Assembly: GCA_003209165.1 (NCBI GenBank)
Contig: QCSL01000001.1
Span: forward strand, 62,001-126,000
Direction: 5' to 3'
Source: Synechococcus sp. AG-670-B23
Lineage (GTDB): Bacteria; Cyanobacteriota; Cyanobacteriia; PCC-6307; Cyanobiaceae
DNA length: 64,000 nucleotides
The notes under the pieces are model-generated. The model made no database searches. It saw nothing but the letters and a program-made list of their open reading frames with translations, and was not told the origin of the DNA. Shown piece after piece: positions 1 through 64,000 of the stretch. The number at the start of each line of letters is the position of its first letter. Position 1 is the first letter of the stretch. The position numbers were made by a program, and so were the translations under genes.

Positions 1-318
1 TTTCTACCGGCCGTCGCCAAACAGCTGGCTGAACACGACATCACGGCTGATCGGCTTGAGCGTGTGGACGGGCAGCGTCCCGTTGTGGGTGGTGAATGTC
101 CGATGGTGGTGGGTGAACTACCTGGTGGGCGTCGGTTTTGGGTATGCTTCTCCAAAGGCGACATCAATAGCTCCAAGGTGATTGCCCTGGCTGATGCCGG
201 CAGTGAGCCAACCCTTCTGGAGAGCTTTCTGATCGATGAGAAGCGAATGTCGTTGCCTCTTCTTGTCTCCCGGCTGTTGCAACGGCTCAACGGCCAAAAG
301 TGGCTGGGAGGTAACTAA
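1..318 (+). CDS. DUF2996 family protein, C-terminal part
   Basis: The frame is open from the first base, so the gene starts before the window and only its last 105 residues are seen. The end of the protein ([23 protein letters not shown], shortened here to [13 protein letters not shown] and [12 protein letters not shown]) matches my memory of the cyanobacterial and plastid family DUF2996. Its function is not established to my knowledge. It lies 65 bases upstream of acsF on the same strand and may be cotranscribed with it. The family assignment is from memory of conserved residues, not a search. Confidence 0.7.
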
Positions 319-383
319 CGTCCTGGTTTCTCCTCGAGGGTGGGCTAACACGCCTACATTGGCAGGATAGTGAAACGCAACTG

Positions 384-1454
384 ATGGTCCCTCCCACCGC
401 CGTGGCCGAAGGCAGCGCTGTAGCCATCAAGGATCCTGTCAAGGACACAATCCTGACGCCTCGCTTCTACACCACTGATTTTGAAGCGATGGCGGCGATG
501 GATCTTCAGCCCAACGAGGCTGAACTAGAAGCCATCTGCGAAGAGTTCAGGAAGGATTACAACCGTCATCACTTCGTTCGCAACGAAGAGTTCGAGGGTG
601 CAGCCGACAAGCTAGATCCGGAAACCCGCAAGGTGTTCATCGAATTCCTTGAGCAAAGCTGCACATCTGAATTTTCAGGATTCCTCCTTTACAAAGAGCT
701 GAGCCGTCGGATTAAAACCAAAAACCCACTCTTGGCTGAATGCTTCGCCCATATGGCTCGTGACGAAGCGCGCCACGCCGGATTCCTCAACAAGTCGATG
801 AGCGACTTTGGTATGCAGCTGGATCTCGGCTTCCTAACGGCCAACAAGGACTACACCTTCTTCAAGCCGAAATTCATCTTCTACGCGACCTACCTTTCCG
901 AGAAAATCGGCTACTGGCGCTACATCGCCATTTACCGCCACCTCGAAAAGAATCCCGACAGCAAGATCTTCCCGATCTTCAACTTCTTCGAGAACTGGTG
1001 CCAAGACGAAAACCGTCATGGCGATTTCTTCGATGCTCTCATGAAGGCCCAACCCGACACGGTTCGTGGGCCGATTGCCAAACTCTGGTGTCGCTTCTTC
1101 CTGCTGGCGGTCTTCGCGACTATGTACGTGCGTGACGTGGCCCGAAAGGAGTTTTACGAGGCTCTCGGTTTGGACGCCCGGACTTACGACAAGATGGTGA
1201 TCGAGAAGACTAATGAAACCTCCTCTCGAGTCTTCCCTGTCGTTCTCGATGTGAACAACGAGAAGTTCTGGTCCCGTCTCGAACGCCTTGTCACCAACAA
1301 CGCTGCCCTCGATCGAGCTGATGCCAGTGATGCCATCGCTCCTGTGAAGCTGCTCCGCAAGCTTCCCTTGTGGATCGGTAATGGTGCCGAAATGGCCAAG
1401 CTGTTCCTGATGCCTGCGATCGACAGCGATCGTTTCCAGCCAGCTGTGCGCTGA
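384..1454 (+). CDS. acsF: Mg-protoporphyrin IX monomethyl ester oxidative cyclase AcsF
   Basis: Oxygen-dependent di-iron enzyme that forms the fifth (isocyclic) ring of chlorophyll, turning Mg-protoporphyrin IX monomethyl ester into divinyl protochlorophyllide at the membrane. The 356 residues are the usual full length. The ferritin-like iron ligands are clear: an early Glu in the [13 protein letters not shown] segment, then [10 protein letters not shown] and later [11 protein letters not shown], the two E-x-x-H motifs of the family. The first Met ([10 protein letters not shown]) gives the expected N-terminus. The gene is followed after 32 bases by tldD with its own AAGGAG ribosome site. Aerobic cyclase fits an oxygenic phototroph, and no anaerobic bchE is seen here. 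Confidence 0.97.
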
Positions 1455-1486
1455 GGGGTGTCCCCCAGCCCAACCAAGGAGATTTC

Positions 1487-2896
1487 TTGACCAACGCCTT
1501 TTCGAATCAGTGGCGGGGACTCTTGGAGTCTCTTCTGCATCGCGGCAGTGCTGCGGGAGCCAACCTGGTAGAGGTATTCCTCGAGCGCACCGATCACATC
1601 GGATTGCTTGCCGAACAGGATCAGATCACCAGTGTTAATCCATCCTTTGCGCGCGGCGCTGGACTCAGGGTTTTCCGTTCTGGCCGAGATGGCTTCGTGA
1701 GCACCAACGACCTCAGCGAAGCAGGGCTCATGCGAGCCCTCGATCAGGCACTAGCCATGCTCGGGCTTGAGCCTCAACAGCTCACAATGCCCACAGCTTT
1801 TGAAGGGTTGAAGGGGCTGACCGACCACGGTCTTGCCAAAGCCGACTGGCTGGAACGTTGCCCATCGCTCGATCAGGCCGGTCAGTGCCTGCTCCACGGC
1901 ACAGCCCATCTCGAGCGTCTGGGTCAGCATCTTCAGGTGCGTCGCGGCAGCTACGCCCGCGACTGGCAGGAAGTGCTGGTTGCTGCGTCCGATGGCACCT
2001 TCGCCCGCGACATACGCCTGCATCAGTCGACCGGCCTCTCCGTTCTCGCCGCAAACGGAGACCACCGGTCAAGCATTGGCCGCCGCTATGGCAGTTCCGA
2101 TCGTCCGGATGATCTTCGGGACTGGGATTCCGAGGCCAGCGCAGCTGAGGTTTGCAACAGCGCTGGAACGATGTTGCGCGCCGACTACGTTGATGCCGGA
2201 CAAATGCCTGCTGTTCTCGCAAACCGCTTCGGTGGAGTCATTTTCCACGAGGCCTGTGGGCACTTGCTCGAAACAACCCAGATCGAACGCGGCACCACTC
2301 CCTTCGCTGATCGCGTTGGTGAATTGATCGCTCACCCTGCCGTCACCGCCATCGATGAAGGGCTGAGTGGTGGATCCTTCGGCTCCCTGTCGATGGACGA
2401 CGAAGGAATGGAACCGGAGCGCACAGTTCTGATCAAAGATGGCGTGCTGCAACGGTTCATCAGTGACAGGGCCGGTGAACTGCGCACGGGCCACAAACGT
2501 ACCGGAAGCGGCCGGCGTCAGAGCCATGCCTACGCCGCTGCCAGTCGGATGCGCAACACATTCATCGATGCAGGCTCGCATACCCCTGAGCAGCTGATTG
2601 AATCCGTCGACCAAGGCCTTTATTGCAAGGCCATGGGTGGAGGAAGCGTCGGTCCAACGGGGCAGTTCAATTTCTCCGTTGAAGAGGGCTATCTGATCGA
2701 GAACGGCAAACTCACCAAACCGGTGAAAGGAGCCACGTTGATCGGAGATGCCAAGGAAGTGATGCCTCGCATATCGATGTGCGCCAACGATCTGGAACTG
2801 GCGGCCGGGTTTTGCGGATCCGTCAGTGGGAGTGTGTTCGTCACCGTGGGCCAACCCCACATCAAGGTTGATTCGATCACGGTGGGGGGCCGTTGA
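1487..2896 (+). CDS. tldD: TldD metallopeptidase subunit
   Basis: Zinc metalloprotease of the TldD/TldE (PmbA) pair, which in other bacteria works as a heterodimer on unfolded or small peptides. The 469-residue protein carries the metal motif HEACGH at residues 254-259, inside a [15 protein letters not shown] context. The start is a TTG seven bases after an AAGGAG ribosome site. No nearby ATG is as well placed. The stop overlaps the start region of the partner gene, so translation of the two is probably coupled. In cyanobacteria the natural substrate is not known to me. Confidence 0.93.
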
Positions 2897-4266
2897 TGAT
2901 GACCAGCAGCAACAGTCTCAACGCCACAGATCTCAGGGATCGCCTTCAGACCCTCGCCTCCCGCGAAGGAATTCGTCGTTGGGACCTCGGTGCCGCATGC
3001 AGCGACGACTGCTCCGTTCAGGTGGATCGCGGTGAAGCCAAACAACTCAAGGCTTCGCAGCGGAGCTCGATCACCCTCCGGGTCTGGAACAACGACGGCC
3101 TGGTCGGCATCACCAGCACCACCGATCTCTCGGATGGTGGCTTAGAACAAGCTCTGGTTGGAGCGCATGCGGCAAGCCAATTTGGTAATCCAGAGGAGAT
3201 CCCACAGTTCTCTCCGCTGGCCACAGCTCCGCTCCCCGAGCTCGAGCGACCGCTTCAACCGCGACAGGGAATCCTTCCACTGTTGGACACCTTGCGGGAT
3301 GCGGAAGCAGATCTGCTGGGTCGCCATCCCGCCATCCAGACTGTCCCATACAATGGGCTGGCGGAATCACTGTCTCAAAGCCTCTATCTGAACAGCGATG
3401 GAGCACTCCGCCAGATGGAGCGCACCCAAGCCAGCCTGTATCTCTACGCAAGAGCTGAGGAATCAGGCCGCAAGCCTCGCAGTGGAGGTGCTGTTCGTCT
3501 AAGTCTCGGAAGCAGCGGACTGGATGTTCAAGGCTGCATCAACGAGGCGGTTGATCGCACTATCAGCCATCTCGACTATCGCCCAATTGAAACAGGAAGT
3601 TACCGAGTTTGTTTTACCCCAGAGGCCTTCCTCTCCCTGCTTGGTGCCTTCAGCAGCATGTTCAATGCTCGTTCGGTGCTCGACGGCGTCAGCTTGAGCC
3701 AACGTGATTCAATCGGATCCGACGTGGCGGTTCCCTTTTTCAATCTCCACGATAACGGCCTCCATCCCGGTCACATCAGTGCAGCAACCTTTGATGGCGA
3801 GGGAACACCGACCCGTCGTCTCTCTTTAATTGAGGGTGGCACTCTGCGGAACTTCCTCCACTCGGAAGCAACAGCCCGGGCCTTCGGTGTTGAGCCCACT
3901 GGTCATGCTGGTCTTGGAGCCAAGGTTTCTGTGGGTCCGGACTGGTTCGTAGTCGGTTCCCACCCTCAGGTCAGCACCAGAAACAACCTCGATCACCGCA
4001 CCGAGTCTGGTCCTTTCGTACTGATTGAGGATCTTTCAGCTCTTCATGCCGGTGTGAAAGCAACCCAAGGATCCTTCTCCTTGCCCTTCGATGGCTGGTT
4101 GGTGAACAATGGCGAACGCGTCTCCGTCGAAGCTGCAACGGTTGCCGGTGACATCCGCTCCGTTCTTAACGGTATTGCTCATCTGGAATCTGATGCTGAA
4201 GTCACCCACCGTGGGGTTTCCCCTCATGTCTGGGTGGATGGACTCTCCATCACCGGCGAAGCCTGA
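2896..4266 (+). CDS. TldE/PmbA partner subunit
   Basis: Second subunit of the TldD/TldE protease, about 456 residues. It is related to TldD but lacks the HExxxH zinc motif, as expected for the PmbA/TldE side. The start is a cluster of TTG-ATG-ATG overlapping the tldD stop, and I take the first ATG. The C-terminal region (KATQGSFSLPFDGWLVNNGE) is typical of the PmbA family. The direct overlap with tldD supports one operon and a matched pair. fmt begins two bases after the stop, so it probably belongs to the same transcript. Confidence 0.9.
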   Translation: MMTSSNSLNATDLRDRLQTLASREGIRRWDLGAACSDDCSVQVDRGEAKQLKASQRSSITLRVWNNDGLVGITSTTDLSDGGLEQALVGAHAASQFGNPEEIPQFSPLATAPLPELERPLQPRQGILPLLDTLRDAEADLLGRHPAIQTVPYNGLAESLSQSLYLNSDGALRQMERTQASLYLYARAEESGRKPRSGGAVRLSLGSSGLDVQGCINEAVDRTISHLDYRPIETGSYRVCFTPEAFLSLLGAFSSMFNARSVLDGVSLSQRDSIGSDVAVPFFNLHDNGLHPGHISAATFDGEGTPTRRLSLIEGGTLRNFLHSEATARAFGVEPTGHAGLGAKVSVGPDWFVVGSHPQVSTRNNLDHRTESGPFVLIEDLSALHAGVKATQGSFSLPFDGWLVNNGERVSVEAATVAGDIRSVLNGIAHLESDAEVTHRGVSPHVWVDGLSITGEA

Positions 4267-4268
4267 CG

Positions 4269-5285
4269 TTGAAAATTTTGTTTTGGGGAACACCGGCCTA
4301 TGCGGTGCCCACCCTTGATGCATTGCATGGGGTTGGTCACACCATTGTGGGAGTGGTGACACAGCCGGATCGGCGGCGTGGTCGCGGTACACAGCTGGTT
4401 CCATCACCCGTCAAGGCGAGGGCGAAACAGCTTTCACTTCCAGTGTTCACCCCAACGCGGATCCGATGGGATGAAGAGTGCAAAGCGGAGCTTGCTGCGC
4501 TAGAAGCGGACGCTTCGGTGGTGGTCGCCTTCGGGCAAATTCTTCCTAAAGATGTTTTGCAGCAACCTCCCCTGGGGTGCTGGAACGGCCACGGATCACT
4601 TCTTCCCCGCTGGCGGGGTGCTGGTCCCATTCAGTGGGCCCTGCTCGAGGGAGATCAGGAAACGGGTGTGGGGATCATGGCCATGGAAGAAGGGCTCGAT
4701 ACCGGCCCTGTACTGCTCGAGCAGCGAACCCCGATCCAATTGCTGGACACATCTATCGGCATAGCTGAACGGCTCAGTGCTCTCACCGCTGAACTGATGG
4801 TGCAAGCCATGCCTCTGATTGAAGCTGCAGGCCCAGGCAGCGAAGAAGAGAGATTGGCAAGGCTCAAAGTGCGCGTTCAGGCAGAGGAGTCGACCTATGC
4901 CCGAATGCTGAACAAGCAGGATTTCCAATTGGATTGGTCAGCTTCTGCTCTCGGTATTCACCGCAAAGTGATGGGGCTTCATCCCGCTGCTTTCACCCAT
5001 TGGCAGGGCAAACGGTTGAAGCTGCTCCACACTGAGCCGTTGATCGAGCGGTTGAAAGATCAACTCAGCGCCGAAGGCCGCAAACTCGTGGGGCAATGGC
5101 CGACCGGGGGGCATCCTCCAGGAACAATCCTTGCGGTAATTGAGGATCTTGGGCTTGTTGTCAGCAGTTCAGACTGTCCTCTTCTGATTCGCGAAGCTCA
5201 ACTGGAAGGAAAGGCGCGCAGCACTGCACCCGCACTGTTGCAGCAACTCAAGGCCAAAGCAGGAGACCGCTTCGACATGGATTGA
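4269..5285 (+). CDS. fmt: Methionyl-tRNA formyltransferase
   Basis: Transfers a formyl group from 10-formyl-tetrahydrofolate to Met-tRNA(fMet), providing the initiator tRNA of bacterial translation. It is 338 residues, near the family norm. Visible signs are the N-terminal KILFWGTPAYAVPTLDAL, the loop TQPDRRRGRGTQL and the folate-site motif NGHGSLLPRWRG around residue 106 (the usual form is NxHxSLLP). A smaller OB-fold C-terminal domain follows. The start is TTG, directly behind tldE. The last codon is one base from the convergent hypothetical gene, leaving no room for a separate terminator. Confidence 0.95.
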   Translation: MKILFWGTPAYAVPTLDALHGVGHTIVGVVTQPDRRRGRGTQLVPSPVKARAKQLSLPVFTPTRIRWDEECKAELAALEADASVVVAFGQILPKDVLQQPPLGCWNGHGSLLPRWRGAGPIQWALLEGDQETGVGIMAMEEGLDTGPVLLEQRTPIQLLDTSIGIAERLSALTAELMVQAMPLIEAAGPGSEEERLARLKVRVQAEESTYARMLNKQDFQLDWSASALGIHRKVMGLHPAAFTHWQGKRLKLLHTEPLIERLKDQLSAEGRKLVGQWPTGGHPPGTILAVIEDLGLVVSSSDCPLLIREAQLEGKARSTAPALLQQLKAKAGDRFDMD

Positions 5286-5286
5286 G

Positions 5287-5937
5287 TCAGGATTCTGTGT
5301 ACAGCGAACGCGCTTGAATCCAGACCCGATCAAGATCCAGTTTGGAGAGTTGAAGAGCTTCAGGGAACATCGTCGAGAGCCATTGTTGCCGTTTCAATAG
5401 AGTGTCGGCCTCAAAGAATGTTTGCTGAGATGCGAGAACTCTGAATTTTAGAAATTCCAGCAACCTTGCACGCAGGCGAACCGTATCTATAAGTTTGATT
5501 CGTCGGATTTGATCACGAAGATGAATTGTGCAGCCAGGTTTTAGCCCACTTAATCGCGGTGCGAGCAACTCCAATGTTGTTGGAGGTTGCCAATGACGTT
5601 CCTTGGTCTCGGGGTGAGGGTAGTAAATCCAGCCGCGAACAGCCTCAGCTTCACTTGCCTTGATCTCTACATTCCAGAACGAGAACGTTTCAGGAGGATG
5701 GAGTTCTGTCCATTGCACCTTCTTGAATCGATGATCAGGCTTCGACAGTGAAACCTCGAGTGGCGCAAAGTCGACATTCAGGGTGCCGAAGTAACAGCCT
5801 GAGAGGTCGAGCCCCAATCTCCTAAACACCGGAGATTGCATTTGAATCGTTCCATCCGGATAGGGAGATTCTTTGCTTGTTCCGGAGGCAACTCCATGGC
5901 CAGCGCAGAGTCGACCAGTCAGCCATTCAGCGTTCAT
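5287..5937 (-). CDS. Conserved hypothetical protein, 216 aa
   Basis: I do not recognise a named family. The N-terminal half has a run GHGVASG...YPDGTIQMQSP and GCYFGTLNVDFAP, which looks like a small beta-barrel core and recalls, weakly, riboflavin-kinase-like folds. That resemblance is only an impression. The C-terminal third is basic and helical. There is no signal peptide or membrane segment. It ends one base from the fmt stop (convergent) and starts nine bases downstream of the DUF6464-like gene, so it is probably the last gene of a minus-strand operon with that gene and the TerC gene. Confidence 0.7.
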   Translation of the reverse strand: MNAEWLTGRLCAGHGVASGTSKESPYPDGTIQMQSPVFRRLGLDLSGCYFGTLNVDFAPLEVSLSKPDHRFKKVQWTELHPPETFSFWNVEIKASEAEAVRGWIYYPHPETKERHWQPPTTLELLAPRLSGLKPGCTIHLRDQIRRIKLIDTVRLRARLLEFLKFRVLASQQTFFEADTLLKRQQWLSTMFPEALQLSKLDLDRVWIQARSLYTES

Positions 5938-5945
5938 GGGTCGGG

Positions 5946-6284
5946 TCAGCGAAGTTCATAATGACTGCAGCTCTCACAGGGTCCCTCAGGCCATACGGCA
6001 CAGCGCAGCAAAGGGTTGCGAGCATTGAAACGACAATTGGGATCACCGATCACCCAGCCGTGTCGCCAGGGGGTTGCATCAGCAGGGCGAGTCTGGGGCT
6101 TCACCATTAAGGCCACCGATGCCATTACATAGCGACCGTTGCGCAGGGAATAACGGTGGCGTCGTTGGATCACAAGGAAGGATTGCTCTTCAACTACAAG
6201 CCATCGTCCAGGTTGTGGTGGATCTTCCAGATCAACACGGTGGATCAAACGTTCACCACTGATATGGCGCAGCTCAACAAGCAT
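5946..6284 (-). CDS. DUF6464-like cyanobacterial protein
   Basis: Small protein of 112 residues starting at MLVELRHISGERLIHRVDL. An upstream Met would add 17 residues that lie inside the TerC gene, so I prefer the inner start. The end has the cysteine-bearing segment NCRFNARNPLLRCAVWPEGP followed by CESCSHYE, which matches my recollection of the cyanobacterial family DUF6464. Four cysteines could bind a metal (inference). The start overlaps the end of the TerC gene by 11 bases, suggesting translational coupling. No function is known to me. Confidence 0.7.
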   Translation of the reverse strand: MLVELRHISGERLIHRVDLEDPPQPGRWLVVEEQSFLVIQRRHRYSLRNGRYVMASVALMVKPQTRPADATPWRHGWVIGDPNCRFNARNPLLRCAVWPEGPCESCSHYELR

Positions 6285-7011
6285 GGCTTTCGTCGGGTTT
6301 GGGATCGTTGTTGCGTATCGACATTCCCCAGGCAAACAGCATCAGCACAAGCAGAAGGATCAGCCAATCGGGTTGGTTGAGGCTCGGAATAAAAACGTGA
6401 ACAATCAAGCGCAAGGCCACAAAAGCAACAGCAAGAAATCCAGCTGTTTCAAGCCGTGGATAGTGATCAAGCCAACGGATGAACAGAGCGGACGTAAAGC
6501 GCAGCGCCACGATGCCAATAAAGGCTCCAGTACTGATCAACAAAATCTGATCACTGATAGCCACTGCTGCAGCAACGCTGTCGATGGAGAAGGCCAGATC
6601 GGTAAAGGCCAACAGCAGAACAGTTTTCAAAAAAGGGCGAGACAATCCACTGGATTGATTCGCCTCCAAGGACTGATCGTCATCGCCTGATCGTTTATTG
6701 AAGTGATCAACCACCAGCCAAACGAGGTAGGCGGCGGCCAGAAGCTGCACCCAGACGTTTTGCAACACCCACTGGGCGACAACGATCAAAGCGATACGCA
6801 AGACCAGCGCAATGCCAATGCCCAGGTTGAGGGCTAGGCGTTCCCGCTCCGGTTGACGGCTACTGCGGGCGATGGCGGCAAGCGCCACGGCATTGTCGGC
6901 CGACAGGATCAGCTCCAGAAGCACCAGAACAGGGAGCAGTGCCAGAACCTCTCCCCATTGATCGGCACCATCGAAGAAATCCGAAAGTGATGGGAGCGAA
7001 GTGATGTCCAT
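6274..7011 (-). CDS. TerC-family integral membrane protein
   Basis: Membrane protein of 245 residues with about seven hydrophobic segments. The TerC signature is visible twice: LELILSADNAVALAAIA near the N-terminus and FTDLAFSIDSVAAAVAIS in the middle, each with the acidic residues that the family uses. TerC-type proteins are associated with metal-ion (often Mn) export and with thylakoid assembly in chloroplasts. Which role applies here is not shown by the sequence. The charged loop between the halves (KRSGDDDQSLEAN) is typical. The gene faces away from the hypothetical at 7050, leaving a 38-base divergent promoter region. Confidence 0.9.
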   Translation of the reverse strand: MDITSLPSLSDFFDGADQWGEVLALLPVLVLLELILSADNAVALAAIARSSRQPERERLALNLGIGIALVLRIALIVVAQWVLQNVWVQLLAAAYLVWLVVDHFNKRSGDDDQSLEANQSSGLSRPFLKTVLLLAFTDLAFSIDSVAAAVAISDQILLISTGAFIGIVALRFTSALFIRWLDHYPRLETAGFLAVAFVALRLIVHVFIPSLNQPDWLILLLVLMLFAWGMSIRNNDPKPDESHAC

Positions 7012-7049
7012 CGAGTCAGCCTAGAAAGTGCAAGTGCTGTTCCATTGCG

Positions 7050-7802
7050 ATGCAGATCCGGGCTGAGCTGTGTCACGTCGACACCCTTCGATGCATCGTG
7101 CGTGTTGAGGCCTGGCACGACGGTGCTTTGCAAGGCAGCGCCCTTGGTGAAGCCTCGACGGTAGAAGTCGCTGAGGAAAGGGCATTGCAGCGCCTGAACA
7201 AAAGGCTTCAGCCCCGTCCACACCAACAGCCGCAACGGTCGTCTGTTTGTCCTGAAGCCAAGGTCATTGATCAGGACGCGCAGCCCGCGTCCGTAGAGCG
7301 GCCAAGAAGGCTTGATCAGGTTGAGCTTTCTTCCGCCCCAATCATCCCTGCCACCCAGCAAGTCACCGTCATCGCGCCGGACAATGCCCCTTCGGAAACC
7401 CCTACGGATCCTGAAGATTGGAGCGACGAGCTGACTGCTATCGACATGGAAATCAGACGCATCGGTTGGTCTCGAGAGCAGGAGCAGGAGTACTTGACGC
7501 GAGCTTTTGGTTTTGGGAGCCGTCACAAACTCACGCGCTACGCTGATCTGGTGGCCTATCTGCGTCAACTGAAGTTAATTCAAACCAACGATGATGCGTC
7601 CACGGCACCTGCTCCAATCCGTCGTGGTGATCTTCTTCAGCAGGGAGATGCGATGTTGAAACAGCTGGGCTGGAACTCAGATCAAGCTCGGGCTTTTCTC
7701 CAACAACATCTTGGTTCGACAAGCCGTCAACAGCTCAGTGATGAACAGTTGCTGCAGTTCAACATGCTTCTTGAGGAGCAGCAAATGAACGCGGCGACCT
7801 GA
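7050..7802 (+). CDS. Hypothetical protein with two copies of a helical repeat
   Basis: A 250-residue soluble protein I cannot assign. The N-terminal 50 residues (RVEAWHDGALQGSALGEAST then EVAEERALQRLNKRL) resemble in outline a double-stranded-RNA-binding-like alpha/beta unit. After a Gln/Pro-rich linker come two related helical units: GWSREQEQEYLTRAFGFGSR starting at residue 139 and GWNSDQARAFLQQHLGSTSR starting at 207, each followed by a short helix rich in Leu. The second unit runs to the C-terminus. The architecture suggests nucleic-acid or protein binding, which is inference. The gene is followed by a gene-poor region. Confidence 0.75.
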   Translation: MQIRAELCHVDTLRCIVRVEAWHDGALQGSALGEASTVEVAEERALQRLNKRLQPRPHQQPQRSSVCPEAKVIDQDAQPASVERPRRLDQVELSSAPIIPATQQVTVIAPDNAPSETPTDPEDWSDELTAIDMEIRRIGWSREQEQEYLTRAFGFGSRHKLTRYADLVAYLRQLKLIQTNDDASTAPAPIRRGDLLQQGDAMLKQLGWNSDQARAFLQQHLGSTSRQQLSDEQLLQFNMLLEEQQMNAAT

Positions 7803-8328
7803 CTGTTTTTCGCCAAAAACCTGTAGTAACCAAACCTAATACGATTATGCAGCCTTAGCCAGTTTGCGTGCAGCTATGGCTGCCTTATTCAGGCGTAACC
7901 TTCGTAACTGATGCAACCAAGAGCCTTAATGTGTAAATTCATCTCTGCCTCCTGTCTAAGAAAAACCACAGGAGAATACTTGCAACCAATAACGAAGTAA
8001 TCCTTTCCCTTTCAATCCAGTCTGGTTTCCAGATTCTCCAAGAAATAATGACTAGGATGTCGGCAGACAAATAACAACCAAGGGACTTAAAGTCAAGGTT
8101 CATTTTACGCATAAATTCTCCTCAGAGCCAACCAAATCTTTGTTAAAATATCTTTCCTCAAAAGCAAGAGAAATCGGCCGTGCAGGGGGCCTTATTGGAA
8201 AAACTAGTTACCATTGGTGTCGCTAATTGAACTCTTTTTTTCCTCCAAGAGATCTGAGCGTAATCGGTCGTCTAGAAAAAATTAGGGAGTCCAAAACTCA
8301 AATATTTTGAAGAAATTAGCTCGTACGG
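7803..8328. other. Intergenic region with a possible decayed mini-gene
   Basis: About 520 A+T-richer bases without a convincing gene. On the minus strand, 7845-7942 starts with a good ribosome site (AGGAGG) and reads MNLHIKALGCISYEGYA before a stop. In the next frame LNKAAIAARKLAKAA follows and then stops. The two halves together look like one small basic protein broken by a frameshift, but I cannot confirm a family. Nothing else is supported in this stretch. Confidence 0.3.
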
Positions 8329-8523
8329 ATGGACAATCAAAGAGAGACCGCAAGTTTCCGCTACGGTGCCATCAAGATAGACCTTCTTAATGAGGCGCCA
8401 CAACTCACTGTTGATATTTGGAATGAAGAGGAAGAACCGCCAGCAGTAAAACCGTGGCAGATGCTCTTAATGATCAAAATCAGAAGTCTTTGCCTTCAAC
8501 TGCCAGCGCTCAAGACGTCTTAA
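8329..8523 (+). CDS. Small hypothetical ORF, 64 aa
   Basis: Not recognised. The first 42 residues read like a real protein (FRYGAIKIDLLNEAPQLTVD, then an acidic patch), but no strong ribosome site precedes the ATG. The last 19 codons overlap, on the opposite strand, the end of another small ORF. Another frame downstream (VADALNDQNQKSLPSTASAQ) is equally protein-like, so the gene may be frameshifted near base 8450. I consider it a possible gene in a region of decay. Confidence 0.35.
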   Translation: MDNQRETASFRYGAIKIDLLNEAPQLTVDIWNEEEEPPAVKPWQMLLMIKIRSLCLQLPALKTS

Positions 8524-8631
8524 TTCCATAATCTCCAACCGTCTTCTGTTGGTTTCCACCTCGGCTTCACGTGCCAAATGTTCAAGTTGAGCATTTGCAC
8601 GTTTTTGGTCTTGTGAAGATACAAAAGACAT
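8467..8631 (-). CDS. Small helical hypothetical protein, 54 aa
   Basis: Starting from the inner Met (MSFVSSQDQKRANAQLEHLA), the product is almost entirely charged and helical, with heptad-like Leu spacing (LEHLAREAEVETNRRRLEIM), so a short coiled coil is likely. It has no Cys and no membrane segment. It is convergent and overlapping with the small plus-strand ORF, and both cannot be fully functional without sharing bases. No family is recognised. Confidence 0.4.
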   Translation of the reverse strand: MSFVSSQDQKRANAQLEHLAREAEVETNRRRLEIMELRRLERWQLKAKTSDFDH

Positions 8632-8734
8632 TGGGATTACCAATTCCATGCGTAGAAGCTAAAAACTTCGAGAAATTGAGGCGTGAAAGCGTTACCCATC
8701 TACACTTATTCATGTATTTAAGTAACGGCATTTG

Positions 8735-8876
8735 ATGCGAACGGCTGCAGCCGCCTCAGAGGCTTTCAAATGTGCGAAGCAACGTGATTGAAGCTGAGCA
8801 TTGCCAGCAGCTATAGGCGATCAGAGCGCATCTGGACAACCTTGATGACGGAGAAGCGCAAGTGATCGACTTTTAG
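8735..8876 (+). pseudogene. Possible remnant of a small gene (frameshift and stop)
   Basis: An ATG opens MRTAAAASEAFKCAKQR. After a one-base frame change the text continues NVIEAEHCQQL, a stop, then AIRAHLDNLDDGEAQVIDF and a stop. The pieces read like one amphipathic small protein with a frameshift and one nonsense codon. The opposite strand also has an open stretch here (MPRPEKSLGLGENDYVDAYC onwards), so the assignment is tentative. No family is recognised. Confidence 0.25.
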
Positions 8877-9114
8877 GCAAAGGGTAGTTCTGGCAATAGG
8901 CATCTACATAGTCGTTTTCGCCAAGGCCAAGCGATTTTTCTGGTCTCGGCATGGACCTCGCCATATTTGCCAGCCGCCATCCAATGAACACAGTGCTATC
9001 TCCTTATCGGGTTCTGACAGGCAGTCAGAAGAGCGATCTACGGAAGTAGGAGCAGAAGCACTCTCATGCGCTAAGGATGGAAACGGCTCCTGGAACGACG
9101 AACGTGATCGACGT

Positions 9115-9258
9115 TCAGCCGTCGTCCTCCTTAGATCTCGGGTCGTTTTCCTTATATCTCGGCAGATCAGTGGGCTGAGCCAGCACGTAAACGACTGCCG
9201 CAGAGATTACGACGGTGACGATGATGAGAGCGGTGATGGCTGCGGAATAGTCCGTCAC
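9115..9258 (-). CDS. Single-helix membrane mini-protein, 47 aa
   Basis: GTG start overlapping the previous stop as GTGA, so translation is coupled to the 59-residue gene upstream. The protein has a short polar N-terminus (MTDYSAA), one membrane helix (ITALIIVTVVISAAVVYVLA) and a charged tail ending KENDPRSKEDDG. No family can be named. The coupling, the clean hydrophobic/hydrophilic layout and the second mini-protein beside it make it more credible than a random ORF of this length. Confidence 0.6.
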   Translation of the reverse strand: MTDYSAAITALIIVTVVISAAVVYVLAQPTDLPRYKENDPRSKEDDG

Positions 9259-9434
9259 GCGTCGACCTCAGCCTTCTCGTCAGCTTTGTGATGAGCCTCT
9301 ACGAAGGTTCCATCAGCTGACTTGCTGCGAGGGCAGTCACCAGCGTTGGAGCCACCAACAAAGACAGCCAAAAACATGATCGCGACGATCACGCTTCCAC
9401 CCAAATAGGCCAGGTTTGAAAGTTTCATACGCAT
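9255..9434 (-). CDS. Single-helix membrane mini-protein, 59 aa
   Basis: Reads MRMKLSNLAYLGGSVIVAIM then FLAVFVGG, one membrane helix, followed by a soluble tail with a single Cys (GDCPRSKSADGTFVEAHHK). It starts five bases after the end of the decayed gene at 9439-9722 on the same strand and overlaps the next mini-gene by four bases. The three probably formed one operon. Function unknown. The C-terminal face is rich in Asp, Glu, Lys and His. Confidence 0.6.
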   Translation of the reverse strand: MRMKLSNLAYLGGSVIVAIMFLAVFVGGSNAGDCPRSKSADGTFVEAHHKADEKAEVDA

Positions 9435-9438
9435 GAAC

Positions 9439-9722
9439 CTAACGGCGTTTCCAGACCCTGGGGACGATGTGTGTCACCAGGTCAGCGTTGACCCACGTAA
9501 TGATTCAGGTATCGACATATGTCGCCTGGAGGAAGAGGGAATCTTTGAGGTTGCGGCGCTGCAAATAACGTGAATCACGTCAGCCATGCGCCAGTCTGCA
9601 TCTGTGTGGGTGATGACCACGGCCAATCCTTCCTTGAGGGGTAAGAAAAATCGGATCCGACTGGGGCGCAGCAACAGCACTCGCGTGATCAACCGACTTA
9701 GCCCTTGTAGCCCTTGAGCCAA
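9439..9722 (-). pseudogene. Decayed conserved cyanobacterial gene (frameshift plus stop)
   Basis: The first part is coherent: MAQGLQGLSRLITRVLLLRP, SRIRFFLPLKEGLAVVITHT, DADWRMADVIHV. The frame then goes out after about residue 62. In another minus-strand frame the protein resumes as FLQATYVDT, a TGA stop, then IITWVNADLVTHIVPRVWKR and a normal stop. Joined, this is the layout of a roughly 95-residue protein (RIRFFLPLK, DADWRMADV, VDT..ITWVNADLV) that I believe is conserved in picocyanobacteria, though I cannot name the family. One indel and one nonsense codon make it a pseudogene unless there are sequencing errors. Confidence 0.6.
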
Positions 9723-10488
9723 TGCAGCCGTGTAAGGCCTAAAAGGGAGTTAATGCCCACCAAGAAAGTCTCAAGGTCTGCTTAAGGACGGTCAATTTGT
9801 AATTAGTGACACGAGCTCTGTCCCTTGAGATGAAATAAAACAGACATGCCGGTGCAGAGGTGCGGTGCAATCCTGCGACGGAGTTGCATTCGTTTTCGCT
9901 CGACACGACGCGAACCGTCCAGGCACAACACCTAGGGGTACCTGGGGCAGCTATAAGAATCCTTAATCATATAAATGTGGTTTTTTGCGTGCAGATTTTC
10001 GAAGTTCGTTAAAAAAACCTTTTAGCCAAACAATCTGTTGCTACTTGAGGAGCAAACCTTGAGCACCACGAATTAATTGCGATCGCTTTTCATGGCTCAT
10101 TCGGCAGAGACCGAAAAAGCACTAACACTCAGGAATGCTTTGATGTAGTGGCTTACAACAGGTTCGCGGCAAGAACTGATACGGCGTTTATGCCGATTGC
10201 AGCAGAGTGAATCGTCTGTTCAATCTGCTTATCGCAGCCATTTCTCCCTCTTACTTTCTGAAGCGGGAAATGGCTCCTGGAAGGGGTATGGGCCACCAAG
10301 CGAAAGAGCTACATGGATGGATTTATATTGATTGAAAAAGATTTAATTTTTAACTAAAATTTTCCACTCACGAAGACAAGAAAGATATGATCAAGAACTA
10401 AATAATTTAACTAGCAACCGTCACGCCTGCCTAAGACACCAAATGGACACGGTGCAAACTTCCAAAAATCACTCTCATAACTTGAATC
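9723..10488. other. Non-coding stretch with HIP1 octamer and hairpin
   Basis: No supported gene in about 770 bases. It contains one copy of the cyanobacterial HIP1 palindrome GCGATCGC near 10079 and a strong hairpin at 10236-10275. Several very short ATG frames (19-29 codons) exist without any coding character. The stretch may hold regulatory RNA, but no known RNA family is recognised. Confidence 0.4.
10236..10275. repeat. Inverted repeat (hairpin)
   Basis: AGCCATTT pairs with AAATGGCT, and after a two-base bulge CCC pairs with GGG, giving an 11-bp stem with a 16-base loop. There is no T-run on either side, so it is not a standard rho-independent terminator. It could be the core of a small RNA or an operator. 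Confidence 0.45.
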
Positions 10489-10653
10489 TCAATCAACTTT
10501 ACCTTCAACAATGTCAATTGTTCCTGAGAGCTGCTGGTAGTGGAGATTCAAAAGCACATAAGCAACTACCTTCATCTCTTCAAGATCGGACGCGGATTCG
10601 ATGGCTGACGCAAATTTTTGCTTCTCAAACTGTTGGTGAACTGGAAGTGTCAA
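10489..10653 (-). CDS. Small hypothetical protein, NblA-like in outline
   Basis: With a TTG start the product is 54 residues: MTLPVHQQFEKQKFASAIES, then a helix rich in acidic residues and Leu (DLEEMKVVAYVLLNLHY). Length, the early LPxxxQFE element and two predicted helices recall the small NblA-like/phage-chaperone families of picocyanobacteria, but this is pattern memory only. A longer in-frame ATG start upstream would add an unlikely Cys-rich leader. The opposite-strand ORF over the same bases has low-complexity Gln/Asn content, and I reject it. Confidence 0.45.
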   Translation of the reverse strand: MTLPVHQQFEKQKFASAIESASDLEEMKVVAYVLLNLHYQQLSGTIDIVEGKVD

Positions 10654-10763
10654 GGCATGACCAGCAAATACCCGTAACTTAAAGCAAGGAGCACATATTA
10701 CAGCAGCCGTTGATACGTCAAGCAATTGACTTGCTCCGTAACATATGAAAAATCCTGAGATTC

Positions 10764-10952
10764 ATGGATGACGCGGTTGCGCACTTCTCCTACGACCTCA
10801 CAGCACTCCGTTTGGAATACAAAACAACCTGTGACGCCCTGGCATATTGGCGTGGCGGTGACCCTGCAGAACAGGAGTTCTTGCTGGGTAAGAAGCAGGA
10901 AGTTTTCCGCGCTTTGGCCGAAGCGAGTTTCAGTAATAAGTTCAGATCGTGA
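10764..10952 (+). CDS. Small conserved hypothetical protein, 62 aa
   Basis: Reads MDDAVAHFSYDLTALRLEYK, then a Trp-Gly-Gly turn and LLGKKQEVFRALAEASF. The arrangement of two amphipathic helices (DLTALRLEY.TTCDALAYW and EQEFLLGKKQEVFRALAEA) is what I expect of a small conserved picocyanobacterial protein. No function is known to me. Other frames over the same bases are shadows. Confidence 0.6.
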   Translation: MDDAVAHFSYDLTALRLEYKTTCDALAYWRGGDPAEQEFLLGKKQEVFRALAEASFSNKFRS

Positions 10953-10999
10953 ATGAATGTACGATGTCTAATACAGAGATCCAATAAAAAAAGCCTTGG

Positions 11000-11233
11000 T
11001 CAGCTGCGAAAGTTGAACTCCAGCTTGGTTTTTGGCTTCTGATACTTGATCACATTCATCACCTGAAGTCCGGTGTTTTCAGACTTTCTTTCTTGGGCAA
11101 GTGCTTTAAGGATCATTGAGCCGGAAGCTTGCCAGTCTTGATCAACCTCGATCAATTCCTTTGCCTGTAAAAAATATTTCGCAGCTTTAGCCAAATGATG
11201 AGACTTTTGATCTGCTGCTGTTGTTGATATCAC
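11000..11233 (-). CDS. Small hypothetical protein, 77 aa
   Basis: A soluble, helical product (KSHHLAKAAKYFLQAKELIE, then GSMILKALAQERKSENTG) with a basic C-terminal tail. There is no membrane segment or Cys. The helical repeat-like first half resembles a single TPR-type hairpin, which is an inference from spacing only. It stands alone between two small genes of unknown function. Confidence 0.45.
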   Translation of the reverse strand: MISTTAADQKSHHLAKAAKYFLQAKELIEVDQDWQASGSMILKALAQERKSENTGLQVMNVIKYQKPKTKLEFNFRS

Positions 11234-11303
11234 CGTGGTGATGGACTTTAGTTCGTCTTAATCAACTATACAGCATGCTTATTCAAAATCCCCACGGAGC
11301 GCG

Positions 11304-11510
11304 CTAGCGGTGCATTTTTTTGTAAAGAGCTTGATGGACAAGTGGAAGGGCATAGGGCATTTGATTGGTTTCATGCTCGATTGATGAAAGGCAAGCTGCG
11401 GACCCATCCGAATAGCCATCTTTGAGGATACTTGCCTTGGCTTGGTTCAGCGTTAACCCATCACGCTTTCCTACCTCGTGGTTGTAAGCCGCCTCATAGC
11501 TTTGGGATGT
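11304..11510 (-). pseudogene. Coherent ORF without a start codon (gene remnant)
   Basis: Between an upstream TGA and the TAG stop, 68 codons read as a well-formed protein: SYEAAYNHEVGKRDGLTLNQ, AKASILKDGYSDGSAACLSS, then ALPLVHQALYKKMHR. No ATG, GTG or TTG occurs in frame early enough. The 5' part therefore seems to have been lost or shifted out of frame. No family is recognised. Confidence 0.4.
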
Positions 11511-11813
11511 TCAGGACTGGGCAAGTGATCGATCACCTAAAGGGCACCAGTGCCAAGAAGGCCTGAAGGAAGACTACAACGAAAGATTTAAAACAATTTG
11601 GTCCTCAACTGCTCGTCACCAGAACGAATGTAAGCCATCTTGTCGATCCTTTGAGCCCGCTAGAATTAGCACACTTCGGACAACGCAAGTGATAGCAAAG
11701 GAGGCTCTAGTACTTGAGCTTGATCATTCTTATTCTATTTTTTGTTGTTCGATCGGAACGTTTTCAAACTTCACTTTGCCAAAAACTGACCGATGCTCGC
11801 GCTATGTTTCGGT
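11511..11813. other. Intergenic stretch, nothing recognised
   Basis: About 300 bases between the startless remnant and the 168-residue hypothetical gene. Only very short frames are present. The A/T-rich run just before the hypothetical gene could contain its promoter. Confidence 0.3.
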
Positions 11814-12320
11814 ATGGACGATCCAACACTAGTAGTAAGACGGCTCATTAACGAGCTTAGGGACGAGATGTCTGAAGCAGGCCGCGAACTCAGAAATCGA
11901 AGCTCATGGGATCTTCAATGCCCCATCGTCATCATTGATGCCAGAACCGAGCCCAACCGGGTTGTTCGTACATCGGTGCGTGGGATCACAGGTGCCATCG
12001 CCACTAGCAACGTGATCGACGATCCATTGATTCGATCATTTCTAGAGCGCTTCCGTGAGGTAGGTGCTGATGAAGCGCTCGATGAATTTAAGCAGGGTCC
12101 AGAAGCTGAACGGTTCTCGGAACTCTGGGACATCTACAACGAAGAAGCGCAGCAGCGGGGTTTAGCGGTCTGGTCCCACAGTGACGCCGCCAAATTTGTG
12201 CTCAAGTCGAAAACCTGTTTTGCCGATGGCCAGTTGGCCTGTGTCGCTATTACCTCGGGAGACCATCTAGATGCCCACGACGTGCTCACCTTTTCAGTGG
12301 ATGCCTCTTGGTTGTCTTGA
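11814..12320 (+). CDS. Conserved hypothetical protein, 168 aa
   Basis: Soluble protein starting MDDPTLVVRRLINELRDEMS. An ATG 21 bases upstream is possible but adds an atypical LALCFG leader. The middle (PIVIIDARTEPNRVVRTSVR then GITGAIATSN) and the acidic helical region before the C-terminal WSHSDAAKFVLKSKTCFADG look conserved in character. I do not recognise a family and see no catalytic motif. It marks the end of the gene-poor region. The next two mini-genes run on the other strand towards it. Confidence 0.65.
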   Translation: MDDPTLVVRRLINELRDEMSEAGRELRNRSSWDLQCPIVIIDARTEPNRVVRTSVRGITGAIATSNVIDDPLIRSFLERFREVGADEALDEFKQGPEAERFSELWDIYNEEAQQRGLAVWSHSDAAKFVLKSKTCFADGQLACVAITSGDHLDAHDVLTFSVDASWLS

Positions 12321-12350
12321 GGTCCCATTAAGCCCTAACCAAACCAGGAG

Positions 12351-12485
12351 TCAGGAGCGAATCAGTTGAAGAACAACCAGAAGCGCTGAAACGGCAAGAG
12401 GCAATAGCAACCAGGTCAACTGGGGAACGGTGAGAGCGAGCACCAGCCCGATTGCAAAGAAAATTAGAAAACGACCGAGGGTCAT
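12351..12485 (-). CDS. Small hydrophobic membrane protein, 44 aa
   Basis: From the inner ATG the product is MTLGRFLIFFAIGLVLALTV then PQLTWLLLPLAVSALLVVLQ, two hydrophobic helices and almost nothing else. A longer frame starts 87 bases upstream, but those bases overlap the end of the next mini-gene. It probably forms an operon with the 58-residue membrane protein upstream on the same strand. Function unknown. Confidence 0.55.
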   Translation of the reverse strand: MTLGRFLIFFAIGLVLALTVPQLTWLLLPLAVSALLVVLQLIRS

Positions 12486-12525
12486 GAAGTCACCAACACC
12501 TGTGTATTGAAGCGAAAGCCTGGCT

Positions 12526-12702
12526 TTAAGCCAGTTTTTCCGACCGGGATCTGGGAGTTGGTTGTGGCTCAAAAAGAATGGGGATGGAAGAGGTTATGAG
12601 GACTCCTCCCACAGCGAGCAGCACCAGCAGGGGGATGGGTCGGTCGCACCACCGGCTGACGCTGCAAGGGTGACGCGCAGTTGGTGCGGAACGGGACGAC
12701 AC
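12526..12702 (-). CDS. Single-helix membrane protein, 58 aa
   Basis: With a GTG start the product has a basic N-terminus, one hydrophobic helix (RPIPLLVLLAVGGVLITSSI) and a Pro/Arg-rich tail (FEPQPTPRSRSEKLA). It ends 40 bases before the next small membrane gene on the same strand. No family is recognised. The other frames across this interval lack such organisation. Confidence 0.5.
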   Translation of the reverse strand: MSSRSAPTARHPCSVSRWCDRPIPLLVLLAVGGVLITSSIPILFEPQPTPRSRSEKLA

Positions 12703-12834
12703 CCTTGGGGGGATGCAGCACCAGAGCCGGACCGCAACAACAGGACGTGCAGCGACAACGAACGCGGCATCGACCTGTGAAACACAGCCGCTGGCACCTT
12801 ATTGCGAAGATCATGAACTGCCGAGGCCTGCTCC

Positions 12835-15800
12835 ATGCCGCTCCGTTCCCTGGTGATGAAGTTGCGGGAAACTGCACTCACCGGAGAGCTCGATGAGCGT
12901 TCAAGCCGGGCCGAGCGTCTGTTGATGCGTGGAGCGGGTCGTTGCAGCCGCGCTCTAGTGGCCAGTGCCTTGTCTCAAAGACGTAGCGCCCCTTTGCTTG
13001 TGGTGGTGCCGACTCTTGAGGAAGCAGGACGCTGGACGGCGCTTTTGGAATTAATGGGATGGAATCAGGCCAGCCTGTATCCCACCAGCGAAGGCTCTCC
13101 CTATGAGCCTTTTGATCCCACGAGCGAAATCACCTGGGGGCAGCTTCAGGTTCTAAGTGACCTGCTGGGGGACCCCGACGCCTCATCCTGGGCAATCGTG
13201 GCCACTGAACGTTGCTTGCAGCCTCACCTTCCACCTCCGGATGTCCTGAAAACCAAGACGCGCACCTTGCGCAAAGGGGATGAGGTTGATCTGGAGGACC
13301 TTGGAGAGTCTCTGGCACAACTCGGCTACGAGCGGGTCACCACCATTGAGCAGGAGGGGAACTGGAGCCGTCGCGGCGACATTGTCGACATCTTCCCGGT
13401 GAGCAGCGAGCTGCCCGTCCGTCTTGAATTTTTCGGCGAAGAACTCGACAAGCTTCGGGAATTGGATCCCGCCAGCCAACGCTCAATGGACCATGTCGAT
13501 GCCCTTCGTCTTACACCAACGGGGTTTGGTCCACTGATTGCAGACCAGTTGCGGGAGACGATGCCAGATGGACTGGAAAAATTGCTTGGTGCTGAGGGAA
13601 CAGAGCAACTCCTGAACGGAGAAACCCCGGAAGGCATGCGCCGGCTGATGGGGCTCGCCTGGGAGCAACCCGCCTCGCTGCTCGACTACCTCCCAGACAC
13701 CACAACGGTGGTGATTGACGAACGACGCCACGGCTTGGCACACGGTCAGCAGTGGCTTTCTCATGTGGAAGAGCACCACCGCGACATGGCAGCCGACGCA
13801 GGGCTGGACCGTAGCGAACTCGATCAGCTTTGGCCTGCGGTTCTGCACCGTGAGATCGAATCCGCCTATGGGCTGACCGAGGTCTTCCATGGCTTTGACA
13901 TGGCTGAACTGCTGGAGGTTGACCAACACCCAAACAGCTTCGACCTGGCCAGCCGCCCTGTTCCGGCCTATCCCAACCAATTTGGAAAGTTGGGAGAGCT
14001 GATCAAAGGTTTTCAAATTGCACGCACTGCGGTTTGGTTGGTGTCTGCGCAGCCCAGCCGAGCTGCTGCTCTGCTGGAAGAGCACGACTGCATCAGTCGG
14101 TTTGTTCCGAACACTGGAGACAGCAACGCCATTGCTCTCCTGATCGAGCAAAACACCCCTGTTGCTCTGAAGGTGAGGGGCACGGCTGAACTCGAGGGCC
14201 TACAGCTGCCGGCCTGGCGGATTGCTCTGGTCACCGACCGCGAATTCTTCGGGCAGCAGAGCCTGAGCTCAAGTGGTTATGTCCGCCGTCGCCGCAAGGC
14301 AGCCAGCCGAACTGTTGATCCCAACAAGATGCGGCCGGGGGATTTCGTGGTGCATCGGAACCATGGCATCGGCCGGTTCAAAGTCATGGAAAAACTGGCG
14401 ATGTCAGGCGACATCCGCGACTACCTCGTGGTGCAGTACGCCGATGGAATTCTCCGGGTAGCAGCCGATCAGCTCGGAAGCCTTGGGCGTTATCGCGCCA
14501 CGAGTGAAACACCCCCGCAGCTCAACCGCATGGGTGGCACAGCCTGGAACAAAGCCAAAGAGAGGGCCAAGAAAGCGGTTCGCAAGGTGGCCCTTGATTT
14601 GGTGAAGCTGTACGCGGAGCGCCAACAAGCAGCTGGCTTTGCCTTCCCAAGCGACGGACCCTGGCAGGTGGAGATGGAGGAGTCGTTCCCCTATGAACCA
14701 ACCCCGGATCAACTGAAGGCCACGGTCGACGTGAAACGGGACATGGAACGACAGGAGCCGATGGACCGGCTGGTGTGCGGTGACGTTGGCTTTGGCAAGA
14801 CCGAAGTTGCCATCCGGGCCATCTTCAAGGCCATCACCGCCGGAAAACAGGTGGCGATGCTTGCCCCCACAACGGTGTTGGCGCAACAGCACTGGCGCAC
14901 GCTCTCGGAACGTTTCGCGCCTTACCCGATCAAAGTGGCCCTTCTGAATCGTTTTCGAACAGCATCAGAACGCAAAGCCATCCTCGATGGCCTGAAGCTG
15001 GGAACCATCGACGCCGTGGTGGGGACCCACCAGTTGCTGAGCAAAGGAGCCTCGTTTCAAGAGCTTGGCCTTTTGGTGGTGGACGAAGAACAGCGCTTTG
15101 GTGTGAACCAGAAGGAAAAGATCAAAGTGCTGCGAAAGGATGTGGACGTGCTCACCCTGTCGGCAACACCGATCCCTAGAACGCTCTACATGAGTCTTTC
15201 AGGGGTGCGGGAAATGAGCTTGATCACAACACCACCGCCGTTGCGGCGTCCGATCAAGACACACCTGGCCTCTCTGGATCCGGAGACTGTTCGCAGCGCC
15301 ATTCGCCAGGAACTGGATCGTGGGGGGCAGGTGTTTTACGTGGTCCCCAGGGTGGAGGGAATCGAGGATGTGGCCGCAGGCCTACGAGAGATGTTGCCGG
15401 GCTTGAAGCTGCTGGTGGCCCACGGTCAGATGGCCGAAGGCGAGCTTGAGAACGCCATGGTGGCGTTCAACGCGGGCGAAGCCGACGTGATGCTTTGTAC
15501 CACCATTGTGGAAAGCGGCCTAGACATTCCTCGCGTCAACACAATCCTGATTGAAGACGCCCACCGTTTTGGCCTGGCCCAGCTGTATCAACTGCGGGGA
15601 CGCGTCGGCCGCAGTGGGATTCAGGCCCATGCCTGGTTGTTCTATCCAGGCAATGCATCACTGAGCGACACCGCCCGTCAGCGGCTTCGTGCCATTCAGG
15701 AGTTCGCCCAACTCGGCAGTGGTTATCAGCTTGCTATGCGGGATATGGAGATCCGTGGGGTCGGCAATCTTCTCGGTGTGCAGCAAAGCGGCCAGATGGA

Positions 15801-16413
15801 AACCATCGGCTTTGACCTCTATATGGAAATGCTGCAGGAATCCCTGGCAGAAATTCAGGGGCAAGACATTCCCAGCGTTGAGGACACGCAGGTTGATCTC
15901 ACGGTTACCGCCTTCGTGCCTGCTGACTGGATAACCGATCCCGACGAGAAAATTGCGGCTTATCGTGCTGCGGCCGACTGTCTGACAGCCGAGGCGCTTG
16001 TTGAGCTGGCCGCGGGTTGGGCCGATCGCTACGGGGCGCTGCCAGCTGCCGTGGTGTCGCTTCTCCAGCTGATGGAACTCAAACTGCTTGCCAAGCTGTG
16101 CGGCTTTTCCAGGATCAAACCGGAGAAACAGAACGTGGTGTTCGAGACCCCTATGGAAGAACCGGCATTCCGTTTGCTGCGCCAGGGGTTACCCCAGCAC
16201 CTGCATGGCCGGTTGGTCTATCAGGCCGGAAGCGGCATCCAACACAAGGTGATGGCGCGCGGTCTTGGTGTTCTGCCCATGGAGAAACAACTTGAACAAC
16301 TTATGGAGTGGCTTCGTCTGATGGCAGCCCAGATTCCCGGCGCCGATGGCAAAACCGAAGCACAGCGGCAGGAGGAGCTGAGTGCCAAGAATGCGGATGT
16401 GGTTCAGGTCTGA
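12835..16413 (+). CDS. mfd: Transcription-repair coupling factor Mfd
   Basis: DNA translocase that removes RNA polymerase stalled at DNA damage and recruits UvrA for nucleotide excision repair. The 1192-residue protein has the usual order: a UvrB-like N-terminal part, the RNA-polymerase-interacting CarD-like domain ([20 protein letters not shown], near residue 498), the helicase Walker [15 protein letters not shown] with Lys655, DEEQ near 750, a TRG-type motif before the C-terminal domain, and [20 protein letters not shown] in motifs V/VI. It appears complete. The first ATG gives [10 protein letters not shown], and a second Met at residue 8 is an alternative start. Confidence 0.97.
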
Positions 16414-16492
16414 GGCCTGAAACAAATTTTGAGAAAATCGTTACCAACCACGCAATTCTTCGTTACATTGGTCCCAATAGAAACCGTTAGGC

Positions 16493-16660
16493 ATGGGTGA
16501 ATTCGTCGAGATTGGTACTGGCGGCGTCTCTCTGGAACTTATTAGCGGAGTTTTTTGCGCCACAGCTCTAGGTGTGTACGCCCTTTTCCAGCCCGGAGCC
16601 TCCGATGATGACGACTCCAACGGTGGGGGCGGCGGTGGGCTGATGCAGCCAATCTCCTGA
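16493..16660 (+). CDS. Single-helix membrane mini-protein with Gly-rich tail, 55 aa
   Basis: Reads MGEFVEIGTGGVSLELISGV, FCATALGVYALFQPG, then a DDDD and six-Gly stretch ending MQPIS. One membrane helix with an acidic, flexible C-terminus is the layout of many thylakoid mini-subunits, but I cannot equate it with a named Psb, Pet or Ndh protein. It ends one base before the convergent protease gene. It is missed if only longer ORFs are considered. Confidence 0.6.
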   Translation: MGEFVEIGTGGVSLELISGVFCATALGVYALFQPGASDDDDSNGGGGGGLMQPIS

Positions 16661-16661
16661 T

Positions 16662-18011
16662 TCACTGCAGTGCGTAAGTGAGGTTTGCTTGCCCGGCCTG
16701 ATAAGTCGTCCCGGCCTGAGATCTCCTCAACTGGTTCAACAGGGTTACTTCAGCTCGTCTGTATTGGCTGTCCCTCTTGGTTCCCAAGTCATCAATAGAG
16801 AAGCTTTTCAATTCTTTATCTGTCATTGCTGCTTCGATGTCCGGTTGAATCCCGTTTTTATGAATATCAGTACCTTTGGGCGTTAGATATTTGGCAATAG
16901 TGACCGTCAAACCTGATCCATCGGCCAGACCGCGAACGGCTTGAACTAGGCCCTTGCCAAATGTCTTCTGACCAACGAGCTGTGCACGGGAGTTGTCCTG
17001 AAGCGCCCCTGAAAGAATTTCGCTGGCACTGGCAGAACCCTGATCAATCAGCACCACCAAAGGTTTATCTGTCATTGCAGTGCCGGTGGCCCGCCTCACA
17101 TCTCGAATGCCTTCACGGGTTCGAGTGCTGACGATAGTGCCTTCGTTGAGCCATTGCCTGGCAATGTCAACGCTGGCCTCGAGCAAGCCGCCGGGGTTGC
17201 TGCGCAGATCCAGAACATAGCCCTCAGCACCCTTTGATTCGAGATCCTTGATGGTCGCACGCATCTCACGCGTGGCGTTGGCATTGAACTGCTTGAGGCG
17301 GATGTAGCCCACCTTGCGGCCGTTGGGCGCCGTGTTGAGCATGGCCTTCACGGCATGAATCTCAATGCGCGCCCGTTTAAGCGGCACATTCAGCACCTGG
17401 CCCTGGCGCCTGAGTCCCAAAACAACATCGGTGCCCTCCGGGCCCCGGATCAACTTGACGGCGTCTTCGGTGGTCATGCCCATCGTGGAGGCACCGTCGA
17501 CGGAAACGATCACATCCTTGGGCTGAACGCCAGCACGGGATGCAGGCGTTCCCTCAATCGGAGAGACAACAATCAACTCACCGGTGTCTTTGTCAAGACT
17601 GAGCTGGATCCCCACACCCATAAGCTCACCTGAAGTGTCGATCTGCATTTCCTTGAACTCCTTCGGATCAAGAAAACGCGTGTAAGGATCATCGAGACTG
17701 GCCAGCATGCCTCGGATTGCCTCGTAGGACTCGGCGCTGCCGCCATAGGACTTGCTCAGTAGATTGCTGCGCAGTTGGCGCCACGTCATCTCGTCGTAGG
17801 ACCCCGTTGAATCCAGGTAATCGCGATAGACGATCTGCCAGACCTGATCAATCACCTCCTTGGGGCTGTCGTGAATGGATCCACCGGAGGCCGATGGCAG
17901 GGACAGGCCCGGTGAGCTCATGCCAATGGCGGTGACTACACCGCCAACGCCAAGCGTCAACAGCAACGGAGTCGATCGAACCAAAGAACGCAGATGCTGA
18001 CTCCGGACCAT
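16662..18011 (-). CDS. Carboxyl-terminal processing protease (S41, CtpA family)
   Basis: Secreted serine protease with a signal sequence (VRSTPLLLTLGVGGVVTAIG), a PDZ domain (GVGIQLSLDKDTGELIVVSP through GVQPKDVIVSVDG) and the catalytic S41 core. The nucleophile region is GSASASEILSGALQ near residue 325, and the general base Lys lies in GQKTFGKGLVQ about 25 residues later. Cyanobacterial members act in the lumen or periplasm, and one of them, CtpA, trims the D1 precursor of photosystem II. Three paralogues are usual, and I cannot say which this is. Full length at 449 residues. Confidence 0.92.
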   Translation of the reverse strand: MVRSQHLRSLVRSTPLLLTLGVGGVVTAIGMSSPGLSLPSASGGSIHDSPKEVIDQVWQIVYRDYLDSTGSYDEMTWRQLRSNLLSKSYGGSAESYEAIRGMLASLDDPYTRFLDPKEFKEMQIDTSGELMGVGIQLSLDKDTGELIVVSPIEGTPASRAGVQPKDVIVSVDGASTMGMTTEDAVKLIRGPEGTDVVLGLRRQGQVLNVPLKRARIEIHAVKAMLNTAPNGRKVGYIRLKQFNANATREMRATIKDLESKGAEGYVLDLRSNPGGLLEASVDIARQWLNEGTIVSTRTREGIRDVRRATGTAMTDKPLVVLIDQGSASASEILSGALQDNSRAQLVGQKTFGKGLVQAVRGLADGSGLTVTIAKYLTPKGTDIHKNGIQPDIEAAMTDKELKSFSIDDLGTKRDSQYRRAEVTLLNQLRRSQAGTTYQAGQANLTYALQ

Positions 18012-18045
18012 GTCCCCTCAGGACTAGCTGTTAAGACTAACGAAA

Positions 18046-19251
18046 TCAGGCGGGCTCTACCCAGCGACCGTCGTCTTTAATCAACTGGATCAGGGCTTCG
18101 ACGCCTTCGGCCTCAGGCACCTTGCGGATCTCGTCACGACCGCGATATAGAGCAATGGTTCCAGGCCCTTTGCCCACGTAACCATAGTCAGCATCTGCCA
18201 TCTCCCCAGGGCCATTAACGATGCAGCCCATCACCGCGACATCAAGACCTTGCAGATGCTTGGTTGCATCTCGCACTTTATGAAGTACCTCTTCGAGATT
18301 AAAGAGTGTGCGACCGCAGCTGGGGCAGGCGACGTACTCCACCATGGTCTTGCGCAGACCCAGGGATTGAAGAATCGAGTAGCAGACAGGGATCTCCTTT
18401 TCAGGGGCCTCAGTCAAGGAAACCCGGAGGGTGTCACCCAAACCATCCGCCAGCAGGGTGGCGATACCTGCGGTGCTTTTGATTCGGCCGTAATCGCCAT
18501 CACCGGCTTCGGTTACACCCAAGTGCAAGGGGTAATTGAAGCCTTCCTTGTCCATCGTGTCCGCCATCAGGCGATAGGCCGCGAGCATCACTGGAGCCCG
18601 CGAGGCCTTCATCGAAATCACGATGTTGTGGAAATCAAGCTCATGGCAGATCCGCACAAATTCCATCGCTGATTCGACCATCCCCTGAGGGGTGTCGCCG
18701 TAAGTAAACAACATCCGCTCCGCCAAGGAGCCATGGTTCACACCAATTCGCAGTGCCTTGTTCTGATCGCGCAGCAGGGTCACCAAGGGCTCAAACGTCT
18801 CACGGATGCGCTGACCAATGGCAGCAAATTCTTCTTTGCTGAACTCCTGCCGATCCGGATCGGGCTTATCGAAAACAAACAGGCCTGGATTGATCCGAAC
18901 TTTGTCTACGTGCTTGGCGACTTCCAGGGCGATTTTGATGCCGTTGTGGTGGACGTCCGCCACCAGGGGAACCATGCAGCCCTGCTCCCGAAGCGCAGCA
19001 CGAATTTTGGCCATGGCCTTCGCATGACCAATCGAGGGCGTCGTCACCCGAACGATTTCACATCCAGCTTCCACAAGCCGAAGGATCCCGGCGACGGACC
19101 CTTCAATATCAAGGGTGTCCTCGTTGATCATCGACTGAACAACGACAGGATGCTCACTGCCGATCGGCACATCACCCACCATCACGGTGCGGGTCACACG
19201 GCGATGGATCTTGGTGTCGTAGCGCCGATCCAGGGCAGTCATGAAGCTCAC
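18046..19251 (-). CDS. ispG: 4-hydroxy-3-methylbut-2-enyl diphosphate synthase (IspG/GcpE)
   Basis: Iron-sulfur enzyme of the MEP isoprenoid pathway, converting MEcPP to HMBPP, with ferredoxin as the likely electron donor in cyanobacteria. The cluster cysteines are in [15 protein letters not shown] and [20 protein letters not shown], and the TIM-barrel part shows [20 protein letters not shown]. 401 residues is normal. A second Met at residue 4 is an equally good start. It lies 11 bases downstream of the uracil-DNA glycosylase gene on the same strand. Confidence 0.96.
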
Positions 19252-19262
19252 TTAGACGCAGA

Positions 19263-19826
19263 TCAAGGCTCGCACAGGCGCTGTTGGACTGCGGCGAGAT
19301 CCTGTCGTGTCAGATCAAGGGGCGCTCCAGTTGCTTTGGAGGGATTACGCAGCAGGTAGGAGGGATGAAAAATCGGCATCACCGACCGTCCATCCCAGGT
19401 CTGCCACTGACCGCGAAGCTGGGTCATGCCTCCCTTTATCCCAAGGATGGCTTCCACAGCTGTGGCTCCCGTCAGGACGATCACCTTTGGATTCACAACA
19501 GCCAGCTGGAGATCAAGCCATAAACGACAAGAGGCCAACTCACCTTTTTTCGGCCGACGGTTCTTAGGGGGCCTGCATTTAATCGCATTGCAGATGTAAA
19601 GGTCACGCTCGGGATCGAGCTCCACTTCCCAAAGCAATTGGTCTAGGGCACGTCCAGAGCGACCAACAAAGGGGACGCCCTGGGCATCTTCCTGGGCCCC
19701 TGGCGCTTCACCGATCAGCATCAGATCAGCCTCTGGATTACCGCGGCTGATCACAACGGTCTTTCGGGTGCTAGCGAGGTCACAGGCTCTGCAGGAGCTG
19801 CAGGCCTCGAGGTTTGATCCGCTCAT
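19263..19826 (-). CDS. Family 4 uracil-DNA glycosylase
   Basis: Removes uracil from DNA at the start of base-excision repair. Family 4 enzymes carry a 4Fe-4S cluster: here the first ligands are CSSCRACDLA at residues 9-18, and further cysteines follow in YICNAIKCRPPKNRRPKK. The active-site loop GEAPGAQEDAQGVPFVGRSG and the C-terminal IFHPSYLLRNPS are both intact. 187 residues, slightly shorter than many homologues. The start overlaps the end of the upstream VOC-protein gene by four bases (ATGA). Confidence 0.9.
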   Translation of the reverse strand: MSGSNLEACSSCRACDLASTRKTVVISRGNPEADLMLIGEAPGAQEDAQGVPFVGRSGRALDQLLWEVELDPERDLYICNAIKCRPPKNRRPKKGELASCRLWLDLQLAVVNPKVIVLTGATAVEAILGIKGGMTQLRGQWQTWDGRSVMPIFHPSYLLRNPSKATGAPLDLTRQDLAAVQQRLCEP

Positions 19827-20224
19827 GAGCTCGAAGCGACAGAGGCCAAGGGAGCCAGAAGCAAAAGGGGATTGCCTTCCGGGTCGTGGATCCAGGCCTC
19901 AGCCCCAAAGGGCTCAACACGCGCATCCTCGAGAAGCGATCCACCACGCTGCAGGGCCTGCTCAAGGAAGCGCTGCAGCTCAGGGAGGGGCTCTTGCGAT
20001 GGCGTCAAGCGCAAACAGGGTGCTAGCGCTCGCCCCCGAATGGGGAAAGGGCGCTGGCGGGAGGGCCGGTAAATCTCTAGCCGGGTTCCATCGTCGAATT
20101 GCACGATGCAGTGGTGCTCGGCCATCCCCGGCTTCAGCGTGGCTTGAAACAGCTCGCTGTAGAACCTCGCCAACCTGGCGCTGTCATCTGCGGCCAGGAC
20201 CCAGCTGATCTGCATCGCGTTCAT
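19823..20224 (-). CDS. VOC (glyoxalase-like) family protein
   Basis: A 133-residue protein with one or two beta-alpha-beta-beta-beta units of the vicinal-oxygen-chelate fold: MNAMQISWVLAADDSARLAR, then YSELFQATL and the final HDPEGNPLLLLAP, the usual last strand of the fold. A longer frame adds 22 residues upstream without conserved character. Substrate unknown. These proteins range from glyoxalases to antibiotic-binding proteins. It is coupled to the uracil-DNA glycosylase gene by a four-base overlap. Confidence 0.8.
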   Translation of the reverse strand: MNAMQISWVLAADDSARLARFYSELFQATLKPGMAEHHCIVQFDDGTRLEIYRPSRQRPFPIRGRALAPCLRLTPSQEPLPELQRFLEQALQRGGSLLEDARVEPFGAEAWIHDPEGNPLLLLAPLASVASSS

Positions 20225-20310
20225 GGGCGCTGTGAAAACAAGGTTGTATGGGACACCATCTGCGGCAGGATGATGACGTTTTAAACGCACCGCGGGAAGG
20301 TGCGTTCCAG

Positions 20311-21489
20311 ATGCCGCGCCCGCCAGAACTTTCCGACCGGGCTGTGGCCCTGAAACCGTCTCTGACGCTGGAGATCAGCGCCAAGGCCAAGTCACTGCGC
20401 GACAGCGGCAAAGACATCTGCAGCCTCAGTGCCGGTGAGCCGGACTTTGCGACTCCTCCATTCATTGTTGAAGCGGCACAGCGTGCACTCGGCTCCGGCT
20501 TCACCCGTTATGGCCCCGCAGCAGGTGACCCAGATCTGCGTTCGGCTCTGGCACAAAAACTAAGCGTTGAAAACGGGATCCCAACCCAACCGGAGCAGGT
20601 GTTGGTTACTAACGGTGGCAAACAAGCCATCTACAACCTGTTTCAGGTGCTGCTCAATCCAGGCGACGAGGTGCTGCTGCCGGCGCCTTACTGGCTGAGC
20701 TACCCGGAGATGGCGGCCCTGGCTGGTGCCAGCACCACGATCATCCCCACCAAAGCTGAGGAAGGCTTTCGGCTCGATCTCAGTTTGCTGGAGAAGAAGA
20801 TCACGCCACGGAGCCGTCTACTGGTGATCAACTCACCTGGGAACCCCAGTGGTCAGGTAATGACAAGGCCCGAACTTGAGGCGCTTGCCGCGCTGGTGGC
20901 CCGTCACCCCCAGCTGATGGTGATGAGCGATGAGATCTATGAGTATCTGCTGGCTGATGGTCAGGAGCACTGCAGCTTTGCGGCCATGGCCAAGGACATC
21001 CGAGAGCGCTGCTTCACCGTGAACGGCTTTGCCAAAGGCTGGGCGATGACGGGCTGGCGCCTCGGTTATCTGGCCGGAGATGCTTCAGTGGTCAAGGCCG
21101 CCTCAGCCCTTCAGAGCCAGAGCACCAGCAATGTTTGCAGCTTCGCCCAACGGGGTGCACTGGCTGCAATCGAGGGTTCCCGAAATTGCGTGCTCGAAAT
21201 GGCGATCAGTTACAACCGCCGGCGCACGCTACTTACCAAAGGACTTCAGGCCCTGAAGGGCATCATCTTGAAGCCCCCTCATGGTGCCTTTTACGCCTTC
21301 CCGCGCCTGCCGGACGGTGTTCCCGATTCGATGGAATTCTGCCGGCAAGCTCTGGAACAGGAAGGACTTGCGATGGTTCCGGGCCTTGTCTTCGGCGATG
21401 ACCGCTGCATCCGCCTCTCCTGTGCCGTGGCGGATGAGACGATCAACGACGGACTGATGAGACTTAACCGACTACTCAATTCTTTCTAA
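20311..21489 (+). CDS. Class I pyridoxal-phosphate aminotransferase (aspartate type)
   Basis: Fold-type I aminotransferase, most likely aspartate aminotransferase. The start MPRPPELSDRAVALKPSLTL is chosen because the longer frame adds a leader within the divergent intergenic space. Seen: SLSAGEPDFATPPFIVEAA at the substrate arm, NSPGNPSGQVM, the cofactor strand SDEIYEYLL, and the Schiff-base lysine region NGFAKGWAMTGWRLGYLAG. 392 residues is normal. Specificity (Asp against prephenate or other acceptors) cannot be settled by eye. Confidence 0.9.
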   Translation: MPRPPELSDRAVALKPSLTLEISAKAKSLRDSGKDICSLSAGEPDFATPPFIVEAAQRALGSGFTRYGPAAGDPDLRSALAQKLSVENGIPTQPEQVLVTNGGKQAIYNLFQVLLNPGDEVLLPAPYWLSYPEMAALAGASTTIIPTKAEEGFRLDLSLLEKKITPRSRLLVINSPGNPSGQVMTRPELEALAALVARHPQLMVMSDEIYEYLLADGQEHCSFAAMAKDIRERCFTVNGFAKGWAMTGWRLGYLAGDASVVKAASALQSQSTSNVCSFAQRGALAAIEGSRNCVLEMAISYNRRRTLLTKGLQALKGIILKPPHGAFYAFPRLPDGVPDSMEFCRQALEQEGLAMVPGLVFGDDRCIRLSCAVADETINDGLMRLNRLLNSF

Positions 21490-21516
21490 TCCAACTTAAT
21501 CCTCTTCAACGTCTGA

Positions 21517-22440
21517 ATGCTTGTACGAGAGAGTAGGGCAGTGTTGGCCACCGGATTAGTTGCCGGCCTAGCCCTAACGGCCAGTGTTGCCAGCTGCGCT
21601 GCACCACAGAACGATGCCAAACAGACCGTTCTGCAGATCGGTGCCATCCCTGACCAAAACCCAGAGAAACTTAATCGCCTTTACGGCGCGCTCTCTGAGG
21701 AACTGAGCGACCAGCTGGATGTTTCTGTTCGCTACTCGCCGGTGAGCAACTATGCGGCGGCGGTGAGTGCCTTCCGCACCGGCAGCCTTGATTTAGTGTG
21801 GTTCGGTGGACTCACCGGTGTGCAGGCCAGGCTGCAGACGCCAGGAGCCAGGGTTTTGGCACAACGGGACATCGATGCGGAATTCACCAGTGTGTTCGTC
21901 GCCAATGGCGCCAGTGGCTTGCGCCCCTTCACCAGTGCCGACCAACTGGTTGAGCTGAAGGGACGCCGACTGGCCTTCGGCTCGGAGAGTTCCACCTCAG
22001 GACGTCTGATGCCCCAATACTTCATGGGGGAGAAGGGCGTGAAACCTGAGGATCTGGCGGGGGGCGGACCCGGCTTCAGTGGCAGCCACGATGCCACCAT
22101 CGCTGTGGTGCAAAGCGGTGCCTATGAAGTGGGTGCCTTGAACGAGCAGGTCTGGCGCAGCAATGTGGCGGATGGCCGCGTTGACCCTGACAAGGTGTCG
22201 GTGATCTGGAGAACACCGCCCTACGTCGATTACCACTGGGTTGTGCGTCCCGGTCTGGATGATCGCTTTGGCGAAGGATTTACCAACAAGCTTCAATCTG
22301 CGTTGCTGGAGCTGTCTGCAGAGACAGAAAACGGCGAAGCGATTCTGGAGTTGTTTGGTGCGGAACGCTTCATCCCCGCGAAGGACGAGGACTACGTGAT
22401 GATCGAAAGCGTCGGTCGCCAGCTCGGAAAAATCCGTTGA
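21517..22440 (+). CDS. Phosphonate/phosphite-type ABC transporter binding protein (PhnD-like)
   Basis: Periplasmic substrate-binding lipoprotein. The N-terminus has a signal peptide ending in a Cys context (ASVASCAAPQ), so lipid anchoring is likely. The body matches the PhnD/PtxB family: LDLVWFGGLTGVQARL, the sugar-oxyanion-like loop GSESSTSGRLMPQYFM, and GSHDATIAVVQSGAYEVGAL. In Prochlorococcus, published work assigned a PhnD1 to phosphite and methylphosphonate binding, but the ligand here is not known. It heads a tightly overlapping operon with ATPase, permease and a hydrolase. No phn C-P lyase genes are in view. Confidence 0.88.
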   Translation: MLVRESRAVLATGLVAGLALTASVASCAAPQNDAKQTVLQIGAIPDQNPEKLNRLYGALSEELSDQLDVSVRYSPVSNYAAAVSAFRTGSLDLVWFGGLTGVQARLQTPGARVLAQRDIDAEFTSVFVANGASGLRPFTSADQLVELKGRRLAFGSESSTSGRLMPQYFMGEKGVKPEDLAGGGPGFSGSHDATIAVVQSGAYEVGALNEQVWRSNVADGRVDPDKVSVIWRTPPYVDYHWVVRPGLDDRFGEGFTNKLQSALLELSAETENGEAILELFGAERFIPAKDEDYVMIESVGRQLGKIR

Positions 22441-23141
22441 CTGCTTTGCTGGAGCTGCACCAGGCCTGCCTGGGAGAACGGCTTCAACGGATCACCCTCA
22501 CGCTTCGCGCAGATCAACGCGTGGTTTTGCTGGGTGCCAGTGGCGCCGGCAAAACCACCCTGCTGAAGCTCTGCAACGGGGCCTTAAGCCCCGATGCAGG
22601 ATTCGTGCATTGGTGTGGTCGCCCCCATCAGCACCTATCGCGCCGGCAACGGCGTCGGATCGGCACCCTCTGGCAGGACCTGCGCCTGGTGGAAGAACTG
22701 AGCGTGATCCAAAACATCAACAGCGGCGCCCTGGGACGCCATGGGCTGTTTTGGGCGCTTCGGAACCTGCTCGCCCCCCTGGACCAGGACACCTGCCTTG
22801 GGGTGATGCGCAAGGTGAATCTCGATGCCGATCTGCTTCAACAGCCTGTACGAGAGCTGTCGGGAGGCCAGCGCCAACGTGTGGCCCTGGGCCGTTTATT
22901 GCATCAACAGCCAGATTTGGTGCTGGCTGACGAGCCCCTGTCAGCTCTTGATCCCACCCTCGCCGAAGAAGTTCTCAACACCCTTCTTCTTTCGCCGGGC
23001 TGTCTGATCAGCCTGCACCGCCCAGACCTGATTCACCGATTTGATCGGGTTCTAGGGCTTCGTGATGGAGCCCTGGTAATCGATGCGGCTCCAGACACCA
23101 TTCTTCGGGATCAGCTGGAATGGCTCTACGCATCCACCTGA
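22437..23141 (+). CDS. ABC transporter ATPase (PhnC-like)
   Basis: Energises the transport operon. Walker A is GASGAGKTTLLKL near residue 34, the signature is LSGGQRQRVALGRLL, and Walker B is DLVLADEPLSALDP, all intact. The start is TTG overlapping the binding-protein stop (TTGA), so the two are coupled. 234 residues. The C-terminus overlaps the permease gene by 22 bases. The order binding protein, ATPase, permease matches phnDCE operons. Confidence 0.9.
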   Translation: MTALLELHQACLGERLQRITLTLRADQRVVLLGASGAGKTTLLKLCNGALSPDAGFVHWCGRPHQHLSRRQRRRIGTLWQDLRLVEELSVIQNINSGALGRHGLFWALRNLLAPLDQDTCLGVMRKVNLDADLLQQPVRELSGGQRQRVALGRLLHQQPDLVLADEPLSALDPTLAEEVLNTLLLSPGCLISLHRPDLIHRFDRVLGLRDGALVIDAAPDTILRDQLEWLYAST

Positions 23142-24652
23142 AACCAGCCCTGCCGCTGATCCCATTGCTGCCGGGCGTGAGCCTGCTGGGCATCCTCCTG
23201 GTGCTGTTGCGCGATGGTCACGGTGGAGGACTCCCGCTTCTGCAGCAGTTCGCCGCTGCAGCCCTGCAGCCGTCCATCGATCCCGCTGTGCTGGGCAGCT
23301 TGTTGAACGGCTTGCAAATCACCCTTGTGATCGCAGTGCTGTCCTGGAGCATCAGCAGTGTTCTCGGCGTCGGGCTCGGAGTCTTCAGCGCATGCACCTT
23401 CTGGGAGATCCTGGCGGGTGTGCGTTGGCCTGCGGTGGTGCTGCGGCGATGCCTGGCACCTTTGCGCGCTGTGCACGAATTGATCTGGGGGCTGTTGCTA
23501 CTGCAGGTGTTCGGACTGAATGGCTGGGTAGCGGTCTGCGCCATTTCCATTCCCTACACAGTTCTGATGGCGCGGGTGATTGCCGATCAGGTGGATTGCC
23601 ATGTTTCCCCGGCCATCCCTGTGCTCAAGGGAGCTGGCGCCACACCATGGGCCGTGATGCTCACCGGCCTTGCACCACCGCTGGTGCAGCCAATCAGCGA
23701 CCACATCGGCCACCGCCTCGACTGTGCGCTTCGTTCAGCCGTCATTCTGGGTGTGTTCGGTCTCGGTGGGCTGGGGACAGACCTGAGCCTCAGCCTGCGC
23801 TCGCTTCAATTTCAGGAGATGTGGAGTGGCCTGTGGTTGCTAGCCATCGCCATGGTGGTGCTGGACCATCTGCTGCGAAGGCTGCGCAGCTGGTCGCGAA
23901 TGCTGATGCTCCCCGTGGCCATAGCCAGCCCATGGGTCGCCCTTGCTTGGGGCACGCACTTGGATCTGCAGCTGGCCTTGCCTGTGGGTAAGTGGTTCAT
24001 GGTCTTCGGGAACCTCATGGGTGGATCCCAGGGGCTCTCTGCTGCCCTTGAAATCTCCTGGCCAGGGGTGATTGGAGCCACGGTATGGATCACCCTGATC
24101 GCCGGTTGCGTTGCCACCGGCCTTCCACCGCTGCTGATGCTGGTCTGGCCAAGCCGGGCAAGCCTTTGCCTGCAAGGAGTGGTGTGGGGAGCATTTCGAC
24201 TGATCCCTGCGCCCCTCACCGCCCTGCTTCTACTAATGCTGGCCAAACCAAGCCTGGCTCTAGCGGGACTGGCCCTTGGGCTTCACCACAGCGGTGTGAT
24301 GGGACGGGTTCTCATCGATGACATTCGCAGCACAGGATTTCGTTCCGCCCAGACCCTGAAATCCTGTGGCGCCTCACCACGGGTGTGCTGGCTTTACGGG
24401 CCTTTAGCGGATGTGAGTCGCGCTTACCTCACTTATGCGATTTACCGATTGGATGTGATCTTGCGCGACACTGCCATCATCGGAATGGTGGGAGGAGCTG
24501 GCCTGGGCTGGCAGCTGATGGAAGCCCTCAGCTCCTTTCATTGGTGGTTGGTGATCTGGATCGTGATGATGTCTGCGGTGCTCACGCTGCTGGGTGAGAG
24601 CCTGGGAGAACGACTTCAGGGGATCTGGAACAGCCGGGCCATGGCGTTATGA
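23120..24652 (+). CDS. ABC transporter permease, double-length (PhnE-like fusion)
   Basis: At 510 residues this is about twice a normal PhnE permease. It contains two permease units, each with a cytoplasmic coupling loop: the first has LKGAGATPWAVMLTGLAPPL near residue 175, the second LKSCGASPRVCWLYGPLADV near 415. Eleven or more hydrophobic segments are visible. A fused permease can form the whole membrane channel without dimerising (inference). The start overlaps the ATPase gene, and the stop overlaps the hydrolase gene by four bases. Confidence 0.87.
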   Translation: MALRIHLKPALPLIPLLPGVSLLGILLVLLRDGHGGGLPLLQQFAAAALQPSIDPAVLGSLLNGLQITLVIAVLSWSISSVLGVGLGVFSACTFWEILAGVRWPAVVLRRCLAPLRAVHELIWGLLLLQVFGLNGWVAVCAISIPYTVLMARVIADQVDCHVSPAIPVLKGAGATPWAVMLTGLAPPLVQPISDHIGHRLDCALRSAVILGVFGLGGLGTDLSLSLRSLQFQEMWSGLWLLAIAMVVLDHLLRRLRSWSRMLMLPVAIASPWVALAWGTHLDLQLALPVGKWFMVFGNLMGGSQGLSAALEISWPGVIGATVWITLIAGCVATGLPPLLMLVWPSRASLCLQGVVWGAFRLIPAPLTALLLLMLAKPSLALAGLALGLHHSGVMGRVLIDDIRSTGFRSAQTLKSCGASPRVCWLYGPLADVSRAYLTYAIYRLDVILRDTAIIGMVGGAGLGWQLMEALSSFHWWLVIWIVMMSAVLTLLGESLGERLQGIWNSRAMAL

Positions 24653-25335
24653 GCGGTGCGAACGACGCTCCCCGTCAGCTAATCGTGCTCGGGGACAGTG
24701 GCGTGCATGGTTGGGGTGACCGTGAGGCAGGCGGTTGGTGCCAGCGACTTCGCCTGCGCTGGATGAATCTGCAGAACGCTCCGGTGGTCTATCCCCTGGG
24801 CGTGCGCGGCGACGGCCTGGAACGCGTCGCCGCCCGTTGGCGAAGGGAGTGGTGCTGCCGCGGTGAACTACGTCGCCAAACACCCGGCGGGGTTCTGCTC
24901 AGTGTGGGATTGAATGACACCCCCAGAGTTGGCAGGATCGACGGCAGGCCCCAATTGGATGTTGAGGCCTTTTCTTTCGGCTTAAGACAATTGCTATGTG
25001 AGATGACCCGGGAGGTGCAGGTGTTTGTGCTGGGCCTGACAGCGGTGGATGAGCACGTGATGCCCTTTGGCGGCTGCCTCTGGTACAGCAACGGCCAGAT
25101 TGCAGCAACGGAAGCCGTGATGGCAGAACAGTGCCGTGAGGCTGATGTGCCCTTCCTTTCCATGCATCTGGAGATGCAGGAGGAACCCGATTGGTTGACC
25201 TGGATGGAACCCGATGGGATCCATCTCAATGCAGAGGGCCACCGCTGGTTGGACCAGCGCCTGGATCAGTGGGCACCTCTGCGTGACTGGGCCGGCCTCG
25301 CGCCTTTCAACACATCAACACCTACAAAAATGTAA
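24649..25335 (+). CDS. SGNH/GDSL-type hydrolase
   Basis: Esterase or lipase fold. Block I is IVLGDSGVHGWGDREAGGWC with the nucleophilic Ser in GDS near residue 16. A Gly/Asn pair lies in LLSVGLNDTPR, and the catalytic Asp-His sits in PDGIHLNAEGHRWLDQ near the end. 228 residues. The start overlaps the permease stop (ATGA), so it is translationally linked to the transport operon. The meaning of that link, such as removing an ester group from an imported phosphonate, is inference only. Confidence 0.85.
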   Translation: MSGANDAPRQLIVLGDSGVHGWGDREAGGWCQRLRLRWMNLQNAPVVYPLGVRGDGLERVAARWRREWCCRGELRRQTPGGVLLSVGLNDTPRVGRIDGRPQLDVEAFSFGLRQLLCEMTREVQVFVLGLTAVDEHVMPFGGCLWYSNGQIAATEAVMAEQCREADVPFLSMHLEMQEEPDWLTWMEPDGIHLNAEGHRWLDQRLDQWAPLRDWAGLAPFNTSTPTKM

Positions 25336-25357
25336 ACGCGACACGAGGCAGCAACTA

Positions 25358-25557
25358 ATGTGTGACTCTCCTGACAAAGGTGATCAGACTTGGGACCTGA
25401 CCGGTCTGCAGAACGCGCTGCCGGCCATCCCCCTGCCCAGCGCAAAACCACACTCAAGTGGGACGAGAACGGTGAACTCAACGCCGTCGATATGGCACGA
25501 ATTATTGACCGACTGACCCAGCCGGAACTGCAGCGCTGCGATCTCGACGCTTCCTGA
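25358..25557 (+). pseudogene. Small conserved gene with a frameshift in a C-rich run
   Basis: Starts MCDSPDKGDQTWDLTGLQNA and goes to LPAIPLP. The original frame then runs into nonsense, while the neighbouring frame continues QRKTTLKWDENGELNAVDMA, RIIDRLTQPELQRCDLDAS and stops. The break lies in the CCCCCTGCCC stretch near 25429-25438, which suggests loss of one C or a sequencing error. Repaired, it would be a 66-residue soluble protein just downstream of the transporter operon. An alternative TTG start in the second frame would give a 48-residue product. Confidence 0.55.
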
Positions 25558-25560
25558 AGA

Positions 25561-25725
25561 TCAATTTGGTGCCATCGACTGCTTCGCGGACAGGTAGAAG
25601 CCCAGGTCAATCTCGGAACGACCCTCTGAATCCGCCATAGCCTCAACCCGTTTACGAACAGCAGGCCGCACGAAGAACGGGACATCTTTCTTGAGGGCTG
25701 CCAAGGCATCGGGTTGCCAATCCAT
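25561..25725 (-). CDS. PCP-reductase-like mini-protein, 54 aa
   Basis: Reads MDWQPDALAALKKDVPFFVR then PAVRKRVEAMADSEGRSEID. This matches my memory of the small 'PCP_red' domain found at the C-terminus of the dark-operative protochlorophyllide reductase B subunit and as stand-alone cyanobacterial proteins (pattern W-x-x-x-A-x-x-x-L-x-x-x-P-x-F-V-R, then E-x-x-A). The upstream in-frame Met adds a leader of unlikely composition. The stand-alone form's job is unknown to me. It ends four bases from the convergent frameshifted gene. Confidence 0.7.
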   Translation of the reverse strand: MDWQPDALAALKKDVPFFVRPAVRKRVEAMADSEGRSEIDLGFYLSAKQSMAPN

Positions 25726-25838
25726 CAATCCAAAAGCGTTGCTCCCATGATCCGGTACGAAAGTGCCAAATTTCGGCACCAAAGAGCCAACTGGTTAAGG
25801 GTGAATCCCTGAATCCTTGGATCACTTGAACTGATCCC

Positions 25839-26563
25839 TTGATTTCTCAACCTCGCCTGCGTCATGAATCCCGCCGCTCGCTGCCCTCCTGCATTGCCCG
25901 GCGCAATCAACAGGTGGTTGAGCACTTTGGTCTGGCCCACTTCGCGGCCTGTCGCAGACAGCAACTCGGACCCGAAGAGTTTGACGACTTGCTTCAAGAG
26001 TCGCGGGTCGGATTAATCCGAGGCTTTGATTCGGTTCGATACGCAACGGGGGCTGAAGCACAGCAGCTATCTGCTGTCGAGAGCCACCGTTCAAATCCTC
26101 CACTACTGCCGAGATCGCTCCCAAACTGTTCGAATTCCGTGGCGGCTTCGAGATCTTTACGCAGCAGGGATGAAGATCCAATGCGAACGAAAAAGAACCG
26201 GCAACCTGCCCTCAGCGATCACAACCTTGCCGCAGCACTACCCGTTCGACTTGAGCGTTGGGCCGCCGCCGTGCAGAGCCATGGGGCATTCAGGTCCTCA
26301 GACTGAATGCCCTCCCTGGGGATCCAACAAGCTGCGGCGAGGTCGATAAGCAACTTAACTGGCTGAAGGTCGTGCAGCACCAAGTGCCGGGCATGCCCGG
26401 CATGGTCTTGCAGGGCCACCTAATCGAGGGCCAGAGCATCAAAAAACTGGCTTAGGCGTAGAACTGCAGCCGATCCAGCTTGCGGCTTCATCTGCATGAA
26501 GGGTTAGAACTCCTGCGGCAATGGGCCAAACGCGATGGTGTGATGCCACTCCAGACAAGCTGA
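25839..26563 (+). pseudogene. Sigma-70 family RNA polymerase sigma factor, heavily decayed
   Basis: Three reading frames must be joined. Frame 1 gives the region 2 start: ARRNQQVVEHFGLAHFAACR then EEFDDLLQESRVGLIRGFDS. Frame 2 continues FDTQRGLKHSSYLLSRATVQ and YCRDRSQTVRIPWRLRDLYA. Frame 1 returns with LSDHNLAAALPVRLERWAAA. Frame 3 finishes with VQHQVPGMPGMVLQGHLIEG, QSIKKLA, two stop codons separated by one codon, and CSRSSLRLHLHEGLELLRQW to the end. That is at least three indels and two nonsense codons. The order matches a type III (group 3) sigma factor with regions 2, 3 and the region 4 helix-turn-helix. The end is flush with the next gene. Confidence 0.8.
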
Positions 26564-27310
26564 TCAAAGCGCCATCAGCAGCATCGCCAATGAAGCAGCC
26601 AAAAGGGTTTGGAGGGCATTGACCAACTCATTGCTCAACCAGACCACGCGATGCTGCACCAAGGCACCGAGCAGGCTTTCGCCAAGGGTGGCCACCAGAC
26701 CGACCACCATCACCAGCGCAGCCACAGGCCATGAGGGAACCAGCTGCAGGGCCAGCATCACCAGGGTCATCACCATGCTGCCGCCGGCACTGGCCAGGGT
26801 TCCCTCGAGGCTGATCGCCCCCTCTGTACCCGGAGGGACCGGCCGCAAATTCGTGATCAACAGCGTGGTGCGACCAAAACGCTTGCCGATCTCACTACCA
26901 AAGGTGTCGGCCAACTTGGCGGCGAAACTCGCTGCAAAGCCAACCAAGAAGAGTGCACGGGGTTCGACACCTGCACCAATAAGCAGTGCCAGGAAGGCTC
27001 CAACAGCAGCGGAACCCCAGACATTTTCAGGGCCGCGCTGACCACCGCGGGCTTCGGCAAGGCCCCGGCTTTGCTTGTTACGAAAGCCAATCTTGGTGAC
27101 CAGACTTCCGAGGCAGAGGTAGGCGACCACGGCAAGCCAGCCCGACCAACCCAAACAACCCCACAGGATCGTGCCCAACGCAGCCGCATGGACCCAGCCA
27201 CTGCGGGTGAGCACGGTTGTCCGCTGCGCCAGGGCAATCAAAACCGTGTTCACCACAAGGGCCTGAATCCAGAGCGCGGACATCACACCGTGTTGCAGTG
27301 CCCTAAGCAT
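26564..27310 (-). CDS. DUF92 integral membrane protein (VTE6-like)
   Basis: Membrane protein of 248 residues with about six hydrophobic segments. The DUF92 hallmarks are GFRNKQSRGLAEARGGQRGP and ADTFGSEIGKRFG followed by RPVPPGTEGAISLEGTLASA. Plant VTE6, a DUF92 member, is a phytyl-phosphate kinase in tocopherol and chlorophyll phytol recycling. Assigning that role here is by family analogy. The stop abuts the end of the sigma-factor pseudogene on the other strand. Confidence 0.85.
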   Translation of the reverse strand: MLRALQHGVMSALWIQALVVNTVLIALAQRTTVLTRSGWVHAAALGTILWGCLGWSGWLAVVAYLCLGSLVTKIGFRNKQSRGLAEARGGQRGPENVWGSAAVGAFLALLIGAGVEPRALFLVGFAASFAAKLADTFGSEIGKRFGRTTLLITNLRPVPPGTEGAISLEGTLASAGGSMVMTLVMLALQLVPSWPVAALVMVVGLVATLGESLLGALVQHRVVWLSNELVNALQTLLAASLAMLLMAL

Positions 27311-27369
27311 CTCCTGCCAACGGCCATTGCAGAGGGAGAATCTGTGGTGTTCGTTCTCTGGTCGACCGG

Positions 27370-27804
27370 ATGGTGTTCAACCGCAACAAGGGCTTTTTCC
27401 TCACCCTGGATGACGCCGCCGCTCCCGCCAGCCTCGATCTGCCTCAGAAGGAGGCTCCTGCAACCGAGAAAACGTCCGCCAAAGACCCTGTAGCAACAGA
27501 GGCAGCTGTTATCCCAGCCGTCGTTGCACCCTCCGAGCCCTCAGCAGTTTCCAAGCCTTCAGCAACTAAGGCCGTTGCAGAACCCAAGGCTGACACCAGC
27601 TCTCAGCCATCAGCCGCACTCACTACTGCAGAAGCCATTGCCGCTGAATTGGATGCAGCTGAGGCAGCCCGCCCGGCAGTGACCTACTCCACCTTTGCTC
27701 CCAGCAACCTGATACCCGGTGGCGGACTGCGCCAGCGCAGCCGTCGGCCTGGAGCTGCGCTGAAATCCTTTCGAGGCATCGCTCAGGATCTTTTCAAGAG
27801 CTGA
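27370..27804 (+). CDS. Hypothetical protein with Ala/Pro-rich linker, 144 aa
   Basis: A short N-terminal head (VFNRNKGFFLTLDDAAAPAS) is joined by about 70 residues of Ala, Pro, Ser and Thr to a compact C-terminal segment (TYSTFAPSNLIPGGGLRQRS then RRPGAALKSFRGIAQDLFKS). The long disordered linker between two ordered ends is the striking feature. The tail looks conserved in character. No known domain is recognised. It overlaps the convergent rsmE gene by 11 bases and is divergent from DUF92. Confidence 0.65.
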   Translation: MVFNRNKGFFLTLDDAAAPASLDLPQKEAPATEKTSAKDPVATEAAVIPAVVAPSEPSAVSKPSATKAVAEPKADTSSQPSAALTTAEAIAAELDAAEAARPAVTYSTFAPSNLIPGGGLRQRSRRPGAALKSFRGIAQDLFKS

Positions 27805-28567
27805 CCAGGCCGTCGCGCCAACGCACCAGCTCCACTGCGCCAGCCACGGCTGCCGTTGAACTGCGCAGGATGGTTGATCCCATCTTCACAGGCTGGACCC
27901 CTGCTTCGGCAAACAGGCTCAACTCTGCTGAGGTCCATCCCCCCTCAGGACCGATCAGCAACCAGGTGGGCTGAATAGGGTCCCGCTGTTGGCGCAAACA
28001 TTGATCCAATGCTGGCGCTGCCGTTTCGCGGGTGACCCCAACCAGACGCAGCCCCTCTTCCGCTCCGATCCATTGGGATAGACCGTTTACCTCGTGCAGC
28101 TGCGGCATCCACAACCTCTCGCACTGCTCCACTGCTTCACGAATGATCGAGGTCCAGCGCTCCGGTCGATTGTCGGCCTGGGGAACACAGCGCTGGCAGC
28201 GGAGGGGCTGAATCCGGTCAATGCCGAGCTCACAGGCCATCCGGATTACCTCATCCATCCCCCGCCGCATCAAGGCCACGGCCAAGCCCAGCTTCGGTTG
28301 CGACAAGGGCTCGATCTTTTGCGCTGCCGTGTGGAGTGCGAGCATCTGCGATTCCACCAGGGTTGCAACCGTGAGGCGGCCGCAACCATCGATCACATCC
28401 ACCTGCTCGCCACAGCGCAAACGCAAAACCCTCTGCAGGTAGTGCTGCTCGTCCTTGTTGAGCAGAACCAATCCACCCTCCTCCAGGCGATCCGGCGTCA
28501 GGAGCAAGCGCCGGCGTTCAGCCACCGGCAGGGAAAACGCTGTCGGGATGGTCTTCATCAGAGACAT
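27794..28567 (-). CDS. rsmE: 16S rRNA (uracil-1498 N3)-methyltransferase RsmE
   Basis: SPOUT-class enzyme that methylates U1498 of 16S rRNA in the decoding region. The family signs are the N-terminal PUA-like part (RLLLTPDRLEEGGLVLLNKD then EQHYLQRVLRLRCGEQVDVI) and the knot motif LLIGPEGGWTSAELSLFAEA followed by LGSTILR-like KMGSTILRSSTAAV. 257 residues. Met4 (MKTIPTAFSL) is an alternative start. It is the last core gene before the genomic island. Confidence 0.93.
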   Translation of the reverse strand: MSLMKTIPTAFSLPVAERRRLLLTPDRLEEGGLVLLNKDEQHYLQRVLRLRCGEQVDVIDGCGRLTVATLVESQMLALHTAAQKIEPLSQPKLGLAVALMRRGMDEVIRMACELGIDRIQPLRCQRCVPQADNRPERWTSIIREAVEQCERLWMPQLHEVNGLSQWIGAEEGLRLVGVTRETAAPALDQCLRQQRDPIQPTWLLIGPEGGWTSAELSLFAEAGVQPVKMGSTILRSSTAAVAGAVELVRWRDGLVSS

Positions 28568-28632
28568 CCCTGTCTACAACAGCTATCTTGAAAGCAAGGT
28601 TCGACAAAGTCCAACTCTTGTCTGACTGACCG

Positions 28633-30069
28633 ATGCCCAAAATCCACTCCAAGACGAAAGTTCTCAGCGGTAGAGCAGAGGTCATTGCCTATGAGCGAGA
28701 CCCATCCACGTTCTACTACCGAGAACTGATTACAGGAACAAAGAGCTACAGAACTAGAAAACTCACAGCTTCAACTGCTGAAGCAGCACAGCTAGAGGCC
28801 GTCGATGCCTACTCAGCACTGCGTGTAGCACCAATAGAAGCTCATACAGCAGCTGCGACAACACCATCCACAACAACCTCGGCAAGAGGAGTCAAGAAGG
28901 TCATCCAGGACTATCTGAAGCACCTCAGCTCACAGGTAAGAGCAAAACAGATAAGTGATGGGACTTATGACGTAGCAGAAGCTGTTATCTACAAACTTGT
29001 CTTACCTTTCTTTGAAGAGAACAGGATTACAAAGACTTCAGACATCCACATAGATACGTTCCAGAACTATGTGGTCTGGAGACAAAGCACAGCGAAGGGT
29101 AGACACGGTGTCTTGAAGAATGGCGAAGGTGTGACTGCCTTGACCCTGAGCAAGGAACTACAACAGATAAAGAAATGGGTAAGTCACTACTTACTTCCGC
29201 ACAAACTAATCAAAGCAGAGATAGCAACGGATAAAAGATTTATTGTCTATCCAAGGGTAAGAGCAGAGGACTTACTAGCTAACCCTGCTATTAACGCTGA
29301 TGACTGGGAAAATATAATTAACTATGTCCGAAAAGAATGGCGAGGTGATGCAGCCAAATACAGGAAAGGTTATTGGTCTAGAACTATGTTCTGGAACTGG
29401 ATGCTTGTGTCTAAGAACACAGGAGCTAGACCTGAGGAGCTACTGAAGCTCAGATGGAAAGATATTGAGTATGAAGACATAGGCAGGTTCAGCAAGACAG
29501 CACAAAAGGAACGCATCCAAGAGCTGATGAGCAAGAACATTCCTATTGATGAAGACAACCTTGATGAGCTAGGTCAAGTCAGCAATGAGGTTGCACACGT
29601 AGTTCTTAGGTCGTCCAAGACTGGAGCACCAAGGATAAGCAGCTGTAACTGTGTCTATGTCTTTGAGAGGTGGTTAAAGTTCCAACAGAACTGGTCAAAG
29701 GAGAATGGATACACCTATGAGGTCAGTCCGAACAGCTTGGTCTGGGAATGTCCTTACAACCAAGGGAAGACATTGACTTACAGCCGCTACAAGCAACTGT
29801 GGATAGAGATTAGAGACGTGATTGGTAAGAAGCTCAAAGGTCACGTGTTCAGTGATGAGCCTTACACCATCTATTCAATGCGTAGCACCTTCATTGAGGA
29901 CAGCTTGCTAGCAGGCAAGGACATCTTCTTGATTGCTAAGGCAGCAGGACACGATGTGAAGACCTTGATGAAACACTATGAACGTATTGACCCACGAAAG
30001 AGAAGCAGAGAGATGACGAGCTATGAGATGGGTGCTAAACCAAAGACTGTTAGAAGATCAGCTATATAA
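28633..30069 (+). CDS. Tyrosine recombinase (phage-type integrase)
   Basis: Site-specific recombinase of 478 residues. An N-terminal arm-binding part and a core-binding helical domain (IQDYLKHLSSQVRAKQISDG) precede the catalytic domain. Active-site residues visible: Arg266 in NTGARPEELLKLRWKDIE, Arg417 in IYSMRSTFIEDSL, His440 in AKAAGHDVKTLMKHY, and the nucleophile Tyr449 in HYERID. The His of the usual H-x-x-R is replaced. It is complete and stands at the edge of the A+T-rich island, reading inward, as integrases of mobile islands do. Codon use is unlike rsmE beside it. Confidence 0.93.
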   Translation: MPKIHSKTKVLSGRAEVIAYERDPSTFYYRELITGTKSYRTRKLTASTAEAAQLEAVDAYSALRVAPIEAHTAAATTPSTTTSARGVKKVIQDYLKHLSSQVRAKQISDGTYDVAEAVIYKLVLPFFEENRITKTSDIHIDTFQNYVVWRQSTAKGRHGVLKNGEGVTALTLSKELQQIKKWVSHYLLPHKLIKAEIATDKRFIVYPRVRAEDLLANPAINADDWENIINYVRKEWRGDAAKYRKGYWSRTMFWNWMLVSKNTGARPEELLKLRWKDIEYEDIGRFSKTAQKERIQELMSKNIPIDEDNLDELGQVSNEVAHVVLRSSKTGAPRISSCNCVYVFERWLKFQQNWSKENGYTYEVSPNSLVWECPYNQGKTLTYSRYKQLWIEIRDVIGKKLKGHVFSDEPYTIYSMRSTFIEDSLLAGKDIFLIAKAAGHDVKTLMKHYERIDPRKRSREMTSYEMGAKPKTVRRSAI

Positions 30070-30096
30070 TGTTCACAATCATCATAAATGTGCGCC

Positions 30097-30122
30097 CTGA
30101 GAGATGCCTAGGAGGCTCTCAG
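30097..30122. terminator. Hairpin after integrase, possible terminator
   Basis: CTGAGA pairs with TCTCAG, and the inner GCCT with AGGC, with a three-base bulge. It begins 27 bases after the integrase stop. No T-run follows, so a rho-independent role is uncertain. The same CTCTCAG element recurs at 30670-30676 and, inverted, near 34746. Confidence 0.4.
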
Positions 30123-30296
30123 ACAACCGTTAGCAAGTGTTAGGTAGATGACCATATTGATGTAGTTAAAGCCTTCTACAAAGCCACAGAGAGCGATCCG
30201 ATTTTTCAAAGAAGATTATAGGTGTATGATTTGTAGCATCTGGAACACATGACTCTCATAGAAGCATTTAGGTTTCTTTGAGCAGTTTTATTAACA

Positions 30297-30575
30297 ATGA
30301 CTCCGCCTAAAAAAGACGGGTACACTCGTGCTCTCAAGCTCTTTATCAAATCAGTCATAAAGCCTGACTACGGTTTGAGGCAGCAAGCTAACCACGATGG
30401 TTGCTATGAAGAGCTATTAGAGATTCGGCAACATTGTCTAACCTATCTACAAAGCCTCAAGGAGATTCATAACATTGACCTGCCCGACGAAAGTGATGAA
30501 ATTGAAGCAGAGAAAGTCAGGCTTGAAAAGATTGCTTCTAGTAATTTGTCCTTTTCACGAAATGAATTAATGTAA
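30297..30575 (+). CDS. Island hypothetical protein, 92 aa
   Basis: Basic N-terminal third (MTPPKKDGYTRALKLFIKSV) and a charged helical remainder (CYEELLEIRQHCLTYLQSLK, then DEIEAEKVRLEKIASSN). No known domain. The content is soluble and helical, compatible with a small DNA-binding or partner protein. Nothing more can be said. It lies between two hairpin-rich intergenic stretches. Confidence 0.6.
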   Translation: MTPPKKDGYTRALKLFIKSVIKPDYGLRQQANHDGCYEELLEIRQHCLTYLQSLKEIHNIDLPDESDEIEAEKVRLEKIASSNLSFSRNELM

Positions 30576-30720
30576 TAGAAGGCATAGGCTAAGTCTACGC
30601 CCAAAGACAGATATAATTAATTGACTTTCTATCATTTATATGTCCTCTCTGTGGTGCCTGTGTGCCTCTCAGACAGCGATTAGATGCGTATTAAAGAATT
30701 CTACTTATCATGTCTTTAAC

Positions 30721-30746
30721 GCGCCTTGTAGAGGCGTAGAGGCGCC
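30721..30746. repeat. GC-rich inverted repeat before the RHH gene
   Basis: GCGCCT pairs with AGGCGC around a 14-base centre containing GAGGCGTAGA. It sits 28 bases before the start of the double-RHH gene in otherwise A+T-rich DNA. A binding site for that regulator is possible but unproven. Confidence 0.35.
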
Positions 30747-30773
30747 AGTTATTTACATTCACTACCCATATCT

Positions 30774-31562
30774 ATGCCTAAAAAACTAACCAAAGATCAA
30801 AAGTACAACCGAAAACGTAGAAAAGATGGGAATAAAGATTTCCGACGTGTACCTAAGGAAGGTTTCGATGGAGTGAGAGTTACGAGGAAGCAAATAACCT
30901 TCTATCTCTCTCATGAAGCGTCAGAGCGTTTGCAACAGATGGCAGACGATGCAGGAATATTTAAGTGGGAGATGGCAAGTCGGATGATTCTCAAAGGTTT
31001 ACCTGGCATTCTTTCCTCGGGTTATGCATCTCCTCGAAATCCAGAGGCAATTAATCGATATGAGTGGAATGTTCTATACCTTGAACCTGTATTCAAAAGG
31101 ATTCACTATCGCAGTGGCAAGGCGGATAAGCGAGTGACTATTGATGTCACAAGCACAGCTTGGAACAAAATTCATTGCCACAGCACAGCAACGGAACGCT
31201 CTATGAGTCAGATATTCCAATCACTGTGTCTGAACTACAAACCACTTACTAAGGAGCAAAGAGAAATAAGCAAGCTTGCTAAGGAGGAGTATCTAAGGAA
31301 TCAGGAAGTTCCTCATGAAGAGAAGACAACACGTTACTACAAACCATATGAAGCGCCATCTAAATTCCTAGACGTTGGTTCTGACATTATTCACGTCAAA
31401 GGTATTCCAGTTGAATATTGGGATGATGCTGAATTTGAGGAGTATTCCGAGTTGATGGAGAAGAAGTTTAATAAACTCAATCGGCGTTGGGATGAGTGGC
31501 AGAAAATCAATGATGAACTATTCGGGAAACTCCAGTCATCTACTGAGGAAATAGAGGAATAA
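30774..31562 (+). CDS. Protein with two ribbon-helix-helix-like motifs
   Basis: 262 residues. After a very basic N-terminus (KKLTKDQKYNRKRRKDGNKD), residues 39-76 (KQITFYLSHEASERLQQMAD then KWEMASRMILKGL) have the strand-helix-helix layout of CopG/Arc DNA-binding proteins. Residues 119-156 (KRVTIDVTSTAWNKIHCHST then SMSQIFQSLCLNY) repeat that pattern. Two such motifs in one chain could make an intramolecular DNA-binding unit. The acidic C-terminal third (EFEEYSELMEKKFNKLNRRW) looks helical. It is the most regulator-like gene in the island. The RHH assignment is by eye. Confidence 0.6.
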   Translation: MPKKLTKDQKYNRKRRKDGNKDFRRVPKEGFDGVRVTRKQITFYLSHEASERLQQMADDAGIFKWEMASRMILKGLPGILSSGYASPRNPEAINRYEWNVLYLEPVFKRIHYRSGKADKRVTIDVTSTAWNKIHCHSTATERSMSQIFQSLCLNYKPLTKEQREISKLAKEEYLRNQEVPHEEKTTRYYKPYEAPSKFLDVGSDIIHVKGIPVEYWDDAEFEEYSELMEKKFNKLNRRWDEWQKINDELFGKLQSSTEEIEE

Positions 31563-31862
31563 ACTCGCCTGACACAATCGACTGATAATCAATGAAAGAC
31601 ACTCAGTAAATGTTCTATGGTATGATAAATAGAGGAGAAAAACTCCTATAAGACAACAAGTCTTTGTCTTCGAGCGTAGCGAGAAGTTAATGAGACACCA
31701 AGAGCGTAGCGATTGGATTGTCGAATTAATCTACTAACTACTAATAAGAGGATTCAACCGAGACTGAATACTGATGAATCAGATGTCAATAGACATACGT
31801 TTCATCCTGATTCCACTGTCTATGAATCCTAATAACCAATTATTCAATCTAAGTATTTATCT
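31563..31862. other. Structured intergenic region with direct repeats
   Basis: No gene. It contains GAGCGTAGCGA twice (31672-31682 and 31702-31712, exactly 30 bases apart), a small hairpin AGGAG-CTCCT, another AGACAA-TTGTCT, and a larger nested structure at 31776-31813 where GAATCAG pairs with CTGATTC around an inner ATGTC-GACAT hairpin. This could be a replication or regulatory region of the element or a structured RNA. Neither can be decided here. Confidence 0.5.
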
Positions 31863-32093
31863 ATGGCAACAACAAAGGGTTTAACTTTGAAAGACTACAA
31901 CTGGATTAATAGCAAGTGTCGTGCCATCGCCAAGATGGAACATCATGGTGTGAAGGAACGGTTTCTAAGGAATGAACTCTATGTTCTTGGTGTATTTACC
32001 CTTAGGCATTTTCATGATGCTGAGATGCCAGAAGATATGCTTCACCCATCCTTGAATTACAAACTGCTTAGTCACGAGAGGCAAGCGGTTTAA
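31863..32093 (+). CDS. Island hypothetical protein, 76 aa
   Basis: Short soluble product (LTLKDYNWINSKCRAIAKME, then FLRNELYVLGVFTLRHFHDA). It is well formed with two helical stretches and an acidic turn before the C-terminus, but no family is recognised. It lies 21 bases upstream of the next ORF, so the two are likely cotranscribed. Confidence 0.6.
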   Translation: MATTKGLTLKDYNWINSKCRAIAKMEHHGVKERFLRNELYVLGVFTLRHFHDAEMPEDMLHPSLNYKLLSHERQAV

Positions 32094-32114
32094 ACCAATA
32101 CCTACCACCTCAAT

Positions 32115-32558
32115 ATGAATACCTTATTGCGTATTCAAGGATATGTGACTGATGCACATGTTCTGGAACCATACGCTAAACATTCCTACGACATCAAGCG
32201 ATATGAATTGTATTTACTTCCTTCTGATTACACTCACTTTTACGACTTAGAAAATCGTATTATTGAGTTGAAGAGGGAGCACGAGCGGCAACAATTATTA
32301 GACGCAGAATACTGCTTAAGTCACGACAAACGTCCTATTCTAAAAGATAGAGTATTTGCTGGTACTTCTCTCAAATTCGAGTCTCTACACAGTCCAAGAC
32401 TGGAAGGTGCGTTCTCGTCTCTTGCTAATGATAACGAGTTAATAGGTGCTTACGTCCAGATTGTTGGGCATTTACAGATACAAGAACTAGGTAATTGTTT
32501 CTTGTCTTTTCATATCCTTGAACCAGCAGTTCATCCTGCTGACGGATGGGATAACTAA
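32115..32558 (+). CDS. Island hypothetical protein, possible OB-fold, 147 aa
   Basis: Reads LLRIQGYVTDAHVLEPYAKH, then SYDIKRYELYLL and, late, IGAYVQIVGHLQIQELGNCF followed by LSFHILEPAV. The alternation of beta strands and the closing V-x-I-x-G-x-L pattern resemble single-stranded-DNA-binding OB folds of phages and plasmids. This is an impression from secondary-structure spacing, not a match to a named family. A short charged helix (ELKREHERQQLLDAEYCLSH) is inserted. Confidence 0.55.
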   Translation: MNTLLRIQGYVTDAHVLEPYAKHSYDIKRYELYLLPSDYTHFYDLENRIIELKREHERQQLLDAEYCLSHDKRPILKDRVFAGTSLKFESLHSPRLEGAFSSLANDNELIGAYVQIVGHLQIQELGNCFLSFHILEPAVHPADGWDN

Positions 32559-32890
32559 CTTCATCGCTGGCATTGCGCCAGCACTTGACTGAGTTGATAC
32601 AGATAACAGTTTGGGTGGTACTTAGTTATCTCAATGGTTTGATTCCATTGGCAGTCTTTTGCCTTCAGGATTGCTCGTTCTGTTGGTGAATATAAGAGCA
32701 TATTTCTAGAAATTACCACTTACTAATGTCAGTTGACTGATGCAATGTCACGACAGCAAGCAGGCTTAGTCCTGCCACTAATGGGATTGTAGGAACCACT
32801 TGTAAACCGGAAGGGTGGACCGAGTTCTACATAGTGTCGTAGTTCAACTCCACGAGGTCCCACAACTAAACATATAAATCAAAGAACATA
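32559..32890. other. Intergenic region with hairpins
   Basis: About 330 bases, no gene. It holds GCAGG-CCTGC at 32759-32775 and the larger hairpin listed separately. The stretch directly precedes the acidic 153-residue gene, so it may be a long 5' leader. Confidence 0.4.
32815..32863 (+). ncRNA. Strong multi-part hairpin, tRNA T-arm-like segment
   Basis: GTGGACC pairs with GGTCCCAC (one bulged C), inside it GAGTT pairs with AACTC, and inside that CTAC with GTAG. The 3' half also contains GTAGTTCAACTCCAC, which looks like a tRNA T-arm, but a complete cloverleaf cannot be built upstream. It ends 27 bases before the ATG of the next gene. Candidate leader RNA or decayed tRNA. No family is named. 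Confidence 0.4.
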
Positions 32891-33352
32891 ATGACTATCC
32901 ACTATGAAGGTCATCGTCACGGGATGACCATAAACCCTCCTATCCGTGATGAAGCAACAGGTGAGATCATTGAAGGAAGTGAACAGGTTGTAGATACCAG
33001 GATTGCTAACTGGAATCACGAACCTAATGAATATGACCCTGAATTAGAGAATGAAGCCATCAATGAAGACGAAGACCACCCTGACTATGTCTCCGGAGAG
33101 GTCCGAATGGCTGATACTCAGCAAGACGTACTTACTGCTGAAGAGCACTCCTTTGACGAGTCACTGGCAGCTTCCATATCTTCTGTTGACCTGGGTACTA
33201 CACCAGCTGACATCACAGTACAGCATCTCGTCACCCAGTATTACCTCGGAAACATCTCTAGGGACGAAGCATTTGAAGAAGCAATCTCTAGCGGCATCTC
33301 ACCCGAGTCACTTATGCGGTCCTACTGGAACCTTAAAAAACATTTTGAATAA
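32891..33352 (+). CDS. Acidic island hypothetical protein, 153 aa
   Basis: Very acidic throughout (EYDPELENEAINEDEDHPDY), with a more ordered C-terminal helical part (ITVQHLVTQYYLGNISRDEA then FEEAISSGISPESLMRSYWN). Such acidity is typical of DNA-mimic or virion-scaffold-type proteins, but nothing specific is recognised. It is followed by four more small genes on the same strand with short spacing. Confidence 0.6.
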   Translation: MTIHYEGHRHGMTINPPIRDEATGEIIEGSEQVVDTRIANWNHEPNEYDPELENEAINEDEDHPDYVSGEVRMADTQQDVLTAEEHSFDESLAASISSVDLGTTPADITVQHLVTQYYLGNISRDEAFEEAISSGISPESLMRSYWNLKKHFE

Positions 33353-33392
33353 ATACCTGTAGATACTTAACCTCTCAAACTACAAAATAACC

Positions 33393-33671
33393 ATGACACA
33401 GAAACTACACATCCCTATTAAGAAGCAAGACGACGTCAAAGGCTCATCTACAGGTTCAGGAATGGTCACAGCAGTTACCTGGAACCCTGATGTTGGTCAT
33501 CAGCAAGCCAAAGACATTGCTCGTGCTAAGCAGCGTGCCTTTGAAGAAATGATGGAAGCTGAACGCAAAGCCAATGACCCGCATGAAAAAAGGCTCTCTC
33601 TTCTTGAGAACCGTCTAGAGATTATTGAGAACAAGATGGATGAACTGATTGAACTCTATGGACAGAAGTGA
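33393..33671 (+). CDS. Island hypothetical protein with coiled coil, 92 aa
   Basis: N-terminal unstructured part (KLHIPIKKQDDVKGSSTGSG) followed by one long charged helix (AKDIARAKQRAFEEMMEAER, then EKRLSLLENRLEIIENKMDE LIELYG) with clear heptads, so a coiled coil is probable. The stop codon overlaps the next start by one base (TGATG), indicating coupled translation. Confidence 0.6.
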   Translation: MTQKLHIPIKKQDDVKGSSTGSGMVTAVTWNPDVGHQQAKDIARAKQRAFEEMMEAERKANDPHEKRLSLLENRLEIIENKMDELIELYGQK

Positions 33672-33832
33672 TGCCTAGGAACTCTGACTTTGAATATGAA
33701 GGTCTGAAAGTAGACCACGCTAATAACTGGTCAGCTAGGGACTATCACAACCGCACACAGTGCATACATCAGGACGGACACCAGACACCCTCTGAAGCGC
33801 CTGAGAAGGCTCGCATTAAGCCACAAGGGTAG
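33671..33832 (+). CDS. Island mini-protein, 53 aa
   Basis: Reads MPRNSDFEYEGLKVDHANNW, then SARDYHNRTQCIHQDGHQTP and a short basic tail. Its ATG shares a base with the previous stop, which is the best evidence that it is translated. Polar, with several His and Asn residues, no membrane segment. A third frame downstream (RQTNLYDHQKRQAELQNAAQ) is also open for about 40 codons but has no start. Confidence 0.5.
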   Translation: MPRNSDFEYEGLKVDHANNWSARDYHNRTQCIHQDGHQTPSEAPEKARIKPQG

Positions 33833-33966
33833 GCAATGCTGGACGACAAACCAACCTCTACGACCATCAGAAGCGCCAAGCTGAACTACAGAACGCCGCT
33901 CAAGAAGACTGGAGGTCAAGAGGTCTTACTAATAACAAAATCATTGATAACTAAACCACAGAACAA

Positions 33967-34479
33967 ATGAACCTCATTACAAACAGATATAACCAAAAAT
34001 CACCTACTGTCATCACAAGTAACGGTCTTTCTATCTCTACACCTATCTACCTAGGTCTTACCAACGACCAAGCAAAACAAATACTCAATGCATTTCGTTC
34101 AATCGTTGCAAAACAACGTCGTGAACTTGGTTATGTAGACACTCCTAGGTCTGTAGGTCAACTCTCCGTAGAAACAAAGACAACACCTCCTACAACACCT
34201 GCTGAAGATGAACTGGGTATGTCTGAAGAGTCCCTGAGATTTGCTTTGTTTGGTCGCAATGGAACTCCTGAACGACTCGTCCTCAAGCTCTGCCGCATTA
34301 CTGGTGTCCATATGACTACCAGGACTGAACTTGAACAAGTCTTCAGTCTTTGGCTAGACGAATGGTATCCAACTGATGAAAAATCAACAACTCAACCAAT
34401 TAGTAAACCAAGTCAAGAAGCAAAATCAACAAGAGCAACTAAAGCAAAAGCAAGTGCTGTTGTCGAAGCTCAGGCTTAA
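33967..34479 (+). CDS. Island hypothetical protein, 170 aa
   Basis: The first 55 residues (TVITSNGLSISTPIYLGLTN then DQAKQILNAFRSIVAKQRRE) and the middle helical part (EESLRFALFGRNGTPERLVL then LKLCRITGVHMTTRTELEQV) look like a winged-helix or helix-turn-helix-type fold, but this is tentative. The C-terminus is a long Lys/Ala/Thr-rich tail. The last 100 bases overlap a second frame (next entry). Confidence 0.6.
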   Translation: MNLITNRYNQKSPTVITSNGLSISTPIYLGLTNDQAKQILNAFRSIVAKQRRELGYVDTPRSVGQLSVETKTTPPTTPAEDELGMSEESLRFALFGRNGTPERLVLKLCRITGVHMTTRTELEQVFSLWLDEWYPTDEKSTTQPISKPSQEAKSTRATKAKASAVVEAQA

Positions 34480-34633
34480 CTGGTTTGAACAACTTAAATC
34501 TCAATACGATTCTATCTCTAATGCTTCTCAAAAACTAGGGATATAGCGTTCTTCTCTTTACAAGTGGAATAACTGTAAAGCGCCTATTCCTCTACACCAT
34601 CTAGAGACACTCGTTAATGCAGTCAGCAAATGA
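34376..34633 (+). pseudogene. Helix-turn-helix ORF interrupted by an amber codon
   Basis: In a different frame from the gene above, an ATG opens a Lys/Gln-rich head (MKNQQLNQLVNQVKKQNQQE), then LRLNWFEQLKSQYDSISNAS and QKLGI, followed by TAG at 34544-34546. The same frame goes straight on with RSSLYKWNNCKAPIPLHHLE, TLVNAVSK and TGA. The text across the stop reads as a Cro/CI-like helix-turn-helix (S-I-S-N-A-S-Q-K-L-G-I-[stop]-R-S-S-L-Y-K-W). Either the stop is a mutation or it is read through. Confidence 0.55.
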
Positions 34634-34747
34634 CCATCCTATCACTGCGAAACCAGCTGAAAATAATCGTTATGCGAACTTGTCTTTTCCCTTACTTAGA
34701 TAATTACAGTCACCCTTCTGATTTCTTAGAGCTATGAGATGTGTTCT

Positions 34748-34768
34748 GAGAGGCCTTTGTAAGGCTCT
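34748..34768. terminator. Compact hairpin before the secreted-protein gene
   Basis: AGA-GGCCTT (with one bulged G) pairs with AAGGC-TCT around a three-base loop. It follows the broken helix-turn-helix frame by about 115 bases. No T-run. Contains GAGAGGC, the complement of the element in the hairpin after the integrase. Confidence 0.4.
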
Positions 34769-34825
34769 GTATTGAACGATAAAGGTGTCTTGGATACAAT
34801 CCCCAGAAGGTATGTTGTCGTCTTC

Positions 34826-35026
34826 ATGAGCTACAAACTGGTGTGGACTGTTATTGCTACCTTAGGTGTGCTCACTCAGGTTCCTGGGATGTTAGAAGCA
34901 AACTCTTTCAATTCTTGTATGAGTAATAAAATCAGTAGCGAGGAAGGCAACGCAGTGCGCAATGAAAGAGTCAAACGTGACATTCAAATGTATGCTCATA
35001 GCTTTTGTAATGGCGGATACCCATAA
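34826..35026 (+). CDS. Small secreted protein, 66 aa
   Basis: Starts MSYKLVWTVIATLGVLTQVP, a plausible signal peptide, followed by a mature part with two Cys (NSFNSCMSNKISSEEGNA and AHSFCNGGYP at the end), which could form a disulfide in the periplasm. A TTG start upstream would add 18 residues but hides the signal sequence. The C-terminal FCNGGYP seems characteristic of small picocyanobacterial exported proteins, though I cannot cite a family. Confidence 0.5.
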   Translation: MSYKLVWTVIATLGVLTQVPGMLEANSFNSCMSNKISSEEGNAVRNERVKRDIQMYAHSFCNGGYP

Positions 35027-35032
35027 AAAATC

Positions 35033-35057
35033 ACAAAAATCTGTCAACCCTATTATC
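35033..35057 (+). repeat. Left copy of a 25-bp direct repeat flanking the PsaL-like gene
   Basis: Matches the copy at 35887-35911 in 24 of 25 positions, sharing TCAACCCTATTATC and an A-rich 5' part. The similarity weakens but continues for about ten A-rich bases upstream. The repeat starts seven bases after the stop of the secreted-protein gene. Confidence 0.75.
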
Positions 35058-35338
35058 TTTGCTTTGTTAGCAGCGACGTAGTTATGGCGCCACAACAAAA
35101 AATCTTGGAGGAACACTTAGCATGATTAAACTAAGGGATTTAACCAGCCAAGGAGCCAAATTTTACATGCTGATAAAACAAAAGTGCGCAATAATTTAAG
35201 AGGATTAATTGATCATAATGACCCTTATTGCGTAGCAAATGAAATGTTGCTTATTGATAAAAATGTTCTGCATTTGTGCTTTTTGCAAAGGAGCCGATAC
35301 CTTTAGAGCTCATAATAAAATAACTTACTAGTTAAATA
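35058..35338. other. Intergenic DNA between the direct repeat and the PsaL-like gene
   Basis: About 280 A+T-rich bases; an ATG at 35122 opens only 25 codons (MIKLRDLTSQGAKFYMLIKQ). No other gene seen. It probably carries the promoter of the PsaL-like gene, but no clear -35/-10 pair stands out. Confidence 0.35.
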
Positions 35339-35842
35339 ATGGCAGAAAATAAAGAATTGCTCTCGATAGTGAAGCCTTTCAACGATCCTTGTGCAGGTGA
35401 TTTGATAACGCCGGTTAATAGCAATATTGCGATCAAGTCGATTGTCAATGCACTTCCGATTTACCGAAAAGGAATTTCTATCAGAGCGCGTGGACTCCAG
35501 CTTGGCGCAGCATTTGGCTTTGTCTTATACGGCCCATTTACAATACTTGGGCCAATGCGTAACTCTGAATATTCAGAAATGATCGGACTCTTTTCTACTG
35601 TTGGTGGTATAACTATTCTTGCTACACTTTTTTATCTATACGGTCAAGCTGGAGGTAATTTTTATAAGCCGCCAGCCAATCCTACTGTTTCTAATCCACC
35701 AGAAGATTTATTTAGTCATGGAAGCTGGTCTGAATTTCAAAATTATTTCTGGTTAGGCGGACTATTAGGAAGTGTAGTTGCATGGTTTACATATACAAAT
35801 GAATTGGTGATCCAGCTAACCCGAATTAGCTTCGGCGCTTAG
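35339..35842 (+). CDS. Divergent photosystem I subunit XI (PsaL-like)
   Basis: 167 residues, the length of PsaL, the photosystem I subunit that joins monomers into trimers or tetramers. The recognisable blocks are IVKPFNDPCAGDLITPVNSN, NALPIYRKGISIRARGLQLG, YGPFTILGPMRNSEYSE and a last hydrophobic pair before the C-terminus, with two or three membrane helices. Ordinary PsaL has RGLExGxAHGY, whose Glu and His bind chlorophyll. Here Gln54 and Phe59 replace them (RGLQLGAAFGF). A 25-residue insertion follows the second helix. It sits in an integrase island between direct repeats, far from a psaI partner, so it is a second, transferred copy. Confidence 0.75.
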   Translation: MAENKELLSIVKPFNDPCAGDLITPVNSNIAIKSIVNALPIYRKGISIRARGLQLGAAFGFVLYGPFTILGPMRNSEYSEMIGLFSTVGGITILATLFYLYGQAGGNFYKPPANPTVSNPPEDLFSHGSWSEFQNYFWLGGLLGSVVAWFTYTNELVIQLTRISFGA

Positions 35843-35886
35843 ATAATTATTCTAGTGCGTATTTGTTAAAGAGTGATAAAAAAATG

Positions 35887-35911
35887 ACAAAAATCTTTCA
35901 ACCCTATTATC
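35887..35911 (+). repeat. Right copy of the 25-bp direct repeat
   Basis: Same as the left copy except for one base (T for G in the middle), again with an A-rich lead-in. It begins 44 bases after the PsaL-like stop. The two copies are 854 bases apart and enclose only that gene. Confidence 0.75.
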
Positions 35912-35941
35912 ATTAGAGCAGGAACGTGATTCGCCCCGTAT

Positions 35942-36196
35942 GGGTAGGTCTGATTCTCTGAAATAACGAGTGCTGCCTACCCTCATTATTGAGAATGACT
36001 GCTGGTCCAACTGTTTGTCTAACTGACAGGCAAGCTATAACTGGGTTTTTCCAGTCCTATGGAGACTGGATATTGCATTTAGACGCAGTTGCAGGGTCGA
36101 ACAGGCTCAACACCGCTATCACCTGCCGCTAATGGAGCAGAGGTGTAGCCGGACCAGACAGACGCTGATGTCACATACCTTTCTCAGGCATCTGTC
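35942..36196 (+). ncRNA. Candidate structured RNA region
   Basis: Four consecutive hairpins in a gene-free stretch: GGGTAGG-CCTACCC (35942-35982), CCAGTC-GACTGG (36051-36069), CACCT-AGGTG with an inner GC pair (about 36120-36145), and GACAGA-TCTGTC (36157-36196). They lie in a row on the same strand behind the PsaL-like gene. A series this regular is unusual for plain spacer DNA. No known RNA family is recognised. Confidence 0.4.
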
Positions 36197-36248
36197 GGGG
36201 TTTCCCTTTAACATTAACCACAGAACTATCAACTTGAACTAATTAGAA

Positions 36249-36425
36249 ATGAATTACTACTACAAGCCACAAGTAAAAAACAAAAATGGTGCAGCAACAG
36301 TGGACTACAAGTCACTGACTCAGCTTGCACTAGCCACGCGAGCCGCTGATCAGTAAAGTCTATTAGGTGCTAACCAATATGTGAATGATGCACTCGATGA
36401 AGATGGCGGCAAATGTGTATTATTA
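36249..36425 (+). pseudogene. Small ORF interrupted by a TAA
   Basis: ATG opens MNYYYKPQVKNKNGAATVDY, KSLTQLALATRAADQ, then TAA at codon 36. The same frame continues SLLGANQYVNDALDEDGGKC, VY and a second stop. The text on both sides is coherent, as in the interrupted helix-turn-helix frame 1.7 kb upstream. Function unknown. It may be expressed as the 35-residue form. Confidence 0.4.
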
Positions 36426-36441
36426 ATAACTAATTAATAAA

Positions 36442-36687
36442 TTAGGTTGCTTGCAAAGACTCAACTGTATTGCTTAATTCACCAATATCTCTCAAGCCTT
36501 CAACAGAGAACCAAGGAGAGTTCTCCCAGCTAAAACCTTCACCCATCGTGGAATCTGGAGCGGTGATGTACCAATGACAGGCAGTGTCAGGAACATCAAC
36601 GGCACACTTGCTCCAATCGGCCTCCCATTGTGGAACTTGAACCCACATCAGGGCAACAAACATCAAAGAGAAAATAGATTTCATCAT
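36442..36687 (-). CDS. Small secreted hypothetical protein, 81 aa
   Basis: A short signal-like start (MMKSIFSLMFVALMWVQVPQ) followed by a soluble mature part with two Cys (WSKCAVDVPDTACHWYITAP) and Trp-rich turns (FSWENSPWFSVEGLRD). The start overlaps the stop of the upstream membrane mini-gene by four bases. This pair looks like ordinary picocyanobacterial cell-envelope proteins and may already be native DNA rather than island DNA. Confidence 0.65.
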   Translation of the reverse strand: MMKSIFSLMFVALMWVQVPQWEADWSKCAVDVPDTACHWYITAPDSTMGEGFSWENSPWFSVEGLRDIGELSNTVESLQAT

Positions 36688-36881
36688 TTCTGATAAAGCT
36701 CCTCAAGCTTTTCACGACTGAAGTTGGCGTAGAGAACTTCTTCGCCTGGTTGGGGCGCTTCGGGATGGCGCTTGGTTGGCTTGTCCCAGCTTGTGTTGCG
36801 GATATTTGCCCACATCATTGCGAAAGCACCTCCTGCTATCACTGCGAAAAACAGGAAGTAGAGCGCTGCGAACCAGCCGTT
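36684..36881 (-). CDS. Single-helix membrane protein, 65 aa
   Basis: From the inner ATG: MNGWFAALYFLFFAVIAGGA then FAMMWANIRNTSWDK and a soluble, Pro-rich tail ending NFSREKLEELYQK. The first in-frame Met further upstream would add a Cys/Pro-rich leader that looks non-coding. The stop overlaps the start of the small secreted protein (ATGA), so the two form one unit. Confidence 0.65.
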   Translation of the reverse strand, partial: NGWFAALYFLFFAVIAGGAFAMMWANIRNTSWDKPTKRHPEAPQPGEEVLYANFSREKLEELYQK

Positions 36882-37438
36882 CATATTCGTATACGTTGCT
36901 TTACATTCATTAATATACACTACTACGTGGCTTTCCGGACTAAGCAGCCAAGGGTCGCCCGGCCACAGTGACTTTGGAGGAGCTGAACTACAAGGTTGAC
37001 CTTTCAAATTGGTTCCTCATCACCAATGAGGACTTTGAGGAGGTCACCTGATGGACAAATGCTTCAACAACGCTTCTCAGAGTGTGAGCCGAGTTCAGGC
37101 ACCCATCATCTCGAACAACTCCTTGTAGCAAGCACAGACTTCCTCATCGGTGAAGGCAGGCTGCATATTGAATTCGACGTCTGAACTATCTGCGGTTTTC
37201 CCTTAACCACTTCCACAGACAGCCTGCGCCCCATAAACAAATGAGTGTCAGGCCAACAGGGTGATCCTGCCAGCCGTAAAGGCAGATCACCCGAGCCAAG
37301 ACTGCCAACTCTCCAAGGCATCTCGTCTCACTCCCACCACTAGCTACGGATCATGAATCGCGACTGCACCGACCACCACAAGATTGATGGTCGGATTTGT
37401 CTAAGCCTTGTCCGACTTATGTCTAACTACTGTAATAG
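36882..37438. other. Right end of island: spacer with very small frames
   Basis: About 560 bases with only tiny candidates: a plus-strand GTG frame of 27 codons at 36968-37051 (VTLEELNYKVDLSNWFLITN) and a minus-strand ATG frame of 23 codons at 37095-37166 (MQPAFTDEEVCACYKELFEM). Both read like truncated protein ends, not full genes. A strong hairpin is listed separately. The island's right boundary probably lies here. Confidence 0.35.
37260..37291. repeat. Inverted repeat near island right end
   Basis: GGTGAT pairs with ATCACC and, after one bulged C, CTGCC with GGCAG around the nine-base loop AGCCGTAAA: an 11-bp stem. No T-run. It could be a recombination or regulatory element. Confidence 0.5.
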
Positions 37439-37891
37439 CTAAGAACCCTGTCCTGGAAAAATGGCATCAGGATGGTCTTCGACCGACCAATTTTCATTGA
37501 CACCACCGACGACAAGCTCCTCGATCTGAACCACGTCGGAATCCAGTTGACGCAAGGCATTAATCAAGACATCGATGGCGACACCATCCGACGTGCCGAG
37601 ATCCACCCAGCAACGTCCCCAGTCGTTCTGGTATTCCAATTGCCCCATGTTGTGCATCAGGGCGGGCATCGCCGACTCAGCCCCATCGTTCTCGTAGGCC
37701 ATCCAACTGAGATCGGAGCCTGCGTCATGAACCTGCAGGTTTTCTGCGTTGAACCCGCCCAAACGCCCGATCACATACCAGCTGTCTAAGACACCATCTA
37801 TGTAATTCCGCTCCCCCTGGCTGGGGGGTTCCGAGAAACGGATCCACAACCAGCAATTGAAGGGATCGACTTCACGAAAACGAATGTCCAT
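37439..37891 (-). CDS. DUF3531 family protein
   Basis: 150 residues starting MDIRFREVDPFNCWLWIRFS. The run VLDSWYVIGRLGGFNAENLQ agrees with my memory of DUF3531, a family of cyanobacteria and plastids with no settled function. The end is acidic. It follows the island and may originally have stood next to rsmE on the same strand. The gene is divergent from the ABC ATPase, with a 41-base gap. Confidence 0.75.
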   Translation of the reverse strand: MDIRFREVDPFNCWLWIRFSEPPSQGERNYIDGVLDSWYVIGRLGGFNAENLQVHDAGSDLSWMAYENDGAESAMPALMHNMGQLEYQNDWGRCWVDLGTSDGVAIDVLINALRQLDSDVVQIEELVVGGVNENWSVEDHPDAIFPGQGS

Positions 37892-37932
37892 GGGGCCATC
37901 GCGACACCCGCATCATCGTTCAAGCTGACCGC

Positions 37933-38571
37933 ATGCTCGAGCTATCTGGAATCACCTATGCACCTGCGACGGCTGGTGCCCCCATCCTCAACGGCGTTGG
38001 TTTTCAGACGCAAAAGGGACGGCCGCTGCTGATCGCTGGTGCCAGTGGATCTGGAAAGACATCGCTGCTGGAAATCATCAGCGGCTTGGCGTCAGCCACA
38101 ACCGGCAGCATCCGCTGGAACGGCAGCGCGATGAAACGGCGGCAGCTTCGCTGGCTTTGCGGCATCGTGTTTCAGTTCCCAGAGCGTCATTTCCTCGGGC
38201 TGAGCGTGGCTCAGGAACTGCGGCTGGGGCATCGCCGGCTTGGTCATGAGCGGGAACAGAGCGTGCTGGAACGCGTTGGTCTAAACAACATCTCTTCCAC
38301 AACGGCACCAGAACGGCTGAGCGGCGGGCAGCAACGGCGGCTCGCTCTTGCCGTGCAAATGCTCCGCGGCGCTGAAGTACTCCTTTTGGATGAACCCACC
38401 GCAGGTTTGGATTGGTCGGTGCGTCGCGATGTACTCGATCTGCTCGCCAGCCTGGCCCGCGAACAGGTGTTGGTTGTGGTCACCCATGAACCCGAGCTCT
38501 TTCAGGACTGGGATTGCCAACGCATGCGCTTGCAGGGCGGTCGGCTCAAACCGATGACTACATTGCCTTGA
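37933..38571 (+). CDS. ABC ATPase, energy-coupling-factor-like
   Basis: 212-residue ATPase with all motifs: Walker [14 protein letters not shown] near residue 36, the Q-loop [13 protein letters not shown], signature [14 protein letters not shown], Walker [14 protein letters not shown], and the switch His in [10 protein letters not shown]. The Q-loop with PERHF is characteristic of EcfA/CbiO-type ATPases of vitamin and metal importers. No membrane partner is encoded nearby, so the substrate is open. hslO starts 14 bases after the stop. Confidence 0.88.
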
Positions 38572-38585
38572 GCTTTCGAGGGGAC

Positions 38586-39503
38586 ATGGCCGACCGGCTG
38601 GTTCGCGCAACCGCCGCTGCAGGCGGCATCCGGTTGGTGGCGGTGTCGACAACCAACATCGTGCGTGAGGCAAGGGAGCGACATGGGCTGTCGTTCCTCA
38701 CCAGCGTGATGCTCGGACGGGCCATGACGGCTGGACTGATGCTGGCCAGTTCGATGAAGGTGCGCCATGGCCGGGTGAATCTGCGTCTTGGCTCAGACGG
38801 ACCGATCAAGGGCTTGATGGTGGATGCCGGTCGCAACGGGACCGTTCGTGGCTACGTGGGAGAGCCGACACTTGAACTCGACCCGATTCAAAATGACACC
38901 GGGCATTTCAGCTTCAACTTCAAGGACGCTGCTGGTACCGGTTACCTCCACGTCATGCGTGACGACGGCAAGGGTGAGCCCTTTAACAGCACCGTTGAGC
39001 TTGTCAGCGGTGGCATTGGTGAGGATGTTGCCTCCTATCTGCTCCACTCCGAACAAACCCCTTCAGCCGTGTTTGTGGGAGAGCAAGTGAACAGTGCCGG
39101 CATCCACGCCAGCGGTGGCCTGCTGGTTCAAATCCTTCCCAAAGCAGCGGAAGAGCCCGCCCTGGTTGAGCTGATTGAGCAGCGTTGCCGCGAGATCACT
39201 GGGTTCAGTCAGCGTCTCGCTGAAAGTGGAGACCAACTTGAAGATCTGCTTCGGGACGTCTTCCCCGACCTTGATCCCAAGCCCCTCGACGACACCGAAG
39301 CCAGCCAGGAGCTTCGCTTCTTCTGCCCTTGCAGCCATGAACGAAGCATGGCAGCCCTGCTCCTGCTAGGCAGAGACGAGCTAATCGATATGCACGACAA
39401 AGATGATGGCGCGGAACTGACCTGCCACTTCTGCAACACCTGTTATGACGTAAGCGCTGAGGAACTACAAGAACTGATTGACGCACTGCCTGCGGCAGCC
39501 TGA
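38586..39503 (+). CDS. hslO: Redox-regulated chaperone Hsp33
   Basis: Holdase chaperone switched on by oxidation of a zinc-binding Cys tetrad. Its four cysteines are [11 protein letters not shown] (C-x-C) and CHFCNTCYD (C-x-x-C, with an additional Cys). The N-terminal domain is typical: [20 protein letters not shown] and [13 protein letters not shown]. The ATG giving [10 protein letters not shown] is chosen since the longer frame reads through the end of the ABC gene. 305 residues. Confidence 0.94.
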
Positions 39504-39505
39504 AG

Positions 39506-40201
39506 TCAGGCCAGAAAAAGTGCTGCCGCCCAAAGCAGCAAAGCAGCAGGCAGGGCTTGGATCTGAAGAGGACTGAGTGCAAGCTGCTCTAAAGCAGTAG
39601 GAGAAAGCGCCAGGTTCAGCAAGGAGCCTGCCGCCAAGCCGATGCTGAGCACAAGCAATGACCATCCCAAAGAAGCCAGCGGGCGACGACCACGACGTAC
39701 CTGGCTGAGAAAGACGCCAATCGTGGACAGAGCAAGCACCAATTGAATGCTGCCGGCCGAAAGCACCAGCAGAGCAACGCCAATGATCCCTGCAATGATG
39801 CGCACGGAACGGCCCTGACCCTCCACTAGGGCCCAGTCGGGCTTGAGTCCAGAGAGGGACTGTGAAGGATCAGGCAGCTTGTTGCGGAGATTCGCGAACA
39901 CATTGCCCATCGGTGGCTGGGCTGGCACCAAAGGCATCGACCCCGCTGTCGCCTCTCGTTCCGATGCAGTTGCTGCAGCAGCGCTCACCTGACCCTGTTG
40001 GCGGTCACGCAAACGAGCCATCAAGACTGCATCGTAAGCCGCCTCAATCTTTGCTCTGGCCTGATCATCACCAGAAACCTCGGCCAGACAGCGCTCCTTG
40101 GCCGCTTGAACCTGATCAAAACCTGCATCGCGGCTCAAGCCGAGACGGGCAAATGGATCATCGGCGTTTGCATCGGGACCAGATTCACCCAGGGCTGCCA
40201 T
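39506..40201 (-). CDS. CPP1-like (DUF3353) membrane protein with J-like domain
   Basis: The N-terminal 70 residues form a J-domain-like unit (DDPFARLGLSRDAGFDQVQA then AKIEAAYDAVLMARL) without the HPD motif. A linker follows (PPMGNVFANLRNKLPDPSQS), then at least four membrane helices. Plant CPP1 is a chaperone-like protein protecting light-dependent protochlorophyllide reductase, so a link to chlorophyll synthesis is likely by family. 231 residues. Its end is two bases from the hslO stop, convergent. Confidence 0.82.
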   Translation of the reverse strand: MAALGESGPDANADDPFARLGLSRDAGFDQVQAAKERCLAEVSGDDQARAKIEAAYDAVLMARLRDRQQGQVSAAAATASEREATAGSMPLVPAQPPMGNVFANLRNKLPDPSQSLSGLKPDWALVEGQGRSVRIIAGIIGVALLVLSAGSIQLVLALSTIGVFLSQVRRGRRPLASLGWSLLVLSIGLAAGSLLNLALSPTALEQLALSPLQIQALPAALLLWAAALFLA

Positions 40202-40242
40202 TGCGTCGATCGGGTTCTTGATGTGAGCGTATCGGGGCCTGT

Positions 40243-40482
40243 TCAGAACAGGGGCGCACCGTGACGAAAACCCTCGCTTCGCTCAAGCCGGCTGCGGCAG
40301 CTGAGGGCATCTACACGGGTCATCCGGGACCGACGTTTGATCAGCGGCATCTGCGGAGGGAAGTGATATCCCTCGAGCATTTCCACTGATTCGTCATCGC
40401 CGCGAAAACACACGTATTCGGTGCCGCCGTCGTCGTTGTTTTTCAGCAGCCAGAACGTAATCACGGGAATTAGTTTCGTCAT
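40243..40482 (-). CDS. Hypothetical protein, 79 aa
   Basis: Soluble product (MTKLIPVITFWLLKNNDDGG, EYVCFRGDDESVEMLEGYHF), ending in an Arg/Ser-rich tail whose last third looks less protein-like. The N-terminal 55 residues seem genuine. No family recognised. Located between the CPP1-like gene and prfC on the same strand. Confidence 0.5.
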   Translation of the reverse strand: MTKLIPVITFWLLKNNDDGGTEYVCFRGDDESVEMLEGYHFPPQMPLIKRRSRMTRVDALSCRSRLERSEGFRHGAPLF

Positions 40483-40533
40483 ACGATTCTGGCGGTGGAG
40501 GCGAGGAGGTGTGGATGAAGAGATCAGCCATGC

Positions 40534-42180
40534 TTAAAGACTGATGGGCTCCACTCCACTCACCACAGGTGCAACACTGCTGAGTTCAAGCTCGGGATGG
40601 TCCTCCCGGAGTTGATTGAGATTCCACTCGTTTTTGAACAGCAAAACAGGTCGATTCCAGGCATCACGGACGGTTTTGCAGTTGAAGATCCGCCCGACCT
40701 TCTCGAGTTCAGCCCATCCGCCACTGATCCATCGGGCAACCTGAAAACCCATGGGTTCAAGCCTGGTTTCAACGCCGTATTCGCTTTCAAGCCGGTGCTG
40801 CACAACCTCAAGCTGGAGTTGTCCAACGGCCGCCAAGATCGGATCCCGCTTGCTCTCATCGATGTCGTAGAGGATCTGCACTGCCCCTTCTTCCCTCAGC
40901 TCATTGACCCCTTTGCGGAAATTCTTGAAGGCTGAGGGATTGGGGTTCCGCAGCCAACTAAAAATCTCCGGGCTGAAACAGGGAATCCCTTCGTATTCCA
41001 CTTTTGAGCCCACATAAAGGGTGTCGCCAATGGAAAACATCCCGGGATTGTTGAGACCAATCACATCACCCGGATAGGCGTCCTCCACCACGGCTCGGTC
41101 CTGACCGAACAGCTTTTGAGGACGTGAAAGACGGATCGCTTTGCCGGTGCGGGCATGCTTCACCGTCATGTCTTTTTCGAAACGGCCGCTGCAGATACGG
41201 ACGAAGGCCACCCGGTCGCGGTGCCTGGGGTCCATGTTGGCCTGAAGCTTGAACACAAAACCGCTGAAACCCTCTCTCAACGGGTCCACCAAACCGTCAC
41301 TACTGGATCGGGCGATCGGACGTTGCGCCATCTCGAGGAAGGCATCGAGGAACGGACGGACCCCAAAGTTGGTCATGGCGGAGCCGAAGAACACCGGGGT
41401 TAGCTCACCGGCATGGACCATCTCGATGTCCAGCTCGGCGCCAGCCGCTTCCAGGAACTCCATTTCTTCAATGGCCAGATCCAGGAGCTCCTCTTCCACC
41501 AGCTCTCGCAACGCAGGGTCGTCAAAGGAGAGGCGTTGTTCACTGGCCTGTTTTCCGCGTTCAGCGCGGCTGAACAAAACCACCTCTTTGGTGCGGCGAT
41601 CGATCACGCCACGGAATTGCTCGCCACTGCCGATGGGCCAGTTCACGGCCCAGGGGGTGAGGCCGAGTTCCGACTCAATTTCATCGAGCAGGGTGAGCGG
41701 TTCCCGCCCAGGGCGGTCCATCTTGTTGATGAAGGTAAAAATCGGGATCTCCCGCATGCGGCAGACCTCGAACAGCTTCCTGGTCTGAGGCTCCAGGCCC
41801 TTGGCGGCGTCCTCCAGCATTACGGCGTTGTCCGCGGCCGCCAGCGTGCGATAGGTGTCTTCGGAAAAATCCTGGTGACCTGGCGTGTCCAGGAGATTGA
41901 TCGTGATCGCGTTGTAATCAAACTGCAGCACCGTTGAGGTGATCGAGATCCCTCGCTGCTTCTCAAGTTCCATCCAGTCGGAGGTCACCTTGCGCTGCTC
42001 ACCCCGGGCTTTCACAGCACCGGCCTGCTGAATGGCACCGCCGTAGAGCAGCAACTTCTCGGTGAGTGTTGTTTTTCCCGCATCAGGGTGAGAAATGATC
42101 GCAAAGTTGCGACGGCGACTTACCGCCGAGGCCAGAACCTGGCCCAGATCGCCATCAGTGGTCGCTTGACTGCCGCTCAT
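40534..42180 (-). CDS. prfC: Peptide chain release factor 3
   Basis: Translational GTPase that removes RF1/RF2 from the ribosome after termination. G1 is [16 protein letters not shown]3 is [15 protein letters not shown]4 is [10 protein letters not shown], all intact, and the switch I region contains [13 protein letters not shown]. 548 residues matches the RF3 family and is longer than EF-Tu-type factors because of domains II and III. The gene ends just before a hypothetical and starts six bases after the methyltransferase stop. Confidence 0.96.
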
Positions 42181-42186
42181 CGGATT

Positions 42187-42867
42187 TCAGGACTTCACCA
42201 AGCCTGACACCACCAGATAACGGTCGTCCTCTGCCAACACCGTCAACTGGTCGAGACCCAACTTGTGGAGCTCTGCAGTCACCTCCTGAGGTTCAAAGGC
42301 CGCAGCAAGGGAAGCAGCGAAGTCGTGCCGCAAAACCTCTGGTGCCCATTGCAGGTGTTTTAGCAGCAGCTGTTGGACCTCCGCATCGGAGTCCGGACGT
42401 CGCAGATCCCGATGCAACGTCCGACAACCTGGCGCCGCAAGCGCTTGAGTGACCTTCCAGAGCAGATCGGGTTGGTGAAGGTGATGCAGAAGGCTGTTAC
42501 TGACAATCAAATCGGCCTGCCCAAGCAGAGGACCTCGAAGAACCTCCTGAAGGGTCTGACAGAGGAACGACATCTCCAACTGCTGCTGCTGCGCCTGCTC
42601 CCGAGCCAAAGCCAACATGGATTCGGCACCGTCAATTCCGATGATTTGAGCCTTGGGGAAGAGTCCGGCCAGGCGAATAGTGATGTTGCCCGGGCCACAA
42701 CCCAGGTCCACTACAAGAGGATCGGGCGGCAAAGGTGATGTGGGTGCCAGCAGACGCTGGATTGCTTCGATGGTGGCTTGATCGCCAGAACTGAAGTCAG
42801 CATTGGCATAGGCCTGCACCTGCGCATCGCCGTTCATCAATTCAGGCTCCAGTCGCCGCCGCATCAT
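42187..42867 (-). CDS. Class I SAM-dependent methyltransferase
   Basis: Rossmann-type methyltransferase. The SAM-binding motif I is LVVDLGCGPGNITIRLAGLF, motif II is IIGIDGAESMLALA, and a later strand is ADLIVSNSLLHHLHQPDLLW. The start MMRRRLEPELMNGDAQVQAY is chosen because the longer frame runs through the divergent promoter region of nrdJ. Substrate unknown; the LLHHLHQP segment is frequent in small-molecule methyltransferases. Confidence 0.82.
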   Translation of the reverse strand: MMRRRLEPELMNGDAQVQAYANADFSSGDQATIEAIQRLLAPTSPLPPDPLVVDLGCGPGNITIRLAGLFPKAQIIGIDGAESMLALAREQAQQQQLEMSFLCQTLQEVLRGPLLGQADLIVSNSLLHHLHQPDLLWKVTQALAAPGCRTLHRDLRRPDSDAEVQQLLLKHLQWAPEVLRHDFAASLAAAFEPQEVTAELHKLGLDQLTVLAEDDRYLVVSGLVKS

Positions 42868-42985
42868 TTGCTGCCGATTTGGAGTCCAGTTTGAACGGGA
42901 CACTGTTGATGGTGGCAAAGAGACCTTGCTACCCCCATCTGTGGCGTTAGGGTTTCGATACTTGTCCTTTGCCCAAGCAGCGCAC

Positions 42986-45316
42986 GTGACCCTCACTCCA
43001 AACCGTATGGAGACCGCTGCGGGAGTTGTCGCCGGGTTCGGCGACTTTCCTGCAACAGCCCCTGCAGCCAATCCGGTCTTCTATCGCACTTACAGCCGTA
43101 AAACTCCCAGCGGCCGGGAGAGCTGGAGCCAGGTCGGCGCGCGGAACCTTGAAGGCCTGCGTCAGCTGGGCAATCTCAACGCCGAGGAAGTGGCTCTGCT
43201 GGCTCGCATGCAGACCGAGAAAAAGGCTCTTCCCTCAGGCCGCTGGCTCTGGATCGGCGGCACCCGCTGGATCGAGCAGCCCGAAAACTTCTCCGGCTCC
43301 TACAACTGCACCTCTACCAACTTGGTGGATTGGCAGGCCTTTGGTCTGATGATGGACCTAGCGATGATGGGTTGCGGCACCGGAGCCATCATCGAGCCGC
43401 ACCTCATCGACAGGCTTCCTGTGGTGCGCAACACCTTTGAAATCCTCTGCGTCAGCGAAATCGGTATCACTCCTGCGGCTGATCGCCAGGACGACTGCAC
43501 CCACAGCATTGATGGCAATAAGGTGACTATCAAGGTGGGCGACACCCGCCGGGGCTGGGTGGACAGCTACCAGCTGATGCTCGAGCTCAGCAGCGATCAA
43601 CGGTTCAAGGGCGGTCCGATTCAGATCGAGGTTGACCTCAGCGATGTGCGCCCTGTAGGGGAAACGCTTAAGGGTTTCGGCGGCATGGCCAACCCCGTGA
43701 AGCTGAAGGATCTCTACGGACGCGTTGCTCGGCTGCTGAACAAAGCCCAGGGCCGACGGCTCTCCTCGGTGGAGTGCTGCCTGCTGATCGACGAAGCCGC
43801 CGTCACGATCGTGGCCGGAAACATCCGTCGAAGCGCTGGCATGCGCCAGTTCGCCGCAGACGACCAAGCCGCTGCGTCGTCCAAGGACAATCTCTGGCAG
43901 CAAGACGAGGAGGGCAATTGGAGGATCGATCCAGAGCGCGATGCGCTGCGGATGGCCAACCACACCCGCGTGTATCACACCCGTCCCAGTAAGGACGTTG
44001 TTCATGCAGCGGTGACCAAGCAATTTCACTCAGGCGAAGGGGCGATCCAGTTCGCACCTGAAGCGATCGCTCGCTCCAATTCCGATCTGCTCAACACCCC
44101 TGAGCTGCGCACCGAGTTCATCGAGATCTACTGCGACCAGGGCCGCGAGGAAGCTGGACGCTGGCTGGCCGACAACCACGGACCCATCGGCGCCGACGAA
44201 CTTGAGCACCGTCTCAGCCGCTACGGATTGAATCCCTGCGGCGAGATCCTGGGTGCCGACTTCCACTGCAACCTCGCCGAGGTGCACCTCAACCAGATTG
44301 ACCCCAGCGATGAAGAAGGGCAGGCCGATGCCTTCCGTGCGGGTGCCCTATCAGTGGCTTGTCTGCTCAACCACCGTTTCGAGGTTGAGCGCTACCGCCA
44401 GAGCCGTGAGTGGGATCCAATTGTGGGCGTCAGCTTCACCGGCTTGTTCGACTTCTTCGTGCATGCCTTCGGAACTGAATGGCTGCGCTGGTGGGAAGCC
44501 GGCCGACCAGAAACAGAAGAGGGCTTGCGCTTCAAGGAGCAGGAAGCCGCTTACCTGAGCCGCTGGAAGGAGATCGTCAATCAAACAGTCTGGGAGTACT
44601 GCGACCGCCAGGGTCTACGTCGCCCCAACCGCTGCACCACAGTCCAGCCTGCCGGAACCAAGAGCTTGCTCACGGGAGCCGCACCCGGCTGGCATCCCCC
44701 CAAAGCCCAGCGCTTCATCCGCCGGATCACCTTCCGCAAAAACGATCCCGTGGCCATGGCCTGCATGGATTACGGCTACACCATTGTTCCCTCACAGTCC
44801 GACAAGGACGAGGAAGGTCGTCTCCTGAAGGATCCCTTTGACCCCCGCTGCACCGAATGGCTGGTGGAAATTCCCACCGAGGTGAGCTGGGCCAACCTTC
44901 CTGGTGCCGATGCTGTGGACATCAACGGCTTCAGTGCCATGGCGCAATTCGACTTCTACATGCAGGTGCAGCGGAACTACACCGCCCACAACACCTCTGC
45001 AACGATCGAATTTCGCGAGCACGAAATTGAACCGTTGGTTGATGCTTTGCATCAAGCCATGGAGCAGGGCCAGGGCTATATCTCCGCAGCACTGTTAGCC
45101 CGGTTTGATGCCAATGCCACCTTCCCCCGACTGCCGTTTGAGCCCATCAACGCTGAGACCTATGAGCGGATGCAAGCCGATGTGATCCAGCGTCGCGTCA
45201 GCACTGACTTCTTCCAAGCGCTGCAGCGTTACGACCAGGGTGAGCTGACGGAAGCAGGTCCCGCTGGCTGTGATTCCGATAAGTGTCTGCTGCCCCTGGC
45301 CAAACCGGCGAGCTGA
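42986..45316 (+). CDS. nrdJ: Adenosylcobalamin-dependent ribonucleotide reductase, class II
   Basis: Makes deoxyribonucleotides from ribonucleotides with coenzyme B12 as radical source. The monomeric class II type is supported by length (776 residues from the GTG start at MTLTPNRMETA) and by motifs: NCTSTNLVDWQAF, LNPCGEILGADFHCN (active-site Cys, Glu and second Cys) and the C-terminal redox pair GCDSDKCLLPL. A longer in-frame ATG start lies 60 bases upstream but enters the divergent promoter. It is the only ribonucleotide reductase in this window and demands cobalamin. A tRNA gene follows. Confidence 0.95.
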   Translation: MTLTPNRMETAAGVVAGFGDFPATAPAANPVFYRTYSRKTPSGRESWSQVGARNLEGLRQLGNLNAEEVALLARMQTEKKALPSGRWLWIGGTRWIEQPENFSGSYNCTSTNLVDWQAFGLMMDLAMMGCGTGAIIEPHLIDRLPVVRNTFEILCVSEIGITPAADRQDDCTHSIDGNKVTIKVGDTRRGWVDSYQLMLELSSDQRFKGGPIQIEVDLSDVRPVGETLKGFGGMANPVKLKDLYGRVARLLNKAQGRRLSSVECCLLIDEAAVTIVAGNIRRSAGMRQFAADDQAAASSKDNLWQQDEEGNWRIDPERDALRMANHTRVYHTRPSKDVVHAAVTKQFHSGEGAIQFAPEAIARSNSDLLNTPELRTEFIEIYCDQGREEAGRWLADNHGPIGADELEHRLSRYGLNPCGEILGADFHCNLAEVHLNQIDPSDEEGQADAFRAGALSVACLLNHRFEVERYRQSREWDPIVGVSFTGLFDFFVHAFGTEWLRWWEAGRPETEEGLRFKEQEAAYLSRWKEIVNQTVWEYCDRQGLRRPNRCTTVQPAGTKSLLTGAAPGWHPPKAQRFIRRITFRKNDPVAMACMDYGYTIVPSQSDKDEEGRLLKDPFDPRCTEWLVEIPTEVSWANLPGADAVDINGFSAMAQFDFYMQVQRNYTAHNTSATIEFREHEIEPLVDALHQAMEQGQGYISAALLARFDANATFPRLPFEPINAETYERMQADVIQRRVSTDFFQALQRYDQGELTEAGPAGCDSDKCLLPLAKPAS

Positions 45317-45374
45317 GCTGGGATCACACCCCGATACAGTTGTTAGGTGTTCTGCGGGGCACCTGACAACCTCT

Positions 45375-45461
45375 GGAGAGGTGGTCGAGTGGTTTATGGC
45401 TCTGGTCTTGAAAACCAGCGTGTCTTCACGGGCACCGTGGGTTCGAATCCCACCCTCTCCG
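45375..45461 (+). tRNA. tRNA-Ser(UGA)
   Basis: 87 bases. Acceptor GGAGAGG pairs with CCTCTCC, with G as discriminator. The anticodon arm CTGGT-CTTGAAA-ACCAG holds TGA at 45409-45411, a long variable arm follows as in serine tRNAs, and the T-arm is GTGGG-TTCGAAT-CCCAC. CCA is not encoded. A T-run follows directly. Confidence 0.96.
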
Positions 45462-45469
45462 TTTTTTTT
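45462..45469 (+). terminator. T-run after tRNA-Ser
   Basis: Eight T residues directly after the tRNA. The tRNA's own 3' stem may serve as the hairpin. No separate stem-loop is seen. Confidence 0.45.
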
Positions 45470-45665
45470 CAAACAGAATCAACGATCACGAGGACCATTG
45501 GTTCTAGATGAATAAGGTAATGTTGCGTGGCCGACGGCGATGCAACACCGGAGCGATTCGACCACTTCAATACACTGACGTGGTTATCGGTACGCTTCGA
45601 TACACAACCAGATTTCTTAAGAATGCAATGGGCTTGACCCCGCCAAAGCAGGGTCAAATGCCAGC

Positions 45666-45803
45666 ATGTTGCACTCAGCTCAGCCAGGCTTCCGAGCCCA
45701 GTCAGCGACTTGGCAAGGCCACTATGAGCTGAATCGTCCGGGTTTTAAAAGGCTGATCTGTGATTTCTGCAAATCCATAAAATGCGGCCAAGGCCCGAAA
45801 TGA
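45666..45803 (+). CDS. Cys-rich mini-protein, 45 aa
   Basis: Reads MLHSAQPGFRAQSATWQGHY, ELNRPGFKRL and ICDFCKSIKCGQGPK. The end holds three Cys in C-x-x-C-x(4)-C spacing, compatible with a metal site. No ribosome site of note precedes the ATG. The coherence of the sequence and the Cys pattern make it plausible, but no family can be named. Confidence 0.4.
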   Translation: MLHSAQPGFRAQSATWQGHYELNRPGFKRLICDFCKSIKCGQGPK

Positions 45804-46872
45804 TTACCTCTTAGATGGCCAGGGCAGAACTGCGATGCAATCGAAGATCGGTGAAAGATTGCTCCAATGGGGGCACAGAGAACAAGTTCGAAAAACACAA
45901 AATTAGATAAGGCTCTGCAGATCGCTTGCGTCAGAAAATGAGGAAGAGGAGGTTATGAATGGTTATCAGAAAAAAACCACGCCACAGAAATATTTGATGG
46001 TCTTGAGTGGGCACAGACCTAAAAAAAATCCTGTAAACAAATAAGTTTAACTCGTCTTACTCGAAACCTCGATGCTGCTTCCGTCAAAATCTAAAATATA
46101 AGCTGACCTCTCAGTCACCATTTCACGCAGTTCTCGGCGCAAAATGAAGAGCAAATCAGTTTCGCCATCTTTGCAGGCTTCTACGTGCCGACAGTAATAA
46201 GAAGAATATCCAGAGCAGGGATTTTTAGCTCTGCGATCCTGGTACGACGTGATCTTCCATCAACGAACGAACGATACGACAAAAAGAGTGTTGCTCCTGG
46301 ATTTCCATCACGCGAAATCGCGCAACACATTTTGCATGCTGCGGTTCAGCGATGCGCAATAAGCCTTCAGGAGAGTGTGCTCTGCCTCAGTCAACCTGAC
46401 GTCGACGACATTGTCCGTTTGAACTGAGGCTCGTCCATCGGTTCCGATGTCCTGAAGAGAATATTATAGCCGCATTTATGCAAAATTTGCATGAAAACAG
46501 GATTCACTCTGCAGATAGACTGTGGATATCTTGATTCGTCAGGAATGTTTAATATCGAGGTCCTTTGAGCGTATGGATTTACGACAACATTCCATGTTGA
46601 TTGCAGTCACTTAACCAATACCTCTTGCTACTGAGCAGCGATCAAAAGAGCATGGTTTCAATCTCTACAGGAAGCCTGAACAGGCCAAGAGCACTTGGCG
46701 ATCGAGCACCATTCTTGCCGACGAAACAACGCTGCAAGGCGTACGCCGCTGTGATCGCACAGCAGGAGCGGTAACCACGGCCAAGCGACGTATGTGAAGC
46801 CCAGAAAATACCTAAGAGTTGCTTAGGGGTAACCCTCAAGTTACTTTGAAGTTGCTTCGCAGCATACGGGTC
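45804..46872. other. Gene-poor stretch downstream of tRNA-Ser
   Basis: About 1.07 kb. On the plus strand an ATG at 45955 after a GAGGAAGAGGAGG run opens 29 codons (MNGYQKKTTPQKYLMVLSGH). On the minus strand the startless ORF described next occupies 46047-46259. A plus-strand ORF at 46185-46427 has no protein character and overlaps it. The remainder shows nothing recognisable. Confidence 0.35.
46047..46259 (-). pseudogene. Coherent ORF lacking a start codon
   Basis: Seventy codons from just after a TGA to a TAA read ITSYQDRRAKNPCSGYSSYY, CRHVEACKDGETDLLFILRR, ELREMVTERSAYILDFDGSS. Three Cys in the first half suggest a folded small protein. The only possible in-frame starts are a TTG late in the frame (before LFILRRELRE). 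In another frame an ATG just upstream (MEDHVVPG) points into it, so a frameshift near the 5' end is likely. No family recognised. Confidence 0.35.
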
Positions 46873-47109
46873 ATGATCAATACCTCCACCCGCGAGAACC
46901 AGGTCAAGCTCACGGTCTCCGTTCCTCCGAGTCTTCATGTGCTGCTTCGCAGCTGGGCCCTGTGCGAAGGGCGTGAGCTCACCAGTGTTGTACTTCAGTG
47001 CGTTGAGCTTTCGGTGCGCCAACTGAAGAGCAATGGCTCCATTCCCAGCGCAGCCATCCGTGCTTACGAAGTCGCCTGTGATAAACGCTTGGCAGTGGGA
47101 GGTCTTTGA
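46873..47109 (+). CDS. Ribbon-helix-helix-like small protein, 78 aa
   Basis: Reads MINTSTRENQVKLTVSVPPS, LHVLLRSWALCEGRELTSVV and ends with a short helical tail. The strand (VKLTVSVPPSL) plus two helices (LHVLLRSWALCEGRELTSVV, QCVELSVRQLK) is the CopG/Arc layout. It overlaps by four bases with the longest frame of the next gene, probably one operon. The target is unknown. Confidence 0.7.
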   Translation: MINTSTRENQVKLTVSVPPSLHVLLRSWALCEGRELTSVVLQCVELSVRQLKSNGSIPSAAIRAYEVACDKRLAVGGL

Positions 47110-47111
47110 TC

Positions 47112-47528
47112 ATGCAGATCGAACGGATCGAACAAGCGCTCCAGACGCCGGTCATGGACGCCGTAATTGCCCTGAGCGAACGGGTCCAAACTCTTCAGGA
47201 CAATCCTGAAGGGCGGATTTACACCGCCTATCGCGCCATTGATCAAACCCTGACCCTTGGCTATTGCGACAACATGGATGCCATCGGTGAACAGCTGCTT
47301 GGTCGGGATTTTGCGCTCCTAGCCAGTCGAAGGGGAACTCGCCGCGAGCAGCGGTTGCTGCTGCTCACCCTCAAGGAAATCGGAATCGCCAGCAGCTACA
47401 GCGATAACTGCTTCAACGCATCTCCGAATACGTTGAGCCATCTCAGACACCTGGGCTGGCCGTTGGGCAAACTCAAACCAGGCGTCAACAGCATCAACAA
47501 GCGCAAACGCTTCAACCCTGAGCGCTGA
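47112..47528 (+). CDS. Hypothetical protein, 138 aa, paired with RHH gene
   Basis: Helical protein (MQIERIEQALQTPVMDAVIA, then TAYRAIDQTLTLGYCDNMDA). The inner ATG is preferred to an upstream TTG in the overlap. The C-terminus is rich in Lys and Asn (LKPGVNSINKRKRFNPER). The gene sits directly behind the ribbon-helix-helix gene, which would fit a regulatory or toxin-antitoxin-like pair, but no toxin fold is recognised. Ends overlapping the convergent HIT gene by 17 bases. Confidence 0.6.
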   Translation: MQIERIEQALQTPVMDAVIALSERVQTLQDNPEGRIYTAYRAIDQTLTLGYCDNMDAIGEQLLGRDFALLASRRGTRREQRLLLLTLKEIGIASSYSDNCFNASPNTLSHLRHLGWPLGKLKPGVNSINKRKRFNPER

Positions 47529-47985
47529 TCAACGATCGGCAGCGTTGAACCAAAGACCCCACGGCGGCAGGATCTGCAGCAGCTCGATCTCCACGGTCCA
47601 TCGCTCGGTATAAGTCGGCAACCGCCCAGGCCTTGGAGGCAGTGTCATCCAGATGACGTGGGATGAGATGCAGATGAAGGTGCTGCGCCCCCTCTCCAAA
47701 GGCGATGGCATACACGCGCTCGCATCCGGTGATCTGCTTCACGAGGCCACTGGCATCGCGTACAGCGCGTCCCCAATCGGAGGCTTCTGCCTCGGAGAAA
47801 TCCACGGGGCCGGAACAGTGACGCAGCGAATCAAGCAGAAGCCAGCCGGGAAGAGGAGCTGGGTTGGGGTGATGGCGCAACACCCAGTGCTCGGAGCGCT
47901 GAATCTCGTAAAGCTCTCGAGCTGCAGGATCGGCATGCAGCAGGCAGATGGCACATTTTTCCACGGGGATGATCTTCAGCGACAA
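47512..47985 (-). CDS. HIT-family nucleotide hydrolase or transferase
   Basis: The histidine triad is HLHLHLIPRHLDD near residue 103, the H-phi-H-phi-H-phi-phi pattern of the superfamily. An N-terminal C-x-x-C (EKCAICLLH) may bind zinc as in several HIT proteins. 157 residues. Substrate (nucleoside phosphoramidate, Ap4A or other) not known. Overlaps the upstream membrane-protein gene by ten bases. Confidence 0.85.
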   Translation of the reverse strand: MSLKIIPVEKCAICLLHADPAARELYEIQRSEHWVLRHHPNPAPLPGWLLLDSLRHCSGPVDFSEAEASDWGRAVRDASGLVKQITGCERVYAIAFGEGAQHLHLHLIPRHLDDTASKAWAVADLYRAMDRGDRAAADPAAVGSLVQRCRSLISAQG

Positions 47986-48287
47986 ACTGCACCACGGACG
48001 TTATCGATCAAGCCGCAGTCGATAATAAGTCCGATCAACACCACCAAAAGTCCGCTGAACGAGGACGCGCCTCTAAACGAGGCCACAGCCCAGCAAAAAC
48101 CGAGTGTTGTTGTAGGGAGAAACAGCAAGCCCAGGACAGGCAGCACTGGGTTGGGAACACCGCCACCACTGAACAGCTGCATCAAGAAGCTGCTGTTGAT
48201 GAACCACATCAATACCAAAACAAGGCGCGGGGCCAGCAGGCCAATCGCCGCCAGAAGACACATCGCAGTGCATGGAAGCTGAGTCAT
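47976..48287 (-). CDS. Small conserved-type membrane protein, 103 aa
   Basis: Three or four hydrophobic segments: AMCLLAAIGLLAPRLVLVLM, FLPTTTLGFCWAVASF and LLVVLIGLIIDCGL, with a Gly/Pro turn GGGVPNPVLPVLGLL. No family recognised. Translation is probably coupled to the HIT gene through the ten-base overlap. Confidence 0.65.
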   Translation of the reverse strand: MTQLPCTAMCLLAAIGLLAPRLVLVLMWFINSSFLMQLFSGGGVPNPVLPVLGLLFLPTTTLGFCWAVASFRGASSFSGLLVVLIGLIIDCGLIDNVRGAVCR

Positions 48288-48332
48288 CCATAGTGGCGTC
48301 AGCTGGTGGCAACATTGTCGTCACCAGAAGAT

Positions 48333-49028
48333 TTAGATTTCGAGGGAGCAATTCATCGCCAACTCAAAGGGAACCGACGCGTTCGGCAACGACAAGAGAT
48401 TGCTGGAAAGGGACGCAAGGTCGTCGGGTTGGGTCATCTCGGCGGGCTCGATGGCCGTCACCGAACGAGCCATATCGGTATTGACCCAACTGGGACAGAT
48501 AGCGGTCACGCGAATCCCGTTGTCCCAACCTTCATTACGCATGCTCTGACAGAGCCCCATCAAGGCGAATTTGCTGACGGGGTAGCCCGCCATTCGACCT
48601 TTGACGCGTTTGCCACTCATCGACACAAGTACCTGAATCCGTCCATGGCCGCTGGACACCAGGAACGGCCAGGCAGCACGGGTCAACCACCATGGCCCCT
48701 TCACATTGATTGCCCAGAGTTCATCCAGCTGCTGCTCCTCACTATCGGCAAACAGCAGCGGTGTGCGGTGCAAAATCCCCGCGCAGTGAATCAGGGTGTC
48801 GATGTCTCCCCACTGACGAATGGTGCTGCCAACCCAGACTTCAGCACTGGACGGATCGTTGGCGTCGTAGGCGCGATGCAGAACACCCTCCACGTCCAGA
48901 TCTGTTCCCCTTAAAGCCTCTGGATCCCTTAAACCAAGACTGAGGCGGTGACCATCGTTGAGCAACCGCCTGGCAATGGAACGTCCAATGCCACGACTGG
49001 CTCCGGTGAGCAAAACCGTGCGTTGCAT
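48333..49028 (-). CDS. Short-chain dehydrogenase/reductase
   Basis: NAD(P)-binding oxidoreductase with TGASRGIGRSIARRLL at residues 8-23, the Asn-Ala-Gly position replaced by HCAGI, the catalytic Ser in LVSMSGKRV and Y-x-x-x-K as YPVSKFALMGL. 231 residues, slightly short for the family. Substrate unknown. It abuts the LOG-like gene by sharing one base, suggesting an operon. Confidence 0.87.
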   Translation of the reverse strand: MQRTVLLTGASRGIGRSIARRLLNDGHRLSLGLRDPEALRGTDLDVEGVLHRAYDANDPSSAEVWVGSTIRQWGDIDTLIHCAGILHRTPLLFADSEEQQLDELWAINVKGPWWLTRAAWPFLVSSGHGRIQVLVSMSGKRVKGRMAGYPVSKFALMGLCQSMRNEGWDNGIRVTAICPSWVNTDMARSVTAIEPAEMTQPDDLASLSSNLLSLPNASVPFELAMNCSLEI

Positions 49029-49588
49029 CAGGGCGCGTTAATGAGTCGATGAATTAGCAATTGTGGCGTTGTTGTGTGCTCTAGTAGCGCGCGATTCCGC
49101 TCGGATAGAAAGCCCGTCGAAACGCTGTGATCAAGAAATCTCAGCAAGTCGTCGAAGTAGCCATTCAGGTTGAGCATGCCGATGGGTTTGGCATGAAAAT
49201 GCAGCTGAGCCCAGGTCAAGGCTTCAAACAACTCTTCGAGGGTCTCGAGGCCTCCGGGCATGGCCACGACTGCATCGGCCAGTTCAAGCATCCGCCCCTT
49301 GTGCTCGTGTATCGAGCCAACAACCTCCAGATGGGTCAAGCCGGTGTGCATCACCTCATAGAGGATTAACGCCTCCTGGATCACCCCGATCGCGTCCCCT
49401 CCAGAAGCCAAAGCGGCATCAGCGATAACGCCCATCAAGCCAATCCGAGCTCCTCCATAAACCAAGGCGATGGCCTGGGAGGCGATCAGTGCACTCAGCA
49501 CAGTGGCAGCAACCTTGAAAAGGCTTGAGTCGCCGCTCGAGGAGCCGCGATACACAGCGATCCTTTTTAGGGGCTTAGTTATGACCAA
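49028..49588 (-). CDS. LOG-family protein with altered signature
   Basis: Related to the LONELY GUY phosphoribohydrolases (cytokinin riboside monophosphate or general nucleotide N-glycosidase). The layout is typical: AVYRGSSSGDSSLFKVAATV, GGARIGLMGVIADAALASGG, then AMPGGLETLEELFEALTW. The usual PGGxGTxEE reads PGGLETLEE here (Gly to Glu), and the MHERK region is IHEHKGRM. These changes in catalytic or nucleotide loops suggest altered or lost activity. 186 residues; the start is the first Met. Confidence 0.8.
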   Translation of the reverse strand: MVITKPLKRIAVYRGSSSGDSSLFKVAATVLSALIASQAIALVYGGARIGLMGVIADAALASGGDAIGVIQEALILYEVMHTGLTHLEVVGSIHEHKGRMLELADAVVAMPGGLETLEELFEALTWAQLHFHAKPIGMLNLNGYFDDLLRFLDHSVSTGFLSERNRALLEHTTTPQLLIHRLINAP

Positions 49589-49950
49589 CTACCTTGTCGT
49601 ACCAACGATTTTAGCAAGCGTGAGTAAGAGCTGCTAGTAACGCGATCACAACAGAACTAAAGGGTTATTAACAGACGCAACTACAGAAGGGCTCAGGACT
49701 AGTGCTGCCAGTACTGCGGTGGTGATCTTGTTCATTCCTTTGTCCACTGTTTCTTGGTACGTCCACCGTTCACGCATGCCATGCCCAAAACCAATGTCAT
49801 TGTGTTTATTTTTAACAGGTTTGTCGTCCTTGCTACCAAAATAACCTGATAAAAAGTTGTTGTTCGGTTATCACTAAAGACCCTCAGTCACACTTTCTTC
49901 GTGTTCGGCATGCAGCTGCCTAGCTTCATTTTTGGTTGCTGGAGGTCTGG
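49589..49950. other. Intergenic region with a truncated secreted mini-protein
   Basis: Contains the 29-codon minus-strand frame listed next. Otherwise no gene is evident on either strand, and no clear terminator. Confidence 0.35.
49646..49735 (-). CDS. Possible secreted peptide or truncated gene, 29 aa
   Basis: MNKITTAVLAALVLSPSVVA then SVNNPLVLL, essentially a signal peptide with a few residues behind it. An AAAGGA precedes the ATG. An upstream in-frame ATG would give 43 residues. It may be what remains of a longer exported protein. Confidence 0.3.
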   Translation of the reverse strand: MNKITTAVLAALVLSPSVVASVNNPLVLL

Positions 49951-50160
49951 TTGCCTAGAAAAACAAGAGGATGGACGCCAGTGGAGAAGCTGGAGTTTGC
50001 AATGAAATGGGAAAACATCCGTGTTGCTTATTTCAAAGAGAAAGGAGACAATGAAAAAGCCGATGAGCTCACCCAAAAGATAAAGTTCATCAAGGTAGAA
50101 CTAACTATTGCTGGCTACCACTTACGAGACGATAGTGAAAAGATATTCTATTCTCACTAA
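49951..50160 (+). CDS. Small hypothetical protein, 69 aa
   Basis: TTG start six bases after a GGAGG ribosome site, which decides the start. Basic, helical: PRKTRGWTPVEKLEFAMKWE, NIRVAYFKEKGDNEKADELT, then KIKFIKVELTIAGYHLRD. No family recognised. The gene is isolated, with an A+T-rich base composition unlike the SDR gene downstream. Confidence 0.5.
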   Translation: MPRKTRGWTPVEKLEFAMKWENIRVAYFKEKGDNEKADELTQKIKFIKVELTIAGYHLRDDSEKIFYSH

Positions 50161-50237
50161 GGGAATCTTTATTGTCTTCTCAATACCTCACAACACTGCA
50201 TTAAGTGTCTTGTAAAGCTCCTCGGTCAATTTGATGA

Positions 50238-50393
50238 CAGCGACGTTCGGCCAGGTTCAGTCAGCCTGGAGACAAGCCAAAACGGATCCGCAAACCGGAG
50301 GGTGTGGCCTTCGATCCCGATCAGAAAAAGCTGTACGTGGTGAGCGATCGTGACTCGGATCTCTACTTGTTCAAGCTCCATGACGACAGCTGA
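50238..50393 (+). pseudogene. C-terminal remnant of an SdiA-regulated-type beta-propeller protein
   Basis: The open frame reads KPKRIRKPEGVAFDPDQKKL then YVVSDRDSDLYLFKLHDDS before its stop. The pattern PEGVAFDP...LYVVSD...LYLFK is the last blade of a propeller in the SdiA-regulated/esterase-like families. No start exists, and the frame is closed 5' by a TGA, so the rest of the gene is missing. The end overlaps the start of the SDR gene by 14 bases. Confidence 0.55.
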
Positions 50394-51333
50394 ACGGCGC
50401 AGAGTATTGATCACTGGTGCCAGCAGCGGCATTGGCCTTGAAGCTGCAAAGATCCTGTTGGCCCGCGGTGATGATCTGACCGTTATTTGCCGAAATGCAG
50501 AACGAGCCGATCTGACCCGCAGCGCGTTGTTGGGTTCCGTTGAAACCTGTGTTGCCGATCTGGCGGACCTTGACTCGGTAGCCAAGGCAATCGAAGGCCT
50601 CCGCCGTAACCAGATGCCATTCGATGCACTGGTGCTGAATGCTGGGTTGCAATACGCCGGCCATGGCTCCCCCCGCTGGAGTGCACAGGGCATTGAACTC
50701 ACCTTTGCAGTGAACCACTTGGCCCATCAATTCCTGGCTGAAGGATTGAAAGCACAGACCCGCGCCATCGTGATCACCGCCTCTGAGGTGCACAACCCAT
50801 CCACCGGCGGAGGACGGGTTGGCCAGTCTGCAGGCCTGGGCATGCTGGAAGGGCTGCGCCAGGGACCGGGAGCCCCCATGGTTGACGGAGAGAGCCGGTT
50901 CAATGCAGATAAGGCCTACAAAGACAGCAAGCTCTGCAATCTGCTGATGGCCCAACAGATCCATCGGCAGCGCCCTGATGTGCCTGTTGTGGCCTGGAGT
51001 CCGGGGCTGGTGATTCCTCGGACATCGGAGGGGTTTTTCAGAAACAGTCGCCAAGCCAACCCCTTTGGGCAGGTTTTGTTTGGGTTGATAGCCCGAGATC
51101 TATTGAGAGTGACGGAAAGCGTTGAACGAGCTGGTGAACTGCTGGTTCAGCTCATCAATGAACAGCTTCACCAGCCGGGATTCAGCTACTGGAGCAATGG
51201 ACTGTTGGGTCCCGGCCGGCATCAATTCAACTCAACCGAACCCTCCGAGGAAGCGAATGACAGCGACAAAGCCACGATGCTCTGGATGTTGTCGAACGAT
51301 CTGATCAACTCTTTGCTGGCGCAATCAATCTGA
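50380..51333 (+). CDS. Short-chain dehydrogenase related to protochlorophyllide reductase
   Basis: 317 residues from MTTAERRRVLITGASSGIGL. The nucleotide fold has TGASSGIG; LVLNAGLQYAG is the N-A-G motif, and the catalytic Y-x-x-x-K is YKDSKLCNLLMAQQ, the exact form found in light-dependent POR. However, the Cys-rich loop of POR and its SDR insert are only partly seen, so I call it POR-like and do not assign chlorophyll synthesis. A long Ser/Asp/Glu-containing tail (TEPSEEANDSDKATMLWMLS) follows. Confidence 0.82.
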   Translation: MTTAERRRVLITGASSGIGLEAAKILLARGDDLTVICRNAERADLTRSALLGSVETCVADLADLDSVAKAIEGLRRNQMPFDALVLNAGLQYAGHGSPRWSAQGIELTFAVNHLAHQFLAEGLKAQTRAIVITASEVHNPSTGGGRVGQSAGLGMLEGLRQGPGAPMVDGESRFNADKAYKDSKLCNLLMAQQIHRQRPDVPVVAWSPGLVIPRTSEGFFRNSRQANPFGQVLFGLIARDLLRVTESVERAGELLVQLINEQLHQPGFSYWSNGLLGPGRHQFNSTEPSEEANDSDKATMLWMLSNDLINSLLAQSI

Positions 51334-51370
51334 ACAGCTCAGCAGACTGCAAAACGATCACCAACATGAA

Positions 51371-52237
51371 ATGACAGGTGTATTGGCGGCCCTCGGAGCG
51401 GCCCTGGCTTGGACGGGAGCCAGTGCGCTTTGGCGATCGCTGTCGGGGCGGATGACGGCGATCCGGCTCAACGCCATGAAAAACGGCTTGGCCAGCATGC
51501 TTTTTCTGCCGGTTCTGCTCACATTTCCTCAGAACTCCGAAGTGCTGGACGTTCTGCTGCTGTTGATCAGTGGCTTGATCGGAATTTCGGCCGGAGATAG
51601 CTTCTATCTCGGGGCGCTTAGGCGACTCGGCACCCGAAGAACCCTCACCGTGGAAGCCAGCGGGCCAGTGCTGGCGAGCATTGCCGGGGTGCTGGTGATG
51701 GGAGATTGCTTGGGGGTTAGGAACGGTCTCGGTGCTCTCTTGGTTTCAAGCGCAGTCGTTCTTATTGCGCTGCAGGCGAAGGAAACGAGCCAACGAAAAC
51801 AGGGGTCCATCACTGCTGACCTCGCACCCGGACTGCTGTTGGCATTCACAGCCGTGATCTGTGGTCTGAGCGGAGCCTTTCTAGCCCGTCATGTGCTCAT
51901 CAGCAGCGACCTCACCCCATTGCAAACGGCAGCCATCAGGCTGATAGGGGGATGGCTTGGACTGATTCCTTTCCTGAAAGGGATGAGGAATCAAACAACC
52001 CTGAGTCGGCGGGAGCAATGGAAGCTAGTGATTGCCACCGTGATCGGAACCAACGGGGGAATTCTGTTGCAACAGGTGGTTTTGCAGATTATGCCCGTTG
52101 GAGAAGGGGTGACGCTGATGGCAACGGCTCCAGTGATGGCGCTTTTTGTAGGCCGAATGGAAGGAGACCCGATTCAGCTCTCAGGCGTGGCTGCCGCGGG
52201 GCTGGCATTGGCCGGGGTGGCTTGCACCAGCCTCTGA
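51371..52237 (+). CDS. EamA/DMT family membrane transporter
   Basis: Ten hydrophobic segments in two halves, the drug/metabolite transporter fold. Examples are LAALGAALAWTGASALWRSL at the start and GLLLAFTAVICGLSGAFLAR for the second half, with LGTRRTLTVEASGPVLASIA in between. 288 residues. Substrate unknown. Its last 64 bases overlap the end of the cobW gene on the other strand. Confidence 0.85.
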   Translation: MTGVLAALGAALAWTGASALWRSLSGRMTAIRLNAMKNGLASMLFLPVLLTFPQNSEVLDVLLLLISGLIGISAGDSFYLGALRRLGTRRTLTVEASGPVLASIAGVLVMGDCLGVRNGLGALLVSSAVVLIALQAKETSQRKQGSITADLAPGLLLAFTAVICGLSGAFLARHVLISSDLTPLQTAAIRLIGGWLGLIPFLKGMRNQTTLSRREQWKLVIATVIGTNGGILLQQVVLQIMPVGEGVTLMATAPVMALFVGRMEGDPIQLSGVAAAGLALAGVACTSL

Positions 52238-53271
52238 AGGCTGGATTCCAATGCCGAAGAGGCATCGTTAGTCAAAGCGAGAACCACAAGATCAGCACCA
52301 CAGCCCTCAACGGGACGCCAGGCATGGCTGGGGGCAGCTTCAAACCAACTGTTCAGTCGAGGGCCCACCATCTGAATCTGCAACGGAAGCGTTTTGCCCA
52401 GCAACCAGACACGCCCCTTGAGTCGAACCACCTGGTGATCGCTGACGAGGTTGGGCAACAGTTGCTCCAGGACCTGGCGGTCCAAAGCCCCTTCGACGCG
52501 AACGTTGCTACCGACCATCTCGACATGGCTGTGATCGTGATGCTCGTGATCGTGATCGTTGTGGTCGTGGGTGTGGTGAGTGGGCTTGTGGTGGAGTCCC
52601 AAGACAACAGATGTCTCCACCTCTCCATGAGACACAGGAAGCAGAGCGGTTCCCGCGCGGACTTTGTTCTTGATCCGCCCCTGAACCTCAGCCATCTCTG
52701 ATGCATCCATGCAATCAGCCCGACTGATCAAGACAAGGTCAGCCGCATGGAGTTGATCCTCAAACAACTCGTCGATCGCTGTGAGGTGATCGAGGCTGGG
52801 ATCCTCGGCCCGTTGCCGCTCCAGAGCTTCAGCATCAGCCACTGGGCTTCCCGAAGCCAAGGCCTCGCCGTCCACCAGCGTCACAACGCCATTCACATGC
52901 ACACGGCTGCGAATGGCCGGCCAATCAAGGGCCTGAAGCAAGGGCCGCGGCAAGGCCAGGCCACTTGTTTCAACAACGATGCCATCCAACTGATCCGCCC
53001 GTTCCAGCAACGTCTCCATCGTCGGTAGAAAGTCGTCCTGCACCGTGCAGCAGAGGCAGCCGTTGTTCAGCTCCACCAAACGGCCCTCCACGTCCTCCTC
53101 GGGGCAGAAGCCGCAGCTGCGGATCAGATCACCATCAAGGCCAACGCTGCCGAATTCGTTGACCATCACGGCCAATCGCTGGCCTCCGCGGGTGAGCAGA
53201 TGGCGGAGCAACGTGGTCTTACCGGCCCCGAGAAACCCGGTGATCACGGTCACAGGCAAACGCTTAGCCAT
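52174..53271 (-). CDS. CobW/COG0523 GTPase with His-rich metal-binding loop
   Basis: Metal-handling GTPase. Walker A is GFLGAGKTTLLRHLL at residues 12-26, the metal motif C-x-C-C is NNGCLCCTVQDD, and a later loop HHKPTHHTHDHNDHDHEHHD is extremely His/Asp-rich, as in zinc or cobalt chaperones. The C-terminal CobW_C domain follows. 365 residues. It may deliver metal to an enzyme (ribonucleotide reductase B12 or zinc proteins); that is inference. The gene overlaps convergently with the EamA gene. Confidence 0.9.
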   Translation of the reverse strand: MAKRLPVTVITGFLGAGKTTLLRHLLTRGGQRLAVMVNEFGSVGLDGDLIRSCGFCPEEDVEGRLVELNNGCLCCTVQDDFLPTMETLLERADQLDGIVVETSGLALPRPLLQALDWPAIRSRVHVNGVVTLVDGEALASGSPVADAEALERQRAEDPSLDHLTAIDELFEDQLHAADLVLISRADCMDASEMAEVQGRIKNKVRAGTALLPVSHGEVETSVVLGLHHKPTHHTHDHNDHDHEHHDHSHVEMVGSNVRVEGALDRQVLEQLLPNLVSDHQVVRLKGRVWLLGKTLPLQIQMVGPRLNSWFEAAPSHAWRPVEGCGADLVVLALTNDASSALESSLQRLVQATPANASPAAATPES

Positions 53272-53276
53272 TACAA

Positions 53277-53786
53277 TTAAGGGCGGCAGCCCAGGCTCTC
53301 ACGGGTTGAGACGCCGCTGATCGGATTGGAGCCATCCGCCCGAGCACAGAGGGCACGCTGTTGCGGCAGATCAATCACTGCGTTGGTGAAATCAGCACCG
53401 TCGATCTGCGCATCCGTAAAACGGCTTTGCATCATCATCGCGTTGGTGAAGTTGGCCCCCCGAAGATCCGCGCCCTCGAAGTGACTTGCGAAGCCGACCA
53501 CATCGGAGAGATCGGCATCACGAAGATCGGCCCCTTGAAGTTGCGAGGTGTTGATCACAGCTCCGCGTAGATCCGTACCGCTGAGATTTACCTCCCGCAA
53601 ATCAGCCTTGAGAAACTCTTTTTCCTTGAGATCAAGACCGTGCATGTCGGCGCTGATCTCCTGAACTGCGAACTGGCCCCGCAACTCGGGAGCGGTGATG
53701 GCCTGCGCTGATTCAGCCCAGAAGACGGCGCTGAAGGCAAGCGAGATCACCGCCAGCAGAGAGGCCATACGTCGAAGGGCGCCCAT
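53277..53786 (-). CDS. Exported pentapeptide-repeat protein
   Basis: Starts MGALRRMASLLAVISLAFSA, a signal peptide ending at SAQA, so lumenal or periplasmic. The mature protein has tandem five-residue repeats (ADLREVNLSGTDLRGAVINT, LQGADLRDADLSDV, FEGADLRGANFTNAM), a right-handed beta-helix. It ends with two Cys that can bond (ALCARADG, ESLGCRP). Resembles the lumenal pentapeptide proteins of thylakoids. The longer start would overlap the divergent gene on the other strand. Confidence 0.85.
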   Translation of the reverse strand: MGALRRMASLLAVISLAFSAVFWAESAQAITAPELRGQFAVQEISADMHGLDLKEKEFLKADLREVNLSGTDLRGAVINTSQLQGADLRDADLSDVVGFASHFEGADLRGANFTNAMMMQSRFTDAQIDGADFTNAVIDLPQQRALCARADGSNPISGVSTRESLGCRP

Positions 53787-53841
53787 GAGACCGGTAATTT
53801 GAGCAATCACGTTATGGCAACTGTCAGCGGAGCGAGTCGAT

Positions 53842-54447
53842 ATGGCCATGAGCTTGCGGGTGGTGGTTCCACCCCATCCCCTAATCGGTCATTGGCTGAC
53901 GATGCTGCGACACCGGGAAACCCCTCCTGCCCTGTACGCCACCGCCCTGCAGGAGCTAGGCCGCTGGCTCACCTATGAGGCGCTGCGGGACTGGCTGCCC
54001 CATCGCCGGGACATGGTTCCCGGAATCGAGGGAGAAACTGAAGGCACCATCGTTGAGGCATCAGTACCGCTGATCGCCATTCCTGTGCTGCCAGCAGGCC
54101 TCGAGCTTTGGCAAGGAGCACGATCCGTCCTTCCCGAAGCGTCGCTGTGCCTGGGGTCTTGCCCGCAGAAAATTGAAGCCAACGCTGGGGTGATTCTGTT
54201 TGTTGATCAGATCAGTGATGGTGAGGCCACCCTCAAGCTTCTGCAAGAGCTGCAGAGCAAGGGCGTAGACGGAAGGAGGCTGCGGCTCATCACCGCCCTG
54301 TGCGCCAGTCCTGGACTGAAGCTGTTGGGTGAAGCGATTCCGGATCTAACGCTGCACACCGCCTGCATTGACGAAGGCCTGGGTGAACGAGGAGAGATTC
54401 GTCCGGGGATCGGTGACCCTGTGCGACGGCTGAACCTCAGACATTGA
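53842..54447 (+). CDS. Uracil phosphoribosyltransferase-like protein without PRPP loop
   Basis: Follows the UPRTase plan: LRVVVPPHPLIGHWLTMLRH, a tight helix RWLTYEALRDWLP, and the C-terminal uracil site ACIDEGLGERGEIRPGIGDP then VRRLN. The PRPP-binding motif (normally DPMLATGGSA) is replaced by FVDQISDGEATLKLL, and the earlier R-A-G-L-G loop by VLPAGLELW. Catalysis therefore seems unlikely as written. It may be a divergent regulator or an enzyme with changed substrate. 201 residues. Confidence 0.75.
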   Translation: MAMSLRVVVPPHPLIGHWLTMLRHRETPPALYATALQELGRWLTYEALRDWLPHRRDMVPGIEGETEGTIVEASVPLIAIPVLPAGLELWQGARSVLPEASLCLGSCPQKIEANAGVILFVDQISDGEATLKLLQELQSKGVDGRRLRLITALCASPGLKLLGEAIPDLTLHTACIDEGLGERGEIRPGIGDPVRRLNLRH

Positions 54448-54483
54448 GACCGTGACTAACCTTTAGTAAGGTTGATTGAACCC

Positions 54484-54762
54484 ATGGCCCAGCACCACGA
54501 CACGGGCTCAGGCACCCTGGCCACCTTGGTCACCGGAGCAATGCTCGGTGCTGCAGGCCTGGCCTGGTGGCTGCTCAATGAAGCCGACAGGCGCAGGCAC
54601 TACGGCGCGCAGAAATCGATGCTGCATGCACCACGGATGCAGGACGGTTCTGAAGTGCTGGACAGTTCACCCAACGGACACCTCGAGGAACGGGTGGAAA
54701 AACTCAACGCTGAGATCGCCCGCGTTCGCGCCCAGTTAGAGGGTCTAGGGAGCGAAGGATGA
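54484..54762 (+). CDS. Membrane-anchored coiled-coil protein, 92 aa
   Basis: One N-terminal membrane helix (LATLVTGAMLGAAGLAWWLL), then a basic loop and a final coiled coil (HLEERVEKLNAEIARVRAQL). ATG giving MAQHHDTGSG is preferred to the earlier in-frame Met. Function unknown. It ends 17 bases before the first possible start of ilvD, and may share its transcript. Confidence 0.7.
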   Translation: MAQHHDTGSGTLATLVTGAMLGAAGLAWWLLNEADRRRHYGAQKSMLHAPRMQDGSEVLDSSPNGHLEERVEKLNAEIARVRAQLEGLGSEG

Positions 54763-54806
54763 GCGCTCGGTAGGTTGGCGTGATTGCCACTGGTCCGCTC
54801 CGTTCC

Positions 54807-56480
54807 ATGCTTCGCTCTGACGCCGTCACCAAGGGAATTCAGCGGTCTCCCAACCGCGCGATGTTGCGGGCCGTGGGCTTTGGAGACAGTGATTTCGGCA
54901 AGCCCATCTTGGGCATTGCCAATGGCTACAGCACCATCACCCCCTGCAATGTGGGGCTGAACGACCTGTCCAAACGGGCCGAGGAAGCAGCCCGGCAGGC
55001 CGGAGGAATGCCTCAGATGTTTGGAACCATCACTGTGAGTGATGGAATTTCCATGGGCACTGAGGGGATGAAGTACTCCCTGGTGAGCCGTGAGGTGATT
55101 GCTGACGCCATCGAAACGGCCTGCAACGGCCAGAGCATGGATGGGGTGCTTGCGGTCGGTGGCTGCGACAAGAACATGCCTGGCGCCATGCTGGCCATGG
55201 CTCGGATGAACATTCCTTCGGTGTTCGTCTACGGCGGAACGATCAAGCCGGGCAAGCTGGGTGGCTGTGATCTCACGGTGGTGAGCGCTTTTGAAGCAGT
55301 CGGCCAGCTGACCAGCGGCAAAATCGATGAAGAGCAACTAACCGCGGTTGAGAAAAATGCTTGCCCTGGGGCTGGCAGTTGCGGCGGCATGTTCACCGCC
55401 AACACCATGAGCGCCGCCATCGAAACGATGGGGCTAAGCCTCCCCTACAGCTCCACGATGGCTGCAGAGGACGAGGAAAAGGCCGACAGTGCTGCTCGCT
55501 CCGCCGAGGTGCTGGTGGAAGCCGTAAAGGCCAACATCCGTCCTCTGGATCTGCTCACGAAGGAAGCCTTTGAGAACGCGATCAGCGTGATCATGGCGGT
55601 GGGTGGCTCCACCAATGCGGTGCTTCACCTGCTGGCCATTGCTCGCACGGCCGGCGTCGACCTGAGCATCGACGACTTCGAACGAATCCGTCAGCAGGTG
55701 CCGGTGATCTGTGACCTCAAGCCCAGTGGTCGCTACGTGACCGTTGACCTGCACAATGCCGGAGGCATTCCCCAGGTAATGAAGCTGTTGCTGGATGCAG
55801 GATTGCTGCACGGCGACTGCCGCACGGTTGAGGGCAAAAGCCTGAAGGACTTGCTGGCAGACGTGCCGTCCGAACCGGTCACCGGGCAGGACGTGATCCG
55901 GCCCCTGAGCAACCCCCTCTACGCCAAAGGACACCTAGCCATCCTCAAGGGCAACCTCGCCAGCGAAGGCAGCGTGGCCAAGATAAGCGGAGTGAAAACG
56001 CCTGTGCTCACGGGTCCGGCTCGGGTGTTCGAAAGCGAGGAAAACTGTCTGGCCGCCATCCTCGAGAAGAAGATCAAGGCCGGTGATGTTGTGGTGGTCC
56101 GCAACGAGGGTCCCATCGGTGGACCGGGCATGCGGGAAATGTTGGCTCCCACTTCAGCCATCGTGGGTCAAGGTCTGGGGGATAAGGTCGCCCTGATCAC
56201 CGATGGTCGCTTCAGCGGTGGCACCTATGGACTTGTGGTGGGCCATGTGGCCCCGGAAGCTGCTGTTGGTGGAACGATCGGGCTGGTTCAGGAGGGGGAC
56301 AGCATCACCGTCGACGCCGATCAGCTGCTGATCCAACTCAACGTGGATGAGGCAGAACTTGAGCGTCGCCAAGCTGTCTGGAACAAGCCGGTACCGCGCT
56401 ATCGCAATGGAATACTCGGCAAGTACGCGCGGCTGGTCTCCAGCTCTAGCAGGGGTGCAACAACCGACCACGCCGACTGA
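54807..56480 (+). CDS. ilvD: Dihydroxy-acid dehydratase
   Basis: Iron-sulfur enzyme of branched-chain amino acid synthesis (third step, producing 2-keto acids). The cluster cysteines are in [26 protein letters not shown] and [14 protein letters not shown]. The end contains [20 protein letters not shown], also typical. The inner ATG ([20 protein letters not shown]) matches the usual start, giving 557 residues; a GTG 27 bases upstream is possible. Complete. Confidence 0.97.
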
Positions 56481-56490
56481 TTCAATTGAA

Positions 56491-56859
56491 TCAATATGCC
56501 GGTTGAACGATAGCCCTCAAGCGCCGACCCAACGCCTCGAGAGGAGCGGCATCCTTCGGCCCTGCACAGCGCTGACCCGAAGCGCCATCCATCCAGACCG
56601 GATGGCGCCCGTGCCAAAGCATCGGGCGTTCGGGTTGATCCCACCAGCTGAGCATCAGATTGATCTCATCGCCGCTCCTGTATATCTCTAATTCAAGATC
56701 CTGATCGGAACACCGTTGGCCCTCGCCATCGCGGCATTCAATCCGCACGTGCAGATCATCGATTTGTTCAGGAGCCGACGGGTCGATCAAGACCACTGCG
56801 TGGCTCCAGGGCTTGAGACAAACGTCAGCCGCCTTGGCAATCAACACCAGAGTGTCCAT
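56491..56859 (-). CDS. Conserved hypothetical protein, 122 aa
   Basis: Soluble beta-rich product (MDTLVLIAKAADVCLKPWSH, INLMLSWWDQPERPMLWHGR). A Trp/His cluster near the middle may bind ligand. No known family. It is the last gene of a minus-strand set that begins with gnd. Four bases separate it from the CIA30-like gene. Confidence 0.65.
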   Translation of the reverse strand: MDTLVLIAKAADVCLKPWSHAVVLIDPSAPEQIDDLHVRIECRDGEGQRCSDQDLELEIYRSGDEINLMLSWWDQPERPMLWHGRHPVWMDGASGQRCAGPKDAAPLEALGRRLRAIVQPAY

Positions 56860-56863
56860 TGGG

Positions 56864-57427
56864 TCAGGGCAAGGCGCGGATTGACCTAATCAGCATCCGA
56901 ATGGAGCCGGCACGAAAACCTGGATTGAGATCCCCCGCATCGCCAAATTTCGAATGGAGTACTTGAATGCGGGTGATGCCACTGGGATCGAAGCGCAGCG
57001 GCAAGCCCACGGGCTTGGCACGCACCGTGGGTCTGAGTTCGGCAAAAGGCACCACAACAGGGGTCACCCCACTTGATTGGGTAGGAACATCCACCACCCA
57101 GCGCAGCCCCCCAGGAATTAATTCGGTAAGTCCCATGGCCCCGTCCCTACAACCGAGGGCAATCTTCAGTGTTCGACCTTCGCCCTCAACATCCAGTTGA
57201 ACAGCAGAATAAGGCGAGAGGTCGAGAGGAGGCTGCAGGCGGGGAGAGCGGCAACTGACGAATCCACCACCGGTTTCCACCAGATCTCCCTCCAGCACGA
57301 GTCCGTCCGTGGTTACACGACAACCGGCACGGGATCGGCCGCCCATGATCGTGTCGTTCAGGCTGGCCCAGTCAGCAAAGTCGCTGCCCTGGAAAAGAAT
57401 CTGCTCAGAGGCCGGCGGCTGCATCCT
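56864..57427 (-). CDS. CIA30-family protein
   Basis: Complex I intermediate-associated protein 30 type: ADWASLNDTIMGGRSRAGC with the family D-x-x-M-G-G-x-S pattern, then the galactose-binding-like fold (PYSAVQLDVEGEGRTLKIAL) and a late IRMLIRSIRALP. The start is taken at MQPPASEQILFQG, 187 residues, within the end of pgl; an ATG seven codons upstream is also possible. In plants related proteins help chloroplast or mitochondrial complex assembly. The role here is unknown. Confidence 0.82.
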   Translation of the reverse strand, partial: RMQPPASEQILFQGSDFADWASLNDTIMGGRSRAGCRVTTDGLVLEGDLVETGGGFVSCRSPRLQPPLDLSPYSAVQLDVEGEGRTLKIALGCRDGAMGLTELIPGGLRWVVDVPTQSSGVTPVVVPFAELRPTVRAKPVGLPLRFDPSGITRIQVLHSKFGDAGDLNPGFRAGSIRMLIRSIRALP

Positions 57428-58118
57428 GATCTGCAAGGACCAACACATCACTAGCAGGTTGAACAAGCCGAGCGGGAGTGCGATCGGAGGACTCGGAGGG
57501 ATCCAGCAGTCGCCGCAGGGCCTCCTTCTTGCCAGCACCACTGACGAGAAAGATCACCTGACGGGCAGCACTGAGTACAGGAGCCGTCAAGGTGATTCGA
57601 TCCAGGCCTTTGCCACGGCCGATGGTGGTCCAACGATCCACAACCTCTGGCGCCTCGGTACCGGGGAAAAGGGACGCGGTATGTCCGTCATCTCCTAAGC
57701 CCAACACCATCACGTCGAACACTGGTGGAGCCCCTGAACAAAGCTTTGAGATCTGATCAGCAAAGGCCTGGGAACTGGCCTCAGGACTCTCAAGCTCAAC
57801 GGTGGGCACCGGGTGAAATGCGGCCGAAGCTCCAGGTCCGGAGGAGAGCAGAGTGCGCCGCAGCATGCCGGCGTTGCTGGACTCATCCTCGGCCTCAACC
57901 CAGCGCTCGTCACCCAGAACGACATCCACCCGATCCCAGGGCAGCCGCTCCTGACTCAACAGGGAATAGGCCTTGGCCGGCGTACTCCCGCCTGAGAGCG
58001 CGATCTGGCACCGATCGCGTTGATCGAGCGCCAAATCAATCTGAGCGGCTATGGTCTCACACGCTTGGCGAGCAAGGTCATGGGAATCCCTCGCCCGCTC
58101 GATGCGGTAGTTGGTCAT
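57405..58118 (-). CDS. pgl: 6-phosphogluconolactonase
   Basis: Hydrolyses 6-phosphogluconolactone in the oxidative pentose phosphate pathway. Typical motifs: IALSGGSTPAKAYSLL, VDVVLGDERWVEAEDESSNA, and GLGDDGHTASLFPGTEA with the active His. 237 residues. It overlaps the CIA30-like gene at its 3' end and follows gnd by 11 bases, so gnd and pgl belong to one operon. Confidence 0.94.
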   Translation of the reverse strand: MTNYRIERARDSHDLARQACETIAAQIDLALDQRDRCQIALSGGSTPAKAYSLLSQERLPWDRVDVVLGDERWVEAEDESSNAGMLRRTLLSSGPGASAAFHPVPTVELESPEASSQAFADQISKLCSGAPPVFDVMVLGLGDDGHTASLFPGTEAPEVVDRWTTIGRGKGLDRITLTAPVLSAARQVIFLVSGAGKKEALRRLLDPSESSDRTPARLVQPASDVLVLADQDAAAGL

Positions 58119-58129
58119 CGCTCAACCGC

Positions 58130-59548
58130 TCAGCTGAGCCATTCGGTGTGGAACGTTCCCTCCTTATCGACCCTTTGGTAGGTGTGGGAACCGAAGCAAT
58201 CGCGCATCGCCTGGACCAGGTTCTGGGGAAGGCGAGCGGAGCGGTAGCTGTTGATGTAGTCGAGGGTGCTGCTGAAGCAGGGAACAGGAATGCCGGCTTC
58301 TGCGGCACCGGCCACCACCTGGGCGAGGCCGGGGAGTCGTCGATTGATCTGCTCGGCGAACCAGGGATCCACCATCAGGTTGGGCAGTTGGGGATCAGCG
58401 TTGAATGCATCCTGAATGCGCTTCAACAGTCGGGACCGAATGATGCAACCACCCTTCCAGATCTGTGCGATAGATGGCATGTGGAGCTCATAGTCGAGAT
58501 CCTGGGAGGCAATGCGCAGCAATTCCATGCCCTGGGCATAACTGGCGATGCAGCTCAGGACCGTGGCATCCATCAATGGAGCCATGGCATCGTCAGGCGA
58601 CCCCAGGTCGAAGTCCTTGATGGCAGGGCCTTTGAGGATCGATTCCGCCGCCATCCGTTGGGGCTTCATCGAGCTCATCACCCTTGCATTAAGCGAGGCA
58701 TAGATGGTGGGCACCGAGGCGCCCATCTGCAGCGCCGTCACCACGGTCCAAAGGCCCGTGCCTTTCTGACCAGCCTGATCAAGGATTTTCTCCACCAAAT
58801 CAGTGCCATCGATGGGGTCCTCTGTGCGAAGACACACCTCAGTGATTTCCACCAGGTACGACGACAACTCTTCCGTGGCATTCCATTGACCGAGAACTTC
58901 GGCCATCTGCACACCGGTCATTCCCTTGACCCGCTTCATCAGGTCGTAGCACTCGGCCAGGATCTGCTCGATGCCGTATTCGATGCCGTTGTGGACGGTT
59001 TTGACCAGGTGACCTGAACCGCCGGGACCGATGTAAGTGACGCAAGGTCCGTCTTCGACCTGGGCCGCCATCTTGTTCACGAGGCCCTCGATGGCCTCAT
59101 AGGAGGTCTTTGTCCCTCCGGGCATCATGCTCGGCCCCTCCAAAGCACCTTTGGCACCTCCGGAGACACCCATGCCGATGAAGCCAAAACTCTTGCTCTC
59201 GAGTTGCTTCACCCGACGTTCGGTGTCGTGGTAATCGGAATTGCCACCGTCAATCAGCAGATCACCTTCCTCGAGATGTGGAGAGAGCTGATCCACGACA
59301 GCATCAACGGCTGGTCCTGCCTTGACCATCATCAGAATCCTGCGAGGGCGTTCGAGCTTCCCGACGAAATCTTCGAGGTCAGTGGCGCCCTGAATGTTCT
59401 TGTCCTTGCCGCGACCTTTGAGGAAGTCTTCGGTCTTGGCATAGGTGCGGTTGTAGACAACGCTGGAAAATCCGTTGCGCTCCGCGTTGAGGACGAGATT
59501 CTCGCCCATCACGCCAAGACCTATAAGGCCGAAGTGAGACTTGGACAT
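58130..59548 (-). CDS. gnd: 6-phosphogluconate dehydrogenase
   Basis: Converts 6-phosphogluconate to ribulose 5-phosphate, making NADPH. NADP site GLGVMGENLVLNAERNGFSS, substrate site GVSGGAKGALEGPSMMPGGT, and the catalytic Lys/Asn region VKTVHNGIEYGIEQILAECY are all seen. The end IHSF-like segment AQRDCFG..HTYQRVDKEGTF (here RDCFGSHTYQRVDKEG) is family-specific. 472 residues. Confidence 0.97.
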   Translation of the reverse strand: MSKSHFGLIGLGVMGENLVLNAERNGFSSVVYNRTYAKTEDFLKGRGKDKNIQGATDLEDFVGKLERPRRILMMVKAGPAVDAVVDQLSPHLEEGDLLIDGGNSDYHDTERRVKQLESKSFGFIGMGVSGGAKGALEGPSMMPGGTKTSYEAIEGLVNKMAAQVEDGPCVTYIGPGGSGHLVKTVHNGIEYGIEQILAECYDLMKRVKGMTGVQMAEVLGQWNATEELSSYLVEITEVCLRTEDPIDGTDLVEKILDQAGQKGTGLWTVVTALQMGASVPTIYASLNARVMSSMKPQRMAAESILKGPAIKDFDLGSPDDAMAPLMDATVLSCIASYAQGMELLRIASQDLDYELHMPSIAQIWKGGCIIRSRLLKRIQDAFNADPQLPNLMVDPWFAEQINRRLPGLAQVVAGAAEAGIPVPCFSSTLDYINSYRSARLPQNLVQAMRDCFGSHTYQRVDKEGTFHTEWLS

Positions 59549-59684
59549 GGTCTAAAGGACCACCGACAACTGGTCTCAGTGTGTTGATCCCGGCTGGTCT
59601 CGACCGCAAATCAACCAACAAATGTCAGGAATGAGCCATCGGCTCAGGGAGACGATGGACATCCACAACAACGATTGATGGCGG

Positions 59685-60980
59685 TCAGATCACAGTTCCA
59701 TCCGCAATGGTGGCGTTTTTTTGTACCACCACGATCCCGTTGCGGATGTAGAAACCTTGATCCGAGCGATCGGCTTCCTCCACGTTGTCCTTGTTGATGA
59801 TCGAGACACCCGAACCGATGCGAGTGTTTTTATCGAGTATGGCTCGCTTCACCGTGGTGCCCTTGCCGACCCCGAGAGGAGTACCTCCTCTCTCCTTGAG
59901 AACAGCACGTTCGTCGGGAGATTCAAAGAAGTCGGCGCCCATCACCAGCGTGTCTTGGAGCACTACATCACTCTCAATGCGACTCCGCACTCCGAGAACA
60001 CAGTGGTGAATGCTGCAGGACTTCAAAATTGACCCCTCTCCAATGATCGAGTTGGTGATCTGAGCATCAACGAGCTTGCTGGGGGGCAGATAACGCGGAC
60101 GGGTGTAGATGGGAAACTTCTCGTCATAAAAACTGAATGGTGGCGTTGGTTGTTGGGTCAGCGCGAGGTTGGCTTCGTAGAACGCGCCAATGGTGCCGAT
60201 GTCTTCCCAGTAGTCGTCGAACACATAGCTCTGAAGTTTGTCGCCCCTCGCTAAAGCCTCAGGGATGATTTCTTTACCGAAATCCTTGTGACCGGGATGC
60301 TTATCGAGCAGATCAAACAAGGTCTGGCGGCTGAAGACATAAATGCCCATCGATGCCAGGTAAGGCCTCTCCTTAGCAGAATCTGCACTTAGACCGAAAC
60401 GAGAGGTGTCAACAGCCATCTCGAGCAGCGAATCACCCTTGGGCTTTTCTCGGAACTCCTTGATCGTGCCGTTCTCATCCGTACGCATCAGGCCAAAGGC
60501 CTCTGCTTGTTTGGAATCAACGGGAAGAGCAGCAACGGTGAGATCAGCACCCGTGCGGCGGTGGTGCTCGATGAAAAGGCTGTAATCCATCCGGTACAGC
60601 TGGTCACCGGAAAGGATCAGATACTCATCAACATCCCATTCCTGGAACAACCATTGGTATTTGCGAACGGCATCTGCAGTGCCTTCAAACCATGAGGGAC
60701 TATCTGGAGTCTGTTGAGCCGCGAGCACTTCAACAAAACCTCCACCGAAGGAATTGCTGAGGTTGAAGGTCTGACTAAGGTGTCGATTAAGTGAAGCACT
60801 ATTGAACTGCGTCATCACGTACATCTTATTGATGTCGGAGTTGATGCAGTTGCTAATGGGAATATCAATCAGTCGGTATTTGCCAGCCAGAGGGACGGCC
60901 GGCTTGGCGCGCATTTTTGTGAGCGGGTATAGGCGCGTACCCGCACCGCCGCCCAGAATGATGGCCAAAACCCGCTTCAT
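59685..60980 (-). CDS. glgC: Glucose-1-phosphate adenylyltransferase
   Basis: Rate-controlling enzyme of glycogen synthesis, activated by 3-phosphoglycerate in cyanobacteria. N-terminal [20 protein letters not shown] binds [23 protein letters not shown] and the glucose-1-phosphate loop FREKPKGD follow; the C-terminal left-handed beta-helix ([20 protein letters not shown]) ends with allosteric Lys in [11 protein letters not shown] context. 431 residues, complete. Located upstream of gnd with 136 bases between. Confidence 0.97.
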
Positions 60981-61101
60981 GCCGTTATCCCAAATCGGCG
61001 TTGCCGCAAGAACTTACCGGAGTTTTTGGCTTCGCAACCGTCTTTGGGAAGAATCAGTAGAGATTACTGGGATTCAGATCGCGACTGGGTGGGCCACCGG
61101 A

Positions 61102-62400
61102 TCAAGAAGCTTCCAAATTGAACAGTCTTTCGACAATCCGAAGGGCCTGCTGACGATCCTGACGGGCCTGGGGAGCCCGTAGCTGAGTCACCGGCGTGTG
61201 GAGGATTTTGTTGATGATCCCTTTGCTCAAAGCTTCGACGACCTTGCGTTCCCGGGCTGAAAAATCAGGGCCCATTCGGCTGAGAGCTTTTTGGAGTTCC
61301 TCAGAGCGGATCGACTCCATGGACGAGCGCAGCTGATTGATCGTCGGCACAGCCTCGAGGCTGTCCCACCACTCAAGGAACTGCTGCGCTTCCTGCTGAA
61401 GCAACTGCTCAGCTTCCCGGGCCATGGCTTGGCGGGCTTCCTGGTTACGAGCAACAACCTCTTGAAGGTCATCCACATCGTGGGATTCAACGCCGTCCAC
61501 ATCGGCAGCATCGGCAGCAATATTGCGTGGCACACCGATGTCAATCAAGCGAAGCTTGCTGCGACGGTTCAGAGGAGCCAGACGCGCGGCATCGATGATC
61601 GGATCATCAGCAGCGGTGCTGGTGAACATCAGCGAACAAGTGCTCAAGTACTGATCCAGATCCGTAAGCGGTCTGCACTGAACAGGGAGATCTGGGAAAT
61701 CGGCCGACAGATGTTCGGCCCGTTCAACGGTGCGGTTCAGCAGAACAACACCAGAGGCGCCTTTGGCTTGCAGGTGCTGGAGCAGCAGACGGCTCATGCG
61801 ACCGGCGCCAACAACAGCGATCTGCTCGCTTTCCAGAGTGACCAGTTGATCCAGTCCCCGAGATTGACCGAGCTTGAGCTGGGCAAGCTCAACGGCAGCT
61901 GAGCTAATGGATACGGCCCCAGTTCCGAGATTGGTTTCACTTCGAACCCGTTTTCCCGTAGTGACGGCCTGGGTGAGCAAGCGATTCAGGATCGGCCCCA
62001 GGGATTTGTGCTCCTGGCCGAGCCGCATCATTTTTTTCACCTGAGAGAGGATTTGACCTTCCCCGAGCACGAGGCTGTCGAGTCCTGCTGCCACGCGCAT
62101 CAGGTGGTCGACGGCGTCTTCATGGTGATAACTGAACAAGTGAGGGGTTAGTTCTCCTGTCTCAAGACCTGAGTGGCTGCTGAGGAAGTCGCTGACAGCA
62201 GACACTCCGAGGTCCGGATTGCGGACCAGGGTGTAAATCTCAAGGCGATTGCAGGTGCTGAGGATCGATGCCTCAAGCACCTGCTCATTGCCGCGTAAGG
62301 ATTGGAGCGACATCTCCATGGTCTGCTCAGGGATGCTGAGCCGTTCCCGGATCTCCACCGGTGCCGTGCGATGACTGAGGCCGACGACGGAGATATGCAT
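61102..62400 (-). CDS. hemA: Glutamyl-tRNA reductase
   Basis: First committed step of tetrapyrrole (heme, chlorophyll, bilin) synthesis by the C5 route. MHISVVGLSHRTAPVEIRER and the nucleophilic Cys in LSTCNRLEIYTLV are intact, followed by the NADPH-binding domain (QIAVVGAGRMSRLLLQHLQA) and a helical dimerisation end. The start at MHIS is the usual one; the longer frame (MVERNVS) is not needed. 432 residues. Confidence 0.97.
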   Translation of the reverse strand: MHISVVGLSHRTAPVEIRERLSIPEQTMEMSLQSLRGNEQVLEASILSTCNRLEIYTLVRNPDLGVSAVSDFLSSHSGLETGELTPHLFSYHHEDAVDHLMRVAAGLDSLVLGEGQILSQVKKMMRLGQEHKSLGPILNRLLTQAVTTGKRVRSETNLGTGAVSISSAAVELAQLKLGQSRGLDQLVTLESEQIAVVGAGRMSRLLLQHLQAKGASGVVLLNRTVERAEHLSADFPDLPVQCRPLTDLDQYLSTCSLMFTSTAADDPIIDAARLAPLNRRSKLRLIDIGVPRNIAADAADVDGVESHDVDDLQEVVARNQEARQAMAREAEQLLQQEAQQFLEWWDSLEAVPTINQLRSSMESIRSEELQKALSRMGPDFSARERKVVEALSKGIINKILHTPVTQLRAPQARQDRQQALRIVERLFNLEAS

Positions 62401-62431
62401 GGAGACGTTCCTCTCAACCAAGTGGTGACGA

Positions 62432-63436
62432 TCAGCTCAGAGCAATGCTCTGGGCGCCGTCTTTGATGTGCACGGTGTTGGTGAAGCGGCAGGTGTTGTC
62501 CAGATTGCTTATCACCAGGCTGCTGGTGCGAGTGCAGTCCGACTCGAACTTAACGCCATTGAAGAGCAGACCATCGGTGATGCCGCTGCCAGCGAAACAA
62601 ACATGCTCGCCGCAGGCCAGCTCCTCAGCCTCGTAGACCTTGTCGGGATCGTTGATGCCCATCTCAGCGAGACGCGCCAGGTTGCCCTCTTTAGTCATGT
62701 CAGCCCATTCGGAGGTCTGAGCAATCGCAGGGTCATACACCAGCTGGCCTTGGAAGTGGCCACCAAGAGCTCGCATGGCCGCGGCGGAGATCACGCCCTC
62801 AGGAGCAGCGCCAATGCCCATCAGGCAGTGGGTTCCGGTGCCTGCGAAACCGCAGGCAATGGCAGCCTGAACATCGCCATCGGAGATGGGCTGGATGCGA
62901 GCACCGGTGGCACGGATCTCAGCGATGAGGTCCTTGTGACGGGCACGATCCATCACCACGATGTTCAGTTCGTCGGGGGCGAGACCCAGGCATTCGCTGA
63001 GGATCTTGATGTTTTCAGTGGCCGATTTGCGGATGTCCACCTTTCCCTTGGCAGCCGGAGGAGCAGCCAACTTCTTCATATAGAAGTCGGGAGCGTTGAA
63101 CAGACCACCACGGTCGGAAGCTGCAAGAACAGCCATGGAACCGCGCTGGTTGAAAGCACAAAGGTTTGTGCCTTCGCAAGGGTCAACGGCGAAATCCACA
63201 CCAGGGCCAGTGCCGGTACCGACCTCCTCTCCGATGTAAAGCATCGGGGCTTCATCACGTTCCCCCTCACCAATCACGATGCGGCCCTGCATCTGGATTT
63301 GATTCATGCGCTTACGCATGGCATCGACGGCCAATGCATCCGCTTCATCCTTCAGACCTTTGCCGGAGAGCGAGGCGGAAGCGATGGCGGCCTGCTCGAC
63401 GATCTCGAGAATTTCCTGAATGAGGGTCTGATCCAC
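62432..63436 (-). CDS. glpX: Fructose-1,6-/sedoheptulose-1,7-bisphosphatase (class II)
   Basis: Bifunctional Calvin-cycle phosphatase of the GlpX/SBPase type used by cyanobacteria. Metal and substrate motifs: [40 protein letters not shown], and later [20 protein letters not shown]. 334 residues, the normal length. It lies 31 bases upstream of the hemA start on the same strand. Divergent from rpe, which shares a 150-base promoter region with it. Confidence 0.95.
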
Positions 63437-63586
63437 GGGACTCCGGATGGGGTGGTACGGGTTGGCGAGATCTTCTGGACGGGCAGTTGGCCGTCGCCGC
63501 AGTGGATCTCGACGTCTGAGCGTGGCTCACTGTATCAGTGGTTGCAGGAGTCCCTAAAATCACCCGGCACTTCGCGCTCCTCATCC

Positions 63587-64000
63587 ATGAGCACCAAGCC
63601 CCTGGTGATCTCGCCGTCGATCCTGTCGGCCGACTTCGCACGACTCGGTGAAGAAGTGAAAGCCGTGGACGAAGCCGGTGCGGATTGGATCCATGTGGAT
63701 GTGATGGACGGTCGCTTTGTGCCGAACATCACCATTGGCCCGCTGATTGTTGAAGCGCTACGTCCGGTGACCCAAAAGCCCCTGGACGTTCACCTGATGA
63801 TCGTTGAGCCTGAGAAGTACGTCCCCGACTTTGCCAAGGCCGGCGCAGACATCATTTCCGTACAGGTTGAGGCCTGCCCGCACCTGCACCGCAACCTCGC
63901 TCAGATCAAGGACCTGGGCAAAAAAGCAGGTGCAGTCTTGAATCCCTCAACTCCGATCGACACCCTCGAGTACTGCCTCGAGCTTTGCGATCTGGTGCTA
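63587..64000 (+). CDS. rpe: Ribulose-phosphate 3-epimerase, N-terminal part
   Basis: Interconverts ribulose and xylulose 5-phosphate in the Calvin and pentose-phosphate cycles. Only the first 138 residues lie in the window. The beta-barrel motifs are clear: [40 protein letters not shown] and [12 protein letters not shown]. The ATG ([10 protein letters not shown]) is normal for the family. The gene continues beyond the window end. Confidence 0.96.

Follow-up and report, generated by a model that had tools for sequence, protein, structure and literature searches.

The window, that is, the whole stretch of 64,000 nucleotides analysed here, contains an 8.9-kb integrative element in which a complete gene for a divergent PsaL is found (35339–35842, plus strand). 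This gene, psaL-Q, runs from an ATG start to a TAG stop and codes for a paralog of 167 amino acids with a glutamine, Gln54, at the site of a conserved glutamate; the PsaL Pfam family (PF02605) matches its residues 10–154 with 137.6 bits, the cut-off being 25.

The G+C content of the window is 0.37–0.50 between 28.5 and 37.5 kb versus 0.55–0.62 outside. An 11-bp attachment core, GGATGGTCTTC, located by a repeat search and by comparison with the empty site, stands at each end of the element on the plus strand (28546–28556 and 37470–37480), and the empty site is continuous in six relatives. The two host genes that flank the element are an rsmE-like gene (27794–28567) and a DUF3531 gene (37439–37891), both on the minus strand; they are adjacent in six relatives, and 8.9 kb apart in the source genome (G000). 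The locus thus has the three marks by which an integrative element is recognised: a tyrosine recombinase, a flanking core repeat and an empty site in relatives. An earlier note, made from the letters alone, had described a complete divergent psaL in an A+T-rich integrase island, which is what the drop in G+C and the recombinase bear out.

The recombinase (integrase) has 478 amino acids (28633–30069, plus strand) and matches phrog_1 (E=1.5e-15); its match to Phage_int_SAM_3 is slightly below the cut-off. It is followed by an open reading frame of 262 amino acids (30774–31562, plus strand) with a weak match to ribbon-helix-helix or Arc-like proteins (E of about 0.003–0.05), and then by a backbone module which is also found, with 89% DNA identity, in an element of another genome, G216 (32757–35060, plus strand; reading frames of 153, 92, 170 and 84 amino acids and one copy of the repeat described below). 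The backbone resumes on the far side of psaL-Q (35879–36364, plus strand, 85% identical to G216). The elements of G216 and of the window appear to be mosaics that exchange integrases. Two minus-strand reading frames, of 81 and 107 amino acids, occupy positions 36442–37007; the former matches phrog_1187 (E=3.3e-48) and is also related to phrog_14182, a family labelled esterase.

The 854-bp unit and its repeats

Within the element, psaL-Q is enclosed by two direct 36-nt repeats on the plus strand (35025–35060 and 35879–35914), which are 33/36 identical, when 0.19 matches are expected by chance, and whose spacing from repeat to repeat is 854 bp. The leader of this unit (35061–35338, plus strand) has no recognisable promoter or Fur box, and a scan for promoters and terminators gave nothing above chance. 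The unit is nested inside the integrase element, and natural empty sites are found for both layers. In G216, the repeat occurs just once in this backbone, from which psaL is missing. Because both repeats of the window align to the same 36 bases of G216 (locus L092, 10002–10037), the 854-bp unit was gained in G000, or lost in G216, precisely at the 36-nt site. As for the integrase of the G216 element (L092, 8005–9483), it differs from that of the window (28.5% identity) and lies at the opposite end of the common backbone.

The exact repeat pattern is absent from the collections of viral and genome contigs. Two copies with three mismatches are present in other genomes of the genus, both inside islands. 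Besides the repeats of the window and that of G216, a further copy occurs in G147, where a comM-like gene is interrupted by an island that is unrelated in other respects. Since another copy is present in this unrelated island, the 36-nt repeat may be a recombination site, which is what its distribution suggests. In G147 (locus L093, approximately 7690–8540), the gene of the comM-like ATPase is cut after the residues LFLDE by the A+T-rich island, and the repeat is about 0.8 kb inside.

The element resembles the tycheposons and other integrase islands of picocyanobacteria in that it is small and A+T-rich, carries an integrase and accessory cargo, and has a precise empty site. Unlike tycheposons, it is inserted at the junction of rsmE and DUF3531, with an 11-bp core, and not at a tRNA gene; the sole tRNA gene of the window is at 45374, 8 kb from the element.

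PsaL-Q beside the native PsaL

The source genome has, in addition, an ordinary psaL, which stands on contig C7 and is directly preceded by a psaI-like reading frame, as the earlier note had expected of a second psaL; the assembly of this genome amounts to 2.27 Mb in 100 contigs and is 88% complete. The native gene is retained alongside psaL-Q in G000, G186, G273, G291 and G302, the carriers whose assemblies are sufficiently complete to reveal it; G186 and G273 are complete genomes, and the assemblies of G000, G285, G297 and G304 are incomplete.

The best score of PsaL-Q against the NCBIfam equivalogs of ordinary PsaL is 174.6 bits, for a cut-off of 316. Because it scores well under these cut-offs, PsaL-Q is a divergent relative that is not classed as an orthodox PsaL. 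It belongs to the same family as the PsaL encoded at the psaI–psaL locus of marine Synechococcus, with which it has about 50% identity, the same helix motifs and a phenylalanine in place of histidine at the second ligand site. It differs from it by the glutamine that replaces the glutamate, by its loop between the second and third helices, which reads YGQ..G.FY.P and then PTV throughout the clade of PsaL-Q, and by its C-terminus: the GVWSVG tail of native PsaL is absent in 8/8 PsaL-Q sequences. Moreover, psaL-Q is found in A+T-rich islands with no recognisable psaI alongside, in contrast to ordinary psaL. The blocks NALPIYRKGIS and YGPFTILGPMR, which had been said to be kept, are both present, and so are YGPF, NPP..LF and FWLGG, which are common to ordinary PsaL.

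In the solved structures of photosystem I (PSI), the glutamate and the histidine of the RGLExGxAH motif ligate chlorophyll. The nearest solved chain to PsaL-Q is 6kif_L (E=1.6e-37), and in the alignment with it Gln54 falls on the conserved glutamate and Phe59 on the conserved histidine. Gln is present at the glutamate site in 8/8 PsaL-Q, versus Glu in all of the 57 other PsaL of the alignment, which were drawn from the genus, the family and the class. The equivalent of Phe59, conversely, is found in 14/14 native PsaL of the genus and in 9/24 of the PsaL examined in the family, and relatives of the freshwater type have a histidine there. With respect to RGLExGxAH, PsaL-Q therefore has Gln, which is restricted to its clade, and Phe, which is also native in the genus; the Glu and the His are typical of PsaL without being obligatory, as the native PsaL of the genus lacks this His. 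The change from His to Phe is ancestral in marine picocyanobacteria, and the loss of the histidine was discarded as a special feature of PsaL-Q.

The two replacements reported in the earlier note are thus as described, and only that of the glutamate is unusual. The idea that the chlorophyll-ligand motif has been lost is not supported, since the phenylalanine is ancestral and the side chain of glutamine can also ligate the magnesium of chlorophyll. A single-sequence AlphaFold model of PsaL-Q (mean pLDDT 47.8) was too poor for use.

Distribution, ancestry and selection

PsaL-Q is encoded in 8 of the 34 sampled genomes of the genus: G000, G297, G285 and G304 (the last three with 69% identity to the protein of G000), and G302, G291, G186 and G273 (57–64%). 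A class-wide search of 390 genomes gave no PsaL-Q outside the genus, the best match outside the clade scoring 220 bits versus 315, and a GTDB-wide protein scan with the single PsaL-Q sequence as the query gave no matches. When PsaL was searched family-wide (300 genomes), most of the genomes outside the genus had a single match; the additional ones in G003, G027 and G097 are fragments, either short or at the end of a contig, and G199 also gave an extra match. The PsaL-like pieces of G003 (L054) and G027 (L053), two other picocyanobacterial genomes, have 35 amino acids and lie just downstream of psaL. In the open-access literature, we found no work that names a second psaL of marine Synechococcus.

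In a maximum-likelihood tree, the PsaL-Q sequences form one clade (support 100/100), which agrees with the divergence from ordinary PsaL of the genus that had been claimed, and this clade nests in a group (99/96) to which the native PsaL of the genus also belong, along with those of one sister genus. Because the clade nests inside the picocyanobacterial PsaL group, PsaL-Q is an old duplicate of picocyanobacterial psaL, rather than a phage gene or an import from distant cyanobacteria. Its stem is long (0.89 changes per site), so that its exact sister is uncertain.

This bears on the proposal, made in the earlier note, that PsaL-Q is a phage-derived decoy, or more generally a viral photosystem gene on the remnant of an integrated phage. 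The element has an integrase and a few reading frames that match PHROG families (phrog_495, phrog_1187), and it resembles the PSI cassettes of marine cyanophages in that photosystem I genes are carried by mobile DNA. The carriers of psaL-Q are cellular islands, however, with a tyrosine recombinase here, and no virus with psaL was found: psaL is absent from 50,697 phage records, whichever of the PsaL queries is used, and from IMG/VR in pattern scans with PsaL-Q, the PsaL-Q alignment and native PsaL, which is in line with the earlier remark that psaL would be unusual in cyanophages. The integrase has no match in the phage records by tblastn, and neither structural phage genes nor other psa genes are recognised in the element. 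Since the tree also roots this conserved clade in Synechococcus PsaL, we rejected a phage origin and regard the decoy as extremely improbable. A core photosystem subunit can move on cellular mobile elements, and not on phages alone.

The selection acting on the gene is relevant to another explanation, according to which psaL-Q is a functionless duplicate that decays while hitch-hiking in islands. The copy of G302 does contain ambiguous letters, and the long stem would fit with decay. On the contrary, the NG86 dN/dS ratios of close psaL-Q pairs are about 0.1 (approximately 0.08 for L034 compared to L035 or L055, 0.11 for L036 compared to L038, and 0.02–0.06 for pairs of native psaL), the reading frames of those members that were read are intact, and Gln54 is invariant, like many other columns, across eight genomes and at least four sites. 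We consider that decay is very unlikely. Because dN/dS is this low in close pairs, the gene is under purifying selection that maintains the function of the protein.

Neighbouring genes and possible function

psaL-Q is present in A+T-rich islands at no fewer than four sites. G297, G285 and G304 have it in one common island (the contig of G304 is short), G186 and G273 have it in another (G+C 0.36–0.47 versus about 0.6 outside), and its surroundings in G291 and G302 are also A+T-rich and differ again. Both types of common island contain an extra long-chain flavodoxin, a plant-type [2Fe-2S] ferredoxin and a DoxX-family protein, as established by family searches run on the copies of G186, and in these five genomes the distance from psaL-Q to the extra flavodoxin and ferredoxin is 2–13 kb. 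No iron genes are recognised near psaL-Q in G000, G291 and G302; G000 has a flavodoxin cluster on contig C66, without psaL.

Across the genus, psaL-Q occurs in 8/20 genomes that have flavodoxin and in 0/14 of those that do not (Fisher p=0.011, shared ancestry being ignored), and in 7/13 genomes with two flavodoxin matches versus 1/21 of the others (p=0.002, ignoring shared ancestry here too). Genes of the isiA type are found in 6/8 carriers, and the assemblies of the other two are 79% and 53% complete. It has been described that isiA, isiB and a specific ferredoxin vary among strains of marine Synechococcus (PMC2441476).

PsaL determines whether PSI is a monomer, a trimer or a tetramer. Beyond the identity and the mobility of PsaL-Q, which the preceding sections establish, we infer a role under low iron: PsaL-Q would be an alternative isoform, carried as accessory cargo by islands, that replaces native PsaL when iron is scarce and alters PSI oligomers or their antenna. 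This is our best explanation, to which we give an even chance. A picocyanobacterial psaL was duplicated, and PsaL-Q would since have circulated in marine Synechococcus as cargo of genomic islands. It would most likely be expressed when iron is limiting, along with the flavodoxin and ferredoxin linked to it, and part of PSI would then contain it in the seat of native PsaL. As PsaL-Q lacks the native C-terminal tail and has a changed loop and a changed chlorophyll site, PSI oligomerisation would then be lowered or altered and pigment coupling on the PsaL side modified, as would be fitting for PSI that is monomeric or decorated with IsiA. Of the ideas put forward in the earlier note, that of altered oligomers under stress is the best, and it is now supported indirectly by the linked flavodoxin and ferredoxin, the lost tail and the purifying selection. 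Several observations weigh against the iron role: the search for Fur boxes described below gave no signal, the flavodoxin cluster of G000 is on another contig than psaL-Q, G291 and G302 likewise show no recognisable iron genes nearby, and the association with flavodoxin depends on ancestry.

Several published systems bear on this scheme. The C-terminal region of PsaL has been linked to the stability of trimers and tetramers (PMC11354412). In the monomeric PSI–IsiA complex of Anabaena, the PsaL-like domain of IsiA2 replaces PsaL (PMC11354412, PMC12808642). The IsiA–PsaL fusions (IsiA2 of Anabaena, All4002; CBPV; Chro_2988) likewise provide a second PsaL-type domain, tied in published work to iron stress and monomeric PSI; unlike them, PsaL-Q is a free-standing protein of 167 amino acids without the N-terminal six-helix CP43/IsiA antenna domain, and isiA is elsewhere in the genome. 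Far-red PsaL isoforms accompany an altered oligomeric state of PSI (PMC8827656). PsaL2 of the FaRLiP response, like PsaL-Q, is a paralog kept alongside the native protein and thought to alter the oligomeric state, whereas PsaL-Q is of different, picocyanobacterial origin and no psaA2/psaB2/psaI2/psaF2 cluster is recognised near its gene (10–20 kb around seven relatives, and the island of the window).

A second possibility is that PsaL-Q enters PSI in answer to another signal, such as light, oxidative stress or temperature, and that flavodoxin and ferredoxin adjoin it since islands collect accessory genes. It would account for the several island sites at which iron genes are lacking (G000, G291, G302), and the DNA that precedes psaL-Q, isiA and the flavodoxins shows no Fur-box-like sites above those in shuffled sequences; a small reading frame near psaL-Q in G186, read by eye, is also HLIP-like. 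The statistical association with flavodoxin, and the recurrence of the flavodoxin and ferredoxin neighbourhood in two differing types of island, argue against it, and we find it rather doubtful. Among the small reading frames that adjoin psaL-Q (L072 of G186, 8667–8828 and 9220–9405; L075 of G273, 9353–9550), one resembles a high-light-inducible protein (HLIP) and another codes for a short protein with one helix, which is conserved in both G186 and G273; neither has a Pfam match.

It may also be that PsaL-Q works outside the PsaL seat, where it would cap IsiA or PSI assembly intermediates, or serve them as an adaptor, and block trimer contacts without replacing PsaL. The long stem and the lost tail are compatible with such a role, and for the fusion Chro_2988 it has been proposed that trimer contacts are blocked by the PsaL domain (PMC8827656). 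The ordinary motifs that PsaL-Q keeps (YGPF, NPP..LF, FWLGG) make this unlikely.

We return to the isoform that would replace native PsaL under low iron. In a more specific version, psaL-Q would be a single-gene, site-specifically mobile PSI cassette, whose iron-stress isoform re-tools oligomerisation and antenna coupling and which islands exchange by means of a dedicated 36-nt recombination site; we put this forward tentatively, as a possibility that falls clearly short of even. If it is true, a mobile iron-stress PsaL cassette would be a third route to an altered PSI architecture, beside the IsiA–PsaL fusions and FaRLiP. The limitation of marine Synechococcus by iron is important for the productivity of the ocean, and a PsaL isoform that is conserved, patchily distributed and recognisable by a diagnostic residue provides a gene marker, and a direct way to learn whether these cyanobacteria swap a core PSI subunit where iron is low.

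Last, we note two regions of the source genome on other contigs. The flavodoxin cluster of contig C66 (L078, 4066–8160) has several small conserved reading frames in common with the psaL-Q islands of G297, G285 and G304. Contig C35 (L079) has an isiA-type gene, a second flavodoxin and a [2Fe-2S] ferredoxin within about 14 kb, together with a reading frame that resembles an iron-binding periplasmic protein, and we read it as an iron-response region.
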